Shown one piece after another: positions 1 to 64,000 of a DNA stretch of 64,000 nucleotides. The position numbers and the translations under genes were made by a program. The DNA comes from Rhodospirillaceae bacterium (GTDB lineage Bacteria > Pseudomonadota > Alphaproteobacteria > CACIAM-22H2), in NCBI GenBank assembly GCA_022843945.1, contig JALHMR010000009.1, positions 1 to 64,000 of the forward strand, in the 5' to 3' direction. Every line of letters begins with the position of its first letter. Within the stretch, counting starts at the first letter, position 1. Below the pieces are notes generated by a model. It saw only the letters and a list, made by a program, of their open reading frames with translations. It was not told where the DNA came from and did not search any database.

Positions 1-250
1 CGCGCAGCACGGGCAGGCCGTGCGCGAAGGCCGCGGCGGCCTCGTCCGGCGCGGCGATGGTGACGATCGGCACCGGCCAGTGAAGCTGCCGGGCCAGGCG
101 TTCGAGATGCGCGGCGTCGCCGATATAGAAGAAGGCGGGCAGGGCTGCGTCCTGCCGCCGCTGCCACGCCTTGAGCGCGATCTCGGCGCCGATCCCCGCG
201 GGCTCGCCCATGGTCAGGGCGAGGGGCCGTGTCGGCACGGCGGCGCCCAT
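1..250 (-). CDS. pdxA: 4-hydroxythreonine-4-phosphate dehydrogenase PdxA (N-terminal part)
   Basis: Only the first 83 residues lie in the window; the gene runs off its left edge. The N-terminus carries LALTMGEPAGIGAEIALKAW, the nucleotide-binding start typical of PdxA. PdxA oxidises 4-phosphohydroxy-L-threonine in the DXP-dependent route to pyridoxal phosphate, in the cytoplasm. The ATG at 250 follows the surA stop by a single base (TGA-G-ATG), so the two are translationally coupled. The order surA-pdxA is the usual proteobacterial one, with rsmA expected next beyond the window. Confidence 0.9.
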   Translation of the reverse strand, partial: MGAAVPTRPLALTMGEPAGIGAEIALKAWQRRQDAALPAFFYIGDAAHLERLARQLHWPVPIVTIAAPDEAAAAFAHGLPVLR

Positions 251-251
251 C

Positions 252-1535
252 TCAGACCCGGACGTCGATGAACGCCGTGCGGCGCAGGTCGCGCAGATAG
301 CGCCGGGCGATCAGGTCGAGCCGCTGGCGGGTGAGGTTCTCCATGATGTCGTCGCGGCTCGGCAGGTTCGACGGCGGCTCCTGGCGTTCGCAGACCATGA
401 CGATGGCGAAGCCCTGGTCCGACTGCACCGGCTTGGACGGAGCGCCGACCTTGAGCTCCGCGACCACCGGGCGGATGTTGGGATTGAGGTCGCCCACCTT
501 CAGCGCCGGCGACGCGTCGCCGCCGGGCAGGCCGAGCTCGCTGGCGACGCGCTTGAGATCCTCGCAACCATCGACGCTCTGCTGGACGGTCTCGGCCAGC
601 TCCCGCTGGGCGGCCGTCTCGGCGGCCGGCGCGTTGGGCTCGACGGGCAGCAGCAGCTGGGCGAGGGTGACGGTCGCGTCCTCCGGCGAGGCCGCCGCCA
701 GGGTGCGCTTGTCGCGCAGCAGATAGACATAGAATCCCGAGGCCGTGCGCAGCGGCGCCGTCGCGCGGCCGTTCGGCATCTGGTCGAGGACTCTTGAGAT
801 CTCCTCCTCGATCTGGCCGCGCTCAACCCAGCCAATATCGCCGCCGCTGGACGCCGAGGCGCTTTGCGAGAACTGCTGGGCCATGGCGGCGAAGGCCACG
901 CCGCGGCCCATCTGCTCGAGCATGTTCGTCATGTTCTGCCGGACCTCGTCCTCCTGGTCCGGGGTCTCCACGGACAGGAAGATTTCGGCGAGCAGGTATT
1001 CCACCGTGCCCTTGCTGGCGTTGATCCGCTCCACGACCTCGTCGACCTCGTCCTGGCCGACCTGCAGGCCCGGCCGCAGCCGCCGCTGGACGACCTTCTG
1101 CCAGGCGAGTGTCGCCCGGATCTGGCCCATGATGGTCGCCGGATCGATACCCGCCGCGACGAGCTCGCTGCGCAGCTGCCCCGGCTGCATCCGGTTGGCC
1201 TGCTCGACGCGCTGCACCGCATCGGCGATCTCGCGGTCCGACACCGTGGCGTTGAGGCGGTCGGCCTCCTGGATCTGCAGGCGCTCGTCGATCAGGCTGC
1301 GCAGGATCTGCGGCTGGACGCGCCGGCGGTTTTCGGCGTTGCTCGCCAGGCCCGAGGTGGCGAGCACCAGCGCCATCCGGTTCTCGAGATCGAAGACCGA
1401 GATGACCTCGTCATTGACCACGGCGGCGATGCGCTGAAGCGTCTGGGCGCCGGCCCAGCCGAAGGACAGGGCCAGCAGCGCCGCGATCAGAAACAGGCCG
1501 CGCGTCAGGCGGGGTAAGCGAAGGAAGGCGATCAC
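252..1535 (-). CDS. surA: Periplasmic chaperone and peptidyl-prolyl isomerase SurA
   Basis: SurA escorts unfolded outer-membrane proteins through the periplasm. The GTG start at 1535 gives 427 residues beginning with a signal peptide (MIAFLRLPRLTRG, then a hydrophobic stretch ending GWAGA). A SurA N-terminal domain follows (VNDEVISVFDLENRM), then a parvulin-type PPIase domain containing GGDIGWV and a weaker second PPIase-like segment near the C-terminus. A TTG at 1565 would add ten residues and overlap lptG by 14 nt; I prefer GTG because it leaves a normal signal-peptide n-region. The gene lies directly between lptG and pdxA. lptD, the best-known SurA client and the usual upstream neighbour, is not here. 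Confidence 0.88.
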   Translation of the reverse strand: MIAFLRLPRLTRGLFLIAALLALSFGWAGAQTLQRIAAVVNDEVISVFDLENRMALVLATSGLASNAENRRRVQPQILRSLIDERLQIQEADRLNATVSDREIADAVQRVEQANRMQPGQLRSELVAAGIDPATIMGQIRATLAWQKVVQRRLRPGLQVGQDEVDEVVERINASKGTVEYLLAEIFLSVETPDQEDEVRQNMTNMLEQMGRGVAFAAMAQQFSQSASASSGGDIGWVERGQIEEEISRVLDQMPNGRATAPLRTASGFYVYLLRDKRTLAAASPEDATVTLAQLLLPVEPNAPAAETAAQRELAETVQQSVDGCEDLKRVASELGLPGGDASPALKVGDLNPNIRPVVAELKVGAPSKPVQSDQGFAIVMVCERQEPPSNLPSRDDIMENLTRQRLDLIARRYLRDLRRTAFIDVRV

Positions 1536-1551
1536 GGCGCGATTTATACGC

Positions 1552-2646
1552 CTAGCCGTCCTCAAGATGAAGCAGCATTGATACGCCGAGCAGGGTACTC
1601 ACCGCCGCCGGGGCCCAGGCCGCCAGCACGACGGGAACGCTGGAGCTCTGGCCGAGCGCGGCGACCAGATTCGACAGAAAAAAGAGCACGAACCCGGCGC
1701 TGACCCCGCCGACCACCATGCGCATGGCCCCGCCGCGCCGCGGCGGGCGCAGGGAGAAGGTGGCCGCGATCAGAACCATGGCGAACAGGAGCAGGGGGCC
1801 GGCGATGCTGCGGTGCCAGTACAGCCGGTGGCGAACGGCCGAGAATCCCGCCGCCTCCAGGGTCCGGATGAAGGAGGGCAAATCCCAGAACGAGATGGTT
1901 TCCGGTGCCGCGAATCCATCCTGGATTCGCTCGCGCGTCATTTCCGTGGGCAGACGATACTCGCGCTCCTGGCGGCCCGGCCGATCGGGGCTGGTCACCC
2001 AGGCGTCGCGCAGCAGCCAGTAGCCGGGCTCGAGCCGGGCGCTGGCGGCATCGATCCGGCCGACGAACTTGTCCTGGCCTTCGAAGGTGAAAATGATCAC
2101 GTCGTAAAGCTCGAAGTCCTGGGAGGAGACGCGCAAGGCATGAACGACGGAGTTCGTCGTGCCTTCCGCCTGGCGCAGCCAGACGCCCGTGGGCGAGACC
2201 GCGAGCAGGTTGGAGCGGCCGCGGAAGAGCTGGGCCTCGAGCTGCTCGTGCTTGGCATAGAAGACGGCGCTGACCGGATTGAAGATGGCCAGCACCAGGG
2301 CGCCGATGAATACCGCCGCGCCGACGACCGGAAAAAGGAACTGCCAGACGGAGACACCGGCCGCGCGCACGACCGTCAGTTCGTGGCTGCGGGTCAGTCG
2401 CCAGAAGGCGATCATGGCGGAGAATAGGACCACGAAGGGCACCATCTCCTGGGCCAGCTTGGGCAGCTTGAGCAGCGAGAGCTGGATCACCAGCTCGGCG
2501 GTGGCGCCGGCCCGGCCGGCCGAGCGGCGCAGCAGCTCGATGACGTCGAACAGGAAGACGATGGCGACGAGCGTGAGCAGGACGCCCAGGAAACACAGCA
2601 GGAACTGCCGGCCGATGTAGGTCGAAAGGGTAGGGGAAATGCGCAT
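1552..2646 (-). CDS. lptG: LPS export ABC transporter permease LptG
   Basis: An inner-membrane permease of the LptB2FG machine that extracts lipopolysaccharide from the inner membrane. The 364 residues have the YjgP/YjgQ layout: N-terminal membrane helices with FDVIELLRR, the conserved SHELTVVRAAGVSVW, a periplasmic beta-rich domain, and C-terminal helices beginning near RHRLYWHRSIAGPLLLF. The FDVIELLRR segment and the C-terminus fit LptG better than LptF. It is divergent from pepA, the position usually held by lptF, and surA follows with no lptD between. The heterodimer partner must therefore be encoded elsewhere or be absent. Confidence 0.88.
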   Translation of the reverse strand: MRISPTLSTYIGRQFLLCFLGVLLTLVAIVFLFDVIELLRRSAGRAGATAELVIQLSLLKLPKLAQEMVPFVVLFSAMIAFWRLTRSHELTVVRAAGVSVWQFLFPVVGAAVFIGALVLAIFNPVSAVFYAKHEQLEAQLFRGRSNLLAVSPTGVWLRQAEGTTNSVVHALRVSSQDFELYDVIIFTFEGQDKFVGRIDAASARLEPGYWLLRDAWVTSPDRPGRQEREYRLPTEMTRERIQDGFAAPETISFWDLPSFIRTLEAAGFSAVRHRLYWHRSIAGPLLLFAMVLIAATFSLRPPRRGGAMRMVVGGVSAGFVLFFLSNLVAALGQSSSVPVVLAAWAPAAVSTLLGVSMLLHLEDG

Positions 2647-2787
2647 CCGGCCGGCGAGTCCTCGTTAACGGACTTTACCATGGAGCAGGGGGTGCTGCCG
2701 CAAGCCCCGGAGCGGTAAGCTTAAGCCAGATTTGGGGCCAAATCGCGCCGAACAAAACATGTACAGCATTGAAAACCGGGCTTTTCT

Positions 2788-2796
2788 TTATCCACA
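2788..2796 (+). promoter_or_regulatory. Perfect DnaA-box sequence in the lptG/pepA divergent region
   Basis: TTATCCACA, an exact match to the high-affinity DnaA box, lies between the divergent lptG and pepA genes. A single box could be chance or could let DnaA influence these promoters. There is no cluster of boxes and no evidence of an origin. Confidence 0.35.
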
Positions 2797-2894
2797 GTTT
2801 ACGGCTAGATATGCCCGGTTTGACGCTTTCGCCCCCGCCGCCAAGGCGGCTGGCCGGGGAACGCGAGTAGCGCGGTGAGAGGAAGCTGCCATCC

Positions 2895-4400
2895 ATGAAA
2901 ATTGCGTTTGCGAAGCCGGAACAGACGAATTCCGGGACGTTGGTCGTTGGGGTGAGTGACGAGCGAAAGCTGACCCCCTCAGCGGCGGCGCTCGACAAGA
3001 AGTCGGGCGGCATTCTCACCCGTGCCATGTCTTCGAGCCGCTTCAAGGGCCGCAAGGACGAGATCCTCGACATCGTGGCGCCCAAAGGCCTACCGCTGTC
3101 GCGCATCGTCCTCGCCGGCCTGGGCAAGCTGGACAAGATTGACGCCCTGCGCATGCAGGCCGTCGGCGGCACCCTGGTGGCGCATCTCAACCGGGTCGGC
3201 GAGACCACCGCGACCATGCAGGTTGACCAGCTTCCGGGGGCCCCGCTGGGCGCGCCGGACATGGCCGCCCATGTCGCCTACGGCGCCAAGCTGCGCTCCT
3301 ATCGCTTCGACAAATACCGGACCAAGGAGAAGGAAGAGAACAAGCCCAGCCTGCGGGCGCTCAACCTGATGGTCACCGATGTGGCGGCGGCGCGTAAGTC
3401 CTCGGCGCCGCTCGATCGCACGGCTGATGCGATCTTCTTCAGCCGCGATCTGATTTCCGAGCCGCCGAACGTCATCTACCCGGAGACCTTCGCCGAGCGT
3501 TGCAAGCGCCTGACCGCGGTCGGCATCAAGGTCGAGGTGCTGGACGAGAAGCAGCTCGCCAAGCTCGGCTTCAACACGCTGCTGGCCGTCGGCCAGGGCA
3601 GCGTGCGCCCGTCGCGCGTCGTGGTGATGAGCTGGAACGGCGCGCCCAAGGCCAAGGACAAGCGGCCGCTCGCCTTCTGCGGCAAGGGTGTGTGCTTCGA
3701 CACCGGCGGCATCTCGATCAAGCCGTCCGCCGGCATGGAAGACATGAAGTGGGACATGGCCGGCGCCGGCGTGGTGGCGGGCCTGATGGAAGCGCTGGCT
3801 GCGCGCCGTGCCAAGGTGAATGCCGTCGGCGTGGTCGGGCTGGTGGAGAACATGCCGTCCGGTTCGGCGGCGCGGCCGTCGGATATCGTCAAGTCGCTCT
3901 CCGGCAAGACGGTCGAGATCCTCAATACGGACGCCGAAGGCCGCCTGGTGCTGGCCGATGTGTGCTGGTACACGCAGGATCGCTTCAAGCCCAAGGCGAT
4001 GATCGACTTGGCGACGCTCACCGGCGCCGTGATCGTGGCGCTCGGCCACGAATACGCCGGCATCATGTCGAACAATGACGACCTGACCAAGAACCTGATC
4101 TCGGCCGGCGAGGCCGTGGGCGAGAAGCTGTGGCGCCTGCCGCTGGGCGAGGCTTACGACCGCGACATCGATTCAGACGCGGCCGACGTGAAGAACATCG
4201 GCTCGAACCGGGCCGCCGGCACGATCATCGGCGCCCAGTTCATCCAGCGCTTCGTCAACGACGTGCCCTGGGCTCACTTGGATATCGCTGGTGTGGCGTG
4301 GAGCAAGAAGGACACGGCCACGGTGCCGAAGGGCGCCACCGCGTTCGGCCTGCGCCTGCTCGACCGGATGGTCGCCGACCATTACGAGGAAGCCGGCTGA
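2895..4400 (+). CDS. pepA: Leucyl aminopeptidase PepA (M17)
   Basis: A cytosolic manganese/zinc aminopeptidase releasing N-terminal residues; in some bacteria it is also a DNA-binding accessory factor. The 501 residues are normal for M17. The C-terminal catalytic domain has GKGVCFDTGGISIKPS, the metal- and substrate-binding region, and the family signature NTDAEGRL at about residue 344. The start at 2895 gives the usual short N-terminus (MKIAFAKPE). It is followed by holC at a 16-nt distance, the order also known from gammaproteobacteria, and is divergent from lptG. Confidence 0.95.
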   Translation: MKIAFAKPEQTNSGTLVVGVSDERKLTPSAAALDKKSGGILTRAMSSSRFKGRKDEILDIVAPKGLPLSRIVLAGLGKLDKIDALRMQAVGGTLVAHLNRVGETTATMQVDQLPGAPLGAPDMAAHVAYGAKLRSYRFDKYRTKEKEENKPSLRALNLMVTDVAAARKSSAPLDRTADAIFFSRDLISEPPNVIYPETFAERCKRLTAVGIKVEVLDEKQLAKLGFNTLLAVGQGSVRPSRVVVMSWNGAPKAKDKRPLAFCGKGVCFDTGGISIKPSAGMEDMKWDMAGAGVVAGLMEALAARRAKVNAVGVVGLVENMPSGSAARPSDIVKSLSGKTVEILNTDAEGRLVLADVCWYTQDRFKPKAMIDLATLTGAVIVALGHEYAGIMSNNDDLTKNLISAGEAVGEKLWRLPLGEAYDRDIDSDAADVKNIGSNRAAGTIIGAQFIQRFVNDVPWAHLDIAGVAWSKKDTATVPKGATAFGLRLLDRMVADHYEEAG

Positions 4401-4416
4401 ACGGGCGGGGTCCGTC

Positions 4417-4863
4417 CTGACCGAGATCCGCTTTTATCACCTGACGACCACGACGCTCGAGCGCGCGCTGCCGCAGTTGCTCGAGAAGGTGCTGGCGCGC
4501 GGCGATCGCGCCGTGGTGATGGCCGGGTCCGAGGAGCGTGTGAACGCCCTCGATGCCGAGCTCTGGACCTACAACGATCGCGCCTTCCTGCCGCACGGTA
4601 CGACGCGCGACGGCCATGCCGAGGACCAGCCGGTATGGCTGACGGTCCGCGAGGAGAATCCCAACGGCGCCAAGGTGCTGTTCCTGACCGATGGGGCGAC
4701 CGCCGACGTCGGTCCGTGGTCCCTGGTGCTGGAGATGTTCGACGGCAACTCGGAAGAGACGGTGGCTGCCGCGCGCGGCCGCTGGAAGGGCTACAAGGAC
4801 GCCGGCCACGAGCTCGCCTACTGGAAGCAGGACCCGCAGGGCCGCTGGGAAAAGGCCAGCTAG
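4417..4863 (+). CDS. holC: DNA polymerase III chi subunit HolC
   Basis: The chi subunit links the polymerase III clamp loader to single-strand binding protein. The 148-residue product (TEIRFYHLTTTTLERALPQL and onward) matches chi in length and in motifs such as VWLT and VLFLTDGA. The frame has no ATG, GTG or TTG at the conserved N-terminus. The only well-placed start is CTG at 4417, six bases after the purine-rich GGGCGGGG at 4403-4410. The next TTG, GTG or ATG codons would delete part of the conserved N-terminal strand and helix, and the nearest upstream start is a GTG at 4291 deep inside pepA. The stop overlaps the panE stop tail to tail (CTAG). Confidence 0.85.
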   Translation: MTEIRFYHLTTTTLERALPQLLEKVLARGDRAVVMAGSEERVNALDAELWTYNDRAFLPHGTTRDGHAEDQPVWLTVREENPNGAKVLFLTDGATADVGPWSLVLEMFDGNSEETVAAARGRWKGYKDAGHELAYWKQDPQGRWEKAS

Positions 4864-5849
4864 GGCGTGTACAGGCCCTTGTCCGCCGCTTGGCGGGCTG
4901 CCAGCGCGGCCACGACATCGAGTGTCGGCGTGGCGATGCCGGCAACCCGGCCGAAGGCCAGCGGTGCCATGACCATCGCCTCGAGCTCCATCGGTCGCCC
5001 GCGCTCGTAGTCCTGCAGGATGGACGGTTTGTGGCGCCCCGCCACGCCGGTCGGCGGAAGCCGCTCCGGCGGAGTCATGCTGATCGTCACACCATGGGCT
5101 GTGGCGATGGCCAGCCCCTCGTCCATCAAGCGGCTCGTGGTCTCCATCAGGGCGCGATCCTTGCTCAGCACGTCGAGGGCATGGCCCGTCAGCAGACAGA
5201 GCGTGGAGAACGACAGGTTGCGCAGAAGTTTCGACCAGATGGTGTGGCGGATATCGGTGACCGGTTCGGAGCCGATGCCGGCGCTCTCGAGCGCGGCGCG
5301 CAGGGCACTGACGCGCGGGGAAAGCGTGTCGTCCGGCTCTCCAACGGTCAGGCTGTTGTTCTGAGGCGTGGTGTTCTCGATCACGCCGGGCTCGACCACG
5401 GTGTTGGCCGAGAAGATGACGCCGCCCAAAGCCCGCTCCACGCCGACGGCGCGCGCCAGCGCGCCGCCCGGATCGAGCCGTGACAGGTCGGGGGGCCGGC
5501 GGCGCGAGGCCGCAAGACCGTGGCCATACCACCAGGGAATGCCGTTCTGGGCGAAGACCACCGCGCTCTGGGGCCCGAGCAGCGGGCCGATGCCGGCGGC
5601 CAGCGCCGGCAGGCCGTTGGCTTTCAGGGTGGAGATGACGACGTCCTGAACGCCGAGCTCGGCCGGCTTGTCGCTGGCCCGGACTGGGGCCTTGATCTGC
5701 TGCCCGCCGGTCTTCAGGACCAGGCCGTTGCGCCGGATGGCGTCGAGATGGGCGCCGCGTGCGACCACCGATACTTCGTGCCCGGCCGCCGCCAGCTTGA
5801 CCGCGAAATGCCCGCCGACCGCGCCGGCCCCAAACACGCAGATACGCAT
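4860..5849 (-). CDS. panE: 2-dehydropantoate 2-reductase (ketopantoate reductase)
   Basis: An NADPH-dependent reductase converting ketopantoate to pantoate for pantothenate and CoA synthesis. The 329 residues begin with the Rossmann motif [20 protein letters not shown]. Further conserved elements are QNGIPWW and the C-terminal ketopantoate reductase domain with [19 protein letters not shown]. ApbA/PanE families contain paralogues with other substrates, and no other pantothenate gene is nearby, so the exact substrate is inferred. Confidence 0.82.
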
Positions 5850-5893
5850 ACTGTCGGCCGCCTTTACCCGTGTTCCCGGCGCGCCGGAGGCGG

Positions 5894-5922
5894 TTGCCCA
5901 GACTAGGCTAACCCGCTATAAG
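5894..5922 (+). promoter_or_regulatory. Probable housekeeping promoter of ndk
   Basis: TTGCCC at 5894-5899 and TATAAG at 5917-5922 are separated by 17 bp, a good sigma-70-type arrangement in the panE/ndk divergent gap. Transcription would begin near 5929, about 33 nt before the ndk start. Confidence 0.5.
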
Positions 5923-5961
5923 CGCCGCTCGTTTTCCCCTCAATCAGCGGGTTTTGCAAGT

Positions 5962-6384
5962 ATGGCCACCGAGCGCACCTTATCCATCGTCAAGCCGGAC
6001 GCGACCCGGCGCAACCTCACCGGCGCGATCGTCGACCGGCTGGAGAAGGCCGGCCTGCGCGTCGTTGCGCAGAAGCGCATCCAGCTCACCCGCGCCCAGG
6101 CCGAGCAGTTCTACGGCGTGCACAAGGCGCGCCCCTTCTTCGACAGCCTGTGCAAGTTCATGACCTCCGGTCCGGTCGTGGTGCAGGTCCTCGAAGGCGA
6201 GAACGCCGTCGCCAAGAATCGCGAAGTCATGGGTGCCACCGACCCCTCGAAGGCCGCCCCCGGCACGATCCGCAAGGATTTCGCTGAGTCGATCGAGGCG
6301 AACTCGGCGCATGGCTCCGACAGCGCGGAGAACGCGGCGGTCGAGATCGCCTTCTTCTTCAGCGGGCTTGAGCTCGTCGGCTAA
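5962..6384 (+). CDS. ndk: Nucleoside diphosphate kinase
   Basis: Transfers the gamma phosphate of ATP to nucleoside diphosphates through a phosphohistidine, balancing NTP and dNTP pools in the cytoplasm. The 140-residue length is typical. The active-site histidine is H117 in NSAHGSDS, and the N-terminus [14 protein letters not shown] is canonical. The frame is open upstream, but conservation fixes the ATG at 5962. A promoter-like element lies upstream and a strong terminator 22 bases beyond the stop, so it appears to be a single-gene unit. Confidence 0.96.
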
Positions 6385-6405
6385 GTTGGCAAGCACCGCA
6401 AACAG

Positions 6406-6436
6406 AAAGGGCCGCCCCGAAGGGCGGCCCTTTTTT
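6406..6436 (+). terminator. Intrinsic terminator of ndk
   Basis: A perfect 9-bp GC stem (GGGCCGCCC / GGGCGGCCC) with a CGAA loop is followed by six T residues. AAA before the stem pairs with the first T residues, so it may also act for the convergent oxidase microprotein gene. Confidence 0.88.
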
Positions 6437-6454
6437 GTTGCGCCGGTGGCGCGG

Positions 6455-6628
6455 TCACATCGGCTTTGGCGGATGGCCCCCGGTCAGGAAGATGGCCATG
6501 AACACGACCAGGACGAGGCAGCCGGCGAGCGTCCAGACGGCGAGACGGTTGAAGTTCTTCCAAGTCTCCTCCGACTGGCGCATGTCGAAGTTGGACTGCT
6601 GATTGTTACCGTGCGAAGGGCTGGCCAT
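6455..6628 (-). CDS. aa3-type cytochrome c oxidase subunit IV microprotein
   Basis: A 57-residue protein (MASPSHGNNQQSNFDMRQSE...) with a soluble N-terminus, the helix start ETWKNFNRLAVWT and one membrane span ending VVFMAIFLTGG. This matches the short alphaproteobacterial aa3-type cytochrome oxidase subunit IV family (COX4_pro type), a one-helix accessory of the respiratory oxidase. An AGGA ribosome-binding site (TTGGAGGATTCG) precedes the ATG at 6628. No other oxidase subunit is in the window, which is common for this family. The ndk terminator lies just beyond its stop. Confidence 0.78.
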   Translation of the reverse strand: MASPSHGNNQQSNFDMRQSEETWKNFNRLAVWTLAGCLVLVVFMAIFLTGGHPPKPM

Positions 6629-6691
6629 CCGTCGAATCCTCCAAGAAAGTCAGATGGAAGATAGCCAAACCGCGGCGCGCTGGAAAGGGCG

Positions 6692-7348
6692 TCAGCGGCC
6701 GTCGGCTGGGTTAATCAGCAGGCCGTCGGGGGCGGCATGATCGCCGACCACCGCCTTGTCGCCCTGGACCCGAACCCGGCCGGAGGCGACCAGGGCGAGG
6801 GCGAGGGGATAGGCGCGATGCTCCGCCGCCAGGACGCGCGACGCCAGGCGATCCTCATCGTCGTCGGGCAGCACCGGCACGGCCGCCTGGACGATGATCG
6901 GACCGTTATCCATCTCGGCGCGCACGAAATGCACGGTGCAGCCGGCGAGCCGGACACCGGCGGCCAGGGCGCGGGCGTGCGTGTCGAGGCCGGGGAAGGC
7001 CGGGAGCAGGGAGGGGTGGATGTTGATCAGCCGGTCGCGCCACGCCTCGACGAAGCCGGGCGTCAGCAGTCGCATGAAGCCGGCGAGGCAGACGAGGTCG
7101 GCCCTGGCCGTCCGCAGCTGCGCGGTCAGCTCTGTTTCGAAGGTCGCCCGATCGGCGAATTTCCGGTGCTCGACGACCGCCGTGGGAATGCCGGCAGTCG
7201 CGGCGCGGGCCAGGCCGCCGGCGCCGGCGATGTTCGAAAGGACGAGAACAATCTCGGCTGGATAGTCGGGCGCGCGGGCGGCATCAATCAGGGCCTGCAT
7301 GTTGCTGCCGCGGCCCGAGATCAGGACCGCAACGCGCTTTCGCGCCAT
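6692..7348 (-). CDS. purN: Phosphoribosylglycinamide formyltransferase PurN
   Basis: Formylates GAR with 10-formyl-THF, the third step of purine synthesis. The 218-residue protein has RVAVLISGRGSNMQALI at the start, the catalytic region INIHPSLLPAFPGLDTHARA and AGCTVHFVRAEMDNGPII. Its ATG overlaps the purM stop by one base (TGATG), so purM and purN form a coupled pair. Confidence 0.95.
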   Translation of the reverse strand: MARKRVAVLISGRGSNMQALIDAARAPDYPAEIVLVLSNIAGAGGLARAATAGIPTAVVEHRKFADRATFETELTAQLRTARADLVCLAGFMRLLTPGFVEAWRDRLINIHPSLLPAFPGLDTHARALAAGVRLAGCTVHFVRAEMDNGPIIVQAAVPVLPDDDEDRLASRVLAAEHRAYPLALALVASGRVRVQGDKAVVGDHAAPDGLLINPADGR

Positions 7349-8448
7349 CAGCCCCAGGCCTTGTCGGCGTTGCGCACCACGCAGCCCGCGCGGTCGCCGC
7401 GCGGCGTGACGCTGCCCAGCCGGTAGACGGTCTCACCCGCCGCCTGCAGCAGACGCGTGGTTTCGTCGGCGTCGGCGGCCGAGGCCACGAGCACCATGCC
7501 GATGCCGCAATTGAACACGCGGCTCATTTCCGCCGTGGCGATGCCGCCGGCCTCGGCCAGCCAGGAGAAAACCGGCGGCAGCTTCCAGGCCTCGGCGTCG
7601 ACCTCGACCGTCGTCTCGTCGGGGATCACCCGCGGCACGTTCTCGATCAGGCCGCCGCCGGTGATATGCGCCATGGCCTTGACCAGGCCGGGGCGCTGGC
7701 GCGCCGCGCGGCAGAGCGTCAGCAGGTTCTTCACGTAGATGCGGGTGGGGACGAGCATCGCCTCGGCCATCGTCTGGCCGGGCGCGAAGGGGGCGGGGGC
7801 GTCCCAGGCCAGCTTGCTGTCGGCGACCACGCGGCGCACCAGCGAGAAGCCGTTGGAGTGCAGGCCGCTGGAGGCAAGGCCGAGGACGACGTCGCCGCTG
7901 GCGACATGGTGCCCGTCGATCACCTCGCCGCGCTCGACGGCACCGACCGCGAAACCGGCGAGATCGTAATCCTTGCCGGCGTAGAGGCCGGGCATCTCGG
8001 CGGTCTCGCCGCCGATCAGCGCGCAGCCCGCCTGCCGGCAGCCCTCGGCGATGCCGGCGACGATCGTCTTGCCCGTGGGCACGTCGAGCTTGCCGGTGGC
8101 GAAGTAGTCGAGAAAGAACAGGGGCTCTGCGCCCTGCACGATCAGGTCGTTGACACACATGGCGACGAGATCGATGCCGACCGTCTCATTTCGGCCGGAA
8201 TCGATCGCCACCTTCACCTTGGTGCCGACGCCGTCGTTGGTCGCGACGAGAATGGGATCCTTGTAGCCGGCGGCCTTCAGGTCGAAGAGGGCGCCGAAGC
8301 CGCCGAGCTGCGCATCGGCACCGGGCCGGCGGGTCGAGCCGGCGAGCGGCTTGATGGCGTCGACCAGGGCCTCACCGGCGTCGATATCGACCCCGGCATC
8401 CTTGTAGCTCGTCGGGTTGCGGTTGCTGCGAATGGGTCCCCCGTGCAA
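7348..8448 (-). CDS. purM: Phosphoribosylformylglycinamidine cyclo-ligase PurM
   Basis: AIR synthetase closes the imidazole ring in purine synthesis. Diagnostic segments are [50 protein letters not shown] and the glycine-rich [14 protein letters not shown]. No ATG lies near the conserved N-terminus. A TTG at 8448 is the only ordinary start, giving 366 residues, and it lacks a clear Shine-Dalgarno. The gene is divergent from the DUF2066 gene and coupled to purN. Confidence 0.93.
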
Positions 8449-8559
8449 AATAAGTACTTGAAACCACGGCTAAACCGCCCAAAGTCTGGCGCGGCCCGTC
8501 CGTGGCGCAACATACTTGATCCCTAACGGTTTGCAATGACGCAGCGGGTGTTGGTGGGT

Positions 8560-9723
8560 ATGCGAAAAACGGCTGCCCGCATGGCCTTCGGGCGCTCGGT
8601 GCTCGGCCTCCTCGGGCTGGCGCTCGCCCTTGTCGGCGCGAGTCTGCCGGCCCTGGCGCAGCAGCGCACCGACTTTCCCGCCTACACGGTGCGTGACGTG
8701 AAGGTCGATCGCACCGCCGCCACGGCCGCCGCCGCCCGCGATGCCGCCCTGCTCGAAGGGCAGAGGATCGCGCTGCGCCGCCTGATTGAGCGCCTGACCC
8801 CGCGCACCGAGCAGCGCCGGCTGCCCAACCTGAACGACGCGCGCATCGGCGACCTGATCGAGAACCTCGAGGTCCAGGAGGAGCGCTCCTCGACGGTGCG
8901 CTACATCGCCAGCCTGACCTTCCGCTTTCGTCCCGACGAAATTCGCAACCTGCTGCGCAACGCCAGTGTGCCGTTCGCCGAAACCGTGGCCAAGCCGTAC
9001 CTCGTGCTGCCGGTGCTGCGGCGCGACGGCCTGACCCTGCTCTGGGACGAGAGCAATACCTGGCGCGCGGCCTGGGGCCGGGTTCCGCAGAACGACGGCC
9101 TCGCCCCGCTGGTCCTGCCGCGCGGCGACCTCAGCGACATCTCCGACATCAACGCCGAGCAGGCGCTGCGTGGCGAGAACGCCCGGCTCCGGGCCCTGGT
9201 GGTGCGCTACGGCGTCAACGGCGTGCTGGTCGCCGACGGAACCTTCGACGCCACGGGTACCCGCCCGACGCTGCAGGTCTCCGTCAGCCGCTACAGCGGT
9301 ATCATCCCGGAACAGACCATCGTCGAGAGCTACACGGCGGAAGCGAACGAGGACGAAGGGGCCCTGATGCAGCGCGCCGCGACGGCCATCGCGCGTACGC
9401 TCGAGGATCAGTGGAAGAACGAGCAGCTGCTGCAGTTCGGCCGCGAAGAGAAGCTCACGGTCGCCGTCGGTTACGACGACGTCAAGGACTGGGTCAACAT
9501 CCAGCGCCGATTCGGCGAGCTGACCTTGATCCGCCGCAGCGACGTCGTCAGCCTGACTAAGCACGAGGCGATCGTCGACCTCACCTATATCGGTGATGAG
9601 AACCAGCTGCGTCAGGCCCTGGCCCAGCGCGACCTCGAGCTGGCGCCGGTGACGGTGGCGGGCTCGCCGGCCTCGTGGCGGATCAGCCTGGTGCGCGCCG
9701 CCTCGGGGCGGACGCGGCGCTGA
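8560..9723 (+). CDS. DUF2066 domain protein, secreted
   Basis: A 387-residue protein of unknown function. The start at 8560 gives a conventional signal peptide (MRKTAARMAFGRS, hydrophobic core, cleavage near ALAQ); an ATG at 8536 is also possible. The mature part begins FPAYTVRDVKVD and contains RIALRRLIERLTPRTEQRRL, typical of DUF2066 proteins, which in alphaproteobacteria commonly lie between purM and the hda region as here. It begins an apparent four-gene operon with a CDP-alcohol transferase, an AI-2E permease and hdaA. A periplasmic role is inferred from the signal peptide only. Confidence 0.8.
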   Translation: MRKTAARMAFGRSVLGLLGLALALVGASLPALAQQRTDFPAYTVRDVKVDRTAATAAAARDAALLEGQRIALRRLIERLTPRTEQRRLPNLNDARIGDLIENLEVQEERSSTVRYIASLTFRFRPDEIRNLLRNASVPFAETVAKPYLVLPVLRRDGLTLLWDESNTWRAAWGRVPQNDGLAPLVLPRGDLSDISDINAEQALRGENARLRALVVRYGVNGVLVADGTFDATGTRPTLQVSVSRYSGIIPEQTIVESYTAEANEDEGALMQRAATAIARTLEDQWKNEQLLQFGREEKLTVAVGYDDVKDWVNIQRRFGELTLIRRSDVVSLTKHEAIVDLTYIGDENQLRQALAQRDLELAPVTVAGSPASWRISLVRAASGRTRR

Positions 9724-9733
9724 CGAGGGCGGC

Positions 9734-10282
9734 TTGATCAGCTTTCCCAACCTGCTGAGCTTCGCGCGGCTGCTCTCCGTGCCGCTGATCGTCTGGCTGG
9801 CGCTCGACGGGCAGATGACCTTCGCGTTCTGGCTTTTCGTCGCCGCCGGCTTGACCGATGCCGTCGACGGCTTCATCGCCAAGCGCTTCAATGCGCAGAC
9901 CGAGCTCGGCTCCTATCTCGATCCGCTGGCCGACAAGGCGCTGCTGGTCGGCATCTATCTCACCCTCGGCTGGCTGGGCCATATCCCGCGCTGGCTGGTC
10001 ATCATGGTGGCCTTCCGCGACCTGACGATCGTCGGCGGGGCGTTGCTCGAGCAGACTCTGACGCAGTCGTTCAAGAGCCAGCCGATGATGGTGAGCAAGA
10101 TCAACACCACGCTGCAGATCGCGCTCGCCGCCCTGGTGCTCGGCAGCCTCGGGCTCGGCTTCAGCGATCACGGCCTGACCGGCGTCCTGGTCATGGCGGT
10201 GGCCATCACCACCGTCATGTCGGGTATTGCCTACGTGGTGCGCTGGACGCGCCGCGTCGGCCACGTGCAGATGCCGCCATGA
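9734..10282 (+). CDS. CDP-alcohol phosphatidyltransferase family membrane protein
   Basis: A 182-residue integral membrane enzyme of the family that joins CDP-diacylglycerol to an alcohol such as glycerol phosphate. The catalytic motif reads DAVDGFIAK, then eight residues, then GSYLDPLAD. All acidic positions of D-x2-DG-x2-AR-x8-G-x3-D-x3-D are kept, but the Arg after Ala is Lys. It starts at TTG 9734 behind a GAGGGCGG sequence. It could make phosphatidylglycerol phosphate, but the operon and the AR-to-AK change suggest a paralogue rather than the main PgsA. Confidence 0.8.
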   Translation: MISFPNLLSFARLLSVPLIVWLALDGQMTFAFWLFVAAGLTDAVDGFIAKRFNAQTELGSYLDPLADKALLVGIYLTLGWLGHIPRWLVIMVAFRDLTIVGGALLEQTLTQSFKSQPMMVSKINTTLQIALAALVLGSLGLGFSDHGLTGVLVMAVAITTVMSGIAYVVRWTRRVGHVQMPP

Positions 10283-10298
10283 ACCGGGAGAACAGGCG

Positions 10299-11375
10299 AT
10301 GAATACCGGGTGGCGCGTCCTCAGCTGGCTGATGCTGCTCGGCGTCGCGATGCTCATGGTCTGGCTGCTGCAGCCGGTCCTGCTGCCGTTCGTCGCCGGC
10401 GCGGCCATCGCCTATGTCTTCGATCCCACGGTGCGGCGGCTCGAAGCCTGGCGTGTCGGCCGGACGCTGGCTTCGACGATCGTCATCTGCCTGTTCTTTT
10501 TCCTGCTGATCCTCGCCATCGCGCTCCTCGCGCCGGTCCTGCAGCGCCAGCTTGCCGGTCTCATCGAGCGCCTGCTCGAGCTTGCCCAGACCCTGATGAC
10601 CTGGGCGCGCCCCTATATCGAACAGGCGGCCGACCAGGCCGGTCTGCCGCAGGTCAAGGAGATGAGCGGGGCCACGGACGTCGCGGGCAAGGTCCTGGGC
10701 TGGGTCGGCGGGGTGATCGCCGGGCTGTGGAGCGGCGGCCTGGCGCTGGTCAACATCCTGTCGCTGGTCGTCATCACGCCTATCGTCGCCTGGTACCTGA
10801 TCCGCGATTGGCCGCGGATCATCGCCTATGTCGACGCGCTGCTGCCGCTGCAGCACGCGGAGACCATCCGCGCCCAGGCGCGCCTGATCGATCAGCGCAT
10901 GGCGGGTTTCCTGCGCGGCCAGGCGCTGGTCTGCCTGATCCTCGGCGTCTTCTACGCCGTCACTCTCTCGCTCGTCGGCTTGAAGTACAGCCTGATCGTC
11001 GGCCTGGTCAGCGGCGCGCTGTCGTTCATTCCCTATGTCGGTTCGGTGGTCGGCCTGGTCATCAGCCTGGCGGTGGCCGTCTTCCAGTACGACCACTGGT
11101 ACCAGGTCGGCATCGTCGCCGGCATCTTCCTGTTCGGCCAGTTTCTTGAAGGCAATTTCATCACGCCCAAGCTCGTCGGCGACCGCGTCGGCCTGCATCC
11201 GGTGTGGCTGATCTTCGCCTTGCTTGCCGGCGGCGCGCTGTTCGGCTTCTTCGGCATGCTGCTGGCGGTGCCGATGGCCGCCGCGGCGGGCGTGCTCCTG
11301 CGCTTCGCCATCGACCGCTACCTGAACAGTCCGCTCTATGCCGGCGGGCAGCCCTCCAAGGAGCGCCCGAATTGA
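10299..11375 (+). CDS. AI-2E family transporter (PerM/TqsA type permease)
   Basis: A 358-residue multi-pass inner-membrane protein. The N-terminal pair of helices (LMLLGVAMLMVWLLQPVLLP), a soluble amphipathic middle and a block of C-terminal helices with GLVSGALSFIPYVGSVVGL, then FLEGNFITPKLVGDRVGLHP, are diagnostic of the family. The substrate is unknown; family members export AI-2 or act in ion exchange. ATG 10299 has GGGAG eight bases upstream. The next gene starts at TTG inside the stop codon region (TTGA). Confidence 0.88.
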   Translation: MNTGWRVLSWLMLLGVAMLMVWLLQPVLLPFVAGAAIAYVFDPTVRRLEAWRVGRTLASTIVICLFFFLLILAIALLAPVLQRQLAGLIERLLELAQTLMTWARPYIEQAADQAGLPQVKEMSGATDVAGKVLGWVGGVIAGLWSGGLALVNILSLVVITPIVAWYLIRDWPRIIAYVDALLPLQHAETIRAQARLIDQRMAGFLRGQALVCLILGVFYAVTLSLVGLKYSLIVGLVSGALSFIPYVGSVVGLVISLAVAVFQYDHWYQVGIVAGIFLFGQFLEGNFITPKLVGDRVGLHPVWLIFALLAGGALFGFFGMLLAVPMAAAAGVLLRFAIDRYLNSPLYAGGQPSKERPN

Positions 11376-12067
11376 GCGCTCAGATGCCGCTCGATTTCGG
11401 GCATCGGGCGGCGCTGGGACGTGAAGATCTTCTGGTGGCCCCCAGCAATCGCGACGCCGTCGCCTGGCTGGATCTGTGGCCCGACTGGCCGGCCCCCGGG
11501 CTGGTGATCCACGGGCCGGAGGCCTCGGGCAAGACGCATCTGGCGCATGTCTGGCAGATACGGTCCGGCGCTAGGCTGCTGCGCGCCGCCGATGTGGTTG
11601 GCGCGGCGCCGACGATTCTGGGCGAGGCGCGCACCCTGGTCATCGAAGGCCTGGAGCAGGGTGTCGACGAGCGGGCGCTGTTCCACCTCTACAATTACCT
11701 GGCCGGCGAGGGCGGCTCGCTGCTGCTGACCGGGCTGGTCCCGGCGGTGCGCTGGCCCGTGCGTCTGCCGGACCTGCGCTCGCGGCTGGCGGCGCTGCCG
11801 GCGGTCGCGGTCGGGCCACCCGACGACGCCTTGATCGAGGCCGTGATGGTCAAACAGTTCGCCGACCGCCAGCTGCGCGTCTCGCCCGACATCGTGGCCT
11901 ATCTGGTGCCGCGTCTGGAACGCTCGCTGGCCGGCGTGCGGCGCATGGTCGAGGCGCTGGATACGGCGGCCCTGGCGGAGCGCCGGGCGATCACCATACC
12001 TTTGGCCAGGGAAGTTTTGCACAGGCTGGGGATAAGCGGTACCGGGGTCGGCCCCCCAGGGCCTTAG
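11372..12067 (+). CDS. hdaA: DnaA-related replication regulator HdaA
   Basis: A 231-residue short AAA+ protein related to the DnaA ATPase domain but without the DNA-binding domain. Hda proteins stimulate ATP hydrolysis by DnaA when bound to the sliding clamp. MSAQMPLDF at the N-terminus contains a clamp-binding-like QMPLDF. Walker A is GPEASGKTHL, the Walker B region is TLVIEGLEQ, and sensor II is in LAGVRRMVEALD. The start TTG at 11372 overlaps the preceding stop as TTGA; an ATG at 11384 would remove the start of the clamp motif. Placement after DUF2066 and AI-2E genes is typical for alphaproteobacteria. Confidence 0.88.
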   Translation: MSAQMPLDFGHRAALGREDLLVAPSNRDAVAWLDLWPDWPAPGLVIHGPEASGKTHLAHVWQIRSGARLLRAADVVGAAPTILGEARTLVIEGLEQGVDERALFHLYNYLAGEGGSLLLTGLVPAVRWPVRLPDLRSRLAALPAVAVGPPDDALIEAVMVKQFADRQLRVSPDIVAYLVPRLERSLAGVRRMVEALDTAALAERRAITIPLAREVLHRLGISGTGVGPPGP

Positions 12068-12186
12068 CCGACGTTTCCCTAGCGCCGGCGGTGGATTGTC
12101 AGAAATAGTTCACGATCCCCCGCGTTGCCGCCTTACCTTCAGGTGGATAGATTTTCCCGGCTTTTCCCAAGGCTTACGGCAGCGGT

Positions 12187-13746
12187 ATGTCCGACACCAA
12201 GGACCCACGCGAAGTCGAACTGAAGCTGCGTATTCCGCCGGACTCCCTCCCGCGACTGATGCGCCATCGCCTGTTGCGCCGCTCCACCGAGGGCAGCGCG
12301 CTGAACCGGCGGCTCGTCTCGACCTATTTCGACACGCCCGATTTCCAGCTGATGCGCGCCCGCGTGGCCCTGCGTGTGCGCAAGGATGGCAGCCGCCGCA
12401 TCCAGACCGTCAAATGCGCCCCCACCATGGAGGACGGCGTCCATTCGCGGCGCGAATGGGAGCGCGAGGTCGGCGCCGACCAGCCGATGCTCAAGGGTGT
12501 CGGCAACAAGCAGTTGCGCAAGGTGTTGACCGCCGGGAAGGTCGAAGGCCGCCTGGCGCCGCAATTCGTCACCGATATCCGGCGCAGCACCTTCCCGATC
12601 AAGATGCGCGACAGCACCATCGAGCTGGCCGTCGATGTCGGCGAGATCACCTCCGCGAATGGGGGCGCCAAAGGCAAGGTGCCGGTCTGCGAGGCGGAGC
12701 TCGAACTCAAATCGGGCAACATCGCCGGCATGTACGCGTTGGCGCAGGAGCTCCACAAGAGCCTCGGCTGCACGATCGAGCCGTTGTCGAAGGCGGAACG
12801 CGGTTTTGCGCTGGTGCAGCAGACGCCGCCCAAGCCGCAGCGCGCCCAGGCCCTGCGCCTGGAGAAGGGCAGCACCCTGGCCCAGGCCTTCGTGCTGATC
12901 GGCCGCAACGGGCTGCTGCATCTGCGCAGCAACGAAGGCGCGGCGCGCACCGGCGCGACGGTCGAGGGCCTGCACCAGTTCCGCGTCGCCCTGCGCCGCC
13001 TGCGTTCGGCGCTGACCGCCTTTCGCGACGTGCTGCCGGCGGCCGAACGCCGCCGCTTCGGCCGGGACATGCGCTGGATCGCCCAGCGCTTCGGCCATGC
13101 CCGCGAATGGGACGTGTTCCAGCGCGACATCATCGTCCCCGTGCGCAAGCAGATCGGCGACGATCCGGCGCTGGCCGCTCTCGCCGGGGCGGCCAAGGCG
13201 GCACGGGCCGAGGCCTACAAGGTCGTGGGCGAGACGATGGCCTCGCCTCGCTTCACCGAGACGCTGCTGCGCCTCGAAGGCTGGTGGGAGGGCGGGGCGG
13301 CGGTCCAGGCCCTGGGCGATAACCGCGACGTCGACGTGCGCGATCATGCGCGCCAGACGCTCAAGCGGCTGCACCGGCGCGTGCGCAAGCTCGGCGAGCG
13401 CAGCGCCGAGCTCGATGAGGCCCAGCTGCACGAGCTGCGCATCCGCGCCAAGAAGCTGCGTTACGCGGCGGAGTTTTTCGAGAGCCTGTTCCCCCGCAAA
13501 GCCGTGAAGGAATACCTGGCCGCGCTGACCGGGATTCAGGACCGGCTCGGCTCGCTCAACGATGGCGCGATGGTCAAGCATCGGCTCGCCGCGATTCAGA
13601 AGCGCGGCAAGAATATCGACCCGGCGCTGCTGGGCCGCGCCACCGGCATCATCACCGGCTGGAACGCGGCGCGCGTGGCGGCCGACCTCAAGCGCCTGCC
13701 CGAAGCCTGGGACGGTTTCGCTTCGCTCAAGCCCTTCTGGAAATAG
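12187..13746 (+). CDS. CYTH-CHAD domain protein
   Basis: A 519-residue fusion. The N-terminal CYTH triphosphate-tunnel domain (residues about 8-210) keeps the E-x-E-x-K signature as EVELK at 9-13 and has YFDTPDFQL. The C-terminal CHAD domain (about 225-519) has the repeated His/Arg helices GLHQFRVALRRLRSAL and LHELRIRAKKLRYAAEFF. CHAD domains bind polyphosphate; CYTH domains hydrolyse triphosphate or related compounds. It is followed tail to tail by sixA, with ppk and ppx beyond, which supports a polyphosphate role. Whether it acts as a polyphosphatase or only as a granule protein cannot be read from sequence. Confidence 0.88.
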   Translation: MSDTKDPREVELKLRIPPDSLPRLMRHRLLRRSTEGSALNRRLVSTYFDTPDFQLMRARVALRVRKDGSRRIQTVKCAPTMEDGVHSRREWEREVGADQPMLKGVGNKQLRKVLTAGKVEGRLAPQFVTDIRRSTFPIKMRDSTIELAVDVGEITSANGGAKGKVPVCEAELELKSGNIAGMYALAQELHKSLGCTIEPLSKAERGFALVQQTPPKPQRAQALRLEKGSTLAQAFVLIGRNGLLHLRSNEGAARTGATVEGLHQFRVALRRLRSALTAFRDVLPAAERRRFGRDMRWIAQRFGHAREWDVFQRDIIVPVRKQIGDDPALAALAGAAKAARAEAYKVVGETMASPRFTETLLRLEGWWEGGAAVQALGDNRDVDVRDHARQTLKRLHRRVRKLGERSAELDEAQLHELRIRAKKLRYAAEFFESLFPRKAVKEYLAALTGIQDRLGSLNDGAMVKHRLAAIQKRGKNIDPALLGRATGIITGWNAARVAADLKRLPEAWDGFASLKPFWK

Positions 13747-14292
13747 TCAGTCGCCGGGCAGCAGCTCGGCCGGCGTGACGTAGCCGAGCAGCCGCACGCC
13801 GCCCGCCAGCCGCTCATCCGAGAGATCGCGCCAGCGCTCCAGCTTGAGCCGGAAGCGGGCCAGGGCCGCGGTCGGGAACTTCTGCTTCAGACGCTGCGCC
13901 TCCGCGTTGGCCCGGCCGCCGGCCGCGTCGGTGAGCTCCACGGCCAGCTCGTGCAGGCCAGGATTGTGCCCGATGACCAGGACGGACCCCGCCGTATCGG
14001 GCACCCGGCGCAGCCGTTCGAGAATGGTCGCCGGGTCGGCGAGGTAAAGCTCTGGTTCGATATGCCCGGGGATGCTGCTCCCCAGGGCTTCGGAGATGAA
14101 GTCCAGGGTTTCGCGGGTCCGTCGGGCCGGCGAACAGAGAATGAGGGCCGGCCGGAGCCCCTCGGCGGCCAGATAGCCGGCCATCACCGCGGCGCCCCGA
14201 CGCCCGCGCTTGTTGAGCGGGCGCTCGGTATCGGACATGCCGGGGTCCGCCCAACTGGACTTGGCGTGCCTCAAAAGAAACAATTCTTTCAT
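13747..14292 (-). CDS. sixA: SixA-like phosphohistidine phosphatase
   Basis: A 181-residue small histidine phosphatase. The catalytic R-H motif is MKELFLLRHAKSSW with R8 and H9; the second conserved histidine is in VLVIGHNPGLHEL. Family members remove phosphate from histidine on proteins such as the ArcB phosphotransfer domain. The stop is immediately next to that of the CYTH-CHAD gene. It diverges from ppk over an 87-bp gap, so it shares a promoter region with an enzyme that itself uses a phosphohistidine intermediate. The substrate is inferred. Confidence 0.83.
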   Translation of the reverse strand: MKELFLLRHAKSSWADPGMSDTERPLNKRGRRGAAVMAGYLAAEGLRPALILCSPARRTRETLDFISEALGSSIPGHIEPELYLADPATILERLRRVPDTAGSVLVIGHNPGLHELAVELTDAAGGRANAEAQRLKQKFPTAALARFRLKLERWRDLSDERLAGGVRLLGYVTPAELLPGD

Positions 14293-14379
14293 ATAGTTGT
14301 CACATTCTCTTGAGACTATTTCGAGCGCTCTTATAGCCGTCTTCCGAACTTATGCTAGCCTAGGCGGCCGGGGAGAGAA

Positions 14380-16527
14380 ATGAACGCTCAGGTCCAAACC
14401 GCCGATCGCCTGCCCGCCGAGTACACAGGCGGGGCGCGCTTCATCAATCGCGAGCTGTCGTGGCTGGCGTTCAATGAGCGTGTTCTCGAAGAGGCCGAGA
14501 ACAGCGCCCATCCGCTGCTGGAGCGCCTGCGCTTCGTCTCGATCTCGGCCAGCAACCTGGATGAGTTCTACATGGTCCGCGTGGCCGGGCTCAAAGGCCA
14601 GGTGCGCGCCCGGGTCACCACTCCCAGCCAGGACGGCCTGACGCCCGCGCAACAGCTCTCCGCGATCAACCAGCGTGCCAACAAGCTGATGGAGCAGCAG
14701 CAGCTCTGCTGGCGCACACTCAGGGGCGAGTTGCGCAACAAGGGCATCGCCGTCGTCTCGGCCAGTGAGCTGACGGCGGATGAGCGCCTGTGGGCCGATG
14801 CCCATTTCATGGACTCGATCTTTCCGGTCCTGACACCGCTCGCCATCGACCCGGCGCACCCGTTCCCCTTCCTGCCGAACAAGGGGTTTGCGCTCGTCCT
14901 TCACCTGCAGGGCCGGCGCGAGCCGCGCGCCCTCAAGGCCCTGCTGCTGCTGCCCGCCCAGATCGGCCGCTTCGTCCGCCTGCCGGGGGCGGAGACGCGC
15001 TTCCTGCCCGTCGAGGAGCTGGTCGGGCTCAATCTGGACAAGCTGTTTCCCGATTTCGATGTCGTCGGGCAGGGTGTCTTCCGCCTGCTGCGCGACAGCG
15101 AAATGGAAATCGATGAAGAGGCGGAGGATCTTGTCCGGGTCTTTGAGACCGCGCTGAAGCGGCGCCGTCGCGGCTCGGTCATCCGCCTCAAGGTCAACGC
15201 CGAGATGCCGGAAGACCTCCTGAGCTTCGTCACCGCCGAGCTCGAAGTGCTGCCGGACGACGTGTTCCGCGTCCACGGGCTGCTCGGCCTCGGCGACACC
15301 AAGCAGCTCATCGTCGGCGATCGCCAGGACCTGCTGTTTCCCCCGTTCAACCCGCGTTTTCCCGAGCGCGTCCGAGACTACGGCGGCGATTGCTTCGCCG
15401 CCATCCGGCAGAAGGACATCGTCGTTCACCACCCCTTCGAGAGCTTCGATGTGGTGGTGCAGTTCCTGTCCCAGGCGGCGCGCGATCCCGCGGTCGTGGC
15501 GATCAAGCAGACTCTCTATCGCACCTCCGACAATTCTCCGATCGTGCGCGCCCTGGTCGAGGCGGCCGAGGCGGGCAAGTCGGTGACCGCGCTCATCGAG
15601 CTCAAGGCGCGCTTCGACGAGGAGGCGAACATCCGCTGGGCGCGCGATCTCGAGCGCGCCGGCGCCCAGGTCGTCTACGGCTTCATCGACCTCAAGACGC
15701 ATGCCAAGATCTCTCTGGTCGTGCGGCGCGAAAGCGGCGGCTTGCGCTCCTATGCCCATTTCGGCAGCGGCAACTATCACCCGGTGACGGCGAAGATCTA
15801 CACCGACATCTCGTTCTTCTCGTGCGACGAGGCGGTCTGCCGCGATGCGGCCCGTCTGTTCAACTACATCACCGGCTATGCGCGCCCCGAGAAGATGGAG
15901 AAGCTCAGCTTCTCGCCGTTGACGCTGCGCTCGGACCTCACGAGCCTGATCGAGACCGAGATCGAGCACGCCAAGGCCGGACGGCCGGCGGCGATCTGGG
16001 CGAAGATGAATGCGCTCGTCGATCCGGGGATCATCGATACGCTTTATCGCGCCAGCCGCGCCGGCGTTTCCATCGACCTGGTGATCCGCGGCATCTGCTG
16101 CCTGCGCCCGGGCGTTCCGGGCCTGTCCGACAATATCCGGGTGAAAAGCATCATCGGCCGCTTTCTCGAGCACAGCCGGATCGTCTGCTTCGGCAACGGC
16201 CGCGGTCTGCCGCACCCGGAGTCCAAGGTCTTTATCTCGTCCGCGGACTGGATGCCGCGCAACATCGATTGGCGGGTCGAGACCTTCGTGCCCATCGAGA
16301 ACGTGACCGTGCATCAGCAGATCCAGGACCAGATCATGGTCGCGAACCTGCGCGATACGGCCCAAAGCTGGACCCTGGCGCCGGACGGTACCTATACGCG
16401 TATGCGGCGGGACGGCGAGGGTTTCAGCGCCCATAACTTCTTCATGACCAATCCCAGCCTCTCCGGCCGGGGCAAAGCGCTCAAAAAGCCCGGCGGCGCG
16501 CCTCGACTCATCCCGAAGAACCGGTAA
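14380..16527 (+). CDS. ppk: Polyphosphate kinase Ppk1
   Basis: Makes polyphosphate from ATP through an autophosphorylated histidine, at the membrane periphery. The 715-residue length is normal. The N-terminus [19 protein letters not shown] and [18 protein letters not shown] are canonical. The catalytic histidine lies in [18 protein letters not shown], and the second phospholipase-D-like half ends with [23 protein letters not shown] precedes the ATG. ppx follows after 12 nt, so synthesis and degradation enzymes are co-transcribed. Confidence 0.96.
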
Positions 16528-16539
16528 AATCCGCGGCAC

Positions 16540-18042
16540 ATGCCGTCGCGACTCCCGCCGGCGCGAGCTGCGGCTTCGGGCCCGGTCGGCGTCATCGACA
16601 TCGGATCGAACTCGATCCGGCTCGTGGTTTTTTCCGGCGAAAGCCGTTCGCCGCATCCCATCTTCAATGAAAAGGTGCTGTCCGGCCTCGGCCGGGGCCT
16701 CGAGCGCACCGGCCGGCTGCACGAGGACGGCGTCGAGCTCGCCCTGGAAAACCTGGCCCGCTTTGCCGCCCTGGTGAATGCCATGGGCGTGCGCCCGCTG
16801 CGCGTGGTCGCCACGGCCGCGGCGCGCGACGCCGAGAATGGCCGGGCTTTCGTGGCCGAGATCCGCAAGCGCTCCGGCCTGAAGGTCGAGATCCTCGACG
16901 GCAACGAGGAAGCGCGGCTTTCCGCCCTGGGCGTCGTCTCGGGAATGCCCGACGCCGACGGCCTGATGGGCGACCTGGGCGGCGGCAGCCTGGAGCTTGT
17001 GGCCCTGCGCAAAGGCAAGCTCGGCCGGCACGAGACGTCGCCGCTCGGTCCGCTGCGGCTGCGCGAGATGGCGGATCGCGGGCGCGGCCAGCTCCGCGAC
17101 CACATCGACCAGCATTTCGAGAGGCTGTCCTGGCTAAGCCAGGCCAAGGGACGGGACTTCTACGCGGTGGGCGGCGCCTGGCGCGCCATCGCTCGCCTGC
17201 ACATGGCACATAGCGGCTACCCGCTGCGGGTGATCCATCACTACACGATATCGAAAGGCCGGGCCGAGGACTTCCTCGACCTGATTGCCGGCCTGTCGAA
17301 GGAATCGCTGGAGCGGATCGGGCGGGTGCCGCGCAAGCGCCTCGAAGTGCTGCCACTGGCGGCGCTGGTGCTGCAGCGCCTGTTCGTGCACGCCAAGCCG
17401 GGCCGTCTCGTCTTCACCTCGATGGGCCTGCGCGAAGGTTGCCTCTTCGACGCGTTGCCCGAGCGTATCCGCCGCATGGACCCGCTGATCTCGGCCTGCG
17501 ACGAATCAGCCGAGAGCAATCCCCGCTTTCGTGTGGGAGGGCGGGCCCTGCATGCCTGGCTGCAGCCGCTGTTCCGCAAGGCCGACGCGGATATGGCGCG
17601 CTTGCGGCTTGCCGCCTGCCTGTTGGGCGATGTCGCCTGGAACGAGCATCCGGATTACCGGGCGGAAATCGCCTTTCTGCGCATCCTGCGCATGCCGGTC
17701 GTCGGCGTCGACCATCCGGGGCGGGCTTTCATGGCCCTGGCAGCCCACACGCGCTACGCCGGCACGGCCGAAGGCGAGGTGACCAGTGCCGCCTGGCAGC
17801 TGCTGGACGAGGAGCGTCTGCGCGAAGCCTGGCGCCTGGGCCTTGGGCTGCGCCTGGCTTACACGCTCTCCGGCGGTTCGCCCGAGGTGATCAAGCAGAC
17901 CCGGATCGAGCGCGACGCAAATTCCATCCGGCTCGTCGTGCCGACCCGCTGGGGATCGCTGATCGGAGAAGCCGTCCAACGCCGCCTCGACGCGCTGGCC
18001 GAGGCCCACGGCCGCAAGCCGAAGATCAAGATCGGGCGCTGA
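16540..18042 (+). CDS. ppx: Exopolyphosphatase, Ppx/GppA family
   Basis: A 500-residue phosphatase removing terminal phosphates from polyphosphate or the 5' phosphate of pppGpp. The actin-like ATPase fold is seen in GVIDIGSNSIRLVVF, LRVVATAAARDAENG, EILDGNEEARLSALGV and GDLGGGSLELV. A C-terminal HD-like extension follows from about residue 320. Location directly after ppk favours polyphosphate as substrate. A palindromic repeat and the convergent rnd gene follow. Confidence 0.92.
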   Translation: MPSRLPPARAAASGPVGVIDIGSNSIRLVVFSGESRSPHPIFNEKVLSGLGRGLERTGRLHEDGVELALENLARFAALVNAMGVRPLRVVATAAARDAENGRAFVAEIRKRSGLKVEILDGNEEARLSALGVVSGMPDADGLMGDLGGGSLELVALRKGKLGRHETSPLGPLRLREMADRGRGQLRDHIDQHFERLSWLSQAKGRDFYAVGGAWRAIARLHMAHSGYPLRVIHHYTISKGRAEDFLDLIAGLSKESLERIGRVPRKRLEVLPLAALVLQRLFVHAKPGRLVFTSMGLREGCLFDALPERIRRMDPLISACDESAESNPRFRVGGRALHAWLQPLFRKADADMARLRLAACLLGDVAWNEHPDYRAEIAFLRILRMPVVGVDHPGRAFMALAAHTRYAGTAEGEVTSAAWQLLDEERLREAWRLGLGLRLAYTLSGGSPEVIKQTRIERDANSIRLVVPTRWGSLIGEAVQRRLDALAEAHGRKPKIKIGR

Positions 18043-18058
18043 GGCCCAGAAACAAACA

Positions 18059-18147
18059 CCTCACCCTGAGGTGCGAGCGCAGCGAGCCTCGAAGGGTGTC
18101 GTCTCATGCTTCGAGACGCGCCGAAGACGGCGCTCCTCAGCATGAGG
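18059..18147. repeat. Palindromic intergenic repeat, copy A
   Basis: An 89-bp imperfect palindrome between the convergent ends of ppx and rnd. The left arm begins CCTCACCCTGAGG and includes CGAGCCTCGAAGGGTG; the right arm, reverse-complemented, begins CCTCATGCTGAGG and includes CGTCTCGAAG. A second copy is at 22183-22284. Such elements are frequent in intergenic DNA of alphaproteobacteria and would form a long hairpin in RNA from either strand. Confidence 0.85.
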
Positions 18148-18156
18148 GCTTGGCTT

Positions 18157-19353
18157 TTAATTGCGCGCGTTGACCGCCTGCGCCTGAAGCTCGGGCACCG
18201 CTTCGCCGGCATTCATCAGGGCGATCTGCTTGCCGCGCAGGGTGAGGGCCAGCTCGCCGCGCTTGAGAGCCAGGGCGGCATTGCCGAAGACCTCGCGGCG
18301 CCAGCCCTGGAGGGCCTGCACGGCGGCGTGGTCGTCGGCGGCGATGCGCTCGAGATCGGCGGTGGTCGCCACCAGCTTCTGCGCGACGTCGTGCTCGTCG
18401 CATTTCATCTTGAGCAGCACTTTTAGGAGTTCAACGATAGGCCCGATGCCGCGCGGGAGGTCGGCCAGCTGCGCGATCACCGGGATCTCGGATTCGGGCA
18501 TCGCCAGGCCGCGACGGACCGCGGCCAGCACGTCTTCGCCCAACCGGCCCTCGGCAAAACCCTTGGAGAGGCCGCGCATGCGCGCCACCTCTTCCGCGCT
18601 GGTTGGCGCGTGGCCGGCGATATCCATGATCGTCTCGTCGCGCAGGACCCGGTTGCGCGGGATGTCGCGGCGCTGGGCTTCGCGCTCGCGCCAGCTGGCC
18701 ACTTCCTTGAGCACCGCGATCAGCCGGGGCTTGCTGGAACGCGGTTTGAAGCGCTGCCAGGCCAGCTCAGGGTCCATGCGGTAGGTCGCGGGGTCGAGCA
18801 GGGTGGCCATTTCCTCTCCCAGCCAGCCGGCCCGGCGGGTCGCCTGCAGGCGCTTGGCGAGCTGGACGTATGCTTTTCGCAGGTGGGTCACGTCGGCCAG
18901 CGCGTAGGCGATCTGGCGCTCCGAGAGGGGACGCTGGGCCCAGTCGGTGAAGCGGGCCGATTTGTCGATTCGGGCGTTGGCCAGCTGGCCCGCCAGGGTC
19001 TCGTAGCTCACCGCGTCGCCGAAGCCGCAGACCATGGCGGCGACCTGGGTGTCGAACAGGGGGCGCGGTACCCGGTCGGTCAGGTGATGGAAGATCTCGA
19101 GATCCTGGCGGGCGGCGTGGAAGACCTTGAGCACCCGCTGGTCGTCGAGGAGCCCGAAAAGCGGGCCGAGGTCGAGGCCGGGCGCCAGGGCATCAATAGC
19201 GACGGCTTCGTCGTCAGTGGCGACCTGGACCAGGCAGAGCTGCGCCCAGTAGGTGCGCTCGCGCATGAACTCGGTATCGACGGTGACGAACGATGCGGTG
19301 GCGGCGCGGCGGCAGAACTCGGCCAACGTCGCGGTATCAGCTATCCAACTCAT
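18157..19353 (-). CDS. rnd: Ribonuclease D
   Basis: A 3'-5' exonuclease in tRNA 3'-end maturation. The 398 residues contain the DEDD exonuclease motifs: FVTVDTEFMRERTYW (Exo I), VLKVFHAARQDLEIF (Exo II) and YALADVTHLRKAY (Exo III). The first HRDC-like domain follows in SWREREAQRRDIPRNRVL, then a second weaker helical domain. The ATG at 19353 is directly upstream of the exonuclease core. It stands alone, convergent with ppx and divergent from aspS. Confidence 0.93.
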   Translation of the reverse strand: MSWIADTATLAEFCRRAATASFVTVDTEFMRERTYWAQLCLVQVATDDEAVAIDALAPGLDLGPLFGLLDDQRVLKVFHAARQDLEIFHHLTDRVPRPLFDTQVAAMVCGFGDAVSYETLAGQLANARIDKSARFTDWAQRPLSERQIAYALADVTHLRKAYVQLAKRLQATRRAGWLGEEMATLLDPATYRMDPELAWQRFKPRSSKPRLIAVLKEVASWREREAQRRDIPRNRVLRDETIMDIAGHAPTSAEEVARMRGLSKGFAEGRLGEDVLAAVRRGLAMPESEIPVIAQLADLPRGIGPIVELLKVLLKMKCDEHDVAQKLVATTADLERIAADDHAAVQALQGWRREVFGNAALALKRGELALTLRGKQIALMNAGEAVPELQAQAVNARN

Positions 19354-19471
19354 GCTGGGCCGGTTGTAACACTAATTCCACGCGGCGGGCAAAAGGGGCG
19401 GCAACGCCTTGACTTTTCCCCATATCCGGTGCCTTTTGCCGCCCGTTTCCGCCATTCCCGCGAGCTTTTCC

Positions 19472-21256
19472 ATGCACGCCTATCGAACCCATAACTGCGG
19501 CGAACTGACGCACGGCCATGTCGGCCAGGCCGTCCGCCTGTCGGGCTGGGTGCACCGCAAGCGCGACCACGGCAACCTGCTGTTCGTCGACCTGCGCGAC
19601 CATCACGGCATCACCCAGTGCGTGATCGACACCTCGAGCCCGATCTTCAAGCAGGTCGAGGGCACCCGGGTGGAAAGCGTCGTGACCCTCACCGGCAAGA
19701 TCGTCGCCCGCTCGGCCGAGACGGTGAACCCCAAGCTGCCGACCGGCCAGATCGAGATGCAGATCGCCGAGTTCAGGCTGCAATCGGCGGCCGAGACGCT
19801 GCCCATCCAGGTCAACCAGGAAGGCGACTTCCCGGAGGAGCTGCGCCTGCGCTACCGCTTCCTCGACCTGCGCACCGAGCGCATGCACGCCAACATCATG
19901 CTGCGGGCCGGGGTCATCGCCTCGATCCGCCGGCGCATGATCGAGCAGGGCTTCACCGAGTTCCAGACGCCGATCCTGACCTCGTCGAGTCCCGAGGGTG
20001 CGCGCGACTACCTGGTGCCGAGCCGCGTCCACCCGGGCAAGTTCTACGCCCTGCCGCAGGCGCCGCAGCAGTTCAAGCAGCTGCTGATGGTCGCCGGCTT
20101 CGATCGCTACTTCCAGATCGCGCCCTGCTTCCGCGACGAGGACGGGCGCGCCGACCGCAGCCCGGGCGAGTTCTACCAGCTCGATTTCGAGATGTCGTTC
20201 GTCACCCAGGAGGACGTCTTCGCCGCCATCGAGCCGGTACTCGCCGGCGTTTTCGAGGAATTCTCCAAGGGCAAGACCGTCACCAAGCCGCCGTTCGAAC
20301 GCATCGCCTACAACGATGCCATCCGCTGGTACGGGTCCGACAAGCCGGATCTGCGCAACCCGATCAAGATGGAGGAAGTCACGGCGGCCTTCGCAGGCTC
20401 GGGTTTCAAGGTCTTCGCCGGGATGATCGAACGCGACCCCCAGGTGAAGGTCTGGGCGATTCCGGCACCCACCGGCGGCAGCCGGGCCTTCTGCGACCGC
20501 ATGAACAGCTGGGCGCAGGACGAGAAGCAGCCTGGCCTCGGCTATATCTTCTTCCGCGACGGCGAAGGTGCTGGGCCGATTGCCAAGAATCTCGGGCCCG
20601 ATCGGACGGCGGACATCCGCAATCGGCTCGGTCTCAAGGACGGCGACGCCGTGTTTTTCGTCTGCGGCGTGCCGGGAAAGATCGCGCCGTTTGCCGGTGC
20701 CGCGCGCCTGAAGATCGGCAAGGAGCTGAACCTCTCCTCCGAAGGCGAATACAAGTTCTGCTGGATCGTCGATTTCCCGATGTTCGAGATGAACGAGGAC
20801 ACCGGCAAGATCGAGTTCAGCCACAACCCGTTCTCCATGCCGCAGGGCGGGCTCGAGGCGCTGGAGAAGCAGGATCCGCTGACCATCAAGGCCTTCCAGT
20901 ACGACATCGTATGCAACGGCGTGGAGCTCTCCTCGGGCGCCATCCGCAACCATCTGCCCGAGATCATGTACAAGGCCTTCGCCATCGCCGGCTATTCGAA
21001 GGACGATGTGGAGAGCCGCTTCGGCGGCATGCTCAATGCGTTCAAGTTCGGCGCCCCGCCGCATGGCGGCTCGGCGCCGGGCATCGACCGCATCGTCATG
21101 CTGCTGGCCGATGAGCCGAACATCCGCCAGGTCGTCGCCTTCCCGATGAATCAGCAGGCGCAGGATCTGCTGATGCAGGCGCCGTCCACGGTCGATGCCG
21201 CCCGTATGAAGGAGTTGCACATCAAGCTCGATCTGCCGCCCGCCAAGAAGTCCTGA
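19472..21256 (+). CDS. aspS: Aspartate--tRNA ligase
   Basis: A class II synthetase of bacterial type, 594 residues, with the N-terminal OB-fold anticodon-binding domain ([19 protein letters not shown]), motif 2 ([19 protein letters not shown]), a GAD insertion domain and motif 3 ([14 protein letters not shown]). The start [12 protein letters not shown] at 19472 fits family alignments better than an upstream in-frame start. gatCAB in the same window raises the possibility that this enzyme is non-discriminating and also charges tRNA-Asn, which cannot be decided here. Confidence 0.95.
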
Positions 21257-21357
21257 CAGGCAGGAGTCTTGACGTTGCGGTACCGGAACGCGGTGCGATA
21301 ATAGGCGTTCCCCCCAAGGCTGGTTTTCAGGGGGCTGGCCGAGCAGTTGGAGTGCCC

Positions 21358-22170
21358 ATGGTTCGGAGTCAGCTTTTCGCCGGCGTGACGGCTGCGGCCC
21401 TGATGCTCGGCGCCGCCTTGCCGGCCCCCTCGGCCGAGATCGCTTCGCACCGGGCGTCCTATACCCTGTCGCTGGGCACGGCGCGCACCAACAGCGGCGT
21501 CGCGGCGATCGAGGGCGCCATGTTCATCGAGTGGCAGGAGGTCTGCGATGGCTGGACCATCAGCCAGCGCATGCGCTTCCAGATGCTCGACACCGACGGC
21601 GAGAAGATCGACAACGACATCAGCTTCTCCAGCTGGGAAGCCAAGGATGGTCTCAGCTACCGCTTCACCCTGCGCAGCGCGCGGGATGGCGAAGTGACCG
21701 AGACCCTGCGCGGCCGCGCGACGCTCGACGGCCCCGGCAAGGGCGGCAAGGCGCTGTTCACCGAGCCGGAGGGGCTGGAGCTCGACCTGCCGGTCGGTAC
21801 GCTGTTCCCGACCGAGCACACGCTGGTCCTGATCCGTGGCGCCCTGGCGGGCCAGAATCTGATCGCCCGCCTGGTCTTCGACGGGGCCACGGCGGATGGA
21901 GCGCTCGAGGTGAACGCCATCCTCGGCGCGCGCCAGGCGCCGGCCAGCGGCAACGGTCCGCGCATTTCCGCGGAACTCGCCCAGAGCCCCGGCTGGCGCA
22001 CCCGCATGGCCTTCTTCAAGGCCGAGGAGAAGACCGGCGCGCCGGAATACGAGACCAGCCTGATCCTGCAGGAGAACGGGGTGGGGCGCGATTACCAGTT
22101 CGAGTATCCGGAATTCGCCATCAAGTCGAAGCTCGACCTGCTGGAGCCGCTGCCCAAGCCGCGCTGCTGA
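21358..22170 (+). CDS. eipB: EipB-family cell envelope integrity protein (DUF1849)
   Basis: A 270-residue periplasmic protein with a signal peptide (MVRSQLFAGVTAAALMLGAA, cleavage near PSA). The family was characterised in Brucella as a beta-spiral protein needed for envelope integrity. Seen here are IASHRASYTLSLGTAR, EGAMFIEWQEVCDGW and FSSWEAKDGLSYRF. Two cysteines, C63 and the terminal C270, sit where the Brucella protein forms its disulfide. ATG 21358 is preceded by TTGGAG; a GTG six bases earlier is less likely. Confidence 0.85.
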   Translation: MVRSQLFAGVTAAALMLGAALPAPSAEIASHRASYTLSLGTARTNSGVAAIEGAMFIEWQEVCDGWTISQRMRFQMLDTDGEKIDNDISFSSWEAKDGLSYRFTLRSARDGEVTETLRGRATLDGPGKGGKALFTEPEGLELDLPVGTLFPTEHTLVLIRGALAGQNLIARLVFDGATADGALEVNAILGARQAPASGNGPRISAELAQSPGWRTRMAFFKAEEKTGAPEYETSLILQENGVGRDYQFEYPEFAIKSKLDLLEPLPKPRC

Positions 22171-22182
22171 AAACAAGAAAGC

Positions 22183-22284
22183 CCTCACTCTGAGGGGGCA
22201 CCTTCCGAGGTGCCGTCTCGAAGGGTGACATTGCACACGTGCCCACCCTTCGAGGCTCGCTGACGCTCGCACCTCAGGGTGAGG
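22183..22284. repeat. Palindromic intergenic repeat, copy B
   Basis: A 102-bp relative of copy A in opposite orientation, between the convergent ends of eipB and the ROK kinase. The right arm, reverse-complemented, reads CCTCACCCTGAGGTGCGAG and includes CGAGCCTCGAAGGGTG, nearly identical to the left arm of copy A. The left arm begins CCTCACTCTGAGG and includes CGTCTCGAAGGGTG. Sequence between the arms differs from copy A. Confidence 0.85.
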
Positions 22285-22332
22285 AGCTCTGGGAAGAGTG
22301 TCGAAGAGTGGTTCGTTGACGGGGTGAAGATC

Positions 22333-23277
22333 TCAAGGCGGCTGATTGGCCGCTCCGGCTTCGGGCCACAACCAGGCCGCCCCCCGCACGCCGCTGGCAT
22401 CCCCATACTTGGGGGGAACAAGACGCGTGAAGACCTCGTCCGAGAACACCCACTCGCTCCAGCGCTTCGGCACCTCGGTGTAGAGCGGCTCGACCTGCGA
22501 CAGGCCGCCGCCGAGCACGATGACGCTCGGATCGAAGATGTTGATCACCGTGGCCAGCGCCCGCGCCAGGCGGTCGAAATAGCGCTGCAGGCTGGCGGCG
22601 GCTTCCGCTTCGTCCGCCGCGGCGGAGACGATCTCGCTTGCCGGACGCTTGATGCCGGTCGCGGCTTCGTAGTCGCGGCTCAGGCCCGGGCCCGAGAGGA
22701 AGGTCTCGATGCAGCCGTGGCGGCCGCAGTAGCACCGAGGCCCGGGGCGCTCGTCGCTGCGCCGCCCGCCGCCTGTTTCCCATTCGCGCGGCCAGGGCAG
22801 GGGATTGTGGCCCCATTCACCGGCCACGGCGTTGATCCCCTGGATGAGCTGTCCGCGATAGACCAGCCCGCCGCCGACCCCGGTCCCGAGGATGACGCCG
22901 AACACGCTGGCGCCGCCGGCACCGGCGCCATCGGTGGCTTCCGACAGGGCGAAACAATCGGCGTCGTTGGCGATCCGGATCGGCCGGTTGAGGGCCTTCT
23001 CCAGATCCTTGTCGAGCGGGTGGCCGATCAGGCACACCGAATTGGCGTTCTTGACCAGCCGGGTCGCCGGGGAAATCGTGCCCGGAATGCCGATTCCCAC
23101 GGTGCCCTTGCGGCCGAGTTCGGTCTCGGCGGCGTTGACCAGGTCGACCAGCTGGCGGACCGTACCGTCGTAGTCCCCGGAGGGGGTCGGGGCCCGGCGA
23201 CGCCACAATTCCCGGCCGCCTTCTCCCAGAACCACAACCTCGATCTTCGTGCCCCCCAGATCGATCCCGATACGCAA
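22333..23277 (-). CDS. ROK family sugar kinase
   Basis: A 314-residue ATP-dependent sugar kinase. The phosphate-1 motif is MRIGIDLGGTKIEVVVL, the catalytic region is IRIANDADCFALSEA, and the ROK zinc-binding motif is CYCGRHGCIETFLSGPGL. The sequence is closest in feel to Mak-type fructokinases and N-acetylglucosamine kinases; the exact sugar is not resolved. It starts at TTG 23277 behind AAGAGG with seven bases spacing. No sugar transporter is adjacent. It is divergent from divK. Confidence 0.85.
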   Translation of the reverse strand: MRIGIDLGGTKIEVVVLGEGGRELWRRRAPTPSGDYDGTVRQLVDLVNAAETELGRKGTVGIGIPGTISPATRLVKNANSVCLIGHPLDKDLEKALNRPIRIANDADCFALSEATDGAGAGGASVFGVILGTGVGGGLVYRGQLIQGINAVAGEWGHNPLPWPREWETGGGRRSDERPGPRCYCGRHGCIETFLSGPGLSRDYEAATGIKRPASEIVSAAADEAEAAASLQRYFDRLARALATVINIFDPSVIVLGGGLSQVEPLYTEVPKRWSEWVFSDEVFTRLVPPKYGDASGVRGAAWLWPEAGAANQPP

Positions 23278-23304
23278 AATTAAGCCTCTTCCTGCCTATT
23301 TAGC

Positions 23305-23328
23305 GAAATCTTAACTGAAATCTTGAAC
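23305..23328. promoter_or_regulatory. 12-bp direct repeat in the ROK/divK divergent region
   Basis: GAAATCTTAACT is followed immediately by GAAATCTTGAAC, a tandem pair with 12-bp period in the divergent promoter region. The second unit has TTGA where CtrA sites would need TTAA and the spacing is 8 rather than 7, so it is not a clean CtrA box. It could bind another regulator. Confidence 0.35.
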
Positions 23329-23416
23329 CATGGGGACCGGCCTGGGGAGACCCCAGCCGGGGCAGAAATGCTATCTTGCCGCGGGCCTGAACCAGGCTCG
23401 GGAACAGGGAATGGGT

Positions 23417-23782
23417 ATGGCCAAGACCGTGCTGATCGTGGAAGACAACGATCTCAACATGAAGCTCTTCCATGACTTGCTGGAGGCGCACGGCTACGCG
23501 ACCATCCAGACCAAGGACGGCATGGAGGCCATGAAGCTGGCGCGCGAGCACCGGCCCGATCTGATCCTGATGGATATCCAGCTTCCCGAAATCTCCGGAC
23601 TCGAAGTCACCAAGTGGCTGAAGGAAGACCCGGACCTGCGTCGCATTCCGGTCGTCGCCGTCACCGCTTTCGCGATGAAGGGCGATGAGGAGAAGATCCG
23701 GCAAGGCGGCTGCGAGGCCTATATCGCCAAGCCGATCTCGGTCGTAAAATTCCTCGAGACCGTGGCCAAGTTGCTCAACTAG
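23417..23782 (+). CDS. divK: Single-domain response regulator DivK
   Basis: A 121-residue receiver-only protein, closely matching the cell-polarity regulator DivK of Caulobacter, including [47 protein letters not shown] and [14 protein letters not shown]. The phosphoacceptor is D53. In Caulobacter, DivK is phosphorylated by DivJ/PleC and acts through DivL-CckA on CtrA. The ATG at 23417 has CAGGGA seven bases upstream; an ATG six bases earlier is less well placed. pleD follows after 23 nt, the conserved divK-pleD order. Confidence 0.93.
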
Positions 23783-23805
23783 GTCGAGTACAGCGGACAC
23801 CGGGC

Positions 23806-25203
23806 ATGACCGCACGAGTTCTGGTCGTCGACGATACGGTAGCCAACGTCAAGCTTCTCGAGGCGAAGCTGGCCGTCGAGTATTTCGACGTCGTCACGGC
23901 GTATAACGGCGAGGAAGCGATCCAGATCGCCACCTCGAATCCGCCCGACATCATCCTGCTCGACATCATGATGCCGGGCATGGACGGGTTCGAAGTCTGC
24001 CGCGTGCTCAAATCCGATTCCCGCACCGCGCATGTGCCGATCATCATGGTGACGGCGCTTTCCGATGCCGAGGACCGCGTGCGCGGCCTGGGCGCCGGCG
24101 CCGACGATTTCCTGACCAAGCCGGTGAACGACGTGGCGCTCTATGCGCGCATCCGCTCGCTCGTCCGCCTGAAGATGACGGCCGATGAATGGCGCCTGCG
24201 CCAGGCCACCGGCTCGCATCTCGGCATGCTGGTCGACGACAGCGCCGCCAAGCCGAAGGCCGGCGGCGGCGGCAACGTGCTGGTCGTCGAGGACAATGCC
24301 GCCTATGCCGAGCGCCTGCGCCGGGCGCTGGCCACCGACAATGATGTGCTGGACGTCGTCAGCCAACCCGCGGAAGCGCTGGTGCGGGCCAACGAAGGCT
24401 TCTACGACATCGTCATCGTCAGCCTGGCGCTGCGCGAGACCGACGGCCTGCGCCTGTGCGCCCAGATGCGCTCGCAGAACCAGACCCGCAACATGCCGCT
24501 GATCGCGCTGGTCGAGGACGGGGACTACCCGCGCATCGCCAAGGCGCTCGATCTCGGCGTCAACGACTACATCCTGCGCTCGGCCGACAGCCAGGAGATC
24601 CTGGCCCGCTGCCGCACCCAGATCCGCCGCCGGCGCTACCAGGACGGCCTGCGCGCCACCTTCGAGCGCAACGTCGCCCTGGCGCTGATCGACAGCCTCA
24701 CCGGCCTCTATAACCGCCGCTACCTGACCGCCCACCTGGCGGCGCTGATGGATCGCGGCCTGCGTACCAAGAAGCCGCTGGCCCTGCTGATGGTCGACGT
24801 CGATCACTTCAAGAAGGTCAACGACACCTACGGCCACGCCGTCGGCGACGAGGTGCTGATGGCGATCGGCGACCGCCTGTCCCGCCATCTGCGCAGCTTC
24901 GACACCGTTGCCCGCTGGGGCGGCGAGGAATTCGTGGTCATCATGCCCGAGGCCGAGGCCCGGGTGGCCATGGCCGTGGCCGAGCGGCTGCGCAAGAAGA
25001 TCGGCGAGCAGCCGGTCACCGTGCGCCACGATATCGGCCAGCTCAACATCACCGTCAGTATCGGTATCGCGGTGGCCGGGGACGATATCCTGAACCCCGA
25101 CGACCTGCTGCGCGCCGCCGATGCGGCGATGTACGAGGCCAAGAGCCAGGGCCGCGACCGCGTGTTCAAGGCCGAGCCGGCGCCGGCCGCCAAGCGCGCC
25201 TGA
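23806..25203 (+). CDS. pleD: Diguanylate cyclase response regulator PleD
   Basis: A 465-residue REC-REC-GGDEF protein making cyclic di-GMP during the swarmer-to-stalked transition in related bacteria. REC1 (about 3-120) has the phosphoacceptor D53 in IILLDIMMPGMDGF. REC2 (about 155-270) lacks the Asp (VIVSLALRETDG), as an adaptor domain should. The GGDEF domain has the active motif GGEEF at 372-376 and an inhibitory-site RxxD (RSFD, 363-366) five residues before it, so product inhibition is expected. It is probably co-transcribed with divK. Confidence 0.94.
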   Translation: MTARVLVVDDTVANVKLLEAKLAVEYFDVVTAYNGEEAIQIATSNPPDIILLDIMMPGMDGFEVCRVLKSDSRTAHVPIIMVTALSDAEDRVRGLGAGADDFLTKPVNDVALYARIRSLVRLKMTADEWRLRQATGSHLGMLVDDSAAKPKAGGGGNVLVVEDNAAYAERLRRALATDNDVLDVVSQPAEALVRANEGFYDIVIVSLALRETDGLRLCAQMRSQNQTRNMPLIALVEDGDYPRIAKALDLGVNDYILRSADSQEILARCRTQIRRRRYQDGLRATFERNVALALIDSLTGLYNRRYLTAHLAALMDRGLRTKKPLALLMVDVDHFKKVNDTYGHAVGDEVLMAIGDRLSRHLRSFDTVARWGGEEFVVIMPEAEARVAMAVAERLRKKIGEQPVTVRHDIGQLNITVSIGIAVAGDDILNPDDLLRAADAAMYEAKSQGRDRVFKAEPAPAAKRA

Positions 25204-25253
25204 GCCGTACCCGGCGGTCTGCCGGGTCTCTGAAATCCTGCCCTAGAAACGAA

Positions 25254-25276
25254 GACGCCGCCCCTGGGGCGGCGTC
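25254..25276 (-). terminator. Hairpin terminator after rpmG
   Basis: GACGCCGCCC and GGGCGGCGTC pair around a three-base loop, 30 bases beyond the rpmG stop. On the minus strand TTCGTTTC follows. It lies between convergent pleD and rpmG and may serve both. Confidence 0.6.
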
Positions 25277-25305
25277 GGTTGCCAAGCGAAGCGGAAAGCC
25301 GCTGC

Positions 25306-25473
25306 TTACTTGATCTTGCCTTCCTTGAAGGCGACGTGCTTGCGCGCGACCGGGTCGTATTTGCGCAAGGTCAGCTTCTCGGTGTTCTTCTTCGGGTTCT
25401 TCTGGGTCACGTAGTAGAAGCCGGTGTCGGCCGAACTCACGAGTTTAACCCATAGCTGCTTGGACTTAGCCAT
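25306..25473 (-). CDS. rpmG: 50S ribosomal protein L33
   Basis: A 55-residue large-subunit protein ([19 protein letters not shown]...). The core [20 protein letters not shown] and the C-terminal [18 protein letters not shown] are characteristic. It is the cysteine-free form without a zinc ribbon, as in most alphaproteobacteria. It has its own promoter-like sequence upstream and a hairpin downstream. Confidence 0.96.
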
Positions 25474-25508
25474 CGTCGCGTTCCGCTGGATAGGGGAAAG
25501 TTGGCCGG

Positions 25509-25537
25509 ACCATACAGGCCCGGACGCCCTGGATCAA
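25509..25537 (-). promoter_or_regulatory. Probable rpmG promoter
   Basis: Read on the minus strand, TTGATC (25537-25532) and TATGGT (25514-25509) are 17 bp apart. Transcription would start close to 25502, about 29 nt before the rpmG start. Confidence 0.45.
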
Positions 25538-25557
25538 GGCGCGCGTTTCGGCCCGAT

Positions 25558-27132
25558 TTAGCGCAGTTTGGCCGTCAGGGTCGGCTTCTGCAGGGCCCGG
25601 GCGTAGAGGTTGCGGTCGGCGATCAGCGCCTTGGCGATCTCCGCCTCCACCTCGCGCTCCTTGGTCTCCGGGGAGCAGATGGTGCGCAGCTCCTTCATCC
25701 GGCCCATATCGCTGTGATCGGCCGCCCGCCACGACGCCATGGTCGCCGCGGTGGTGATCCGCCCGTCGCGCACGGCGTCGAGCACGCTCTGGGCCGATGC
25801 GCCGTCGCCGCTGGTGCAGACACCGGGAATGACGCCGAGATCGGCGATCGGATAACCCGACGGGGCGTGGAAGCGGGCCCAGGTCAGGATGAGCTCGCCT
25901 TCGTTGGGCATCGGGATCACGGTCTGGACCGAGCCCTTGCCGAAAGTGGTGGAGCCGACGATGACGGCGCGGCCATTGTCCTGGAGGGCGGCGGCGACGA
26001 TTTCCGAGGCCGAGGCCGACATGCCGTTGACCAGCACGACCAGCGGCACGCTCTCGCCGATATCACCCTTGGTGGCGTAGCTGGTCTGGCCGCTGGCCCG
26101 GTGCCGGCCGCGGGTGGCGACGATCTGGCCTTCGGCCAGGAAGGTGTCGGCCACCGAGATCGCCTGGTCGAGCAGGCCGCCGAGATTACCGCGCAGGTCG
26201 AGGACCACGCCTTCGAGCTCGGAGCCGATCTCGCGCTGGGCGCGCTTCAGCGCGTCATGCAGGGTATCGGTCGTGCGCTGGTTGAAAGCCAGGACCCGGA
26301 TATGGGCGATGCGGCCTTCGCGCCGGTAGGTGACCGAGGGAGGCACGATCAGCGCGCGGGTCAGCGAGACCGGGTAGGCCTCGCTCATCCCGGAGCGCCG
26401 GAGGGTGATGCTGACGGCGACGCCGATCGGGCCACGCAGCTTGCGGACGACGTCGCGGATTTCGAGGCCCGTGGTCGGCTCGCCGTCGATCATGACGATC
26501 ACGTCGTCGGCGCGCACACCGCCGCGCGCCGCCGGAGTCTCGTCCATGACGCTGCCGACGCGGATGGTGCCGTCCTTGGCGTCGATGGTGATGCCGATGC
26601 CGCCGAAACCGTCACGCGCGGCGCGCGCGTCGCGGGCGGGCTCGCGACCGGAATACCGCGAATAGGTGTCGAGCTTCTTGATCACGCCCTCGACCACCGC
26701 CTGATAGATGGACTCGGCGTCCGCCTCTCTCAGGTGAGGGGAGAACTCCCGGCCTTTCTCGATCATCGCCAGGGTCAGCTGGGACCAGGAGGCGCCGTCC
26801 TGGCGGCGCGGGATCTCGAAATTGCCGAGCGTATTGCCGTCGTAGAGCATCTCGACCTGCTCGCCGTGCTGGGCGACGGCCAGCGCCAGGTCGAGCTTGC
26901 GCAGGTTGCCGATGCCGGCCATGGCGATGTCGGCCATCGGCAGGGGCTGGACGTATTTCTCGTTCACCTGGTCGTATGTCGTGGCGAAGAACCGTGCGGC
27001 CGAGGGCGGCATCGCGTGGGGGCTGTCGGACCTGGCGTGTTCGCGCGGCCCCGCGCAGGCGGCAGCGAGAAGCAGGAGGCTGGCGGCGGGCAGGGCCCAA
27101 CGGCGACGCGAAAAGAACGACAACGAGTTCAT
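25558..27132 (-). CDS. S41 family carboxyl-terminal processing protease, putative lipoprotein
   Basis: A 524-residue protease of the CtpA/Prc group. MNSLSFFSRRRWALPAASLL leads to AAAC with C26, a lipobox-like site, so it may be a lipid-anchored periplasmic enzyme. An N-terminal helical region is followed by a PDZ domain (GGIGITIDAKDGTIRVGSVM) and the S41 catalytic domain with RGNLGGLLDQAI. The nucleophile Ser is in NGMSASASEIVAAAL, the general base Lys in STTFGKGSVQTV. The start overlaps the DUF983 stop by four bases (ATGA). Substrates are unknown. Confidence 0.88.
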   Translation of the reverse strand: MNSLSFFSRRRWALPAASLLLLAAACAGPREHARSDSPHAMPPSAARFFATTYDQVNEKYVQPLPMADIAMAGIGNLRKLDLALAVAQHGEQVEMLYDGNTLGNFEIPRRQDGASWSQLTLAMIEKGREFSPHLREADAESIYQAVVEGVIKKLDTYSRYSGREPARDARAARDGFGGIGITIDAKDGTIRVGSVMDETPAARGGVRADDVIVMIDGEPTTGLEIRDVVRKLRGPIGVAVSITLRRSGMSEAYPVSLTRALIVPPSVTYRREGRIAHIRVLAFNQRTTDTLHDALKRAQREIGSELEGVVLDLRGNLGGLLDQAISVADTFLAEGQIVATRGRHRASGQTSYATKGDIGESVPLVVLVNGMSASASEIVAAALQDNGRAVIVGSTTFGKGSVQTVIPMPNEGELILTWARFHAPSGYPIADLGVIPGVCTSGDGASAQSVLDAVRDGRITTAATMASWRAADHSDMGRMKELRTICSPETKEREVEAEIAKALIADRNLYARALQKPTLTAKLR

Positions 27133-27524
27133 CCCCGGATCTGGTTCGCCCACAGCACGCCGATCACCATGCCCTTGATGCGGGGCAGGACAAGCAACGT
27201 CAGCACGAGGGTCAATGGAAGCCACAGCGCGGCGTGGAGCCACTCAGGCGGGTGTTGGAGCTGTTCCAGGATCAGCATTGCCGGAACGATGATGTGGCCC
27301 ACGAGTAGGAGGGTGAAGTAGGGCGGGGCATCGTCCGCGCGGAATTCACCCAGTTCTAGCCCACAGGGTACGCAGGACTGGTTAATTTTTAGATAAGTGC
27401 AAAATATCGGGCTACCGCCACAGCGCGGGCACACCCCCTGAAAGCCCCGCCATAGCGCATGCCGAACACCCGACGGCGCCTCCCTTGAAGCGGTGCGCGA
27501 ATCCCCCTGAAGCGGTTGCGGCAT
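27129..27524 (-). CDS. DUF983 family membrane protein
   Basis: A 131-residue protein with two CxxC pairs (GVCPRCGGSPIF and SCVPCGLELGEF), likely a small zinc ribbon, then two membrane helices (FTLLLVGHIIVPAMLIL and WLPLTLVLTLLVLPRIKG). These define DUF983, whose function is unknown. It lies downstream of rnr as in many alphaproteobacteria and is coupled to the S41 protease by an ATGA overlap. Confidence 0.88.
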   Translation of the reverse strand: MPQPLQGDSRTASREAPSGVRHALWRGFQGVCPRCGGSPIFCTYLKINQSCVPCGLELGEFRADDAPPYFTLLLVGHIIVPAMLILEQLQHPPEWLHAALWLPLTLVLTLLVLPRIKGMVIGVLWANQIRG

Positions 27525-27613
27525 AACCGTGAATTTTGCTGAAAACGGCCGCGAAAGCTAGTGCGGCGGCGGCGCTTTTGCGATGCAGTGGACGCATGGC
27601 GCGGGCCCTTGAT

Positions 27614-29827
27614 TCAACGCCGACGGCGTCCCCGCTGCATGCGCTGCTGATGCCCCTTGGCGGCCTTGTCGCGATCACGCACCGGCACGGTTTTCTTGGG
27701 GCCCGAGGTGCCGAGCAGCTCGAAGGTCAGCCCGCCGGTGACGGGGGCTGCATCGACCAGCCGCACGACCACCGCTTCGCCCAGCGTGAAGCTCTGCCGT
27801 GAGCGTTGCCCGACGAGGCGATGGCGCACCGCATCGTGCTCGTAGTAGTCGCCGCCCAGCGTGCGAATGGGAATGAGGCCGTCAGCGCCGAGATTATCGA
27901 TGGCCACGAACAGGCCGAACTTGGTGACGCCGGAGATGCGACCGTTGAACTCGGCGCCAACCTTGTCGGCCATCCAGGCCGCGACGTAGCGCGCCAGCGC
28001 ATCGCGCTCCGCGGCAGCGGCGCGCCGTTCGGTCATCGAGATGTGATCGCCGATGGCGTGGAAGTCGACTGTCTTGCCGTCGGCGAACAGGCCGCCTTCG
28101 CCGAACTTGAAACCCTGGATCAGCGCCCGGTGGACGAGCAGGTCCGAATAGCGCCGGATCGGCGAGGTGAAGTGCGCGTAGCGCTGCAGGGCGAGACCGA
28201 AATGGCCGCGGTTGTCGGGGCTGTAGACGGCCTGCGCCTGGCTGCGCAGCACCAGGTCGTTGACCATGTGGCGATGCGGCGTGCCGGCCGCCCATTCGAG
28301 GATCTTGTTGAAGTGCCCGGGCTGCATGACCTGGCCCTTGGCCAGGCGATAGCCGAGCCCGTCCAGCACCTCGCGCAGGCTTTCGAGCTTGGCCGGATCG
28401 GGATCCTCGTGCACGCGGTACATGCACGGCAGGCGGCGCTCCTCGAGGCTCTCCGCCGCGCAGACATTGGCCAGGATCATGAACTCTTCGATCAGCCGAT
28501 GGCTGTCGTAGCGCGGCCGCGGCATCACCCGTTCGATCTGCCCCTGGGCGTTGAGGATGACCTTGCGCTCCTCGAGATCGAGATCGAGCGTGCCGCGCTG
28601 GCGGCGCGCCTGGGCCAGCGCGCGGTAGGCAGCGTAGAGCGGCTCGATCACCGGCTTGTGGAGGTGCGCCGGCGCCGGGTTGGGGTGGCCGTCGACGCTG
28701 TTCTGGGCCTGATCGTAGGTCAGGCGCGCCGCCGAATGAATCATGGCGCGGCAGAAACGGTGGCGCAGCTTGCGCCCCTGCGCGTCGATCCACATGTGGA
28801 CGGCAAGCGTCGGCCGGTCCTCCTTGGGGCGCAGCGAGCAGAGATCGTTGGACAGTCGCTCCGGCAGCATCGGCACGACACGGTCCGGGAAATAGACGGA
28901 GTTGCCGCGATCGGCCGCGGTGCGGTCGAGCGCATCGGCCGGGCGGACATACCAGGCGACATCGGCGATGGCGACGATCAGGTGGAAGCCGCCGGGATTC
29001 TTCGGGTCATCATCGGGCTTGGCGAACACGGCGTCGTCGAAGTCGCGTGCGTCCTCGCCGTCGATGGTCACCAGCGGCAGGGGGCGCAGATCCTCGCGTT
29101 CGCCCATCGGCGCCGGCTTGGCCTGCTCGGCCTGGGCCAGCGCGTCGGACGGAAACTCGGTGGGAATGTCGTGCGTATGGATGGCGATCAGGCTGGCGGC
29201 GCGCGGCGCGTCGATCGAGCCGAGGACCTCGACGATCCTGGCGGTCGGCAGGCCGAGGCGGCGCTGCGGCAGCACTTCGGCCAGGACCAGCTCGCCGGCC
29301 TTGGCGTTGCCGGCTTGTCCCGGCGCGACGATGAATTCGGTGCGCACCTTGCGGCTGGTCGGCTGCAGCCGGTCGCCGTCCTTGTCCGGCCGGAAGATGC
29401 CGAGGACGCGATCGGGCGCGCGTTCGATGCGGCGGATGACATGCGCGATGAAGCGCTTGCCGCGCTTGGTCTCGATCTTGATCAGGGCGCGGTCGCCGAG
29501 GCCCAGCGAGGCATCGCGGATATGGATGATCGGCCGGCCAAGCTCGACATCGACGGGGTGGGCGACGGCTTCGCCCTCGTCCTGGTCGACGTCGAAGACC
29601 TCGACGATCAGGGTCGGGGGCAGGCGACGCGGCGCTTCGCCGCGCTCGCCGCCGCCCTTGCGCGGCTTGAGAGTGCGCAGCATGTCCTTGAGCGGCGCCT
29701 TGTCGGCAGGCTTGAGGCCGAAGGCCTTCATAATGTCGCGCCGGCCGGAGACGGCGGGATTGTCGCGGATATAGGCGAGGAGCTCGTCTTGCGACGGGAG
29801 GCCGGATGGACGTTTGTTCTTCTTCAA
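27614..29827 (-). CDS. rnr: Ribonuclease R
   Basis: A processive 3'-5' exoribonuclease able to degrade structured RNA. The 737 residues comprise an N-terminal helix-turn-helix-like region (ELLAYIRDNPAVSGRRDIMK), cold-shock domains, the RNB catalytic domain with TIDGEDARDFDDAVFA, and a C-terminal S1 domain (GAEFNGRISGVTKFGLFV), with a basic Arg/Lys tail ending QRMQRGRRRR. It starts at TTG 29827 with only a weak upstream purine stretch. It follows topA at 180 bp with a hairpin between. Confidence 0.95.
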   Translation of the reverse strand: MKKNKRPSGLPSQDELLAYIRDNPAVSGRRDIMKAFGLKPADKAPLKDMLRTLKPRKGGGERGEAPRRLPPTLIVEVFDVDQDEGEAVAHPVDVELGRPIIHIRDASLGLGDRALIKIETKRGKRFIAHVIRRIERAPDRVLGIFRPDKDGDRLQPTSRKVRTEFIVAPGQAGNAKAGELVLAEVLPQRRLGLPTARIVEVLGSIDAPRAASLIAIHTHDIPTEFPSDALAQAEQAKPAPMGEREDLRPLPLVTIDGEDARDFDDAVFAKPDDDPKNPGGFHLIVAIADVAWYVRPADALDRTAADRGNSVYFPDRVVPMLPERLSNDLCSLRPKEDRPTLAVHMWIDAQGRKLRHRFCRAMIHSAARLTYDQAQNSVDGHPNPAPAHLHKPVIEPLYAAYRALAQARRQRGTLDLDLEERKVILNAQGQIERVMPRPRYDSHRLIEEFMILANVCAAESLEERRLPCMYRVHEDPDPAKLESLREVLDGLGYRLAKGQVMQPGHFNKILEWAAGTPHRHMVNDLVLRSQAQAVYSPDNRGHFGLALQRYAHFTSPIRRYSDLLVHRALIQGFKFGEGGLFADGKTVDFHAIGDHISMTERRAAAAERDALARYVAAWMADKVGAEFNGRISGVTKFGLFVAIDNLGADGLIPIRTLGGDYYEHDAVRHRLVGQRSRQSFTLGEAVVVRLVDAAPVTGGLTFELLGTSGPKKTVPVRDRDKAAKGHQQRMQRGRRRR

Positions 29828-29915
29828 CGGATGGATTCTTTCAAAATCGTTCTGAATATATAGGGTCGCAGCGGCGAGTGCTCGCCTTCAAGGGGACCCA
29901 AAGAATAGAGGGGGG

Positions 29916-29937
29916 GTGAAACGGTGATCCGTTTCAC
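29916..29937. repeat. Perfect hairpin between topA and rnr
   Basis: GTGAAACGG and CCGTTTCAC form a perfect 9-bp stem around TGAT. It lies downstream of the topA stop, in a 180-bp gap before rnr. No T-run follows on the minus strand, so it is more likely an mRNA stability or processing element than a terminator. Confidence 0.6.
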
Positions 29938-30007
29938 TGGATTAAATGGTACTAGCGCGCCCGCTTCACAAGAGCGTGCGTTTCGTTCTTTGCTTGTAAG
30001 GCGGGAC

Positions 30008-32650
<2,643 letters not shown>

Positions 32651-32697
32651 ATAATTAGGTTAACAGTCAAAAGTTAAAAACAGATTTACCGTTCAAG

Positions 32698-33804
32698 TTA
32701 TTGATTTATAAGTGAAACCGTATTGCCGGAATGCCGGGAAACCCGTCCGGCCAGCTCCAGTTCGAGGAGCGCCATATGCACGACGGAGGGGGGTAAATGG
32801 CACTGGCGGATGATTTCGTCAACCGGGGTGGGGGTGGGGCTGAGCTTCTCCAGCACCGCGGCAAGGGCCGATTCCACGGGAAAATCCGGGGGTTCGGCCG
32901 TCTCGGCGGGCCGCTCGGCGGCCGGCTCGGGGGTGAGCTGGGCGTGGAGCCCTTCCAGGATGTCCTCGGCGGTCTCTGCCAGGGTGGCCCCGTCCCGGAT
33001 GAGCGCATTGCAGCCCCGGCAGCGCGGGTCGAGGGGCGAGCCGGGCACGGCGAAGACCTCGCGGCCGTAGTCGAGGGCGCGCCTGGCGGTGATCAAGGAG
33101 CCTGATTTCAGGGCCGCTTCGACCACCAGGACCCCGCGCGCCATGCCGGCGACGATGCGGTTGCGCTGGGGGAAATGACGCGCCTGCGGCTGGATACCGG
33201 GCGGCATCTCGCTGACCGCCGCGCCCTTGTCGGCGATCTCGTCGTAAAGGGCCGCGTTCTCGGGCGGATAGACGACGTCGACCCCGCCGCCCAGCACCGC
33301 GACGGTCCCGGTCGCGAGGGATCCGCGATGCGCGGCGGCGTCGATGCCCCGCGCCATGCCGGAAACCACGACGAAGCCGGCCTGGCCGATCCCGCTCGCC
33401 AAGTCCCGCGCCAGGCGCAGGCCGTTGGCCGAGGCGTTGCGGGCGCCGACGATGGCCAGGCAGGGGCGGGCCATCAGCTCGACGCGGCCGCGCACGGCCA
33501 GGAGAGGCGGCGCATCGTCGAGCACGGCGAGGGCGGGCGGATAGTCGGGCTCGCAGCGCGCGACCAGCCGCGCGCCGATCTCGTGCAGCCGCTCGATCTC
33601 CTCCTCGGCACTATCGGCGCTGAAGGCGCGGAAAGTCCGGCGGCCGCCGCGGCGCGCCAGGTCGGGCAGGGCCGCCAGGGCTTCAGTTGCCGAGCCGAAA
33701 CGCTGCAGCAACTGGCCGAAGATGACCGGTCCGACATTGTCGGAACGGATGAGCCGCAGCCAGGCGAGCCGCTCGGCCTCGCTGAGCGGCTGCGCCGCGC
33801 TCAA
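32698..33804 (-). CDS. dprA: DNA-processing protein DprA
   Basis: Loads RecA onto incoming single-stranded DNA during natural transformation. The 368 residues have an N-terminal SAM-like region ([19 protein letters not shown]), the Rossmann-fold DprA/Smf domain with [50 protein letters not shown] and [11 protein letters not shown], and a C-terminal winged-helix ([29 protein letters not shown] region). It starts at TTG 33804, overlapping the plsY stop as TTGA. Confidence 0.94.
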
Positions 33805-34451
33805 TGCGCCGCTTCCGCCTTACGCTGGCCGATACGCGGTTCCTCGCCGCGCAGCAGGCGCCGGATGTTGGTGTGGTGCTTGGCCCACACCAAAACCGCG
33901 AGCACCGCGCTGAACCACACGACCCGGGGATCGCTGCTTTCACCCCAGAGCGGCGGCAGGTACCAGGCATAGGCCGGGGCGAAGGCCACCGCGAGCAGCG
34001 CCGCGAGCGAGGAGTAGCGCAACACGGCTGCCACGATCAGCCAGGTGAAGCAGGCCGCAATCCCGATCGGCCAGGCAAGGGCAAGCAGGATGCCGAGCGT
34101 GGTGGCCACGCCCTTGCCGCCGTTGAAGCGCAGCCACACCGGGAACAGGTGGCCGAGGATGGCGCCGTAGCCGGCCATCAGCGCCATGTCCGGTCCCCAG
34201 AGGCCGGCGATCAGCACGGCGACCGCGCCCTTGGCGCCGTCGAGGATCAGGGTCGCGGCGGCGAGGCCCTTGCGTCCCGTGCGCAGCACGTTGGTGGCGC
34301 CGATGTTGCCGGAGCCGATGCTGCGGATGTCGCCCAGCCCGGCGAGCCGGGTGAGCACGAGGCCGAAGGGGATCGAGCCGAGGAGATAGCCGCCGGCCAG
34401 CGCCGCCAGGAAATACGGCCAGGCGGAGGGCCAGGAGATGAGATCAGGCAT
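33801..34451 (-). CDS. plsY: Glycerol-3-phosphate acyltransferase PlsY
   Basis: An inner-membrane enzyme acylating glycerol 3-phosphate from acyl-phosphate, the first step of phospholipid synthesis. The 216 residues are multi-spanning, with the three conserved loops visible: [30 protein letters not shown] and [19 protein letters not shown]. It lies between pyrC' (52-bp gap) and dprA (overlap). Confidence 0.95.
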
Positions 34452-34502
34452 GGCGGGCCGGAGGATACGCGGCCGGGGCGAAGCCCGTCCAGCCGGTGGG
34501 CG

Positions 34503-35831
34503 TTAGCTGACGAGCGCGAAAGCCGGGCGGCCGGCGATCCAGGTGCGCAGCACGCGGCCTTCCACGGGCCGGCCGTCGAAGGGCGAGTTCTTCGACTTCG
34601 AGCGGAAATCCTTCTCCTGGATCTTCCAGGCACGTTCCGGATCGAACAGCATGACGTCCGCCGGCGCGTTCTTAGCGAGCTTCCCGTAGGGCAGGCCGAG
34701 GATGGCGGCCGGGGCGATGGTCATCTTGCGCAGCATCTCGAGCAGGGAGAGGTGCTTGTTGTGCACGAGGTCGAGCGAAATACAGAGCAGCGTTTCCAGC
34801 CCGATCATGCCGGCCGCGGCCTGGGCGAAGGGCAGGCGCTTGGCCTCCTGGTCCTGCGGTGCGTGATCCGAGGCAATGCAGTCGATCGTGCCGTCCTTGA
34901 GGCCGTCGATCACCGCCCGCCGGTCGATCTCGCTGCGCAGCGGCGGCGAAACCTTGGCGAAGGTGCGGTAGTCGCCGACGGCGATCTCGTTGAGCGCGAA
35001 GTAGTGCGGCGCCGTGTCGCAGGTCACCTTGCCGCCGCGCGCCTTGGCGCGGCGGATGGCATTGATCGCAGCACCCGTGGAGACGTGCGGAATGTGCAGC
35101 CGGCCGTTGGTCATCTGCGCCAGGCGCAGGTCGCGCTCGACCTGCATGACCTCGGCGAGCGGCGGGATGCTGGGCAGGCCGAGCCGCGTGGCGATCTCGC
35201 CGGCGTTCATGCCCCCGTTCCCGCCCAGCGTCGGATCCTCGGGGTGCTGGATGATCACCTTGTCGAAGGTCGAGGCGTACATCAGGGCGCGCCGCATCAC
35301 CTGCGAGCTGGCCACGGGATGGAGCCCGTCGGTGAAGCCGAGCGCGCCGGCCGCGGCCAGGAGGCCGAACTCGGTCATCTCGCTGCCGGCCATGCCGCGC
35401 GTCACTGCCGCGTAGGTGAAGATGCGCACCCGGCTGGTCTCGCGCGCGCGACGGGCGATGGATTCAACGAGGGCGGCGTCGTCGACCACCGGCTTGGTGT
35501 TGGGCAAGGCGACCATGGTGGTGACACCGCCGGCCGCCGCCGCGGCGCTGGCCGTGGCAAACGTCTCCTTGTGCTCTTCGCCGGGTTCGCGGAGCTGGAC
35601 GCGCATGTCGACCAGGCCCGGCGCCAGACAGGCCTGGGCGCAGTCGATCGCCTCGATGCCGGCCGCCGCGCCGGCGCGTGCCAGCTGGGGACCGATCTCC
35701 GCGATCCGGCCTTCCGAGATGACGATGCCGCCGATCTGGTCCGTGTCGCTGGCGGGATCGAGCAGCCGCGCGTTGATCAGGGCGAGCGGCGGCCCGCCGC
35801 GGGCGCCGGCTTCGGTGCGCTGCGCTGTCAT
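34503..35831 (-). CDS. pyrC: Dihydroorotase-like protein PyrC', probably non-catalytic
   Basis: A 442-residue member of the dihydroorotase family. The metal-binding H-x-H of active enzymes is R77-V-Q79 here ([13 protein letters not shown]), and the usual DHAPH is DHAPQ (322-326). Other family segments remain ([38 protein letters not shown]). This matches the inactive PyrC' subunits that assemble with aspartate transcarbamoylase, for example in Pseudomonas. It overlaps pyrB by four bases (ATGA). An active dihydroorotase is expected elsewhere in the genome. Confidence 0.87.
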
Positions 35832-36805
35832 TGCGCGGCCTCCGGCGTGTTGCTCAGGTGCCGCCGCGTGAGCACGTCGAGGCAGGCCATGCGCACCGCG
35901 ACCCCCATCTCCACCTGCTCGCGGATCAGCGAGCGGCTGATATCGTCGGCGACCTCGCTGTCGATCTCCACGCCGCGGTTCATCGGCCCGGGATGCATGA
36001 CCAGGGCGTCGGGCTTGGCCAGCGCCAGCTTTTCGCGGGTCAGGCCGTAGAAATGGAAGTACTCGCGTGTCGAGGGCACGAAGGCGCCCTGCATGCGCTC
36101 GAGCTGCAGCCGCAGCATCATGACGATGTCGCAGTCGACCAGGCCGGCCTTCATGTCGTGGAAGACCTCGACGCCCAGCCGGTCGATGCCGCTCGGCATC
36201 AGGGTCGGCGGGCCGATGACGCGCACCCGGGCCCCCATGGCGACGAGCAGGTGGATGTTCGAGCGCGCCACGCGGCTATGCAGGATGTCGCCGCAGATGG
36301 CCACGGTCAGGCCCTGCAGGCGTTTTTTGTGGCGGCGGATGGCCACGGCGTCGAGCAGGGCCTGGGTCGGGTGCTCGTGGGTGCCGTCACCGCCGTTGAT
36401 CACCGCGCAGTTGACCTTCTCGGAGAGCAGCTTGACCGCGCCGGAGTCCGGATGCCGTACGATCAGCACGTCCGGCAGCATGGCATTGAGCGTCATTGCG
36501 GTATCGATGAGCGTCTCGCCCTTCTTCACCGAGGACACGTCGGTCGACATGTTGATGACGTCGCCGCCCAGCCGCTTGGCGGCCAGTTCGAAGGAGGTGC
36601 GGGTGCGGGTCGAGTTCTCGAAGAAGAGATTGATGACCGTGCGGCCGCGGAGCAGGGAGCTCTTCTTCTCCGCCGCGCGGTTCTGCTCGACGTAATTGTC
36701 GGCGATATCGAGGATGAGGCTGATTTCGTCGGGGGAAAGCCCCTCGATTCCGAGCAAGTGGCGGTGTCGGAAACGGAAGGAGGCGGCAGAGGCCGGCGAA
36801 GTCAT
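35828..36805 (-). CDS. pyrB: Aspartate carbamoyltransferase catalytic subunit
   Basis: Condenses carbamoyl phosphate and aspartate, committing flux to pyrimidines. The 325-residue protein has the carbamoyl-phosphate loop [20 protein letters not shown], the [16 protein letters not shown] motif and the aspartate-domain [12 protein letters not shown]. No regulatory pyrI is nearby. It is the first gene of a probable minus-strand unit pyrB-pyrC'-plsY-dprA. Confidence 0.96.
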
Positions 36806-36880
36806 TAAAGCGGCCTTATAGACTGTCGGTCAGGCCGTCCGCAAGCAGAAGCAGCGCATGACGGCGCCCTGATTTGAGAA

Positions 36881-37681
36881 CTAAAGCGCCCGGGCGACAC
36901 GAAAGCCGATCTTGGTATTGCGAATCATCGGATTATCGCCGTTGCGGTGGGCCGAGTGATGCCGGAACGACCCATTGGCCCAGGAGCCGTTGCGCATCAC
37001 CCGCAGATCGCGGTGGCCGGTTTCCCAGGCGCTGCCGTCGGAGGGAGCGCCGGCATAAGTTGCGTTCCAGCGGTCGGCGACCCATTGGGTCACGTTACCG
37101 GAGGTATCGTAGAGCCCGAAGGCGTTGGGCTTGAAGCTGCCGACGGGCGCGGTCTGCTTGTTGTCCCACTGGCTGCCGCAATCCTCGCAGTTCGCGTTGC
37201 CCTTGCCGGGCTGGTTGCCCCACCAGAAGACCGTGGTGGTGCCGGCCCGTGCCACGTACTCAAATTCCGCCTCGGAGAGCAGGCGGTAGGGCTTGCCCGT
37301 CTTCTTCTTCAGCCATTCCACGTAGTTCTGGGCGTCGCGCCAGTTGACGTTGATCACCGGACGGCGACCGCGGCCCCAGCGACCGTCGTTCGGTCGATAT
37401 CCCTCGCAGCCACCGTCGGCGACGCAGGCGTCCCATTCATCGAAGGTCACCGTGAATTTGCCCACGGCGAAGGGCTTGGCGAAGGTCACGCTGTGCACCG
37501 GTTCGGTCCGCGCCTGGCCCGGCGCCCCCATGGCAAAGGTGCCAGCCGGCACGACCACCATGTCCGGACATTGCTCGCAGTCCTTGAAGCTTGTCCCGGG
37601 CTCGGTCTGCGCCTGCGTCTGGCCCGCAGCCCCGGCAAGGCCCAGCAGCAGCGCGATCGTCAACGCCCAGGATCGGTTCAT
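36881..37681 (-). CDS. Secreted FGE-sulfatase (SUMF1) fold protein without catalytic cysteines
   Basis: A 266-residue protein: signal peptide (MNRSWALTIALLLGLAGAAG), then the formylglycine-generating-enzyme-like fold starting MVVVPAGTFAMGAP and continuing through AVGKFTVTFDEWDAC, PVINVNWRDAQNYVEWL, YRLLSEAEFEYVARAG and GLYDTSGNVTQWVADRW. The C-terminal region corresponding to the copper/cysteine site reads NGSFRHHSAHRNGDN and has no Cys, so it is unlikely to modify sulfatases. Cys pairs CEQC and CEDC may form disulfides. The ATG at 37681 follows GGGGGAAAG closely. Function unknown. Confidence 0.82.
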   Translation of the reverse strand: MNRSWALTIALLLGLAGAAGQTQAQTEPGTSFKDCEQCPDMVVVPAGTFAMGAPGQARTEPVHSVTFAKPFAVGKFTVTFDEWDACVADGGCEGYRPNDGRWGRGRRPVINVNWRDAQNYVEWLKKKTGKPYRLLSEAEFEYVARAGTTTVFWWGNQPGKGNANCEDCGSQWDNKQTAPVGSFKPNAFGLYDTSGNVTQWVADRWNATYAGAPSDGSAWETGHRDLRVMRNGSWANGSFRHHSAHRNGDNPMIRNTKIGFRVARAL

Positions 37682-37736
37682 CTCTTTCCCCCGTATCAGC
37701 CAGCTCAAAGCGTTCGTCTTTTAGCCGATTCCGGCG

Positions 37737-37759
37737 CGGACGTTCAGCGTCAACGTCCG
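37737..37759. promoter_or_regulatory. Inverted repeat between the divergent SUMF1-like and receptor-tip genes
   Basis: CGGACGTT and AACGTCCG are perfect 8-bp arms around a 7-base spacer, followed on the plus strand by ATTAACTTTTTT. It could be an operator for either divergent gene, or a short transcript-ending hairpin ahead of the small plus-strand gene. Confidence 0.45.
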
Positions 37760-37821
37760 ATTAACTTTTTTGGGCCAGAGTTATCCCCAGGTTGCGGCCC
37801 GTAAGGGCCAGGAGGAGCGCC

Positions 37822-38118
37822 GTGACGCAGACCTTGCCGACCCAGGCACCGGCCGAAGAGCCCAAAGGCCCCGATTTGTCGACCATGGCGACGCGGGTGG
37901 GTGAGCGACTCGGTGAAACCGCCCAGCAGATCGACGACGTGGCCCGCTCCACCTGTCTGTTGGCGCTCGACGTCGCGCTCGAAGCGGACCGTCCCGGCCA
38001 TCTCGGCAAGGGCCTGGCCAAGGCCTCGCTCGAGGTCCGTCAGCTCGCCGCCCGGACCCAGCACAGTCTGGCCGAGCTCGAGGCCATGCTGAAGGCCGTC
38101 GAAGGCCGCGCCGCTTAG
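37822..38118 (+). CDS. Microprotein resembling the chemoreceptor signalling hairpin tip
   Basis: A 98-residue soluble protein starting at GTG 37822 behind a strong AGGAGG. Residues 37-79 read IDDVARSTCLLALDVALEAD and continue RPGHLGKGLAKASLEVRQLA, aligning without gaps to the tip of methyl-accepting chemotaxis proteins (in Tsr, [20 protein letters not shown] then [20 protein letters not shown]). By eye about half the positions are identical. Residues known to contact CheA/CheW (Tsr F373, V398, V399) are R, K and A here, so normal kinase coupling is doubtful. There is no membrane helix, HAMP or methylation region. The stop overlaps the tetR stop. Confidence 0.65.
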   Translation: MTQTLPTQAPAEEPKGPDLSTMATRVGERLGETAQQIDDVARSTCLLALDVALEADRPGHLGKGLAKASLEVRQLAARTQHSLAELEAMLKAVEGRAA

Positions 38119-38810
38119 CGTCCGAGCCCGCGCAGCGCCTGCGCGACAAGACGGCCGACGAAACGTCCTGTCGCCTTGCGACCCCCGACCAGAGTACGAA
38201 ACCACAGGGCGGCGATCAGCTGTTCGGCCGCCATTTTCACGTCGGCGTTACGGCGGATTTTGCCCCGGCTCCGGCCCTGCTTCAGCACCATGATCAGGCG
38301 ATCGGCATGCCCGCCGATGAGCCGGCTTTCCACCGTCGCCGCGATCGCCGGATCGGCCGCCGCCTCGGCCATCAGCCCGGCATAGATCTGCGCGCGGAGC
38401 GGCGAGGCAATCTCGCGCGCTAGCGCGTTCAGCAGCCGGATGAGGCGGGCAGGGAGCGCGCCGGTCCGGCTCTCCCGCCCCGGCTTGGGTTCACGCAAGG
38501 CTGACTCGCCAAGCAGGTCCGCGAACAGGGCCGGCTTGGTCTTCCACCAGCGATAGATCGTCTGCTTGCCGGCACCGGCTTCGGCGGCGATCGCCTCGAT
38601 CGTCACCCGGTTGTAGCCCTGCCGGCGCACGAGCCGGGCGGCGGCGCCGAGGATGGCGCGCTGCGTGGCGGCGCTGCGGCGGCCGGAATCGGGTTCCGGC
38701 TTTGTTCCGCGAAACCGATAACCAGGGCGGGACGGCCGAGGGGGCGCCACCCTCGGCGATCTTTTGCGGGTTTTCGTTTTTTTTCTTAACGGCTTTCGGC
38801 GAGTCGCCAT
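38115..38810 (-). CDS. TetR family transcriptional regulator
   Basis: A 231-residue repressor with a basic Lys/Arg-rich N-terminal extension of about 45 residues (MATRRKPLRKKTKTRKRSPR). The helix-turn-helix domain begins ATQRAILGAAARLVRRQGYN and has the recognition region TIEAIAAEAGAGKQTIYRWW. The C-terminal domain is TetR-like (LRAQIYAGLMAEAAADP). The ATG is only seven bases after a TATAAT box whose promoter spacer is an 18-bp palindrome, so autorepression and a leaderless transcript are likely. Ligand and other targets are unknown. Confidence 0.9.
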   Translation of the reverse strand: MATRRKPLRKKTKTRKRSPRVAPPRPSRPGYRFRGTKPEPDSGRRSAATQRAILGAAARLVRRQGYNRVTIEAIAAEAGAGKQTIYRWWKTKPALFADLLGESALREPKPGRESRTGALPARLIRLLNALAREIASPLRAQIYAGLMAEAAADPAIAATVESRLIGGHADRLIMVLKQGRSRGKIRRNADVKMAAEQLIAALWFRTLVGGRKATGRFVGRLVAQALRGLGR

Positions 38811-38817
38811 GAGATTA

Positions 38818-38847
38818 ATTATAAGACGAGACGTCTCGTCTCGTCAA
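38818..38847 (-). promoter_or_regulatory. tetR promoter with an 18-bp palindromic operator as its spacer
   Basis: On the minus strand, TTGACG (38847-38842) and the perfect TATAAT (38823-38818) flank exactly 18 bp, and those 18 bp (AGACGAGACGTCTCGTCT) are a perfect palindrome. A dimer bound there would cover both promoter elements. The -10 box is seven bases before the tetR ATG, so transcription should begin at or near the start codon. Confidence 0.8.
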
Positions 38848-38881
38848 ATAAGAAACCAGTGACGTTTCATTGAAAGTCGAT

Positions 38882-39331
38882 TTAGGTCGGCGAGGTTTCG
38901 TAAGCGAGGCGGGCGACGCGCTCGACCTGGTCGAGGACGGGGAGGGCGCCGCCGGCGATCTCGTCCAGCGTCGCCCAGCGCACGCCGGCCGCGTCATCGG
39001 CGGCGACCGGCTCGCCCTCGAGCCAGTCGGCCAGCACGGCGATCAGCACGTAGTGCCATTGCACGATGCCGGCGGCATCGCGGCCGATCTCGTCGAGCGT
39101 GGTGAGGAAGCCGCGTGACTCGGCCTTCACGCCGGTCTCCTCCTCGAGCTCGCGCAGGGCCGCGGCGATCACGGTTTCGCCGCGCTCGAGATGACCGCCG
39201 GGAAAGCCCCAGCGCCCCTTGTAGGAACCGCGCGAGCGCTGGGCCAGCAGCAGCTGGTTGCCGCGGCGCACGACGGCCAGCACGCCGACGACCGGCCGGT
39301 CCCGGGCTGGGCTGGGTGGGGTGAGGGTCAA
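38882..39331 (-). CDS. Nudix hydrolase, ADP-ribose pyrophosphatase-like
   Basis: A 149-residue Nudix protein. The Nudix box G-x5-E-x7-REUxEExGU is intact as GHLERGETVIAAALRELEEE followed by TGV. RWGFPGG precedes it, as in nucleoside-diphosphate-sugar and ADP-ribose hydrolases. Substrate is not determinable. The ATG overlaps the CoA-transferase stop by four bases, placing it last in the acyl-CoA-dehydrogenase/CoA-transferase unit. Confidence 0.85.
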   Translation of the reverse strand: MTLTPPSPARDRPVVGVLAVVRRGNQLLLAQRSRGSYKGRWGFPGGHLERGETVIAAALRELEEETGVKAESRGFLTTLDEIGRDAAGIVQWHYVLIAVLADWLEGEPVAADDAAGVRWATLDEIAGGALPVLDQVERVARLAYETSPT

Positions 39332-40560
39332 ACGATGCCCCTGTCGCGCAAGGCGCCGATCTCGCTGTCAGGCAGGTTCAGGAGCTCGCGCAGCACCGCG
39401 TCGGTGTGCTCCCCCAGCGCCGGTGGCGCGTGGCGATAGGTCGGCGGGGTTTCGGACATCTTCATCGGACTGGCCACCGAGGGTACCGGAATCTTGTGAT
39501 GGCCGTGCGTCAGCTCGATACGCATGCCGCGCGCGATGACCTGCGGGTCGGCGAAGACCTGATCGAGCGTGTTGACCGGGCCCGAGGGCACGCCGGCGGG
39601 CTCAAGGCGCTCTAGCCAATAATCGCGCGGCTTGGCGGCGATGATCTCGCGCAAGGTGGGGACCAGCGCCTCGCGGTTGCGCACCCGCCCGGGATTGGTG
39701 GCAAACCGGGAATCCTCGGCCAGATCCGGCCGGCCGGCGATCTCGCAGAACTTGCGATACTGGCTGTCGTTGCCCACCGCCAGGATGAGATAACCGTCGG
39801 CCGCCGAGAACACCTGGTAGGGCACGATGTTGGGATGCGCGTTGCCCAGGCGCCGGGGCGCCTGGCCGGTGACGAGATAATTGGAGCCTTCGTTGGCCAG
39901 CCAGGAGATCTGGGTGTCGAGCAGCGCCAGGTCGATGCGCTGGCCCTGGCCGCTGGCGTCGCGATGACGCAGCGCGGCCAGAATCGAAATGACGCCGTAG
40001 AGGCCGGTGGTGATGTCAGCCACCGCAATGCCGGCCTTCAGCGGCTCGGCGCCTGGCGCGCCTTCGGGCTGGCCATTGAGACTCATGAAGCCGCCCATGC
40101 CCTGCGCCAGGTAGTCGTAGCCGGCGCGCGGCGCATAGGGACCGGTTTGGCCGAAGCCGGTGATCGAGCAGTAGATCAGCTTCGGGAACTGCTCCTTGAG
40201 CTGCTCGTAGGCGAGGCCGTATTTCTTCAGGTCGCCGACCTTGAAGTTCTCAACCAGGATGTCGCATTGCGCGATCAGCCGGCGGGCCAGTTCCTGGCCC
40301 TCGGGCTTGGCGAGGTCGAGCGTCACCGAACGCTTGTTACGGTTGGCCGAGAGGAAATAGGCGCTCTCCACCGTATCCGCGCCATCGGCACCTTTGAGCC
40401 AGGGCGGACCGAACTTGCGCGTGTCGTCGCCCGCACCCGCGCGCTCGATCTTGATCACGTCGGCGCCGAGATCGCCGAGGATCTGGGTGCAGGTCGGGCC
40501 GGCGAGGATGCGCGTGAGGTCGAATACGCGTAGCCCCGTGAGGGGAGGAGCGGAGGTCAT
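39328..40560 (-). CDS. Class III (CaiB/BaiF) CoA-transferase
   Basis: A 410-residue CoA-transferase. The N-terminus GLRVFDLTRILAGPTCTQILGDLGADVIKIE and SANRNKRSVTLDLAKPEGQE are family hallmarks. The catalytic Asp lies in GYDYLAQGMGGFMSLNG, and GITGFGQTGPYAPRAGYDY is conserved. Enzymes of this class move CoA between carboxylic acids through a glutamyl or aspartyl anhydride. It is coupled to an acyl-CoA dehydrogenase homologue upstream (ATGA). Its acid substrate would be the precursor of that enzyme's acyl-CoA. Confidence 0.9.
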   Translation of the reverse strand: MTSAPPLTGLRVFDLTRILAGPTCTQILGDLGADVIKIERAGAGDDTRKFGPPWLKGADGADTVESAYFLSANRNKRSVTLDLAKPEGQELARRLIAQCDILVENFKVGDLKKYGLAYEQLKEQFPKLIYCSITGFGQTGPYAPRAGYDYLAQGMGGFMSLNGQPEGAPGAEPLKAGIAVADITTGLYGVISILAALRHRDASGQGQRIDLALLDTQISWLANEGSNYLVTGQAPRRLGNAHPNIVPYQVFSAADGYLILAVGNDSQYRKFCEIAGRPDLAEDSRFATNPGRVRNREALVPTLREIIAAKPRDYWLERLEPAGVPSGPVNTLDQVFADPQVIARGMRIELTHGHHKIPVPSVASPMKMSETPPTYRHAPPALGEHTDAVLRELLNLPDSEIGALRDRGIV

Positions 40561-41789
40561 TCAGCGGCGCGCTTGTCGATCAGCCGGGTGTAGCCGTCGC
40601 GGGTCTGCGGCAGCTTGCGGTTCAGCAGGCGCGTGGCGACGACCGTGCGCAGGATCTGCGCCGTGCCGCCGGCGATGGCGAACATGCGCGCGTCGCGCAC
40701 GTAGCGCTCCATCGGGTTGTTGCGCGAATAGCCGACCGCCCCCCAGACCTGGAGCGCGTCGTTGGTCACCTTGATGGCCATCTCGGAGGCCAGGATCTTG
40801 GCCTGCGCGGCGTAGAGCGCGTCGGGGAATCCGGACGGGCCGGCGCTGGCCGCGGCACGCCAGATCAGGGCGCGCGCGGCCTCGAGCTGGATGTTCATGT
40901 CGGCGAGCATGAACTGGATCGCCTGGAACTCGGCGATCGGCCGGCCGAACTGCTCGCGGCGCTGCGCGTAGTCGAGGGCGTGCTCGTAGGCCCCCTGGGC
41001 AAGACCCAGCGCCACGGTCGCCGCACCCACACGCTGGCCGTTATAGGCGTCCATCAGGTCACCGAAGCCGTGGCGCAGGCCGCGCGGCGGATTGACCATC
41101 ATGTCCGCCGGGACTTCGAGATTGTCGAAGATGATCTCGGTCTCGGGAATGCCGCGCAGGCCCATGGCCGGTTCGCGTTTGCCGACGATCAGGCCCTTGG
41201 GCGTGTTCGTCGATGGATCACGCACCGCGATGAGGCCGCCGATACCCTGCTCCTTGCCGTTCTCGTCGAAAACGCGGGCGAAGATCAGGTGCAGGCGCGA
41301 CACGCCGCCGCCGGTGATCCAGTGCTTCTTGCCGTTGATGACGTACTTGTCGCCACGCCGGTCGGCGCGGGTGGTCATCTCGGTGGCCGCACTGCCGGCC
41401 TCGGGCTCGGTGATGCAGATCGCCGGCTTGTCGCCCGACAGCACGATGTCGGCGGCGAGCTTTCTCTGTTCGGGCGTGCCGTAGGTGAGGATGGCGCCGA
41501 GCGCGCCCATGTTGGTCTCGACCACAATGCGTGCCGACGGGCCGCAAGCTTGCGCCATCTCGTCGATGACCAGCACCGCATCGAGATACGACAGGCCCTG
41601 GCCGCCGAGCTCCCGGGGGATGGTCATGCCGATGAAGCCGGCGTCGCGCAGGCGCTGCACGTGGTCCCACGGGTAGGCTTCGGTGCGGTCGACCTCCGCG
41701 GCGCGCGGCGCCATCTGCTCGCGGGCAAGCTTGCGGGCGCGGTCGCGCAGCGCGGTCTGCTGGGGTGTCAGCTGGAATTGGTTTGTCAT
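40557..41789 (-). CDS. Acyl-CoA dehydrogenase homologue, possible sulfinopropionyl-CoA desulfinase type
   Basis: A 410-residue flavoprotein of the acyl-CoA dehydrogenase superfamily: FAD-binding ICITEPEAGSAATEMTTRA and WITGG, RREQFGRPIAEFQAIQFMLA in the C-terminal helical domain. The catalytic Glu of the usual YEGT motif is absent; the segment reads IAGGTAQIL with G374 at that place. R87 in PSARIVVETNMGALGAI aligns, from memory, with the essential Arg of 3-sulfinopropionyl-CoA desulfinase (AcdA), which also lacks the Glu. Its coupling to a class III CoA-transferase recalls the Variovorax acd/act pair. Ordinary dehydrogenation with a different base remains possible. Confidence 0.78.
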   Translation of the reverse strand: MTNQFQLTPQQTALRDRARKLAREQMAPRAAEVDRTEAYPWDHVQRLRDAGFIGMTIPRELGGQGLSYLDAVLVIDEMAQACGPSARIVVETNMGALGAILTYGTPEQRKLAADIVLSGDKPAICITEPEAGSAATEMTTRADRRGDKYVINGKKHWITGGGVSRLHLIFARVFDENGKEQGIGGLIAVRDPSTNTPKGLIVGKREPAMGLRGIPETEIIFDNLEVPADMMVNPPRGLRHGFGDLMDAYNGQRVGAATVALGLAQGAYEHALDYAQRREQFGRPIAEFQAIQFMLADMNIQLEAARALIWRAAASAGPSGFPDALYAAQAKILASEMAIKVTNDALQVWGAVGYSRNNPMERYVRDARMFAIAGGTAQILRTVVATRLLNRKLPQTRDGYTRLIDKRAAE

Positions 41790-41837
41790 AGAGGCATCTT
41801 CGAGGCGTGGACGAGGAGGGTCAAGCCGGGTCTTGGC

Positions 41838-42749
41838 TCAGCGCAACAGCGCCATGAAGGCCGGCACGCTGATCGCCGCGAGCAGGGTGTGCACGGTGAT
41901 CAGCGCCGCCATCAGCTCCGTGTCGCCGCCCAGGCGCCGGGCGAGGATATAAGACGTGGGTGCGGGCGGCAGGGAGCAGTAAAGGACTGCCATCGTTGCC
42001 GCCAGCGGCTCCAATCCCAACAGCCGAGCAGCGCCGAGCGCCAGCAGCGGCGAGACGACGAGCTTGAGCAGGGTGGCGACGGTGACGGCCGTGCCGCGCG
42101 CCGCCACGGTACCGAGATTGAGCCCGGCGCCGACGGCGACGAGGCCCAGCGGCAGCGCCGCCTTGGCCAGGATGTCGAGCACGGGACCGATCACCGGCGG
42201 CAGGGGCAGCGACAGGGCCCCGAGCACCAGCCCGATCACCGACGAGATGATCAGCGGGTTCTTCGCCACTTCGCCGGCCGTCGCGGCGAGGCTGGGCGGG
42301 CTGCCGGAGGCGTGGCGCGCCAGCACGGCGATAGACAGGATGTTGACCGGGAAGATCATCACGGCGATGGCCAGCGCCAGCAGCGCCACGGCCTCGCTGC
42401 CGAACAGCGCCGAAGCCGCCGCCAGACCGACATAGGTGTTGAAGCGCAAGCTGCCCTGGAAGACCGAGGTGTAGGCGGGGCCGTCGACGCGCAGCAGCGG
42501 CCGGATCACGGCCAGCAGCGCCGCGACGGCGAGCGATACGCCGACCAGCACCACGAGGAACGGCACCACCTCCCAGGTGATGCGCGCCTGCGACAGGGTG
42601 CTGACCAGCAGGGCGGGGAAGAAGACGTAATAGGTCAGGACCTCGATCGACGCCCAGAAGTCCGGGCTCGGCCAGAGCCAGCGGCGCAAGCCCCAGCCCA
42701 GCGCGATCAGCGCGAAGATCGGCGCCAGCGCGAGGACGATGGCGATCAC
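41838..42749 (-). CDS. AEC family transporter (auxin efflux carrier-like)
   Basis: A 303-residue multi-spanning permease of the AEC family. The N-terminal IFALIALGWGLRRWL, the middle LIISSVIGLVLGALSLPLPP and the C-terminal ILARRLGGDTELMAALITVH with LLAAISVPAFMALL are typical. Bacterial members carry malonate, malate or other carboxylates. It begins at GTG 42749 overlapping the ruvX stop (GTGA), and lies 48 bp before the acyl-CoA dehydrogenase, so it may transport that pathway's substrate. Confidence 0.87.
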   Translation of the reverse strand: MIAIVLALAPIFALIALGWGLRRWLWPSPDFWASIEVLTYYVFFPALLVSTLSQARITWEVVPFLVVLVGVSLAVAALLAVIRPLLRVDGPAYTSVFQGSLRFNTYVGLAAASALFGSEAVALLALAIAVMIFPVNILSIAVLARHASGSPPSLAATAGEVAKNPLIISSVIGLVLGALSLPLPPVIGPVLDILAKAALPLGLVAVGAGLNLGTVAARGTAVTVATLLKLVVSPLLALGAARLLGLEPLAATMAVLYCSLPPAPTSYILARRLGGDTELMAALITVHTLLAAISVPAFMALLR

Positions 42750-43216
42750 AGGCGCGCCTGCCTCGCGTGGTCGAGGAAGCCCTGCAGGATGTAGGCGGCG
42801 GCGAGTTTGTCGACCAGCTCGGCCCGCCGGGCGCGCGACAGGTCGGCATCGAGCATCGTGCGGGTGACGGCGGCGGTGGACAGCCGCTCGTCCCAGAAGG
42901 CCAGCGGCAGGGCGATCTTGCCGGCGAGGTTGCTGGCGAAGGCACGCACCGACTGGCAGCGCGGGCCCTCGCTGCCGTCCATGTTGACCGGCAGGCCGAG
43001 GACGAAGCCGCCGACCTGGTGCTGGGCGACCAGCCTGGCGAGCTTTTCGGCGTCGGCGGTGAACTTGCCGCGGCGCAGGGTTTCCAGCGGCGTGGCGATG
43101 GTCAGGCTGGTGTCGGACAGGGCCAGCCCGAGGGTTTTTTCGCCGATGTCGAAGCCCATCAGGCGCTGGCCCGGTTTCAGGTCGGCCTTGAGGTCGGCGG
43201 GGTTGCGGATGGCCAT
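42746..43216 (-). CDS. ruvX: Holliday junction resolvase-like protein RuvX (YqgF)
   Basis: A 156-residue RNase H-fold nuclease implicated in 16S rRNA 5'-end processing. Motifs seen are LMGFDIGEKTLGLALSD, VGGFVLGLPVNMDGSEGPR and FWDERLSTAAVTRTML. The gene is divergent from gatC, a common alphaproteobacterial arrangement, and coupled to the AEC permease. Confidence 0.95.
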   Translation of the reverse strand: MAIRNPADLKADLKPGQRLMGFDIGEKTLGLALSDTSLTIATPLETLRRGKFTADAEKLARLVAQHQVGGFVLGLPVNMDGSEGPRCQSVRAFASNLAGKIALPLAFWDERLSTAAVTRTMLDADLSRARRAELVDKLAAAYILQGFLDHARQARL

Positions 43217-43271
43217 GGTCGGATGATAGCTTCCGGCGCGATTTTCACTGATTTCCCTAGGTACTTATCGG

Positions 43272-43571
43272 ATGGCGCTCGACAAAGCCACCGTGGCCCG
43301 TATTGCCACACTCGCCCGCATCAAGGTAGCCGATGCCGACCTCGACAAGATGGTCGGGGAGCTGCAGACCATCATCTCCTGGGTCGAGCAACTGGACGCG
43401 GTCGACACCAAGGGCGTCGAGCCGATGACCTCGGCCGTCGAGGTCACCCTGCCGATGCGCGAGGACAAGGTCTCGGACGGTGGCTACGTCGCCCAGATCG
43501 TGGCCAACGCGCCGGAGCCGGTCGTGGTGGGCGAGGGCGCCTTCTTCACCGTGCCCAAGGTGGTCGAATAA
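43272..43571 (+). CDS. gatC: Asp-tRNA(Asn)/Glu-tRNA(Gln) amidotransferase subunit C
   Basis: The small subunit that stabilises GatA-GatB, 99 residues. It starts MALDKATVARIATLARIKVA and ends VAQIVANAPEPVVVGEGAFF then TVPKVVE, the standard GatC pattern with R-E-D in LPMREDKVSDG. The gatA ATG follows the stop with no gap (TAAATG). Confidence 0.96.
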   Translation: MALDKATVARIATLARIKVADADLDKMVGELQTIISWVEQLDAVDTKGVEPMTSAVEVTLPMREDKVSDGGYVAQIVANAPEPVVVGEGAFFTVPKVVE

Positions 43572-45044
43572 ATGGCCGCCCTCACCGACCTGACGATTGC
43601 CGAAGCCCGCGATCAGCTGCGCGCCAGGAAGATCTCGGCGCGCGAGCTGGCCCAGGCGCATGTCAGCGCCGTGGCGAAGGCCAAGCAGCTCAACGCCTTC
43701 ATTACAGAGACGCCGGAGATGGCGCTGAGCATGGCCACCGCTTCGGACCAGCGGCTCAAGGCCGGTGACGGCGGCGCTCTCGAGGGCGTGCCGCTGGCCA
43801 TCAAGGACCTGTTCTGCACCAAGGATGTGCTGACCACGGCGGCCAGCCATATCCTGCACGGCTTCAAGCCGCCCTATGAATCGACCGTCAGCGCCAATTT
43901 GTGGAAGGCGGGCGCGGTCCTGCTCGGCAAGACCAACCTCGACGAGTTCGCCATGGGCTCGTCCAACACCACCAGCTATTACGGCCCGGTGCACAATCCC
44001 TGGCAGCGGCGCGGCGACAATCGGCCGCTGGTGCCGGGCGGCTCGTCCGGCGGCTCGGCCGCGGCAGTCGCGGCGCGGGTGGCGATGGGTGCGACCGGCA
44101 CCGATACCGGCGGCTCGATCCGCCAGCCGGCGGCCTTCTGCGGCCTGGTCGGCCTGAAGCCGACCTACGGCCGCTGCTCGCGCTGGGGCATCGTCGCCTT
44201 CGCCTCGTCGCTCGACCAGGCGGGCCCGATGACCCGCACGGTGCGCGATGCCGCCATCATGCTCGGCGCCATGGCCAGCCACGACCCGAAGGATTCGACC
44301 TCGGTGCCGCGTCCGGTGCCCGACTACGAGAAGGCGCTGACCGGCGACATCCGCGGCCTCAAGTTCGGCATCCCCAAGGAATACCGGATCGACGGCATGG
44401 CGCCGGAGATCGAGAAGCTCTGGCAGCAGGGAATCGAGTGGCTCAAGGCCGCCGGCGCCACGCCGGTCGAGATCAGCCTGCCGCACACCAAGTACGCGCT
44501 GCCGGCCTATTACATCATCGCGCCGGCAGAAGCGTCGTCGAACCTGGCGCGCTATGACGGCGTGCGTTTCGGTTTGCGCATCCCCGGTGATTCGCTGGAC
44601 GGCATGTATGAGAACACGCGCGCCGAAGGCTTCGGCGCCGAGGTCCAGCGCCGCGTGATGATCGGCACCTACGTGCTGTCGGCCGGCTATTACGACGCCT
44701 ATTACCTGAAGGCCCAGCGCGTGCGCTCGCTGATCGCCCGCGATTTCACCGAGGCCTACAAGAAGTGCGATGTCATCCTGACGCCGACCGCGCCCTCGGC
44801 AGCCTTTGCCATCGGTGAGAAGGCCGACGATCCGATCGCCATGTATCTCAACGACGTGTTCACCGTGACCGTGAATCTCGCCGGTCTGCCGGGCATTTCT
44901 GTTCCCGCCGGCCTCTCGGCCGAGGGCCTGCCGCTCGGCCTGCAGCTCATCGGTCGTGCCTTCGACGAGGAGACGCTGTTCCGCGTCGCCGGCGTGGTGG
45001 AGAAGGCGGCGAATTTCACGGCGCTGCCGCCGGGGATATCATGA
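43572..45044 (+). CDS. gatA: Glutamyl-tRNA(Gln) amidotransferase subunit A
   Basis: The 490-residue amidase that releases ammonia from glutamine for the transamidation of misacylated tRNA. The Ser-cisSer-Lys triad is visible: Lys in [15 protein letters not shown], the first Ser in [20 protein letters not shown] and the nucleophile in [16 protein letters not shown]. Its stop overlaps the start of an inserted HNH gene (ATGA); normally gatB would follow directly. Without the insert the frame would end one residue later at TGC-TGA. Confidence 0.97.
45038..45043 (+). repeat. ATCATG, left member of the direct repeat flanking the HNH gene
   Basis: ATCATG spans the gatA end and the HNH start codon; the same six bases recur at 45590-45595 across the gatB start codon. 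Joining the two would restore a gatA end (ISC-stop) overlapping gatB. Three of the six bases are start codons, so chance is not excluded. Confidence 0.45.
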
Positions 45045-45589
45045 AAGCCGCGGTGATTAAGAAGCGGCTGCGGCGGCAGAGAATTGTCGGTAAGGCCACG
45101 ACTGTCAGAGGTGCTTTTGCTTCTGCAGTAGCCCCGTTCGAGAAATTCGATCGCATTAAATTTTCTCGATGGCTTGAAGTTTTGGGCCAGCAAGAAGATG
45201 AAGATCTACGTTGTGTGTACTGCGGTGAGAAAGCTAATCACCTCGATCATCTTTTCAGTCTGATCTTCGATAAGAAGCCCTCTGGTTTTGGACATTTTAT
45301 CTTCAACACAGTGCCGGCCTGTCATGACTGCAACGTCAATAAGGGCTCGAAAAGTTGGCGTGATTGGCTTGAAGAGCGGCACGGCTCGAATCCTGCGGAG
45401 ATTGCCCGGCGATCAAAGATTCTGTCGAAGGTCGAGGCGGAGCTTCTTAACGATAAGAGCTGCAAGTACGATCTCGCACCTGTTTCGACCGAGATCGATA
45501 GCCTTATAGCTATTCGCGAAGAGGTGCTTACCCTAATGCGGAAGGCAGATGAGTTAGCTGCAGCAATTCACAAGCGTATGAGGCCATAG
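45041..45589 (+). CDS. HNH endonuclease inserted between gatA and gatB
   Basis: A 182-residue protein with one HNH nuclease module: zinc pair C58-V-Y-C61-G, catalytic H67-L-D69-H70, N89 in [13 protein letters not shown] and second zinc pair C94/C97, then KGSKSW. An N-terminal basic region ([14 protein letters not shown]) may bind DNA and the C-terminus is helical. Hand counting 45121-45300 gives 77 G/C of 180 (43%), against 78 of 120 (65%) in flanking gatA and gatB lines, with AT-ending codons, which indicates recent transfer. It is coupled to gatA by ATGA and separated from gatB by three bases. Target unknown. Confidence 0.82.
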
Positions 45590-45595
45590 ATCATG
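45590..45595 (+). repeat. ATCATG, right member of the direct repeat flanking the HNH gene
   Basis: The second ATCATG, containing the gatB ATG, matches the one at 45038-45043. The segment between equivalent positions is 552 bp, a multiple of three. Confidence 0.45.
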
Positions 45596-47047
45596 CTGAT
45601 CGATGGCAAGACGGGCACGTGGGAGCTGGTGATCGGGCTGGAGGTCCATGCCCAGGTGACCTCGAAGGCCAAATTGTTCTCGGGCGCCGATACGGTGTTC
45701 GGCGCCGAGCCCAACACGCAGGTGAGCTTCGTCGATGCGGCGTTCCCCGGCATGCTGCCGGTGATCAACCGCTTCTGCGTCGAGCAGGCGGTGAAGACCG
45801 GTCTTGGCCTCGGCGCCGAGATCAACCTGGTCTCGATCTTCGACCGCAAGAACTACTTTTACGCCGACCTGCCGGCCGGCTATCAGATCTCGCAGTACAC
45901 GCGGCCCGTGGTCGGCAAGGGCACGCTGGTGCTCGACATGCCGGACGGCCAGTCGCGTACCGTCGGCATCACGCGCCTGCATCTGGAGCAGGACGCCGGC
46001 AAGTCGCTGCACGATCAGCACCCGACCAAGACCTACGTCGATCTCAACCGCTCCGGCGTGGCGCTGATGGAGATCGTCTCGGAGCCGGACCTGCGCTCGC
46101 CCGAGGAGGCCGGCGCCTATCTCAAAAAGCTGCGCGCCATCCTGCGCTATCTCGGCACCTGCGACGGCAACATGGAGGAAGGCTCCATGCGCTGCGACGC
46201 CAACGTCTCGGTGCGCAAGCAGGGCTCGAAGGAACTCGGCACGCGCTGCGAGATCAAGAACGTCAACTCGGTGCGCTTCGTCATGCAGGCCATCGAGTAC
46301 GAGGCGAACCGCCAGGTCGAGCTCATCGAAGAGGGTGGCACGGTCCAGCAGGAAACCCGGCTGTTCGATTCAGGCAAGGGCGTGACGCGCTCCATGCGCT
46401 CCAAGGAGCACGCGCACGATTACCGCTATTTCCCCGATCCCGACCTACTGCCGCTGGTTCTGGACGAGAAATGGGTCGCGGGGCTGAAGGCCGCGCTGCC
46501 GGAGCTGCCGGACACCAAACGCGAGCGTTTCATCAAGGACTTCAAACTGTCGCCTTACGACGCCAGCGTGCTGGTCGCCGAGAAGGAGCAGGCCGAGTAC
46601 TTCGAGGCCGTGGCCCAGGGCCGCAAGGATCCCAAGCTCGCCGCCAACTGGGTGATGTCGGAGCTCTTCGCCGTGCTCAACCGCCAGAACCTCGATATCG
46701 CCCGCTCGCCGGTCAAGGCGACGGCGCTCGCCGGGCTGCTCGACCTGATCGAGAACAACACGATCTCCGGCCGCATCGCCAAGGATGTCTTCGCCGAGAT
46801 GGTGGAGAGCGGCAAGGATGCCGCCGCCATCGTCGAGCAGAAGGGTCTCAAGCAGGTCACCGACACCGGCGCCATCGAGAAGGCGGTCGATGACGTGATC
46901 GCCGCCAATGCCGACAAGGTCGAGCAGATCAAGGCCGGCAAGGTGCAGCTCATCGGCTGGTTCGTCGGCCAGGTGATGAAGGGGACCGGCGGCAAGGCCA
47001 ATCCCGGCATGGTCAACGAGATCCTGAAGAAGAAACTCGGGATCTAG
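45593..47047 (+). CDS. gatB: Asp-tRNA(Asn)/Glu-tRNA(Gln) amidotransferase subunit B
   Basis: The 484-residue subunit binding and activating the misacylated t[21 protein letters not shown] starts the protein; [37 protein letters not shown] and the ATP-site region are conserved. The C-terminal YqeY-like tail domain ends [20 protein letters not shown]. Translation probably depends on ribosomes finishing the inserted HNH gene, since only three bases separate them and no Shine-Dalgarno is obvious. Confidence 0.97.
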
Positions 47048-47065
47048 CACAGGAGGGGGAACGTC

Positions 47066-47878
47066 ATGGCCAAAGCGCAGAAGAAAGCCAAAGCGAAGCC
47101 GCCATCCAAAAAGACGAAGTCCCGGAAACCGAAGAAGCTCGTCGCCACTGCCAGCATCAAGGCGGCGGCCAAAAAGTCCGCTGCCAAGGCGGCGAAGGGC
47201 GCGCCGATCGGCAAGAAGCCGCGCCAGGCATCAGCCAAGAAGGCCGACGACACGATCACGCTGCACGGCGTGTTCCTCTCCATGCCGACCGCCAAGGTCG
47301 GGCTGATGCTGTCGATGTGTGGCGCCAAGTGGAACTACCGCCACGTCGACATGCGCGCCGGCCAGCACAAGTCGCCGGAGTTCCTGGCGATGAACCGCTT
47401 CGGCCAGGTGCCGGTCTTGCAGCACGGCAGCCGCTCCATCGCCCAGTCGAATGCCATCCTGCAATACCTGGCGCAGCACTTCGGCAAGTTCCAGGGCCGC
47501 AACGAGAGTGAAACCTGGCGCATCGCCGAGTGGCTGAGCTGGGATTTCGACCGCTTCTCCACGGGGGTGGGCCTGTGCCGCACCTTCGCCAAGTTCCAGC
47601 CACAGACGCCGGAAGAGGTGAAGGCCTTCATGCGCACGCGCGGCGATCAGGCGCTGGCAGCACTCGATCGTCATCTGGGGACGAGCAAGTTCATGGTCGG
47701 CGGCGCGCCGACCATTGCCGACATCGCCATCTTCCCGTGGATCGCCACGGCGGACGAGGGCGGCTTCACCGTCGCCAACTATCCCAACGTGCACGCCTGG
47801 GCCGAGCGCATGCTCGGCCAGCCGGGCGTGGCGCATCCCTACAATCTCCTGCCCAAAGAGGACCGCGTCGCGGCTTGA
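47066..47878 (+). CDS. Glutathione S-transferase-like protein with a histone-H1-like N-terminal tail
   Basis: A 270-residue protein in two parts. Residues 2-61 are Lys/Ala/Pro-rich (AKAQKKAKAKPPSKKTKSRK, then a stretch with IKAAAKKSAAKAAKGA), like bacterial H1-type DNA-binding tails. From about residue 62 a GST fold begins (TITLHGVFLSMPTAKVGLML), with the thioredoxin-like domain (NRFGQVPVLQHGSRSIAQSN) and the helical domain (GGAPTIADIAIFPWIA). AGGAGGGGG is a strong ribosome-binding site. A second GST gene follows after 5 nt. A nucleoid location is suggested by the tail but unproven. Confidence 0.8.
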   Translation: MAKAQKKAKAKPPSKKTKSRKPKKLVATASIKAAAKKSAAKAAKGAPIGKKPRQASAKKADDTITLHGVFLSMPTAKVGLMLSMCGAKWNYRHVDMRAGQHKSPEFLAMNRFGQVPVLQHGSRSIAQSNAILQYLAQHFGKFQGRNESETWRIAEWLSWDFDRFSTGVGLCRTFAKFQPQTPEEVKAFMRTRGDQALAALDRHLGTSKFMVGGAPTIADIAIFPWIATADEGGFTVANYPNVHAWAERMLGQPGVAHPYNLLPKEDRVAA

Positions 47879-47883
47879 ACACC

Positions 47884-48501
47884 ATGATCGATCTCTACAC
47901 CTGGGGAACGCCCAACGGCCGCAAGGTCTCCATCATGCTCGAGGAGCTCGGCCTGCCGTACAGGACGCACCCCATCAACATCGGCAAGGACGACCAGTTC
48001 AAGCCCGAGTTCGTCGCCATCAACCCCAACAGCAAGATCCCGGCGATCGTCGACCCCGAGGGTCCCGGCGGCAAGCTGCCGCTGTTCGAATCCGGCGCCA
48101 TCCTCATCTACCTCGCCGAGAAGACCGGCAAGTTCCTGCCGTCGGACCCGCGCAAGAGGATCATCGTGCTGCAGTGGCTGATGTTCCAGATGGGTGGCGT
48201 CGGCCCGATGTTCGGCCAGACGCACCACTTCCTGCGCAACGCCAAGGAAGACGTGCCCTACGGCAAGCAGCGCTATCATGCCGAGACCAAGCGGCTTTAT
48301 GGCGTGATGAACAAGCGCCTGGGCGAGGCCAGGTACCTGGCCGGCGACGAGTACACCATCGCCGACATCGCCACCTTCCCCTGGGTCTCGCGCTACGAGT
48401 GGCACCAGGTCGACCTGGGCGAGTTCCCCAACGTCAAGCGCTGGTTCGACGAGATCGCGGCTCGGCCTGCGGTGAAGAAGGGGATGGCCGTCCCGGGCTG
48501 A
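47884..48501 (+). CDS. Glutathione S-transferase, YfcG/Ure2p-like
   Basis: A 205-residue GST with the N-terminal thioredoxin fold (MIDLYTWGTPNGRKVSIMLE, NPNSKIPAIVDPEG, FESGAILIYLAEKTGKFLPS) and a C-terminal helical domain (AGDEYTIADIATFPWVSRYE). TWGTPNGRKV is the YfcG-type motif; such enzymes show disulfide-bond reductase activity with glutathione. It is co-transcribed with the Lys-rich GST. Confidence 0.88.
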   Translation: MIDLYTWGTPNGRKVSIMLEELGLPYRTHPINIGKDDQFKPEFVAINPNSKIPAIVDPEGPGGKLPLFESGAILIYLAEKTGKFLPSDPRKRIIVLQWLMFQMGGVGPMFGQTHHFLRNAKEDVPYGKQRYHAETKRLYGVMNKRLGEARYLAGDEYTIADIATFPWVSRYEWHQVDLGEFPNVKRWFDEIAARPAVKKGMAVPG

Positions 48502-48806
48502 GCTGCCTTGTCCGAACGCCGATACCGCGCGGGTTAGTAGACGCTCTGAATGCGGGTTTCGCGGAATCGCCCGAAATCGGCGTGCGTAATCAATGCCCTG
48601 AATCGGCCCGGTTCATTTGCCCATAAAAAGACAAGATCGGTTTGTGGACGAGGGTAATCCCGGCGAAAGAAAAGGGATGGTCCCGACGGTGCGTCACGCC
48701 GCCGGGAATCCTCAAGTGCCTCACCATGTCACAGAGCCAACCTCGTCATATGGTAGACGAATTGGCTGGTTCAAGGGCTGCGCCAGGGTGAGGGGGGAGG
48801 CGGCGG
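48502..48806. other. Intergenic region, no recognisable element
   Basis: A 305-bp gap between the GST pair and the convergent GNAT gene. Short open frames have no ribosome-binding site or familiar sequence, and no terminator hairpin with T-run was found. Confidence 0.6.
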
Positions 48807-49274
48807 CTAAAGCGTGAGGGCCTTACTCATCGGGTAGCCCGTCGTGCCGAAGCAGCCGGTTGGCGCTCCTGACTCGGCGTAGCCGGCGGAGAGATAGAAG
48901 CGCCGCGCCGTGCTGGTGCTGGTCAGCGTGCTGACGGTGCCGCCGCGCTCGCGTGCCCGGTCTTCAAGGGCCCGCAGCAGCGCGCGGCTCACGCCACGGA
49001 AGCGGGCGGTGGGCGAGACATAGTTCAGGCTTATCTCGCCGGCATCGGTGACCGCGCCCACGGCCAGCACCGCGCCATCGTCAACGGCAAGCAGCACCGA
49101 GTTGCCGGGCTGGCGGATCCAGCTCTCGACAATCTCGGGCGTCTTGTTGCCCAGCCAGCGTTGGAGGATTGCCGGATCGTTGCGATGATCCTCCAGGCAG
49201 AGCTCGGCGATGGACTGGCGCAGCACGTCACAGGCGGCAGCCGCATCTTCCGGTGTGGCATTGCGGATTTGCAT
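48807..49274 (-). CDS. GNAT family N-acetyltransferase
   Basis: A 155-residue acetyltransferase. MQIRNATPEDAAAACDVLRQ starts the fold, VSPTARFRGVSRALLRALED is the acetyl-CoA pyrophosphate loop region (R/Q-x-x-G-x-G/A weakly matched as RFRGVSRA), and FYLSAGYAESGAP is the last motif. It is seven bases downstream of the TauD-like gene, so it is probably the last gene of the TRAP operon. The acetyl acceptor is unknown. Confidence 0.82.
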   Translation of the reverse strand: MQIRNATPEDAAAACDVLRQSIAELCLEDHRNDPAILQRWLGNKTPEIVESWIRQPGNSVLLAVDDGAVLAVGAVTDAGEISLNYVSPTARFRGVSRALLRALEDRARERGGTVSTLTSTSTARRFYLSAGYAESGAPTGCFGTTGYPMSKALTL

Positions 49275-49281
49275 CGTCCGT

Positions 49282-50145
49282 CTAGGCCGCCAGCGTTGGT
49301 CCCTTGTCCTTGACCGTGATGCGCCACAGCGTGCGCGCCGTCGTGCGGTCGGGCAGCGGCGCCTGGTGCAGCAGGCAGCAATTGTCCCAGATCACCACGT
49401 CGCCCACCCGGTAAGGGTGCTGGTAGAGATACTTGGGCTGCGTGGCATGCACCTTGAGCTGGTCGAGCAGCGTCACCGCCTCGGCGTCGTCCATGCCCTC
49501 GATACCGAAGGAGCTGCCCGACACCGAATAGAGCGTCTTGCGGCCGGTGCGCGGATGCGTGCGCACGATCGGATGGCGCACCCAGTTCAGCCTGGCCTTC
49601 TGGTCCTGGTTGAGCGGCGAGGCCACGGTGCGCGTCGTCTCATCGAGGTTGTCGCGGTTGCCGTAGTGGTGGCGGCCGATCAGCCCGTCGAGTTTCCTTT
49701 TCATGCCGGCGTCGAGGTCGTCATAGGCCTGGCGCTGGTTGGCGAAGGTGGTGCCCAGATTGATGCCGCTGGCCGGCATCTGGATGGCGTGCAGCATGGT
49801 GCAGCGCGCCGGCACGTCGAGATACGAATAGTCGGTATGGAAATAGGAGCCGGCATCCTCGAGCCCGACCGGCCTGTCGCCGCGCCGGACGTTCGAGAGG
49901 ATCAGGATGTCGGCGTCCTCGGGGTGATGAAACTGGTCGATGACATGCGGCTCCGGGCGGCCCCAGCGGCGCGCGAAGGCGGTGAAGGCCTGGGGCGTCA
50001 GGGTCTGGCCGGGCAGGACGACGACGAGATGCTCGTCGAGCGCGTCCTCGATCCGATGGACCGTGGTCTCGTCGAGCGCCTGGTTGAGATCGACGCCGGT
50101 GACTTCGGCGCCGAGGGCAGGGGAAAGCGGCTTGACCGTCAGCAT
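49282..50145 (-). CDS. TauD/TfdA family 2-oxoglutarate-dependent dioxygenase
   Basis: A 287-residue non-haem iron oxygenase. The facial triad is visible: H and D in SYFHTDYSYLDVP and the distal His in NCCLLHQAPLPD, with the 2-oxoglutarate-binding Arg in RTLWRITV. The start MLTVKPLSPALGAEVTGVDL is family-typical. Such enzymes oxidise taurine, alkyl sulfates, 2,4-D or related acids. It sits 18 bases downstream of an SDR gene and downstream of TRAP transporter genes, so it probably acts on the imported compound. Confidence 0.9.
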   Translation of the reverse strand: MLTVKPLSPALGAEVTGVDLNQALDETTVHRIEDALDEHLVVVLPGQTLTPQAFTAFARRWGRPEPHVIDQFHHPEDADILILSNVRRGDRPVGLEDAGSYFHTDYSYLDVPARCTMLHAIQMPASGINLGTTFANQRQAYDDLDAGMKRKLDGLIGRHHYGNRDNLDETTRTVASPLNQDQKARLNWVRHPIVRTHPRTGRKTLYSVSGSSFGIEGMDDAEAVTLLDQLKVHATQPKYLYQHPYRVGDVVIWDNCCLLHQAPLPDRTTARTLWRITVKDKGPTLAA

Positions 50146-50163
50146 GGGGTGACTTTACGCCAG

Positions 50164-50931
50164 TCAGAGCCCGCTGGCGAGGAAGCCGCCGTCGACGCGG
50201 ACCGTTTCTCCCGTCACAAAACGCGCGGCGTCGGAGCACAGGTAGATCGCGGCGCCGACCAGCTCCTCGACCTCGCCGAAGCGCGCCATGGGCGTGCGGG
50301 CCAGGGCCAGCGCCTTGCGCTCGGGCGCCATCTTGTCGCGGTTGAGCTCGGTCATGAAGAAGCCGGGGGCCAGCGCGTTGACTCGCACGCCTTTGGGCGC
50401 CCATTCGGCGCCCAGCGTCTCGGTCAGGCTGACCACCGCCGTCTTGGCCATGCCGTAAAGCGCGCTGCGCGGCCAGCCGCGGTAGCTGGCCAGCGAGCCA
50501 ATATTGAGGATGCAGCCCTTGCCGCGCCCCAGCATGTGCTGGCCGACCTCCTGGCAGGCGACGAAGACGCTGCGCAGGTTGGTGCCGATGACTTCGTCCC
50601 AATCCGCCGCCGTGAACTCCACCGCCGGCTTGAGCGTGGTCATGCCCTGGCAGTTGACCAGGATGTCAAGATGGCCGTGATGGGCCAGGGTCTGGCCGAC
50701 CAGGCCACGGACCGCCGCGTCGTCGCGCACATCGGCGGCATAGCCGAACGCTTCACCATGCTTCTTCAGTTCGGCGACGGCGCCGGTGAGCTTCGCCTCG
50801 TTCTTGCCGGCGACGATCACCCGGGCGCCCGATTGCAGGAAGCCGGTGGCGATGGCCTTGCCGATGCCGCTGGTGCCGCCGATGACCAGGGCGTAGCGGT
50901 CCTTGAGCGAAAAGCGCTCGGCCGGCGTCAA
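50164..50931 (-). CDS. Short-chain dehydrogenase/reductase
   Basis: A 255-residue classical SDR. The cofactor motif is ALVIGGTSGIGKAIA, the active site Ser is in NIGSLASYRGW and the Tyr/Lys in YGMAK; the usual NNAG is NCQG. VNALAPGFFMTELN and VTGETVRVDGGF complete the family pattern. It starts at TTG 50931, overlapping the dctM-like stop (TTGA). In this operon it is likely to oxidise an alcohol intermediate of the transported compound. Confidence 0.88.
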   Translation of the reverse strand: MTPAERFSLKDRYALVIGGTSGIGKAIATGFLQSGARVIVAGKNEAKLTGAVAELKKHGEAFGYAADVRDDAAVRGLVGQTLAHHGHLDILVNCQGMTTLKPAVEFTAADWDEVIGTNLRSVFVACQEVGQHMLGRGKGCILNIGSLASYRGWPRSALYGMAKTAVVSLTETLGAEWAPKGVRVNALAPGFFMTELNRDKMAPERKALALARTPMARFGEVEELVGAAIYLCSDAARFVTGETVRVDGGFLASGL

Positions 50932-52247
50932 CGCAGGAACTCCGGCGAGATCAGGCTGGGCAGGAACAGCACCAGGCCCGGCCACAGGATCACCAGGGCG
51001 AGAACCCCGAGCATCGGGATCAGCATGATCATCGTGTCCTTGATTGCCGCGGACATTCGTATCCCGGCAATCGAGCAGGCGATCATCAGGCACAGCCCGT
51101 AAGGCGGCGTCACCAGGCCGAAGGCCAGCGAGACGATGCCGATCATGGCGAAATGGACCGGGTCGATGCCGACAGCGTAGGCCAGCGGCTGCAGGATGCT
51201 GCCGACGATGATGATCGCCGGTATGGCATCGAGGAAGCAGCCGACGACCAGGAAGACGAACGAGATGAAGAAGCCGGTGGCCACCGGTCCCATGCCCCAG
51301 GCCGAGACGCCGGAAAGGATCGCCTTGGGGATCTGGTAGTAGGCGAGCAGCCAGCCGAAGGCGCTGGCCGTGCCGACGCAGAACAACGCGATGCCCGCGA
51401 GCTTGCCGGTATCGAGCAGGGCGGTGTAGAGGCCCTTCATGTCCATCTCGCGATAGACGATGAGCGACAGCGTGCCGGCGTAGAGCACCGCGATACACGC
51501 CGACTCAGTGGCGGTGAACCAGCCGAAGATCTTGCCGCCGATGATGATGAAGGGCGTGGTCAGGGCCGGGATGGCCACGAACAGGGCCGAGACCATCTCG
51601 CCCCAGGTCGAGCGCGGATAGGTCGGGTAGCCGCGCAGCTTGGCGTAGGCATGAACGGTGCCCATCTGGGCGAGGCCGATCAGCAGGCCCGGAATGATGC
51701 CGGCGAGGAACAGGGCGCCGATCGACACCGTGAGCACGCCGCCCCAGACGATCATCAGGATCGACGGCGGGATGATGACCGCGAGCACCGCCGAAACGGC
51801 GGTGATGGCGACCGAAAAGCTGTCGTCGTAGCCTTCCTTGCGCTGCGCATCGATGAAGATCTTGGACTGGCTGGCGGCGTCCGCTGTCGACGAGCCCGAG
51901 ATGCCGGCGAAGAAGATCGAGAGCACGACGTTGATCTGGGCGAGGCCGCCGGGGAAGTGCCCGACCAGGGCGCGCGACAGGCGCACCAGCCGGTCGGTGA
52001 TGCCGCCGACATTCATCAGGTTGGCGGTGAGCAGGAAGAACGGCACCGCCAGCAGGATGAACGAGTTGTAGGCGTTGAAGGTCTCCTGCACCAGGACCAT
52101 GGCGAACAGGCGCTCCTCCAGGAGCAGGATCGGCAGGCAGGCCAGGCCGAGCGCGAAGGCCACCGGCACGCGCAGGAGCAGACCGAGGAAGAACAGCCCG
52201 AACAGGATGAGCGATGCATCGCCGGGCGAGAGGGTGGAGCCGATCAC
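50928..52247 (-). CDS. dctM: TRAP transporter large permease (DctM type)
   Basis: The 439-residue large membrane subunit of a tripartite ATP-independent periplasmic transporter, driven by an ion gradient. Family segments include FFAGISGSSTADAASQSKIF, TAVSAVLAVIIPPSILMIVW and LGLVTPPYGLCLMIA-like FGLVTPPYGLCLMIACS. It starts at GTG 52247 overlapping the dctQ stop (GTGA). Confidence 0.93.
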   Translation of the reverse strand: MIGSTLSPGDASLILFGLFFLGLLLRVPVAFALGLACLPILLLEERLFAMVLVQETFNAYNSFILLAVPFFLLTANLMNVGGITDRLVRLSRALVGHFPGGLAQINVVLSIFFAGISGSSTADAASQSKIFIDAQRKEGYDDSFSVAITAVSAVLAVIIPPSILMIVWGGVLTVSIGALFLAGIIPGLLIGLAQMGTVHAYAKLRGYPTYPRSTWGEMVSALFVAIPALTTPFIIIGGKIFGWFTATESACIAVLYAGTLSLIVYREMDMKGLYTALLDTGKLAGIALFCVGTASAFGWLLAYYQIPKAILSGVSAWGMGPVATGFFISFVFLVVGCFLDAIPAIIIVGSILQPLAYAVGIDPVHFAMIGIVSLAFGLVTPPYGLCLMIACSIAGIRMSAAIKDTMIMLIPMLGVLALVILWPGLVLFLPSLISPEFLR

Positions 52248-52759
52248 GGTGCGGCCTTCCCGAAGATGACGCGCAGATCGTCGAGCATCTGCTCGCCGAG
52301 AAAGGCGATCCAGGTGAAGCCGCAGACCGGCCAGGCGATATGGATCAGCCACAGCGGCAGCTCGGCGAGCTCGGAGAAGCGGAACCAGGCAAAGCGCGTG
52401 AACTCGATGCCCGACCACACGAAGACCAGCGCGAAGATGAACACGGCGATCTTGGACACGAGCTTGATCACGGCCTCGACGCGCCGGGGCACGGTGGGCC
52501 AGAGATCGACCTCGAAATGGGTGGATTCGCGCACGCCGATCATCGCGCCGATCATGATCGACCAGACGAAGAGGAAGCGGGCCATCTCCTCGGTCCAGAT
52601 GTAGGACGGGATCAGCTCGGTGAAGCGCGAGAAGATCTGCAGGCTGACGGGGAAGACGAGGATCGCCACCGAGAAAACCAGCACGATCGACAGCAACTGG
52701 CTGTAGGCCGCTGTGATCCGGCGCCAAAGTCCCGGCGCGCCGGGTTGTTCTCCGGTCAT
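52244..52759 (-). CDS. dctQ: TRAP transporter small permease (DctQ type)
   Basis: The 171-residue small membrane subunit with four helices. WTEEMARFLFVWSIMIGAMI with the following GVRESTHFEVDL is the DctQ signature. Its ATG is 67 bases beyond the dctP-like stop, with a strong hairpin between, and it is coupled to dctM. Confidence 0.92.
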   Translation of the reverse strand: MTGEQPGAPGLWRRITAAYSQLLSIVLVFSVAILVFPVSLQIFSRFTELIPSYIWTEEMARFLFVWSIMIGAMIGVRESTHFEVDLWPTVPRRVEAVIKLVSKIAVFIFALVFVWSGIEFTRFAWFRFSELAELPLWLIHIAWPVCGFTWIAFLGEQMLDDLRVIFGKAAP

Positions 52760-52782
52760 GAATTCCCCCGCGGATAAAGAAG

Positions 52783-52810
52783 CGCCGCGGCCGGTTTCCC
52801 GGCCGCGGCG
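52783..52810 (-). terminator. Intra-operon hairpin between the TRAP binding protein and permease genes
   Basis: A perfect 12-bp stem, CGCCGCGGCCGG with its complement, around a four-base loop, followed on the minus strand by CTTCTTTATC. A partial terminator or 3'-end stabiliser would give more binding protein than permease, as is usual in transporter operons. Confidence 0.75.
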
Positions 52811-52826
52811 TTAAGGCGTATGCGTG

Positions 52827-53822
52827 TTACTTGATGGCGTTGATCTGGGCGAAGATCTTGTCGGCGTCGACTTCCTTGGCGTAGGCCGCGATCACCGGGT
52901 CGACGAGCTTCTTCATCTCGGCGCGGTCGGCGAAGGGCACGCGCTTCAGCTTGCCGGCCTTCTCGAGGGCGTCGAGCTTCTGCGAATCCTCCGAGGACTC
53001 GATCTTACGGCCATGCGCGCCGGCTTCCTTACCGGCCTTGACGACGGCGGCCTGCAGATCGGCCGGCAGGCGCTTGAAGGTCTTGGTCGAGAAGCAGAGC
53101 GGACGGATGGTGATGGCATGCTCGGTGAGCGCGAGGTGCGGCGCCACTTCGAAGAACTTCATCGCTTCGACGCCGGCGGCTTCGTTCTCGCCGGCGGCGA
53201 TGACGTTGTTCTGGATGGCGTTGTAGACCTCGTTATAGGCAATCACGGTCGGCGCCATGCCCGCGGCCTGGAAGGTGCGGCTCCAGATCGGCGCGCCCTG
53301 GACGCGGACCTTGAGGCCCTTCATCTCGGCCATGTTGCGCACCGGCTTGTTGACGAAGATGTTGCGCACGCCACCGCCGGCATAGCCGACCAGCATCACC
53401 TCGGCCTTCTGGTTGACCTCGTCGGCGATCGGCTTGAGCAGATCGGCGTCGAGCACCTTGTTCCAGTGGTCGAGGTCGCGGAAGATGAAGGGCGCATCGA
53501 TGAACGGCGCCGCCTTGGAGAAGGTCGACATGTGCGCCGGCGAGACGATCGCGTAGTCAACCGCGCGGCCCTGGGCCATGTACTCGAAATACTGCTTCTC
53601 CAGGCCGAGCTCGCTGTTCTTGTGCAGCACGAAATTGATCGGCTTGCCGTAGTACTGCTTCACCAGTTCTTCGAACTTGATCATCGTCTTGTTGAAGGCG
53701 TGGTCGTCGTTGAACTGCGAGGCGCCGTGCAGCGTGATGGTCTGCGCCGAGGCGAGACCGCCCGCGCCGATCGCCAGGGCGATGCCGGCCGCAAGACGGA
53801 CGAGGGACGAGGTCAACTTCAT
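52827..53822 (-). CDS. dctP: TRAP transporter periplasmic solute-binding protein (DctP type)
   Basis: A 331-residue secreted receptor. The signal peptide ends GGLASAQ near residue 26. Mature sequence TITLHGASQFNDDHAFNKTM, FEYMAQGRAVDYAIVSPAHM, VNKPVRNMAEMKGLKVRVQG and MAPTVIAYNEVYNAIQNNVI are DctP-family segments, the last forming the ligand pocket. GGGAGGAA precedes the ATG at 53822. The ligand is unknown; neighbouring oxygenase and SDR suggest an organic acid or sulfonate. Confidence 0.92.
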   Translation of the reverse strand: MKLTSSLVRLAAGIALAIGAGGLASAQTITLHGASQFNDDHAFNKTMIKFEELVKQYYGKPINFVLHKNSELGLEKQYFEYMAQGRAVDYAIVSPAHMSTFSKAAPFIDAPFIFRDLDHWNKVLDADLLKPIADEVNQKAEVMLVGYAGGGVRNIFVNKPVRNMAEMKGLKVRVQGAPIWSRTFQAAGMAPTVIAYNEVYNAIQNNVIAAGENEAAGVEAMKFFEVAPHLALTEHAITIRPLCFSTKTFKRLPADLQAAVVKAGKEAGAHGRKIESSEDSQKLDALEKAGKLKRVPFADRAEMKKLVDPVIAAYAKEVDADKIFAQINAIK

Positions 53823-53952
53823 CAGGGGTTCCTCCCGGAATGGATTTGTTGGGCCGCTTTGTATGGTTCTTGCCGCAGTGCCAATTCCGGCCCACGGTGC
53901 CAATGCGTTACGCCGAGCTTCTCTTGCGTCCGCGGCGGAGTCAATAACAAGA

Positions 53953-53969
53953 GGTCAGGCCGCCAGACC
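53953..53969. promoter_or_regulatory. Candidate operator upstream of the TRAP operon
   Basis: GGTCAGGCCGCCAGACC is palindromic at 14 of 16 non-central positions. It lies 131 bases upstream of the binding-protein gene, in the gap before dcd. A dimeric regulator not encoded in the window could bind it. Confidence 0.45.
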
Positions 53970-53999
53970 AAAATTTGAGAAAGTGCCCAATCGGGGCAA

Positions 54000-55169
54000 C
54001 TAATCCCGGCGGAAATGCTTGCTCAGGGCCAGACCCTGGCGCTGATAGTTCGACTTAAGGTCAACGCCATAGAGCCGCTCGGGGTGTTCGGTCAGGCGCT
54101 CATAAATGAGGCGGCCGACGACCTGTCCGTCCTCGAGCAGGAACGGCACCTCGTTGGCGCGAACTTCGAGCACGGCGCGGGTTCCCGGAATCTCGCCCGA
54201 TTGCCCATAACCGAAGCCGGGATCGAAGAAGCCGGCGTAATGGATGCGGAACTCACCGACGGATGGGTCGTAGGGCACCATCTCGGCGGCGAAGCCGGAC
54301 GGCACGCGCACCTGCTCCTTCGACACCAGGATGTAGAACTCACCGGGGTTGAGGATCAGCGAGCGGGCGGCATTGCGGGGGATCGGCTCCCAGTATTCCT
54401 TGGCATCGTAATGCCCGACCTTGGCGAGATCGATGAGCGCCGTATGGTGCTTGGCCCGGTAGCCGATGATGTCGCCTTCCGGTCCTTGCAGATCGATCGA
54501 GACCCACAGGCCGCGGCGGATCGTCGCCGCGCCCTTCTCATCCTTCGACGAATAGATCAGGCCCTCGGTCTCGTTGAGGATCTCGAGCGCCGCGTCGGAG
54601 GGCGGCGGATCGCCGCGCCGCAGGCGGAGTTGATTGAGCGCCACGCCCTGGTGGACCTTCACGCTGAAGGTCCGCGGGCTGACCTCGAGATAGAGCTGGC
54701 CCTTGTAGCCCTTCTTCACCTTCTCGAATTCGTCGGCGTAGTCGGGGATGAGGCGGGTGAAGATGTCGAGGCGCCCGGTGGTGCTCTTCGGATTGGCGGT
54801 GCCGGCGATATCAGCCGGCAGGCTCAGCGTCTCGAGCAGCGGGACGATGTAGATGCAGCCGCGCTCCAGCACCGCGCCCTGGGTGAGATCGAGCTCGTGC
54901 ATCTTGAGCTGGTCGATCTTGCGCATCACCGGCTGGTTGCCGGGCAGGAAACTGGCCTGGACGCGGTAGGCGACCGGGCCGAGGCGCAGGTCGATGCTGG
55001 CGGGCTGGACCTGGTTTTCGGCGAAGGGAAGCGCGGCGGTGATCCGGCCGGCTTTGATGAAGTCGTGATAGGCCTGGTAGGGCAGGATGCCCGTCGTGAA
55101 GCGGGGGGCGCTCGACGGGGGGGCGGGGCGCGCCTCGGGAAACAGCGCGTCCTTGTTCGGTTGTGCCAC
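54000..55169 (-). CDS. dcd: 2'-deoxycytidine 5'-triphosphate deaminase, duplicated-domain form
   Basis: A 389-residue enzyme built of two dUTPase-like halves, about twice the size of E. coli Dcd. The first half has QVQPASIDLRLGPVAYRV and GTANPKSTTGRLDIF; the second has LILNPGEFYILVSKEQVRVP and HYAGFFDPGFGYGQSGEIPG. It deaminates dCTP to dUTP for thymidylate synthesis. This fused type is known in alphaproteobacteria. It starts at GTG 55169 and appears monocistronic. Confidence 0.9.
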   Translation of the reverse strand: MAQPNKDALFPEARPAPPSSAPRFTTGILPYQAYHDFIKAGRITAALPFAENQVQPASIDLRLGPVAYRVQASFLPGNQPVMRKIDQLKMHELDLTQGAVLERGCIYIVPLLETLSLPADIAGTANPKSTTGRLDIFTRLIPDYADEFEKVKKGYKGQLYLEVSPRTFSVKVHQGVALNQLRLRRGDPPPSDAALEILNETEGLIYSSKDEKGAATIRRGLWVSIDLQGPEGDIIGYRAKHHTALIDLAKVGHYDAKEYWEPIPRNAARSLILNPGEFYILVSKEQVRVPSGFAAEMVPYDPSVGEFRIHYAGFFDPGFGYGQSGEIPGTRAVLEVRANEVPFLLEDGQVVGRLIYERLTEHPERLYGVDLKSNYQRQGLALSKHFRRD

Positions 55170-55308
55170 TCGGATCCCCTTCGCCTCGATCCCGCCGGAG
55201 ACCGCGCGGATCGCGCGGTCGCGGGCAAGTTAGCGAAGGCAGGGGCCCGTGGGAAGCGTCAGCCGTGCCTGGGCAGGCGGCGGAAAACGGACCCCCAGAA
55301 ACAAAACA

Positions 55309-55326
55309 GGCGGCCCGAGGGCCGCC
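55309..55326 (-). terminator. Terminator of the 71-residue protein gene
   Basis: GGCGGCC and GGCCGCC form a hairpin six bases beyond the stop at 55333, followed on the minus strand by TGTTTTGTTTCTGG. Confidence 0.75.
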
Positions 55327-55332
55327 GTTCGT

Positions 55333-55548
55333 TCAAGCCGCGTGTGCGGTCTCGCGGGCGAAATTGCCTTCCGCGAAGGCCGGCATCTCGGTGGGGCGGC
55401 GAAGGCCCATCATCGAGGAGAGTTCGCGGCGGGCTGCTTCCAGCGTGGCCAGTTCGCGAGCGTCTTCGCGATCGACCACCTGCATGCAGGAGAGCTTGTT
55501 TTCGACCAGGTCCATGAGGGTCTGGATTGAGCGCCGGCTGAGGGACAT
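55333..55548 (-). CDS. Small conserved hypothetical protein
   Basis: A 71-residue soluble, mostly helical protein (MSLSRRSIQTLMDLVENKLS, then CMQVVDREDARELATLEAAR). The ATG at 55548 has TTGGAG eight bases upstream, and the next downstream element is a good terminator, so the gene looks real. It resembles small uncharacterised alphaproteobacterial proteins; no domain was recognised. Further in-frame sequence upstream lacks a ribosome-binding site. Confidence 0.7.
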   Translation of the reverse strand: MSLSRRSIQTLMDLVENKLSCMQVVDREDARELATLEAARRELSSMMGLRRPTEMPAFAEGNFARETAHAA

Positions 55549-55663
55549 TCTTGTCTCCAATTGCGCGAGTGTTTTTTCTAACGCTACTAGCCTAGTCCCC
55601 CGAAAGTTAACGTCGCGTAAAATGCAGACCAATATTAATCATTAAAGCTCAATGGCTTAAAGG

Positions 55664-55672
55664 TTATCCACA
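55664..55672 (+). promoter_or_regulatory. Perfect DnaA-box sequence upstream of tRNA-Ser
   Basis: TTATCCACA, an exact high-affinity DnaA box, lies 48 bases before the tRNA promoter -35 element in an intergenic gap. No second box was found within 200 bp. Confidence 0.35.
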
Positions 55673-55719
55673 AGCCGTCCCCGCCGTTTTCCCGGATGTT
55701 CTGGTGAGACCCCCCAGGT

Positions 55720-55746
55720 TTGACAGGGGGGAGGACGCCCTATAGA
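55720..55746 (+). promoter_or_regulatory. tRNA-Ser promoter
   Basis: A consensus TTGACA (55720-55725) and TATAGA (55741-55746) separated by 15 bp, slightly short of optimal. Transcription would start about 20 nt before the tRNA. Confidence 0.6.
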
Positions 55747-55772
55747 ACCGGCCGCGCATACGCCGTGTACCC

Positions 55773-55866
55773 GGAGGGGTGGCCGAGTGGCTGAAGGCGG
55801 CGGTTTGCTAAACCGTTATAGGGCCCTAAAGCCCTATCGTGGGTTCGAATCCCATCCCCTCCGCCA
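55773..55866 (+). tRNA. tRNA-Ser, anticodon GCU, with encoded CCA
   Basis: A class II tRNA. The acceptor arms GGAGGGG and CCCCTCC pair fully and the D arm is TGGCCGAGTGGCTGAAGGC. The anticodon GCT is at 55807-55809 in the loop TTGCTAA, and a long variable arm (TATAGGGCCCTAAAGCCCTA) precedes the T arm GTGGGTTCGAATCCCAT. Discriminator G and CCA are encoded. It reads AGC and AGU. A terminator follows. Confidence 0.97.
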
Positions 55867-55869
55867 TTT

Positions 55870-55896
55870 AAAAGGTCCCGTAAGGGGCCTTTTTTA
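55870..55896 (+). terminator. tRNA-Ser terminator
   Basis: AAAAGGTCCC pairs with GGGGCCTTTT around GTAA, with a T-run immediately following, four bases after the tRNA CCA. Confidence 0.9.
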
Positions 55897-55929
55897 TTGG
55901 CCAAAGCAGGGGGCGCCGCGTTCAGCCTC

Positions 55930-57852
55930 TCACTCGGTTTTCGACCGGCAGCGGAAGCGGGGCGAGGGCATTCCTGACTCCCGAACCAGAACCACGTCGG
56001 GCAGCCGTGAAAGGCAGGCGGCATCGGCGATCAGCGGAGACAGGACGGCCGAGGTCAGCCAGGCATCAAGCTTCACCGGCCACAGGAGATCGACCCCCGC
56101 AAGCTCCTGCATGGCCTGTTCGGCGGAGGCGGTCACCTGCCAGGCTCTTCCTCCCGCCGGCGCCCAGCTGCTGCTTGGGTGCACGTTGAAAAGCGGGGCG
56201 GGACCTTGCGCGAAATACGACGCGTAGCCCCGAACATCGGCGTCCTGGCCCTGGCCCAAAATCGCCAGGGTTGGCCGGTCCGGCAGTTCGCGCCCGGCGT
56301 GCCGGCGCACATAGTCGGCGGCGTTGCGCATCTCGGCGATGCGCGGGTCGGCGTTCTGATGGAGGCGCGTCGTCAGGTCGACGACGCTGCGATAGGTCTG
56401 CCGGACCTGCCAGGCCCCGAGCCCGACAATCAGGGCGAGACAGATGGCGAGCGGGAGTCTTCCGCCGGAAAGCGGGGAGCCGCTCTGCGACCGCCGACGC
56501 GCCGCGGCCAAACGCAGGCTGCCGGTGATCAGCAGGACAAGCCCGAGGGCGTGGAACATCTGCAGCGGCACACGCGTGAAGCGCGGGATGGAGTTGAGCT
56601 CCTGGTAGTAGTACTCGCCGAAACAGGTCAGGTGGTACCAGTAGAGGGCCAGGAAATAGGTGCCGGAAAACCCGAGCCACAGAAGTCCGCTGCGGAACAG
56701 CCCGGCGCGCAGGCCCACCGCAAACCCGGCGACGGCGGTGGCGGTCAGGGGCAGCTTGTAGGCGGCGACGTAGACGACGACAGCGAGGCCGAAGCGCCGC
56801 GCCAGGTCGAGCGGATCGTATTCCGCCGGAATGCCGCCGGAGAGAACGGCAAGCGGAGAGGCAAGGCAGCTGTCGGGCGGCGCGACCGCGTTCCATGACG
56901 CCATGGCGGCAAGCAGCGGTGTCAGCAGCGCCGCCGCGACAATGAGGCTTTCCTTGATCCGCTCGCGCAGCTTCCGGCGGCGCTCGAAGAGCGGGAGCAG
57001 GGCGACAAGCGCCGCGCCGGGCGCGGCCGCGGCGATCGTATTTTTAAGCAGAAAGCCGGCGGCCAGGACGAAGCCGGCCGCGCAGTAGGACACAAGGCGC
57101 GCCGTCGGGACGAGTTCCGCGCGCAGCAGCAGCAAGCCGGCTGCCGACAGCAGGTAGATCTGCGGCTGCTCCGTCAGCATTTCATACGTCCATAGCCGGC
57201 CCATCGCTTCGCTGGCCAAGAGCAGCAGCAGCGCCAGCCAGCCGTAGAGGCGGGCGGCGGGCAACTCGGCATCGCGGCGCAGAACCAGCACGACCATGTC
57301 GTAAATCAGCGCCAGAACGGCAACGTGCAGCACGAAAGGCGCCGCCGCCGACAGGCCGAGATCGATATGGCCGGCGACCTGCCACGGCGCGGCGAGGAGC
57401 AGGCGCCAGCCAGGCGTGTAGCCCGGCAGATGAACGGTCTCGCGGATGGCGTCGTAGGAGCCGGCCCAGTGGATCAGCCGCGAAACACCGATCCAGTTTG
57501 TGAACTCATCGATGAGATAGGGGATGTAACCTACGCCCCCGTTGGCGAGCACAACGGCCAGGCCGAGAAGAGGGAGCACAAGTGCTGGATGTGCGATCGC
57601 ATCGAGGCGCGGGACCGCCCTTGCTCCGCACGCTGCGCGAACCCACCCGCACGCGGCAAGCGCGGCGGCGACGGCTACGGTGTTCCGCATCGACAGGGAG
57701 AGGAGGGCAGCGAAGACGTAGAACGCGATCAGCAGGGCGGAAACGCCGACCACGAAGCGCACGCCGACCACGGCGCCGTCATCGATCCGGCGCCCGGGGA
57801 ATACAAGACCCAGGCCGTAAGCAAGGCCGCCGTAGAAAATGACCCCGAGCAA
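55930..57852 (-). CDS. GT-C-like polytopic membrane protein, putative glycosyltransferase
   Basis: A 640-residue protein with roughly ten or more membrane spans and a C-terminal soluble domain of about 130 residues. An acidic loop after the first spans, YIPYLIDEFTNWIGVSRLIHWAG, with HLPGYTPGWRLLLAAPWQVA, is reminiscent of the first periplasmic loop of GT-C glycosyltransferases. The C-terminal part has DVVLVRESG near its end. The start is TTG 57852, six bases after GCAGG. No glycan cluster surrounds it, so the substrate is open. It could also be an uncharacterised O-antigen-related membrane protein. Confidence 0.6.
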   Translation of the reverse strand: MLGVIFYGGLAYGLGLVFPGRRIDDGAVVGVRFVVGVSALLIAFYVFAALLSLSMRNTVAVAAALAACGWVRAACGARAVPRLDAIAHPALVLPLLGLAVVLANGGVGYIPYLIDEFTNWIGVSRLIHWAGSYDAIRETVHLPGYTPGWRLLLAAPWQVAGHIDLGLSAAAPFVLHVAVLALIYDMVVLVLRRDAELPAARLYGWLALLLLLASEAMGRLWTYEMLTEQPQIYLLSAAGLLLLRAELVPTARLVSYCAAGFVLAAGFLLKNTIAAAAPGAALVALLPLFERRRKLRERIKESLIVAAALLTPLLAAMASWNAVAPPDSCLASPLAVLSGGIPAEYDPLDLARRFGLAVVVYVAAYKLPLTATAVAGFAVGLRAGLFRSGLLWLGFSGTYFLALYWYHLTCFGEYYYQELNSIPRFTRVPLQMFHALGLVLLITGSLRLAAARRRSQSGSPLSGGRLPLAICLALIVGLGAWQVRQTYRSVVDLTTRLHQNADPRIAEMRNAADYVRRHAGRELPDRPTLAILGQGQDADVRGYASYFAQGPAPLFNVHPSSSWAPAGGRAWQVTASAEQAMQELAGVDLLWPVKLDAWLTSAVLSPLIADAACLSRLPDVVLVRESGMPSPRFRCRSKTE

Positions 57853-57952
57853 TTCGAACCTGCAAAGAGAGTCTCAACAGGGACTCTGTCGCATTGCTTG
57901 GACAGCGGCGCAAGGAGGGGCGCTGAACTGCCGCTGCTGGCGGGTGAGACGA

Positions 57953-58258
57953 CTACAACAGCTCGGCAACCATGGCGCTCCACTCTGCCTGCAGGTCTCC
58001 GGTAGCCGGCGGGCGCTTGGCGCGTCGATACCAGTAGCCGGCATTGCCAAGGTCGCCTTCGACGCGGTGCAGATACGCATGCACCCAGGAGCAGGTTGCG
58101 TCCTCATGCGCCTGCGCGATCTCATGGGCCTTCGCCCAGTCGTCTTTGGCGGCCCACCACAAGGCTTCGAGCGCCGGCGCGAGACCGGTTGGCGGCGAGG
58201 CGGCGGCCAGTGTTTTGCGAAAGCCGCTCAGGTCGGTGGGCAGGTTCTCCACAGGCAT
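57953..58258 (-). CDS. Small conserved hypothetical protein
   Basis: A 101-residue protein with no signal peptide or membrane helix. The core LEALWWAAKDDWAKAHEIAQ followed by WVHAYLHRVEGDLGNAGYWY and RRAKRPP is Trp/Tyr-rich and resembles a widespread uncharacterised family with a helical, TPR-like pattern. It is about 100 bp upstream of the membrane protein gene on the same strand. Confidence 0.75.
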   Translation of the reverse strand: MPVENLPTDLSGFRKTLAAASPPTGLAPALEALWWAAKDDWAKAHEIAQAHEDATCSWVHAYLHRVEGDLGNAGYWYRRAKRPPATGDLQAEWSAMVAELL

Positions 58259-58515
58259 CGCCGGGATTTTATCGCTGGATCAATTAAGTATGAAGCGGCG
58301 GTTTAACGTTTGACAGCAAGGCGGAAAAGCCCAGAATCACAACCGACTGCGCATCACGTACAGCCGGGTTCCAACCGGCGGTTGCGGCATCAGGGAGGAT
58401 GCGATGACGCTGTCGGAGCCTGCTGCCGTTCGTGCCGGAGGCAATCGCTGGGGATGCCGGTCCCTGGCGCTTTTTTGCATGCCCGTAACCTGACAAACTT
58501 CGAGGGAGGAAGTCG

Positions 58516-60012
58516 ATGAGTGTTCTGAGCCAACAGGAGCTTGACCAGCTGGCCTCGGCCGAGACCGAGGCCTTCGCCTCGCCGGTCCCGACCCAGGTCG
58601 TCTCGAGCGACGAGTACTACCCGATCGCGCAGACCGAGAGGCAGAAGCGGGTCGAGGCGCGCATGAAGGAGCTCGGCGACGAGAACGCGCGCAAGAACGG
58701 CATGAACCGCCGGCAGTTCTTCCAGACCGCGGCCGGCATGGCCACGGCCTTCGCCGCGATGAACGATGTGTTCGGGCCGATCTACAACGTCAGCAAGGCC
58801 GAGGCGGCCAGCGTCGACGTGGCGGCCCAGCAGGCCCAGGCGAATGCCGGCCAGTTCATCATGGACGTGCACACGCACTTCCTGCGGCCGGGTACGCGCA
58901 TCCAGACCTTCGTCAACCAGCGCAAAGCGGTCGGCGCGGCCGGCTGGAACCCGGCGCTGGTCGGCAAGGAGCAGACGATCAACGACCTCATGTACGCCAA
59001 CTGGTTCAAGGAAGTGTACATGGACAGCGACACCAAGGTGGCGCTGATCAGCGGCTCGCCCTCGGACATCCCCGAGGACTGGTTCCTGACCAACGAGATG
59101 AAGTTCGAGGCGCGCGAGAAGGTCAACAAGGAAGCGGGCTCGAAGCGCCTGCTCAGCCACGCCATCTTCACGCCCGGCCAGCCGGGCTGGCTGGAGCGCG
59201 TCGACAAGGAGATCGAGCAGCTTAAGCCGGATTCCTGGAAGGGCTACACGGTCGGCGACAACACCAATAAGAACGTCGGCAAGTATCCGTGGCGGCTGGA
59301 TGACGAGAAGGTCATGTATCCGTTCTACGAGAAGATCCTCAAGGCCGGGAACAACATCGTCTGCGTGCACAAGGGCCTGTTCCCGCCCTCGGCCGCCCAG
59401 CAATGGCCGCATCTCACCGCCTATAGCGACGTGCGCGACGTCGGCAAGGCGGCCAAGGACTGGCCGCAGATCAACTTCGTCGTCTACCACTCGGCCTATC
59501 GCTGGGCCGGCGGCGGCAAGGCGGAAGACGCGATGGCCCAGTTCGAGCAGACCGGACGCGTGGAATGGGTCACCGATCTGGCGGAAATCCCGGAGAAATT
59601 CGGGGTCACCAACGTCTACGGCGATCTCGGCCAGATCTTCGCCCAGACCAACGTCGTCGACCCGAAACTGGCCGCCGCCCTGCTGGGCACCCTGGTCAAG
59701 GGCCTCGGCCACGATCACGTGATCTGGGGCACGGACGCGATCTGGACCGGCTCGCCGCAGTGGCAGATCGAATCCATGCGCCGGCTCGAGATCCCCGAGG
59801 ACATGCAGCGCAAGTATGGCTACAAGCCGCTCGGGCCCGCGGACGGGCCGGTCAAGACGGCGATCTTCGGCGGCAACTCGAAGAAAATGTACAACTACGA
59901 TGAGAAGAAAGCGGGCATCGAGAACGACCGCTTCGTCAAGATCAAGGAAGCCTACCTGCGCAACGGCGCCAGCCCGAGCAACCTGCGTTACGGCTACGTG
60001 CTGAAAGGCTGA
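58516..60012 (+). CDS. Amidohydrolase family protein with an internal twin-arginine motif
   Basis: A 498-residue amidohydrolase. The metal ligands begin with H119-T-H121 in FIMDVHTHFL; VCVHKGLFPP, FVVYHSAYRW and the Asp in WGTDAIWTGSPQW follow. Residues 64-67 NRRQFF with a hydrophobic stretch TAAGMATAFAAM form a twin-arginine signal, but it is preceded by about 62 polar residues, far longer than ordinary Tat n-regions. ATG 58516 has GAGGGAGGAAG directly upstream, supporting that start; conserved homologues with this extension are recalled from Bradyrhizobium-like genomes. Substrate unknown. Confidence 0.82.
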   Translation: MSVLSQQELDQLASAETEAFASPVPTQVVSSDEYYPIAQTERQKRVEARMKELGDENARKNGMNRRQFFQTAAGMATAFAAMNDVFGPIYNVSKAEAASVDVAAQQAQANAGQFIMDVHTHFLRPGTRIQTFVNQRKAVGAAGWNPALVGKEQTINDLMYANWFKEVYMDSDTKVALISGSPSDIPEDWFLTNEMKFEAREKVNKEAGSKRLLSHAIFTPGQPGWLERVDKEIEQLKPDSWKGYTVGDNTNKNVGKYPWRLDDEKVMYPFYEKILKAGNNIVCVHKGLFPPSAAQQWPHLTAYSDVRDVGKAAKDWPQINFVVYHSAYRWAGGGKAEDAMAQFEQTGRVEWVTDLAEIPEKFGVTNVYGDLGQIFAQTNVVDPKLAAALLGTLVKGLGHDHVIWGTDAIWTGSPQWQIESMRRLEIPEDMQRKYGYKPLGPADGPVKTAIFGGNSKKMYNYDEKKAGIENDRFVKIKEAYLRNGASPSNLRYGYVLKG

Positions 60013-60017
60013 CTGAC

Positions 60018-60037
60018 GCACTCGCGCAAGCGAGTGC
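60018..60037 (+). repeat. Perfect hairpin downstream of the amidohydrolase gene
   Basis: GCACTCGC and GCGAGTGC pair around a GCAA tetraloop, six bases beyond the stop. No T-run follows; it probably protects the mRNA 3' end ahead of the terminator. Confidence 0.6.
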
Positions 60038-60062
60038 TCGGGGGCTGAGACGCTCCAGCCAG

Positions 60063-60095
60063 CGGCGCCGGCGGGAAACCGTCGGCGCCGTTTTT
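60063..60095 (+). terminator. Strong terminator between the amidohydrolase and ompA genes
   Basis: A 12-bp stem (CGGCGCCGGCGG with CCGTCGGCGCCG, one G-U pair) closed by a GAAA loop and followed by TTTTTCTTT. Confidence 0.9.
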
Positions 60096-60123
60096 CTTTG
60101 GCCCCCTCCGGCTCTATGGGGGG

Positions 60124-61233
60124 CTATTCGATGACAATCTCGACCCGGCGGTTGATCGGTTCGCGCGCGCCGTCGGCCGTGGGAACCAGGGCTTCGCGCT
60201 CACCCTTGCCCAGCACCACGATCTGACGCTCAGGCACGCCCTCGCGTACCAGCACCGACTTGACCGCGTTGGCGCGGCGGATCGACAGCGCCATGTTGTA
60301 GCTGTCCGGTCCGGCGCGATCGGCATGGCCGGTGGCGACGATGCGCGTCACCTGCGCCTGCGCCGCCTTGGCGGTGTTGGCCGCCTCGCCGAGCACGCGG
60401 GCGGCGGCCTCGCTGATCTCCGATTTGTCGAAATCGAAATAGACGCGGTAGAGGACCGGCAGCTCGGGCACGCCCGGTCCGGCCGGGCGGGCAGGGGCCG
60501 GCGTGACCGCGGCGACGGGCGCCGGCGCGGGGGCAGGGGTCGCCATCGGCGCCGGCGGCACCGCGAAGCTGTAGCGCAAGCCGAGCATGGCGACGTGGTT
60601 ACGCAGGTCGCCCTTGATGGTGTTGCCCGTGCTGCCGTCGCTCGCGCGATCGCCGCTCTTGAACTGGCCGGCATCGAGGTAGCGATAGCCGATATCGAGC
60701 GTCCAGTTGGCGGTCAGGTCGTAGCCGGTTCCCGCGCCCACTTGCCAGGCAAGATCGGTCGTCGTTTTGCCGTCGACCGTGAGCGCGGCGGGCGAGCGCG
60801 TGAAGGAGCTCGCGTGATTGCGCGACACGCCGATGCCGGCGGTGAGGTAGGGCGACCAGGCGCCGAGCGGGTATTCGAAGTAGGCGTTGAGCAGGGTCGT
60901 CCAGGCGTCGACGTCGGCGGTCCAGCGGCTGCCGCCGCCATCCGTATCCTCGAGATCCTGGCCCCAGAGGTAGGAGGTCGTGATGTCCGCCCGGAAATGG
61001 CGGTTGAAGCGGTAGCCCAGGCCGGCGCCGACGATCGGCGCCCGGTCCAGATCGTTGATCTGCCCGGTGACCGGGTTGCCGGTCGCCTTGGCATCCCGGG
61101 GCAGGCCGGCGCCGACATCCAGCCTGGCGTAGTAGCCGGCCTGGTCGTAGCTCGAGGATTGGGCAAAGGCGGGAGCGGCCAGGCTGGCCGCAGCAAAGAG
61201 GAGGCCGACAGGAGCCGCGCTGAAACGAGCCAT
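60124..61233 (-). CDS. OmpA family outer-membrane protein
   Basis: A 369-residue protein: signal peptide ending APAFAQ, an N-terminal eight-stranded beta-barrel (YYARLDVGAGLPRD, GAGLGYRFNRHFRADITTSY, YRYLDAGQF, AMLGLRYSF), a Pro/Ala linker of about 35 residues, and a C-terminal OmpA peptidoglycan-binding domain (VYFDFDKSEISEAA, IVATGHADRAGPDSYNMALS, RRANAVKSVLV, NRRVEIVIE). It anchors the outer membrane to the cell wall. The gene is monocistronic, convergent with the amidohydrolase gene. Confidence 0.93.
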   Translation of the reverse strand: MARFSAAPVGLLFAAASLAAPAFAQSSSYDQAGYYARLDVGAGLPRDAKATGNPVTGQINDLDRAPIVGAGLGYRFNRHFRADITTSYLWGQDLEDTDGGGSRWTADVDAWTTLLNAYFEYPLGAWSPYLTAGIGVSRNHASSFTRSPAALTVDGKTTTDLAWQVGAGTGYDLTANWTLDIGYRYLDAGQFKSGDRASDGSTGNTIKGDLRNHVAMLGLRYSFAVPPAPMATPAPAPAPVAAVTPAPARPAGPGVPELPVLYRVYFDFDKSEISEAAARVLGEAANTAKAAQAQVTRIVATGHADRAGPDSYNMALSIRRANAVKSVLVREGVPERQIVVLGKGEREALVPTADGAREPINRRVEIVIE

Positions 61234-61319
61234 ACCTAGATACTATGTTCCTAAACACACCTAGTAATGGGGATGGACCCATCACCTTGTGAAAATATGT
61301 TTAGGGCAACAAGATCTAG

Positions 61320-61328
61320 TTGTCCACA
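61320..61328 (+). promoter_or_regulatory. DnaA-box-like sequence downstream of the lipoprotein gene
   Basis: TTGTCCACA differs from the perfect DnaA box at one position. It lies in the gap between ompA and the lipoprotein gene. Confidence 0.25.
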
Positions 61329-61402
61329 GGCGGGCGAAAATGGCCGCGCTGACGGCCCTTAACGGTAGCGTTTGGCGGCGAAGACGAGGCGAATCGAGCG
61401 GC

Positions 61403-61816
61403 TTAGTTGCCGCCCATCAGTGGCGACGCGTTGATATACGTGGGGCGCGGGGCGCCGGCGGCGACCACGCATTCGGTCTTGAAGCCGAGGGTCCGCCAGC
61501 ACTGGAGCTCGCCCGGCTGGTAGGCCATGGCCTGGCCATTGGCCTTGTTGCGCTCGACAGCCAGGGTTTCGCCGTAGAGTTTGGCGTAGGTGTCGCACTG
61601 CGAGCGCCGCCCGTCGGGCATCATGAATTCCTCGCGGCAGGGGCCAAACAGCATCGTGTTGACCGGCGGCGTGGAGAGGATCAGGCCTGTCAGGGGCAGG
61701 ATCGTGTTCGGGTGCGCAACCCGACCCGTGCTGGTGTTGAGGTAATCGGCCACCTTCTCGTTGCTGCAGGCCCCGAGCGTGGCGGCAAAGCCCAACAAGA
61801 TCATGATTCTACGCAT
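61403..61816 (-). CDS. Small hypothetical lipoprotein
   Basis: A 137-residue protein beginning MRRIMILLGFAATLGACSNE: an ideal lipoprotein signal with LGAC and lipidated C17. The mature part has four further cysteines (GPCREEF, SQCDTY, LQCWRT, TECVVA), which could pair in the periplasm. No domain was recognised. It lies between ompA and the AT-rich region, same strand as ompA. Confidence 0.75.
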   Translation of the reverse strand: MRRIMILLGFAATLGACSNEKVADYLNTSTGRVAHPNTILPLTGLILSTPPVNTMLFGPCREEFMMPDGRRSQCDTYAKLYGETLAVERNKANGQAMAYQPGELQCWRTLGFKTECVVAAGAPRPTYINASPLMGGN

Positions 61817-61980
61817 TTCGGACTCCTCAGAACGGCTTTTCTAGCCGCCCCGCAGGGTACCATGATGAGCTTGGATTGCTCCTGAGACAAAACATGGTAA
61901 ATGAATTACGGTTTAAAGATGATCTAAGAGATAATATATGAAAGTGATATATATGTTTTTATTATATAAAACAGATTTAA

Positions 61981-61994
61981 GATATTATAATATC
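61981..61994. promoter_or_regulatory. 14-bp perfect palindrome in the AT-rich island
   Basis: GATATTATAATATC is a perfect palindrome within the most AT-rich part of the gap. It could be a regulator site or simply reflect low sequence complexity. Confidence 0.4.
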
Positions 61995-62026
61995 AATAGT
62001 TTATAGATAGATCCCACAATGGCCCG

Positions 62027-62040
62027 GAAGGTTAACTTTC
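62027..62040. promoter_or_regulatory. GTTAAC-centred near-palindrome upstream of the SPOR gene
   Basis: GAAGGTTAACTTTC matches its reverse complement at 12 of 14 positions and ends 26 bases before the -35 element of the next promoter, a natural place for a regulator. Confidence 0.4.
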
Positions 62041-62066
62041 GTAGGCGGAGTCAAAATTCCTGACAA

Positions 62067-62095
62067 TTGACGGCCGTTATGATTTTATTTACTAT
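62067..62095 (+). promoter_or_regulatory. Probable promoter of the tandem-SPOR gene
   Basis: TTGACG (62067-62072) and TACTAT (62090-62095) are separated by 17 bp. A start near 62102 would give a leader of about 88 nt. Confidence 0.6.
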
Positions 62096-62189
62096 GACTG
62101 CGGTAAGTTATTGGTATCGCAATATATTGTGCTGATTTTACCAGCTTCCGCTATATCTAGGACTCGGCGGAAGTAAGCAGGGGGCCTCA

Positions 62190-63401
62190 ATGCCGTACGG
62201 TGATCTTACCCCGTATCGCGATCCCAATGCCGTGGCGCGCAGTGCGTCCTGGCCGGAGCCGGCGGTCCGTCAGGGCCTGCGCGTCGGGATCGTCTCGCTC
62301 GCTCTGGCGACCCTGATGGCGTTTGCCGCCGGCGTCGGCTCGACCGTCGTTTATTTCCAGTCGATCAACGAGGTGCCGCTGGCCGCGCTGCCGTTGATCG
62401 AAGCCGATAAGACCCCCAGCCGCGTGCGCCCAGAAGGGCTGGACAGCAACGGCAACCGGCTGATGGCCTCGACCCCGGCACCGGCCAGCTCCGGCCTGCC
62501 GTCGCCGATCTCCAGTGCCATGGCCGCCGCGACCGATCCCGCCGTCGATCTGGCACCGCAGGGTATCCCGGCGGCGCCGGAAATCGTCCCGCCGAGCGCC
62601 GGCGCCGTCATCGAGCTGGCCCCGGCTGCGGAGCCCGCGGCCCCCGTTGTTGCCGCCCGCAAACCCGAACCCGAAATCGCCCCGACGCCGTCAGCCGAGC
62701 AGTTCCGGCTGCAGCTGGCGACCATGCGCTCGGCCGAAGGCGCGCGCCAGGAGATGAGCCGCCTCAATGCCTTGTACGCCAGCCTGACACCGGCGCTGGA
62801 GCTCAGCGTGCAGCGCCTCGAGCAGGGCGAGCGCGGCGTGTTCTACCGCGTCCTGTCCGACCCGGTGGGCGAGCGCAGCGACGCTTCCCAGCTGTGCGCC
62901 ACGATCGCCGAGCGCCGCGGTCAGTGCCGGATCGTCGCCGTGGCCGGCGGCGGCCCGGTCGTCGCCCAGGCGCCGAAACCCATTGTGCCGGCGCCGGTTA
63001 TCGCCGCCCCGGCGCCTGCACCAACCCCGGTCGCTCCCGCCGCTGTTGCCGCCGCGCCGCCACCGCCGCAAGTCAATCTCGCCGCGCCGGTCATCGCCGC
63101 CAAGACGGCCGCCATGGAGACCGCCGCCAACAGCAATGGCGCCAGCGGCGTGCGCGCCCAGCTGGGCTCGATGCGCTCGCCCGAAGGGGCGGCCCGCGAG
63201 CTCGCGCGGCTGAAGGAAGTCCACGCCGACGCCCTGACCAGCACCGACCTGTCGGTTTCCAAGATCGATCAAGGTGATCGCGGCGTGTTCTACCGCATCC
63301 TGACGGCGCCGCTGCCGGATCGCGCCTCGGCCAGCGAATTCTGCAAGAGCCTGGGACCGCAGCACGGCTGCGTGCTGATCCCGCAGCGCCCCAGCGCCTG
63401 A
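62190..63401 (+). CDS. Tandem SPOR-domain membrane protein
   Basis: A 403-residue protein with a cytoplasmic N-terminus, one membrane helix (about 30-55, VGIVSLALATLMAFAAGVGS) and a long Pro/Ala-rich periplasmic region carrying two SPOR-like repeats. Repeat 1 (about 170-252) and repeat 2 (about 318-400) share the pattern QL-x2-MRS-x-EGA, RL, LSV, QG-x-RGVFYR and two cysteines each. SPOR domains bind denuded peptidoglycan at division sites. It is convergent with cinA. The division role is inferred from the domain. Confidence 0.85.
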   Translation: MPYGDLTPYRDPNAVARSASWPEPAVRQGLRVGIVSLALATLMAFAAGVGSTVVYFQSINEVPLAALPLIEADKTPSRVRPEGLDSNGNRLMASTPAPASSGLPSPISSAMAAATDPAVDLAPQGIPAAPEIVPPSAGAVIELAPAAEPAAPVVAARKPEPEIAPTPSAEQFRLQLATMRSAEGARQEMSRLNALYASLTPALELSVQRLEQGERGVFYRVLSDPVGERSDASQLCATIAERRGQCRIVAVAGGGPVVAQAPKPIVPAPVIAAPAPAPTPVAPAAVAAAPPPPQVNLAAPVIAAKTAAMETAANSNGASGVRAQLGSMRSPEGAARELARLKEVHADALTSTDLSVSKIDQGDRGVFYRILTAPLPDRASASEFCKSLGPQHGCVLIPQRPSA

Positions 63402-63408
63402 AAGCGAT

Positions 63409-63903
63409 CTAGCGCGCGGCCTGTCGTAGCAGCGCCAGCGCCAGGGCCACCGCCTGGCGGCGGATCGAGGCGCGATTGCCTTTGAAAACCCGGCGTTTGT
63501 GAACCGTCTTGCGCCCCGTCCGGGCGCAGCCGAAATGCACCAGCCCGACCGGCTTGCCCGGCGTGGCGCCGCCCGGGCCGGCGATCCCCGTCACCGAGAC
63601 AGAAAGCTCGACCCGGGCCCGGCGGCGGGCGCCTTCGGCCATCTCGCGGGCGACGATTTCGCTGACCGCGCCGTGCTTTGCCAGCGAAGCCTGACGCACG
63701 CCGAGAAGCTCGTGCTTGGCGGCATTGGAATAGGTGACGAAGCCGCGCTCGACGACGTCCGACGAGCCCGCGATCTCGGTCAGCACGCCGGCGATCAGCC
63801 CGCCGGTGCAGGATTCGGCCGTGGCCAGCCGCAGGCCCCGCCGCCGACAGGCCCGAAGAACCCTGCCGGCCTCAGCCGCCAAGTCGCGCCAGGAAGAATT
63901 CAC
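63409..63903 (-). CDS. cinA: CinA family protein, nicotinamide-nucleotide amidohydrolase domain
   Basis: A 164-residue stand-alone CinA C-terminal (PncC) domain that deamidates NMN for NAD recycling. LRLATAESCTGGLIAGVLTE holds the catalytic Ser, followed by GFVTYSNAAKHELLGV, HGAVSEIVAREMAEGA and VTGIAGPGGATPGKPVGLVH. The GTG at 63903 is seven bases after GGAG and overlaps the end of pgpA by 32 bases; a TTG at 63882 is an alternative. The pgpA-cinA order is common in alphaproteobacteria. Confidence 0.9.
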   Translation of the reverse strand: MNSSWRDLAAEAGRVLRACRRRGLRLATAESCTGGLIAGVLTEIAGSSDVVERGFVTYSNAAKHELLGVRQASLAKHGAVSEIVAREMAEGARRRARVELSVSVTGIAGPGGATPGKPVGLVHFGCARTGRKTVHKRRVFKGNRASIRRQAVALALALLRQAAR

Positions 63904-64000
63904 CACCAAGCTCCATGACGAGGAAACCGACGAGACCTGCATAAAGCCCGGCCACCAGGTCGTCGAGCATGACGCCGAGGCCGCCATGGACATGGGCATC
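63872..64000 (-). CDS. pgpA: Phosphatidylglycerophosphatase A (C-terminal part)
   Basis: The last 42 residues of PgpA, entering from the right edge: DAHVHGGLGVMLDDLVAGLY, then a membrane helix (AGLVGFLVMELGG) and the end FFLARLGG. The LGVMLDDLVAGL segment is the conserved C-terminal motif of the family, which dephosphorylates phosphatidylglycerol phosphate in the inner membrane. Confidence 0.88.
   Translation of the reverse strand, partial: DAHVHGGLGVMLDDLVAGLYAGLVGFLVMELGGEFFLARLGG

Follow-up and report, generated by a model that had tools for sequence, protein, structure and literature searches.

A glutathione transferase with a conserved lysine- and alanine-rich N-terminal arm, encoded behind gatB in an alphaproteobacterial family

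Does the lysine- and alanine-rich stretch that precedes a glutathione transferase (GST) at this locus belong to the protein, and, if so, what might it do for a detoxification enzyme? The window, as we call the whole 64,000-nucleotide stretch of DNA analyzed, carries on the plus strand at 47066-47878 an open reading frame of 270 amino acids with an ATG start. Its first 63 residues (47066..47254, +) form a basic tail rich in K, A, and P, as defined by composition, conservation, a tail-only profile search, and an internal-start scan; residues 64-270 (47255..47878, +) form the GST domain, as defined by Pfam, a PDB sequence match to 3m3m, and alignment. The gatB stop lies 18 bp upstream of the ATG, which is preceded by caggagggggaacgtcATG, with caggagggggaacgtc read 5' of it. 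The ribosome site is a strong AGGAGG, part of a Shine-Dalgarno-like stretch of AGGAGG and subsequent G's (cacaggagggggaacgtcATG; 47051..47059, +). The window's family was sampled as 23 genomes, which are also all the sampled genomes of its order; an orthologue is present in 14 of these, and in all 14 it bears the tail. The internal-start scan of the window tail returned zero in-frame ATG, GTG, or TTG codons after the first codon, ruling out an internal start as the origin of the GST for the window gene. The tail lacks an internal in-frame start codon in seven of the 14 family orthologues, the window's included; the others have in-frame GTGs there, and L023 has one ATG in addition. A frameshift or out-of-frame artifact was also rejected, because pN was below pS in the tail frame in all five pairs compared and because the tail is present in 14 genomes. 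The preliminary description had envisaged a GST fused to a Lys/Ala/Pro-rich tail of about 60 residues, with an internal start as the alternative; the arm is indeed part of the gene's reading frame, which opens at a proper start; it is N-terminal and precedes an intact GST fold.

The enzyme part looks ordinary. GST_N spans residues 64-137 (PF02798, E 9.6e-16, 58.3 bits against a cut-off of 20.9) and GST_C_2 residues 187-248 (PF13410, E 5.3e-11, 42.9 bits against 24.9), and the protein thus has the thioredoxin-like N domain and helical C domain of a cytosolic glutathione transferase. Among solved structures, 3m3m is the closest in sequence (E 5.7e-23). S72, P74, K77, Q114-V115-P116, Q127-S128, and T216...D219 are invariant in 13/13 full orthologues, in all of which the G-site and catalytic loop residues are kept. 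S72, Q114-V115-P116, and Q127-S128 align to the S, V/I-P, and E-S of 3m3m, with Q here in place of the E of E-S. We take S72 to be the catalytic serine, from general knowledge of GSTs and the 3m3m alignment, and from these motifs the enzyme, Ser-type by alignment, is predicted to be catalytically active. It scores under the curated cut-offs of GstA, of MaiA (TIGR01262, 69.7 bits versus 171.05), and of YfcG and YghU (NF010579 and NF008731, 61.5 versus 332 and 62.2 versus 325).

Residues 1-63 contain 22 K+R versus only two D+E, and K+A+P account for 67% of the tail. Such a composition is rare in this genome: at least 11 Lys in a 40-residue stretch within the first 90 residues was found in one of 379 filtered ORFs (464 kb of genome, selected by a base-composition filter that may miss genes), the one being the tailed GST, with 15 Lys. 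The tail is histone-H1-like in composition, but it is not a free low-complexity run, since much of it is defined conserved sequence. Orthologue alignments identify a core at residues 24-50 (KLVATASIKAAAKKSAAKAAKGAPIGK; 47135..47215, +), with a consensus across the family tails of approximately KVLKATxAIKxAAxKSAxxAAKGAxI. Within it, A27, A35, A39, A42, A43, and A46 are invariant in the 13 full orthologues, and L25, I31, S38, G45, I48, and K50 are conserved in at least 90% of them. Family tails range from 59 to 80 residues in length. Counting the window's own, 13 of the 14 conserve residue order beyond composition: in comparison with the window tail, for 12 of the 13 others no more than one in 1000 shuffles of their own composition scored as well, and the sole exception was L022, for which 103 of 1000 shuffles reached the score. 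With L017 as reference, 12 of 13 again passed, and L022 was again the exception (70/1000). L022 has lost the core motif while retaining length and basic composition (71 amino acids, 22 K+R), as would be expected if it is charge that counts.

The tail is under purifying selection. In five pairs of orthologues, tail pN/pS was 0.28, 0.08, 0.34, 0.76, and 0.22, all below 1, against 0.23, 0.09, 0.17, 0.45, and 0.26 for the respective GST parts; by these values the tail is looser than the GST domain in three pairs and tighter in two, the ratio for L001/L011 being a rough one because tail pS there (0.72) is near saturation. A profile built from the 14 tails alone returned their own 14 loci, each with an E value of 7.2e-9 or less. 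It gave one weak match besides (E 0.004), to a frame of 483 residues in G007; this frame overlaps with a longer one, and the match appears fortuitous. The idea of the tail as a promiscuous module shared with other proteins was rejected in the family on that basis. The tail had no match among solved chains (E up to 1) and no convincing family in Pfam. A predicted structure, computed from two input sequences, drew a helix at residues 29-43 at pLDDT 36, a confidence too low for use. Nor was an amphipathic helix in the core supported, the core being no more amphipathic than its shuffles. A basic N-terminal stretch (MATRRKPLRKKTKTRKRSPRVAPP...) is also found elsewhere in the window, ahead of the DNA-binding domain of a TetR-type regulator (38115-38810, minus strand).

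Tailless homologues were looked for in close relatives, and none was found in the family, in which the tail is fixed. Nine of the 23 genomes have no tailed GST gene, and it is therefore dispensable. The region behind gatB could be read in seven of these nine (eight loci) and contained no tailless copy: in G004, G008, and G011, a YfcG-like GST directly follows gatB, and in four genomes of genus g5 (G005, G009, G014, and G016; loci L119, L121, L122, and L123), gatB and the YfcG-like GST are separated by another frame, of about 270-283 codons. In G010 the contig ends, and in G021 gatB was not found. G011, a 74% complete genome, has two gatB copies (L124 and L130) on different contigs and is possibly a mixed bin. 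The GST of G002 is split, its N-terminal part (L023, on G002:C245) running into unrelated sequence and its C-terminal part (L026, on G002:C473) beginning another contig; this is probably an assembly chimera. Neither the tree nor alignment A1 includes L023, which is truncated by this apparent assembly break; 13 full orthologues remain.

Tailless orthologues occur only further off, in other families. At E 1e-40 or better, 45 of 385 genomes in an even class-wide sample and 36 of 398 in a phylum sample had a match. Reading 67 loci (L041-L107, which include some repeats of earlier places) revealed a K/A-rich arm on three, namely L051 (family f123) and L052 and L054 (family f82, genus g88), and none on the others. 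Outside the family, most orthologues have their start at the GST domain, and some of these, too, lie directly behind gatB; in the f82 sister genus g177, 3/3 loci are tailless (L131, L132, and L134). A maximum-likelihood tree of 54 GST domains calls for three changes of the tail label (three also at the 5% and 95% bootstrap bounds); with shuffled labels the average is 14. Beyond composition, no clear match to the family tail was seen for the arm of L051, L052, or L054: of 1000 shuffles, 51, 735, and 475, respectively, reached their score versus the window tail, and 301, 555, and 667 versus that of L017, the L051 arm being nearest to the family tail. A common origin of all tails was rejected on these scores and the tree. 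At least three gains or losses occurred on one orthologue group, most simply read as three gains, and the family tail is a later addition to a GST that was once tailless and that follows gatB in some other families too.

That polyanions are bound by the tail is a fair inference from its charge. Our favored reading, held tentatively, is that the polycationic arm anchors an ordinary GST to some polyanion in the cell, nucleic acid being the likeliest, for local detoxification. A single protein would combine a soluble Ser-type GST with a strongly positive 63-residue N-terminal arm; the arm would act as an electrostatic anchor, on chromosomal DNA in the first place and RNA in the second, and anchoring would raise glutathione conjugation or peroxide reduction locally, where electrophiles would damage nucleic acid. 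Charge is favored because basic composition survives loss of the core in L022 and recurs in the unrelated arms of other families. As judged from sequence, both the binding of nucleic acid by the arm and local detoxification as its benefit are plausible, and a nucleoid GST that protects DNA would be a hypothetical form of the same arrangement. Conservation of the core in the rest of the family indicates that something more specific than charge has been added there. Points that weigh against the anchor are this conservation of uncharged core positions, the dispensability of the gene, the tail's lack of a match among solved chains and Pfam families, and a core no more amphipathic than shuffles.

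The position of the gene raises the alternative that RNA or the translation apparatus (tRNA, GatCAB, or the ribosome), rather than DNA, is what the tail binds, and that the GST, since it is co-produced with GatB, assists or protects tRNA-dependent amidation. gatB (45593..47047, +; Pfam) is the upstream neighbor, with gatC (43272-43571) and gatA (43572-45044) further upstream; the gatA-gatB interval of ~550 bp (45045-45592) contains no ORF that passes the coding filter. A same-strand gatB precedes the GST in 14/14 family loci. The two genes are 2-49 bp apart in 11 loci, and in the other three the gap is 117, 325, and 903 bp. In other families, the tailless L058, L060, and L070 also stand directly behind gatB (the gatB reading frame and the GST domain are 30-55 bp apart), as does L170, and GST-like domains assemble eukaryotic tRNA synthetase complexes, in which Arc1p binds tRNA via another domain (PMC4394549). 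However, adjacency to gatB occurs without a tail in L058, L060, and L070, and a tail occurs with no gatB within the 1.5 kb flanks in L051 and L054. Because gatB precedes tailless orthologues, the place in the operon predates the tail, at least on present sampling. Moreover, gatB is retained in family genomes that lost the GST, Arc1p_N_like scores well under its cut-off (14.2 bits versus 27), and the Pfam matches include no tRNA-binding domain. We consider a role in translation unlikely on balance. A docking function is about equally improbable in our judgment: the core would be a helix that docks on a protein partner, on the GST's own dimer, or on the neighboring YfcG-like GST, with charge secondary. 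A pure charge anchor would not require L25, A27, I31, S38, G45, and I48 to be so strictly retained; docking on a partner would also fit, Ala, Ile, and Leu positions of the core being invariant or nearly so beyond composition. A candidate partner is at hand, as the next gene (47884..48501, +; Pfam and NCBIfam) encodes a second, tailless GST of the YfcG/YghU kind. Of the 13 full family loci, 11 have a YfcG-like GST as the following gene (in L014 it lies ~0.7 kb further on, and in L015 none is found before the contig end), and seven of nine loci checked outside the family have one downstream; in other alphaproteobacterial families the two GST genes again occur as a pair, whether or not a tail or gatB is present. 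Against docking, the pair occurs without a tail in L060, L131, L132, and L134, L022 has dispensed with the core and not with its basic composition, and the tails of other families share composition, not the core. The helical moment, furthermore, is not above that of shuffles in 13 of the 14 tails (z at most 1.7), L021 being weakly exceptional (z 2.2).

Two other readings seem to us very improbable. The preliminary description had connected the tail with polyphosphate through enzymes encoded in the same window, which would make the tail a means of directing the GST to polyphosphate granules. Genes for a CYTH-CHAD protein, a histidine-phosphatase-family protein, PPK1, and PPX do form a compact cluster at 12187-18042, PPK1 was found in 20 of the 23 family genomes, and PMC9239181 reports the H1-like AlgP on polyphosphate granules, its KPAA tail being needed for granule spacing. 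However, the ppk cluster is ~31 kb from gatB in the window. The ppk1-gatB distance is 24-37 kb in each of the six genomes that carry the two genes on a single contig (G000, G012, G015, G020, G005, and G009), and since G005 and G009 keep it without a tailed GST, it reflects regional gene order with no specific link. G006 (83% complete), conversely, has a tailed GST and no PPK match. The link drawn from the shared window was therefore not borne out. Slightly less probable still, the tail might aid translation, folding, or solubility, or be a low-complexity extension that is nearly neutral and readily acquired. Unrelated tails did arise on the same GST in other families, and tail length varies by some 20 residues within this one, but a pN/pS below 1 in every pair (and below that of the GST domain in two of the five), the conservation of a specific core across genera, and the occurrence of such a tail in 0 of the 378 other sampled ORFs all argue against such a reading.

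Returning to an anchor on nucleic acid, a more elaborate version can be formulated, which we regard as speculative and rather doubtful. Positively charged arms would have been acquired at least three times, and in the window's family the arm would by now have become a sequence-specific address tag, in the form of the core consensus. Held by this tag on nucleic acid or the translation machinery, the GST, co-produced with GatB and the YfcG-like partner, would be a dedicated electrophile shield for DNA or RNA. GSTs are usually treated as freely diffusing. A conserved built-in anchor, if real, would offer a clean example from nature with which to ask if bacteria place detoxification enzymes at the molecules they protect. 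The repeated gain of similar arms on one orthologous group points to selection and suggests that bacterial Lys-rich arms extend beyond proteins already known as DNA binders.

A literature search, which covered few subscription papers, returned no report of a bacterial GST with an H1-like tail and none of a gatB-GST operon. With the cytosolic GST superfamily (bacterial Ser-type, 3m3m; loosely MaiA-like), the protein shares the GST_N and GST_C domains, and its SxPxxK loop with S72, Q-V-P, Q-S, and TIAD motifs line up with those of solved GSTs; it differs by its polycationic N-terminal arm of 63 residues. The eukaryotic Arc1p/AIMP-type proteins of tRNA synthetase complexes have a GST-like fold in common with it, and a subunit of a tRNA amidotransferase is here the gene neighbor, whereas the tailed GST is without a tRNA-binding domain and its GST motifs look catalytic. 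The closest parallel to the arm is offered by bacterial histone-H1-like tails (AlgP, PhaF, HupB, and actinobacterial TopA). AlgP and HupB both bind DNA through their K/A/P-rich tails, and AlgP is in addition associated with polyphosphate granules (PMC9239181 and PMC5676037); a survey of prokaryotic Lys-rich low-complexity regions (PMC6821194) links them to DNA-binding proteins. The GST arm resembles these in being a long, strongly positive Lys/Ala/Pro-rich tail on a folded domain. The known tails are mostly repeats (KPAA, PAKK/KAAK), whereas the GST tail is non-repetitive, the window tail having a single KAAK, no KPAA, and no PAKK, and thus no tandem array of any of them. Finally, the tails of AlgP, PhaF, HupB, and TopA are C-terminal and belong to DNA- or granule-binding proteins, whereas the arm described here is N-terminal and is carried by a detoxification enzyme.
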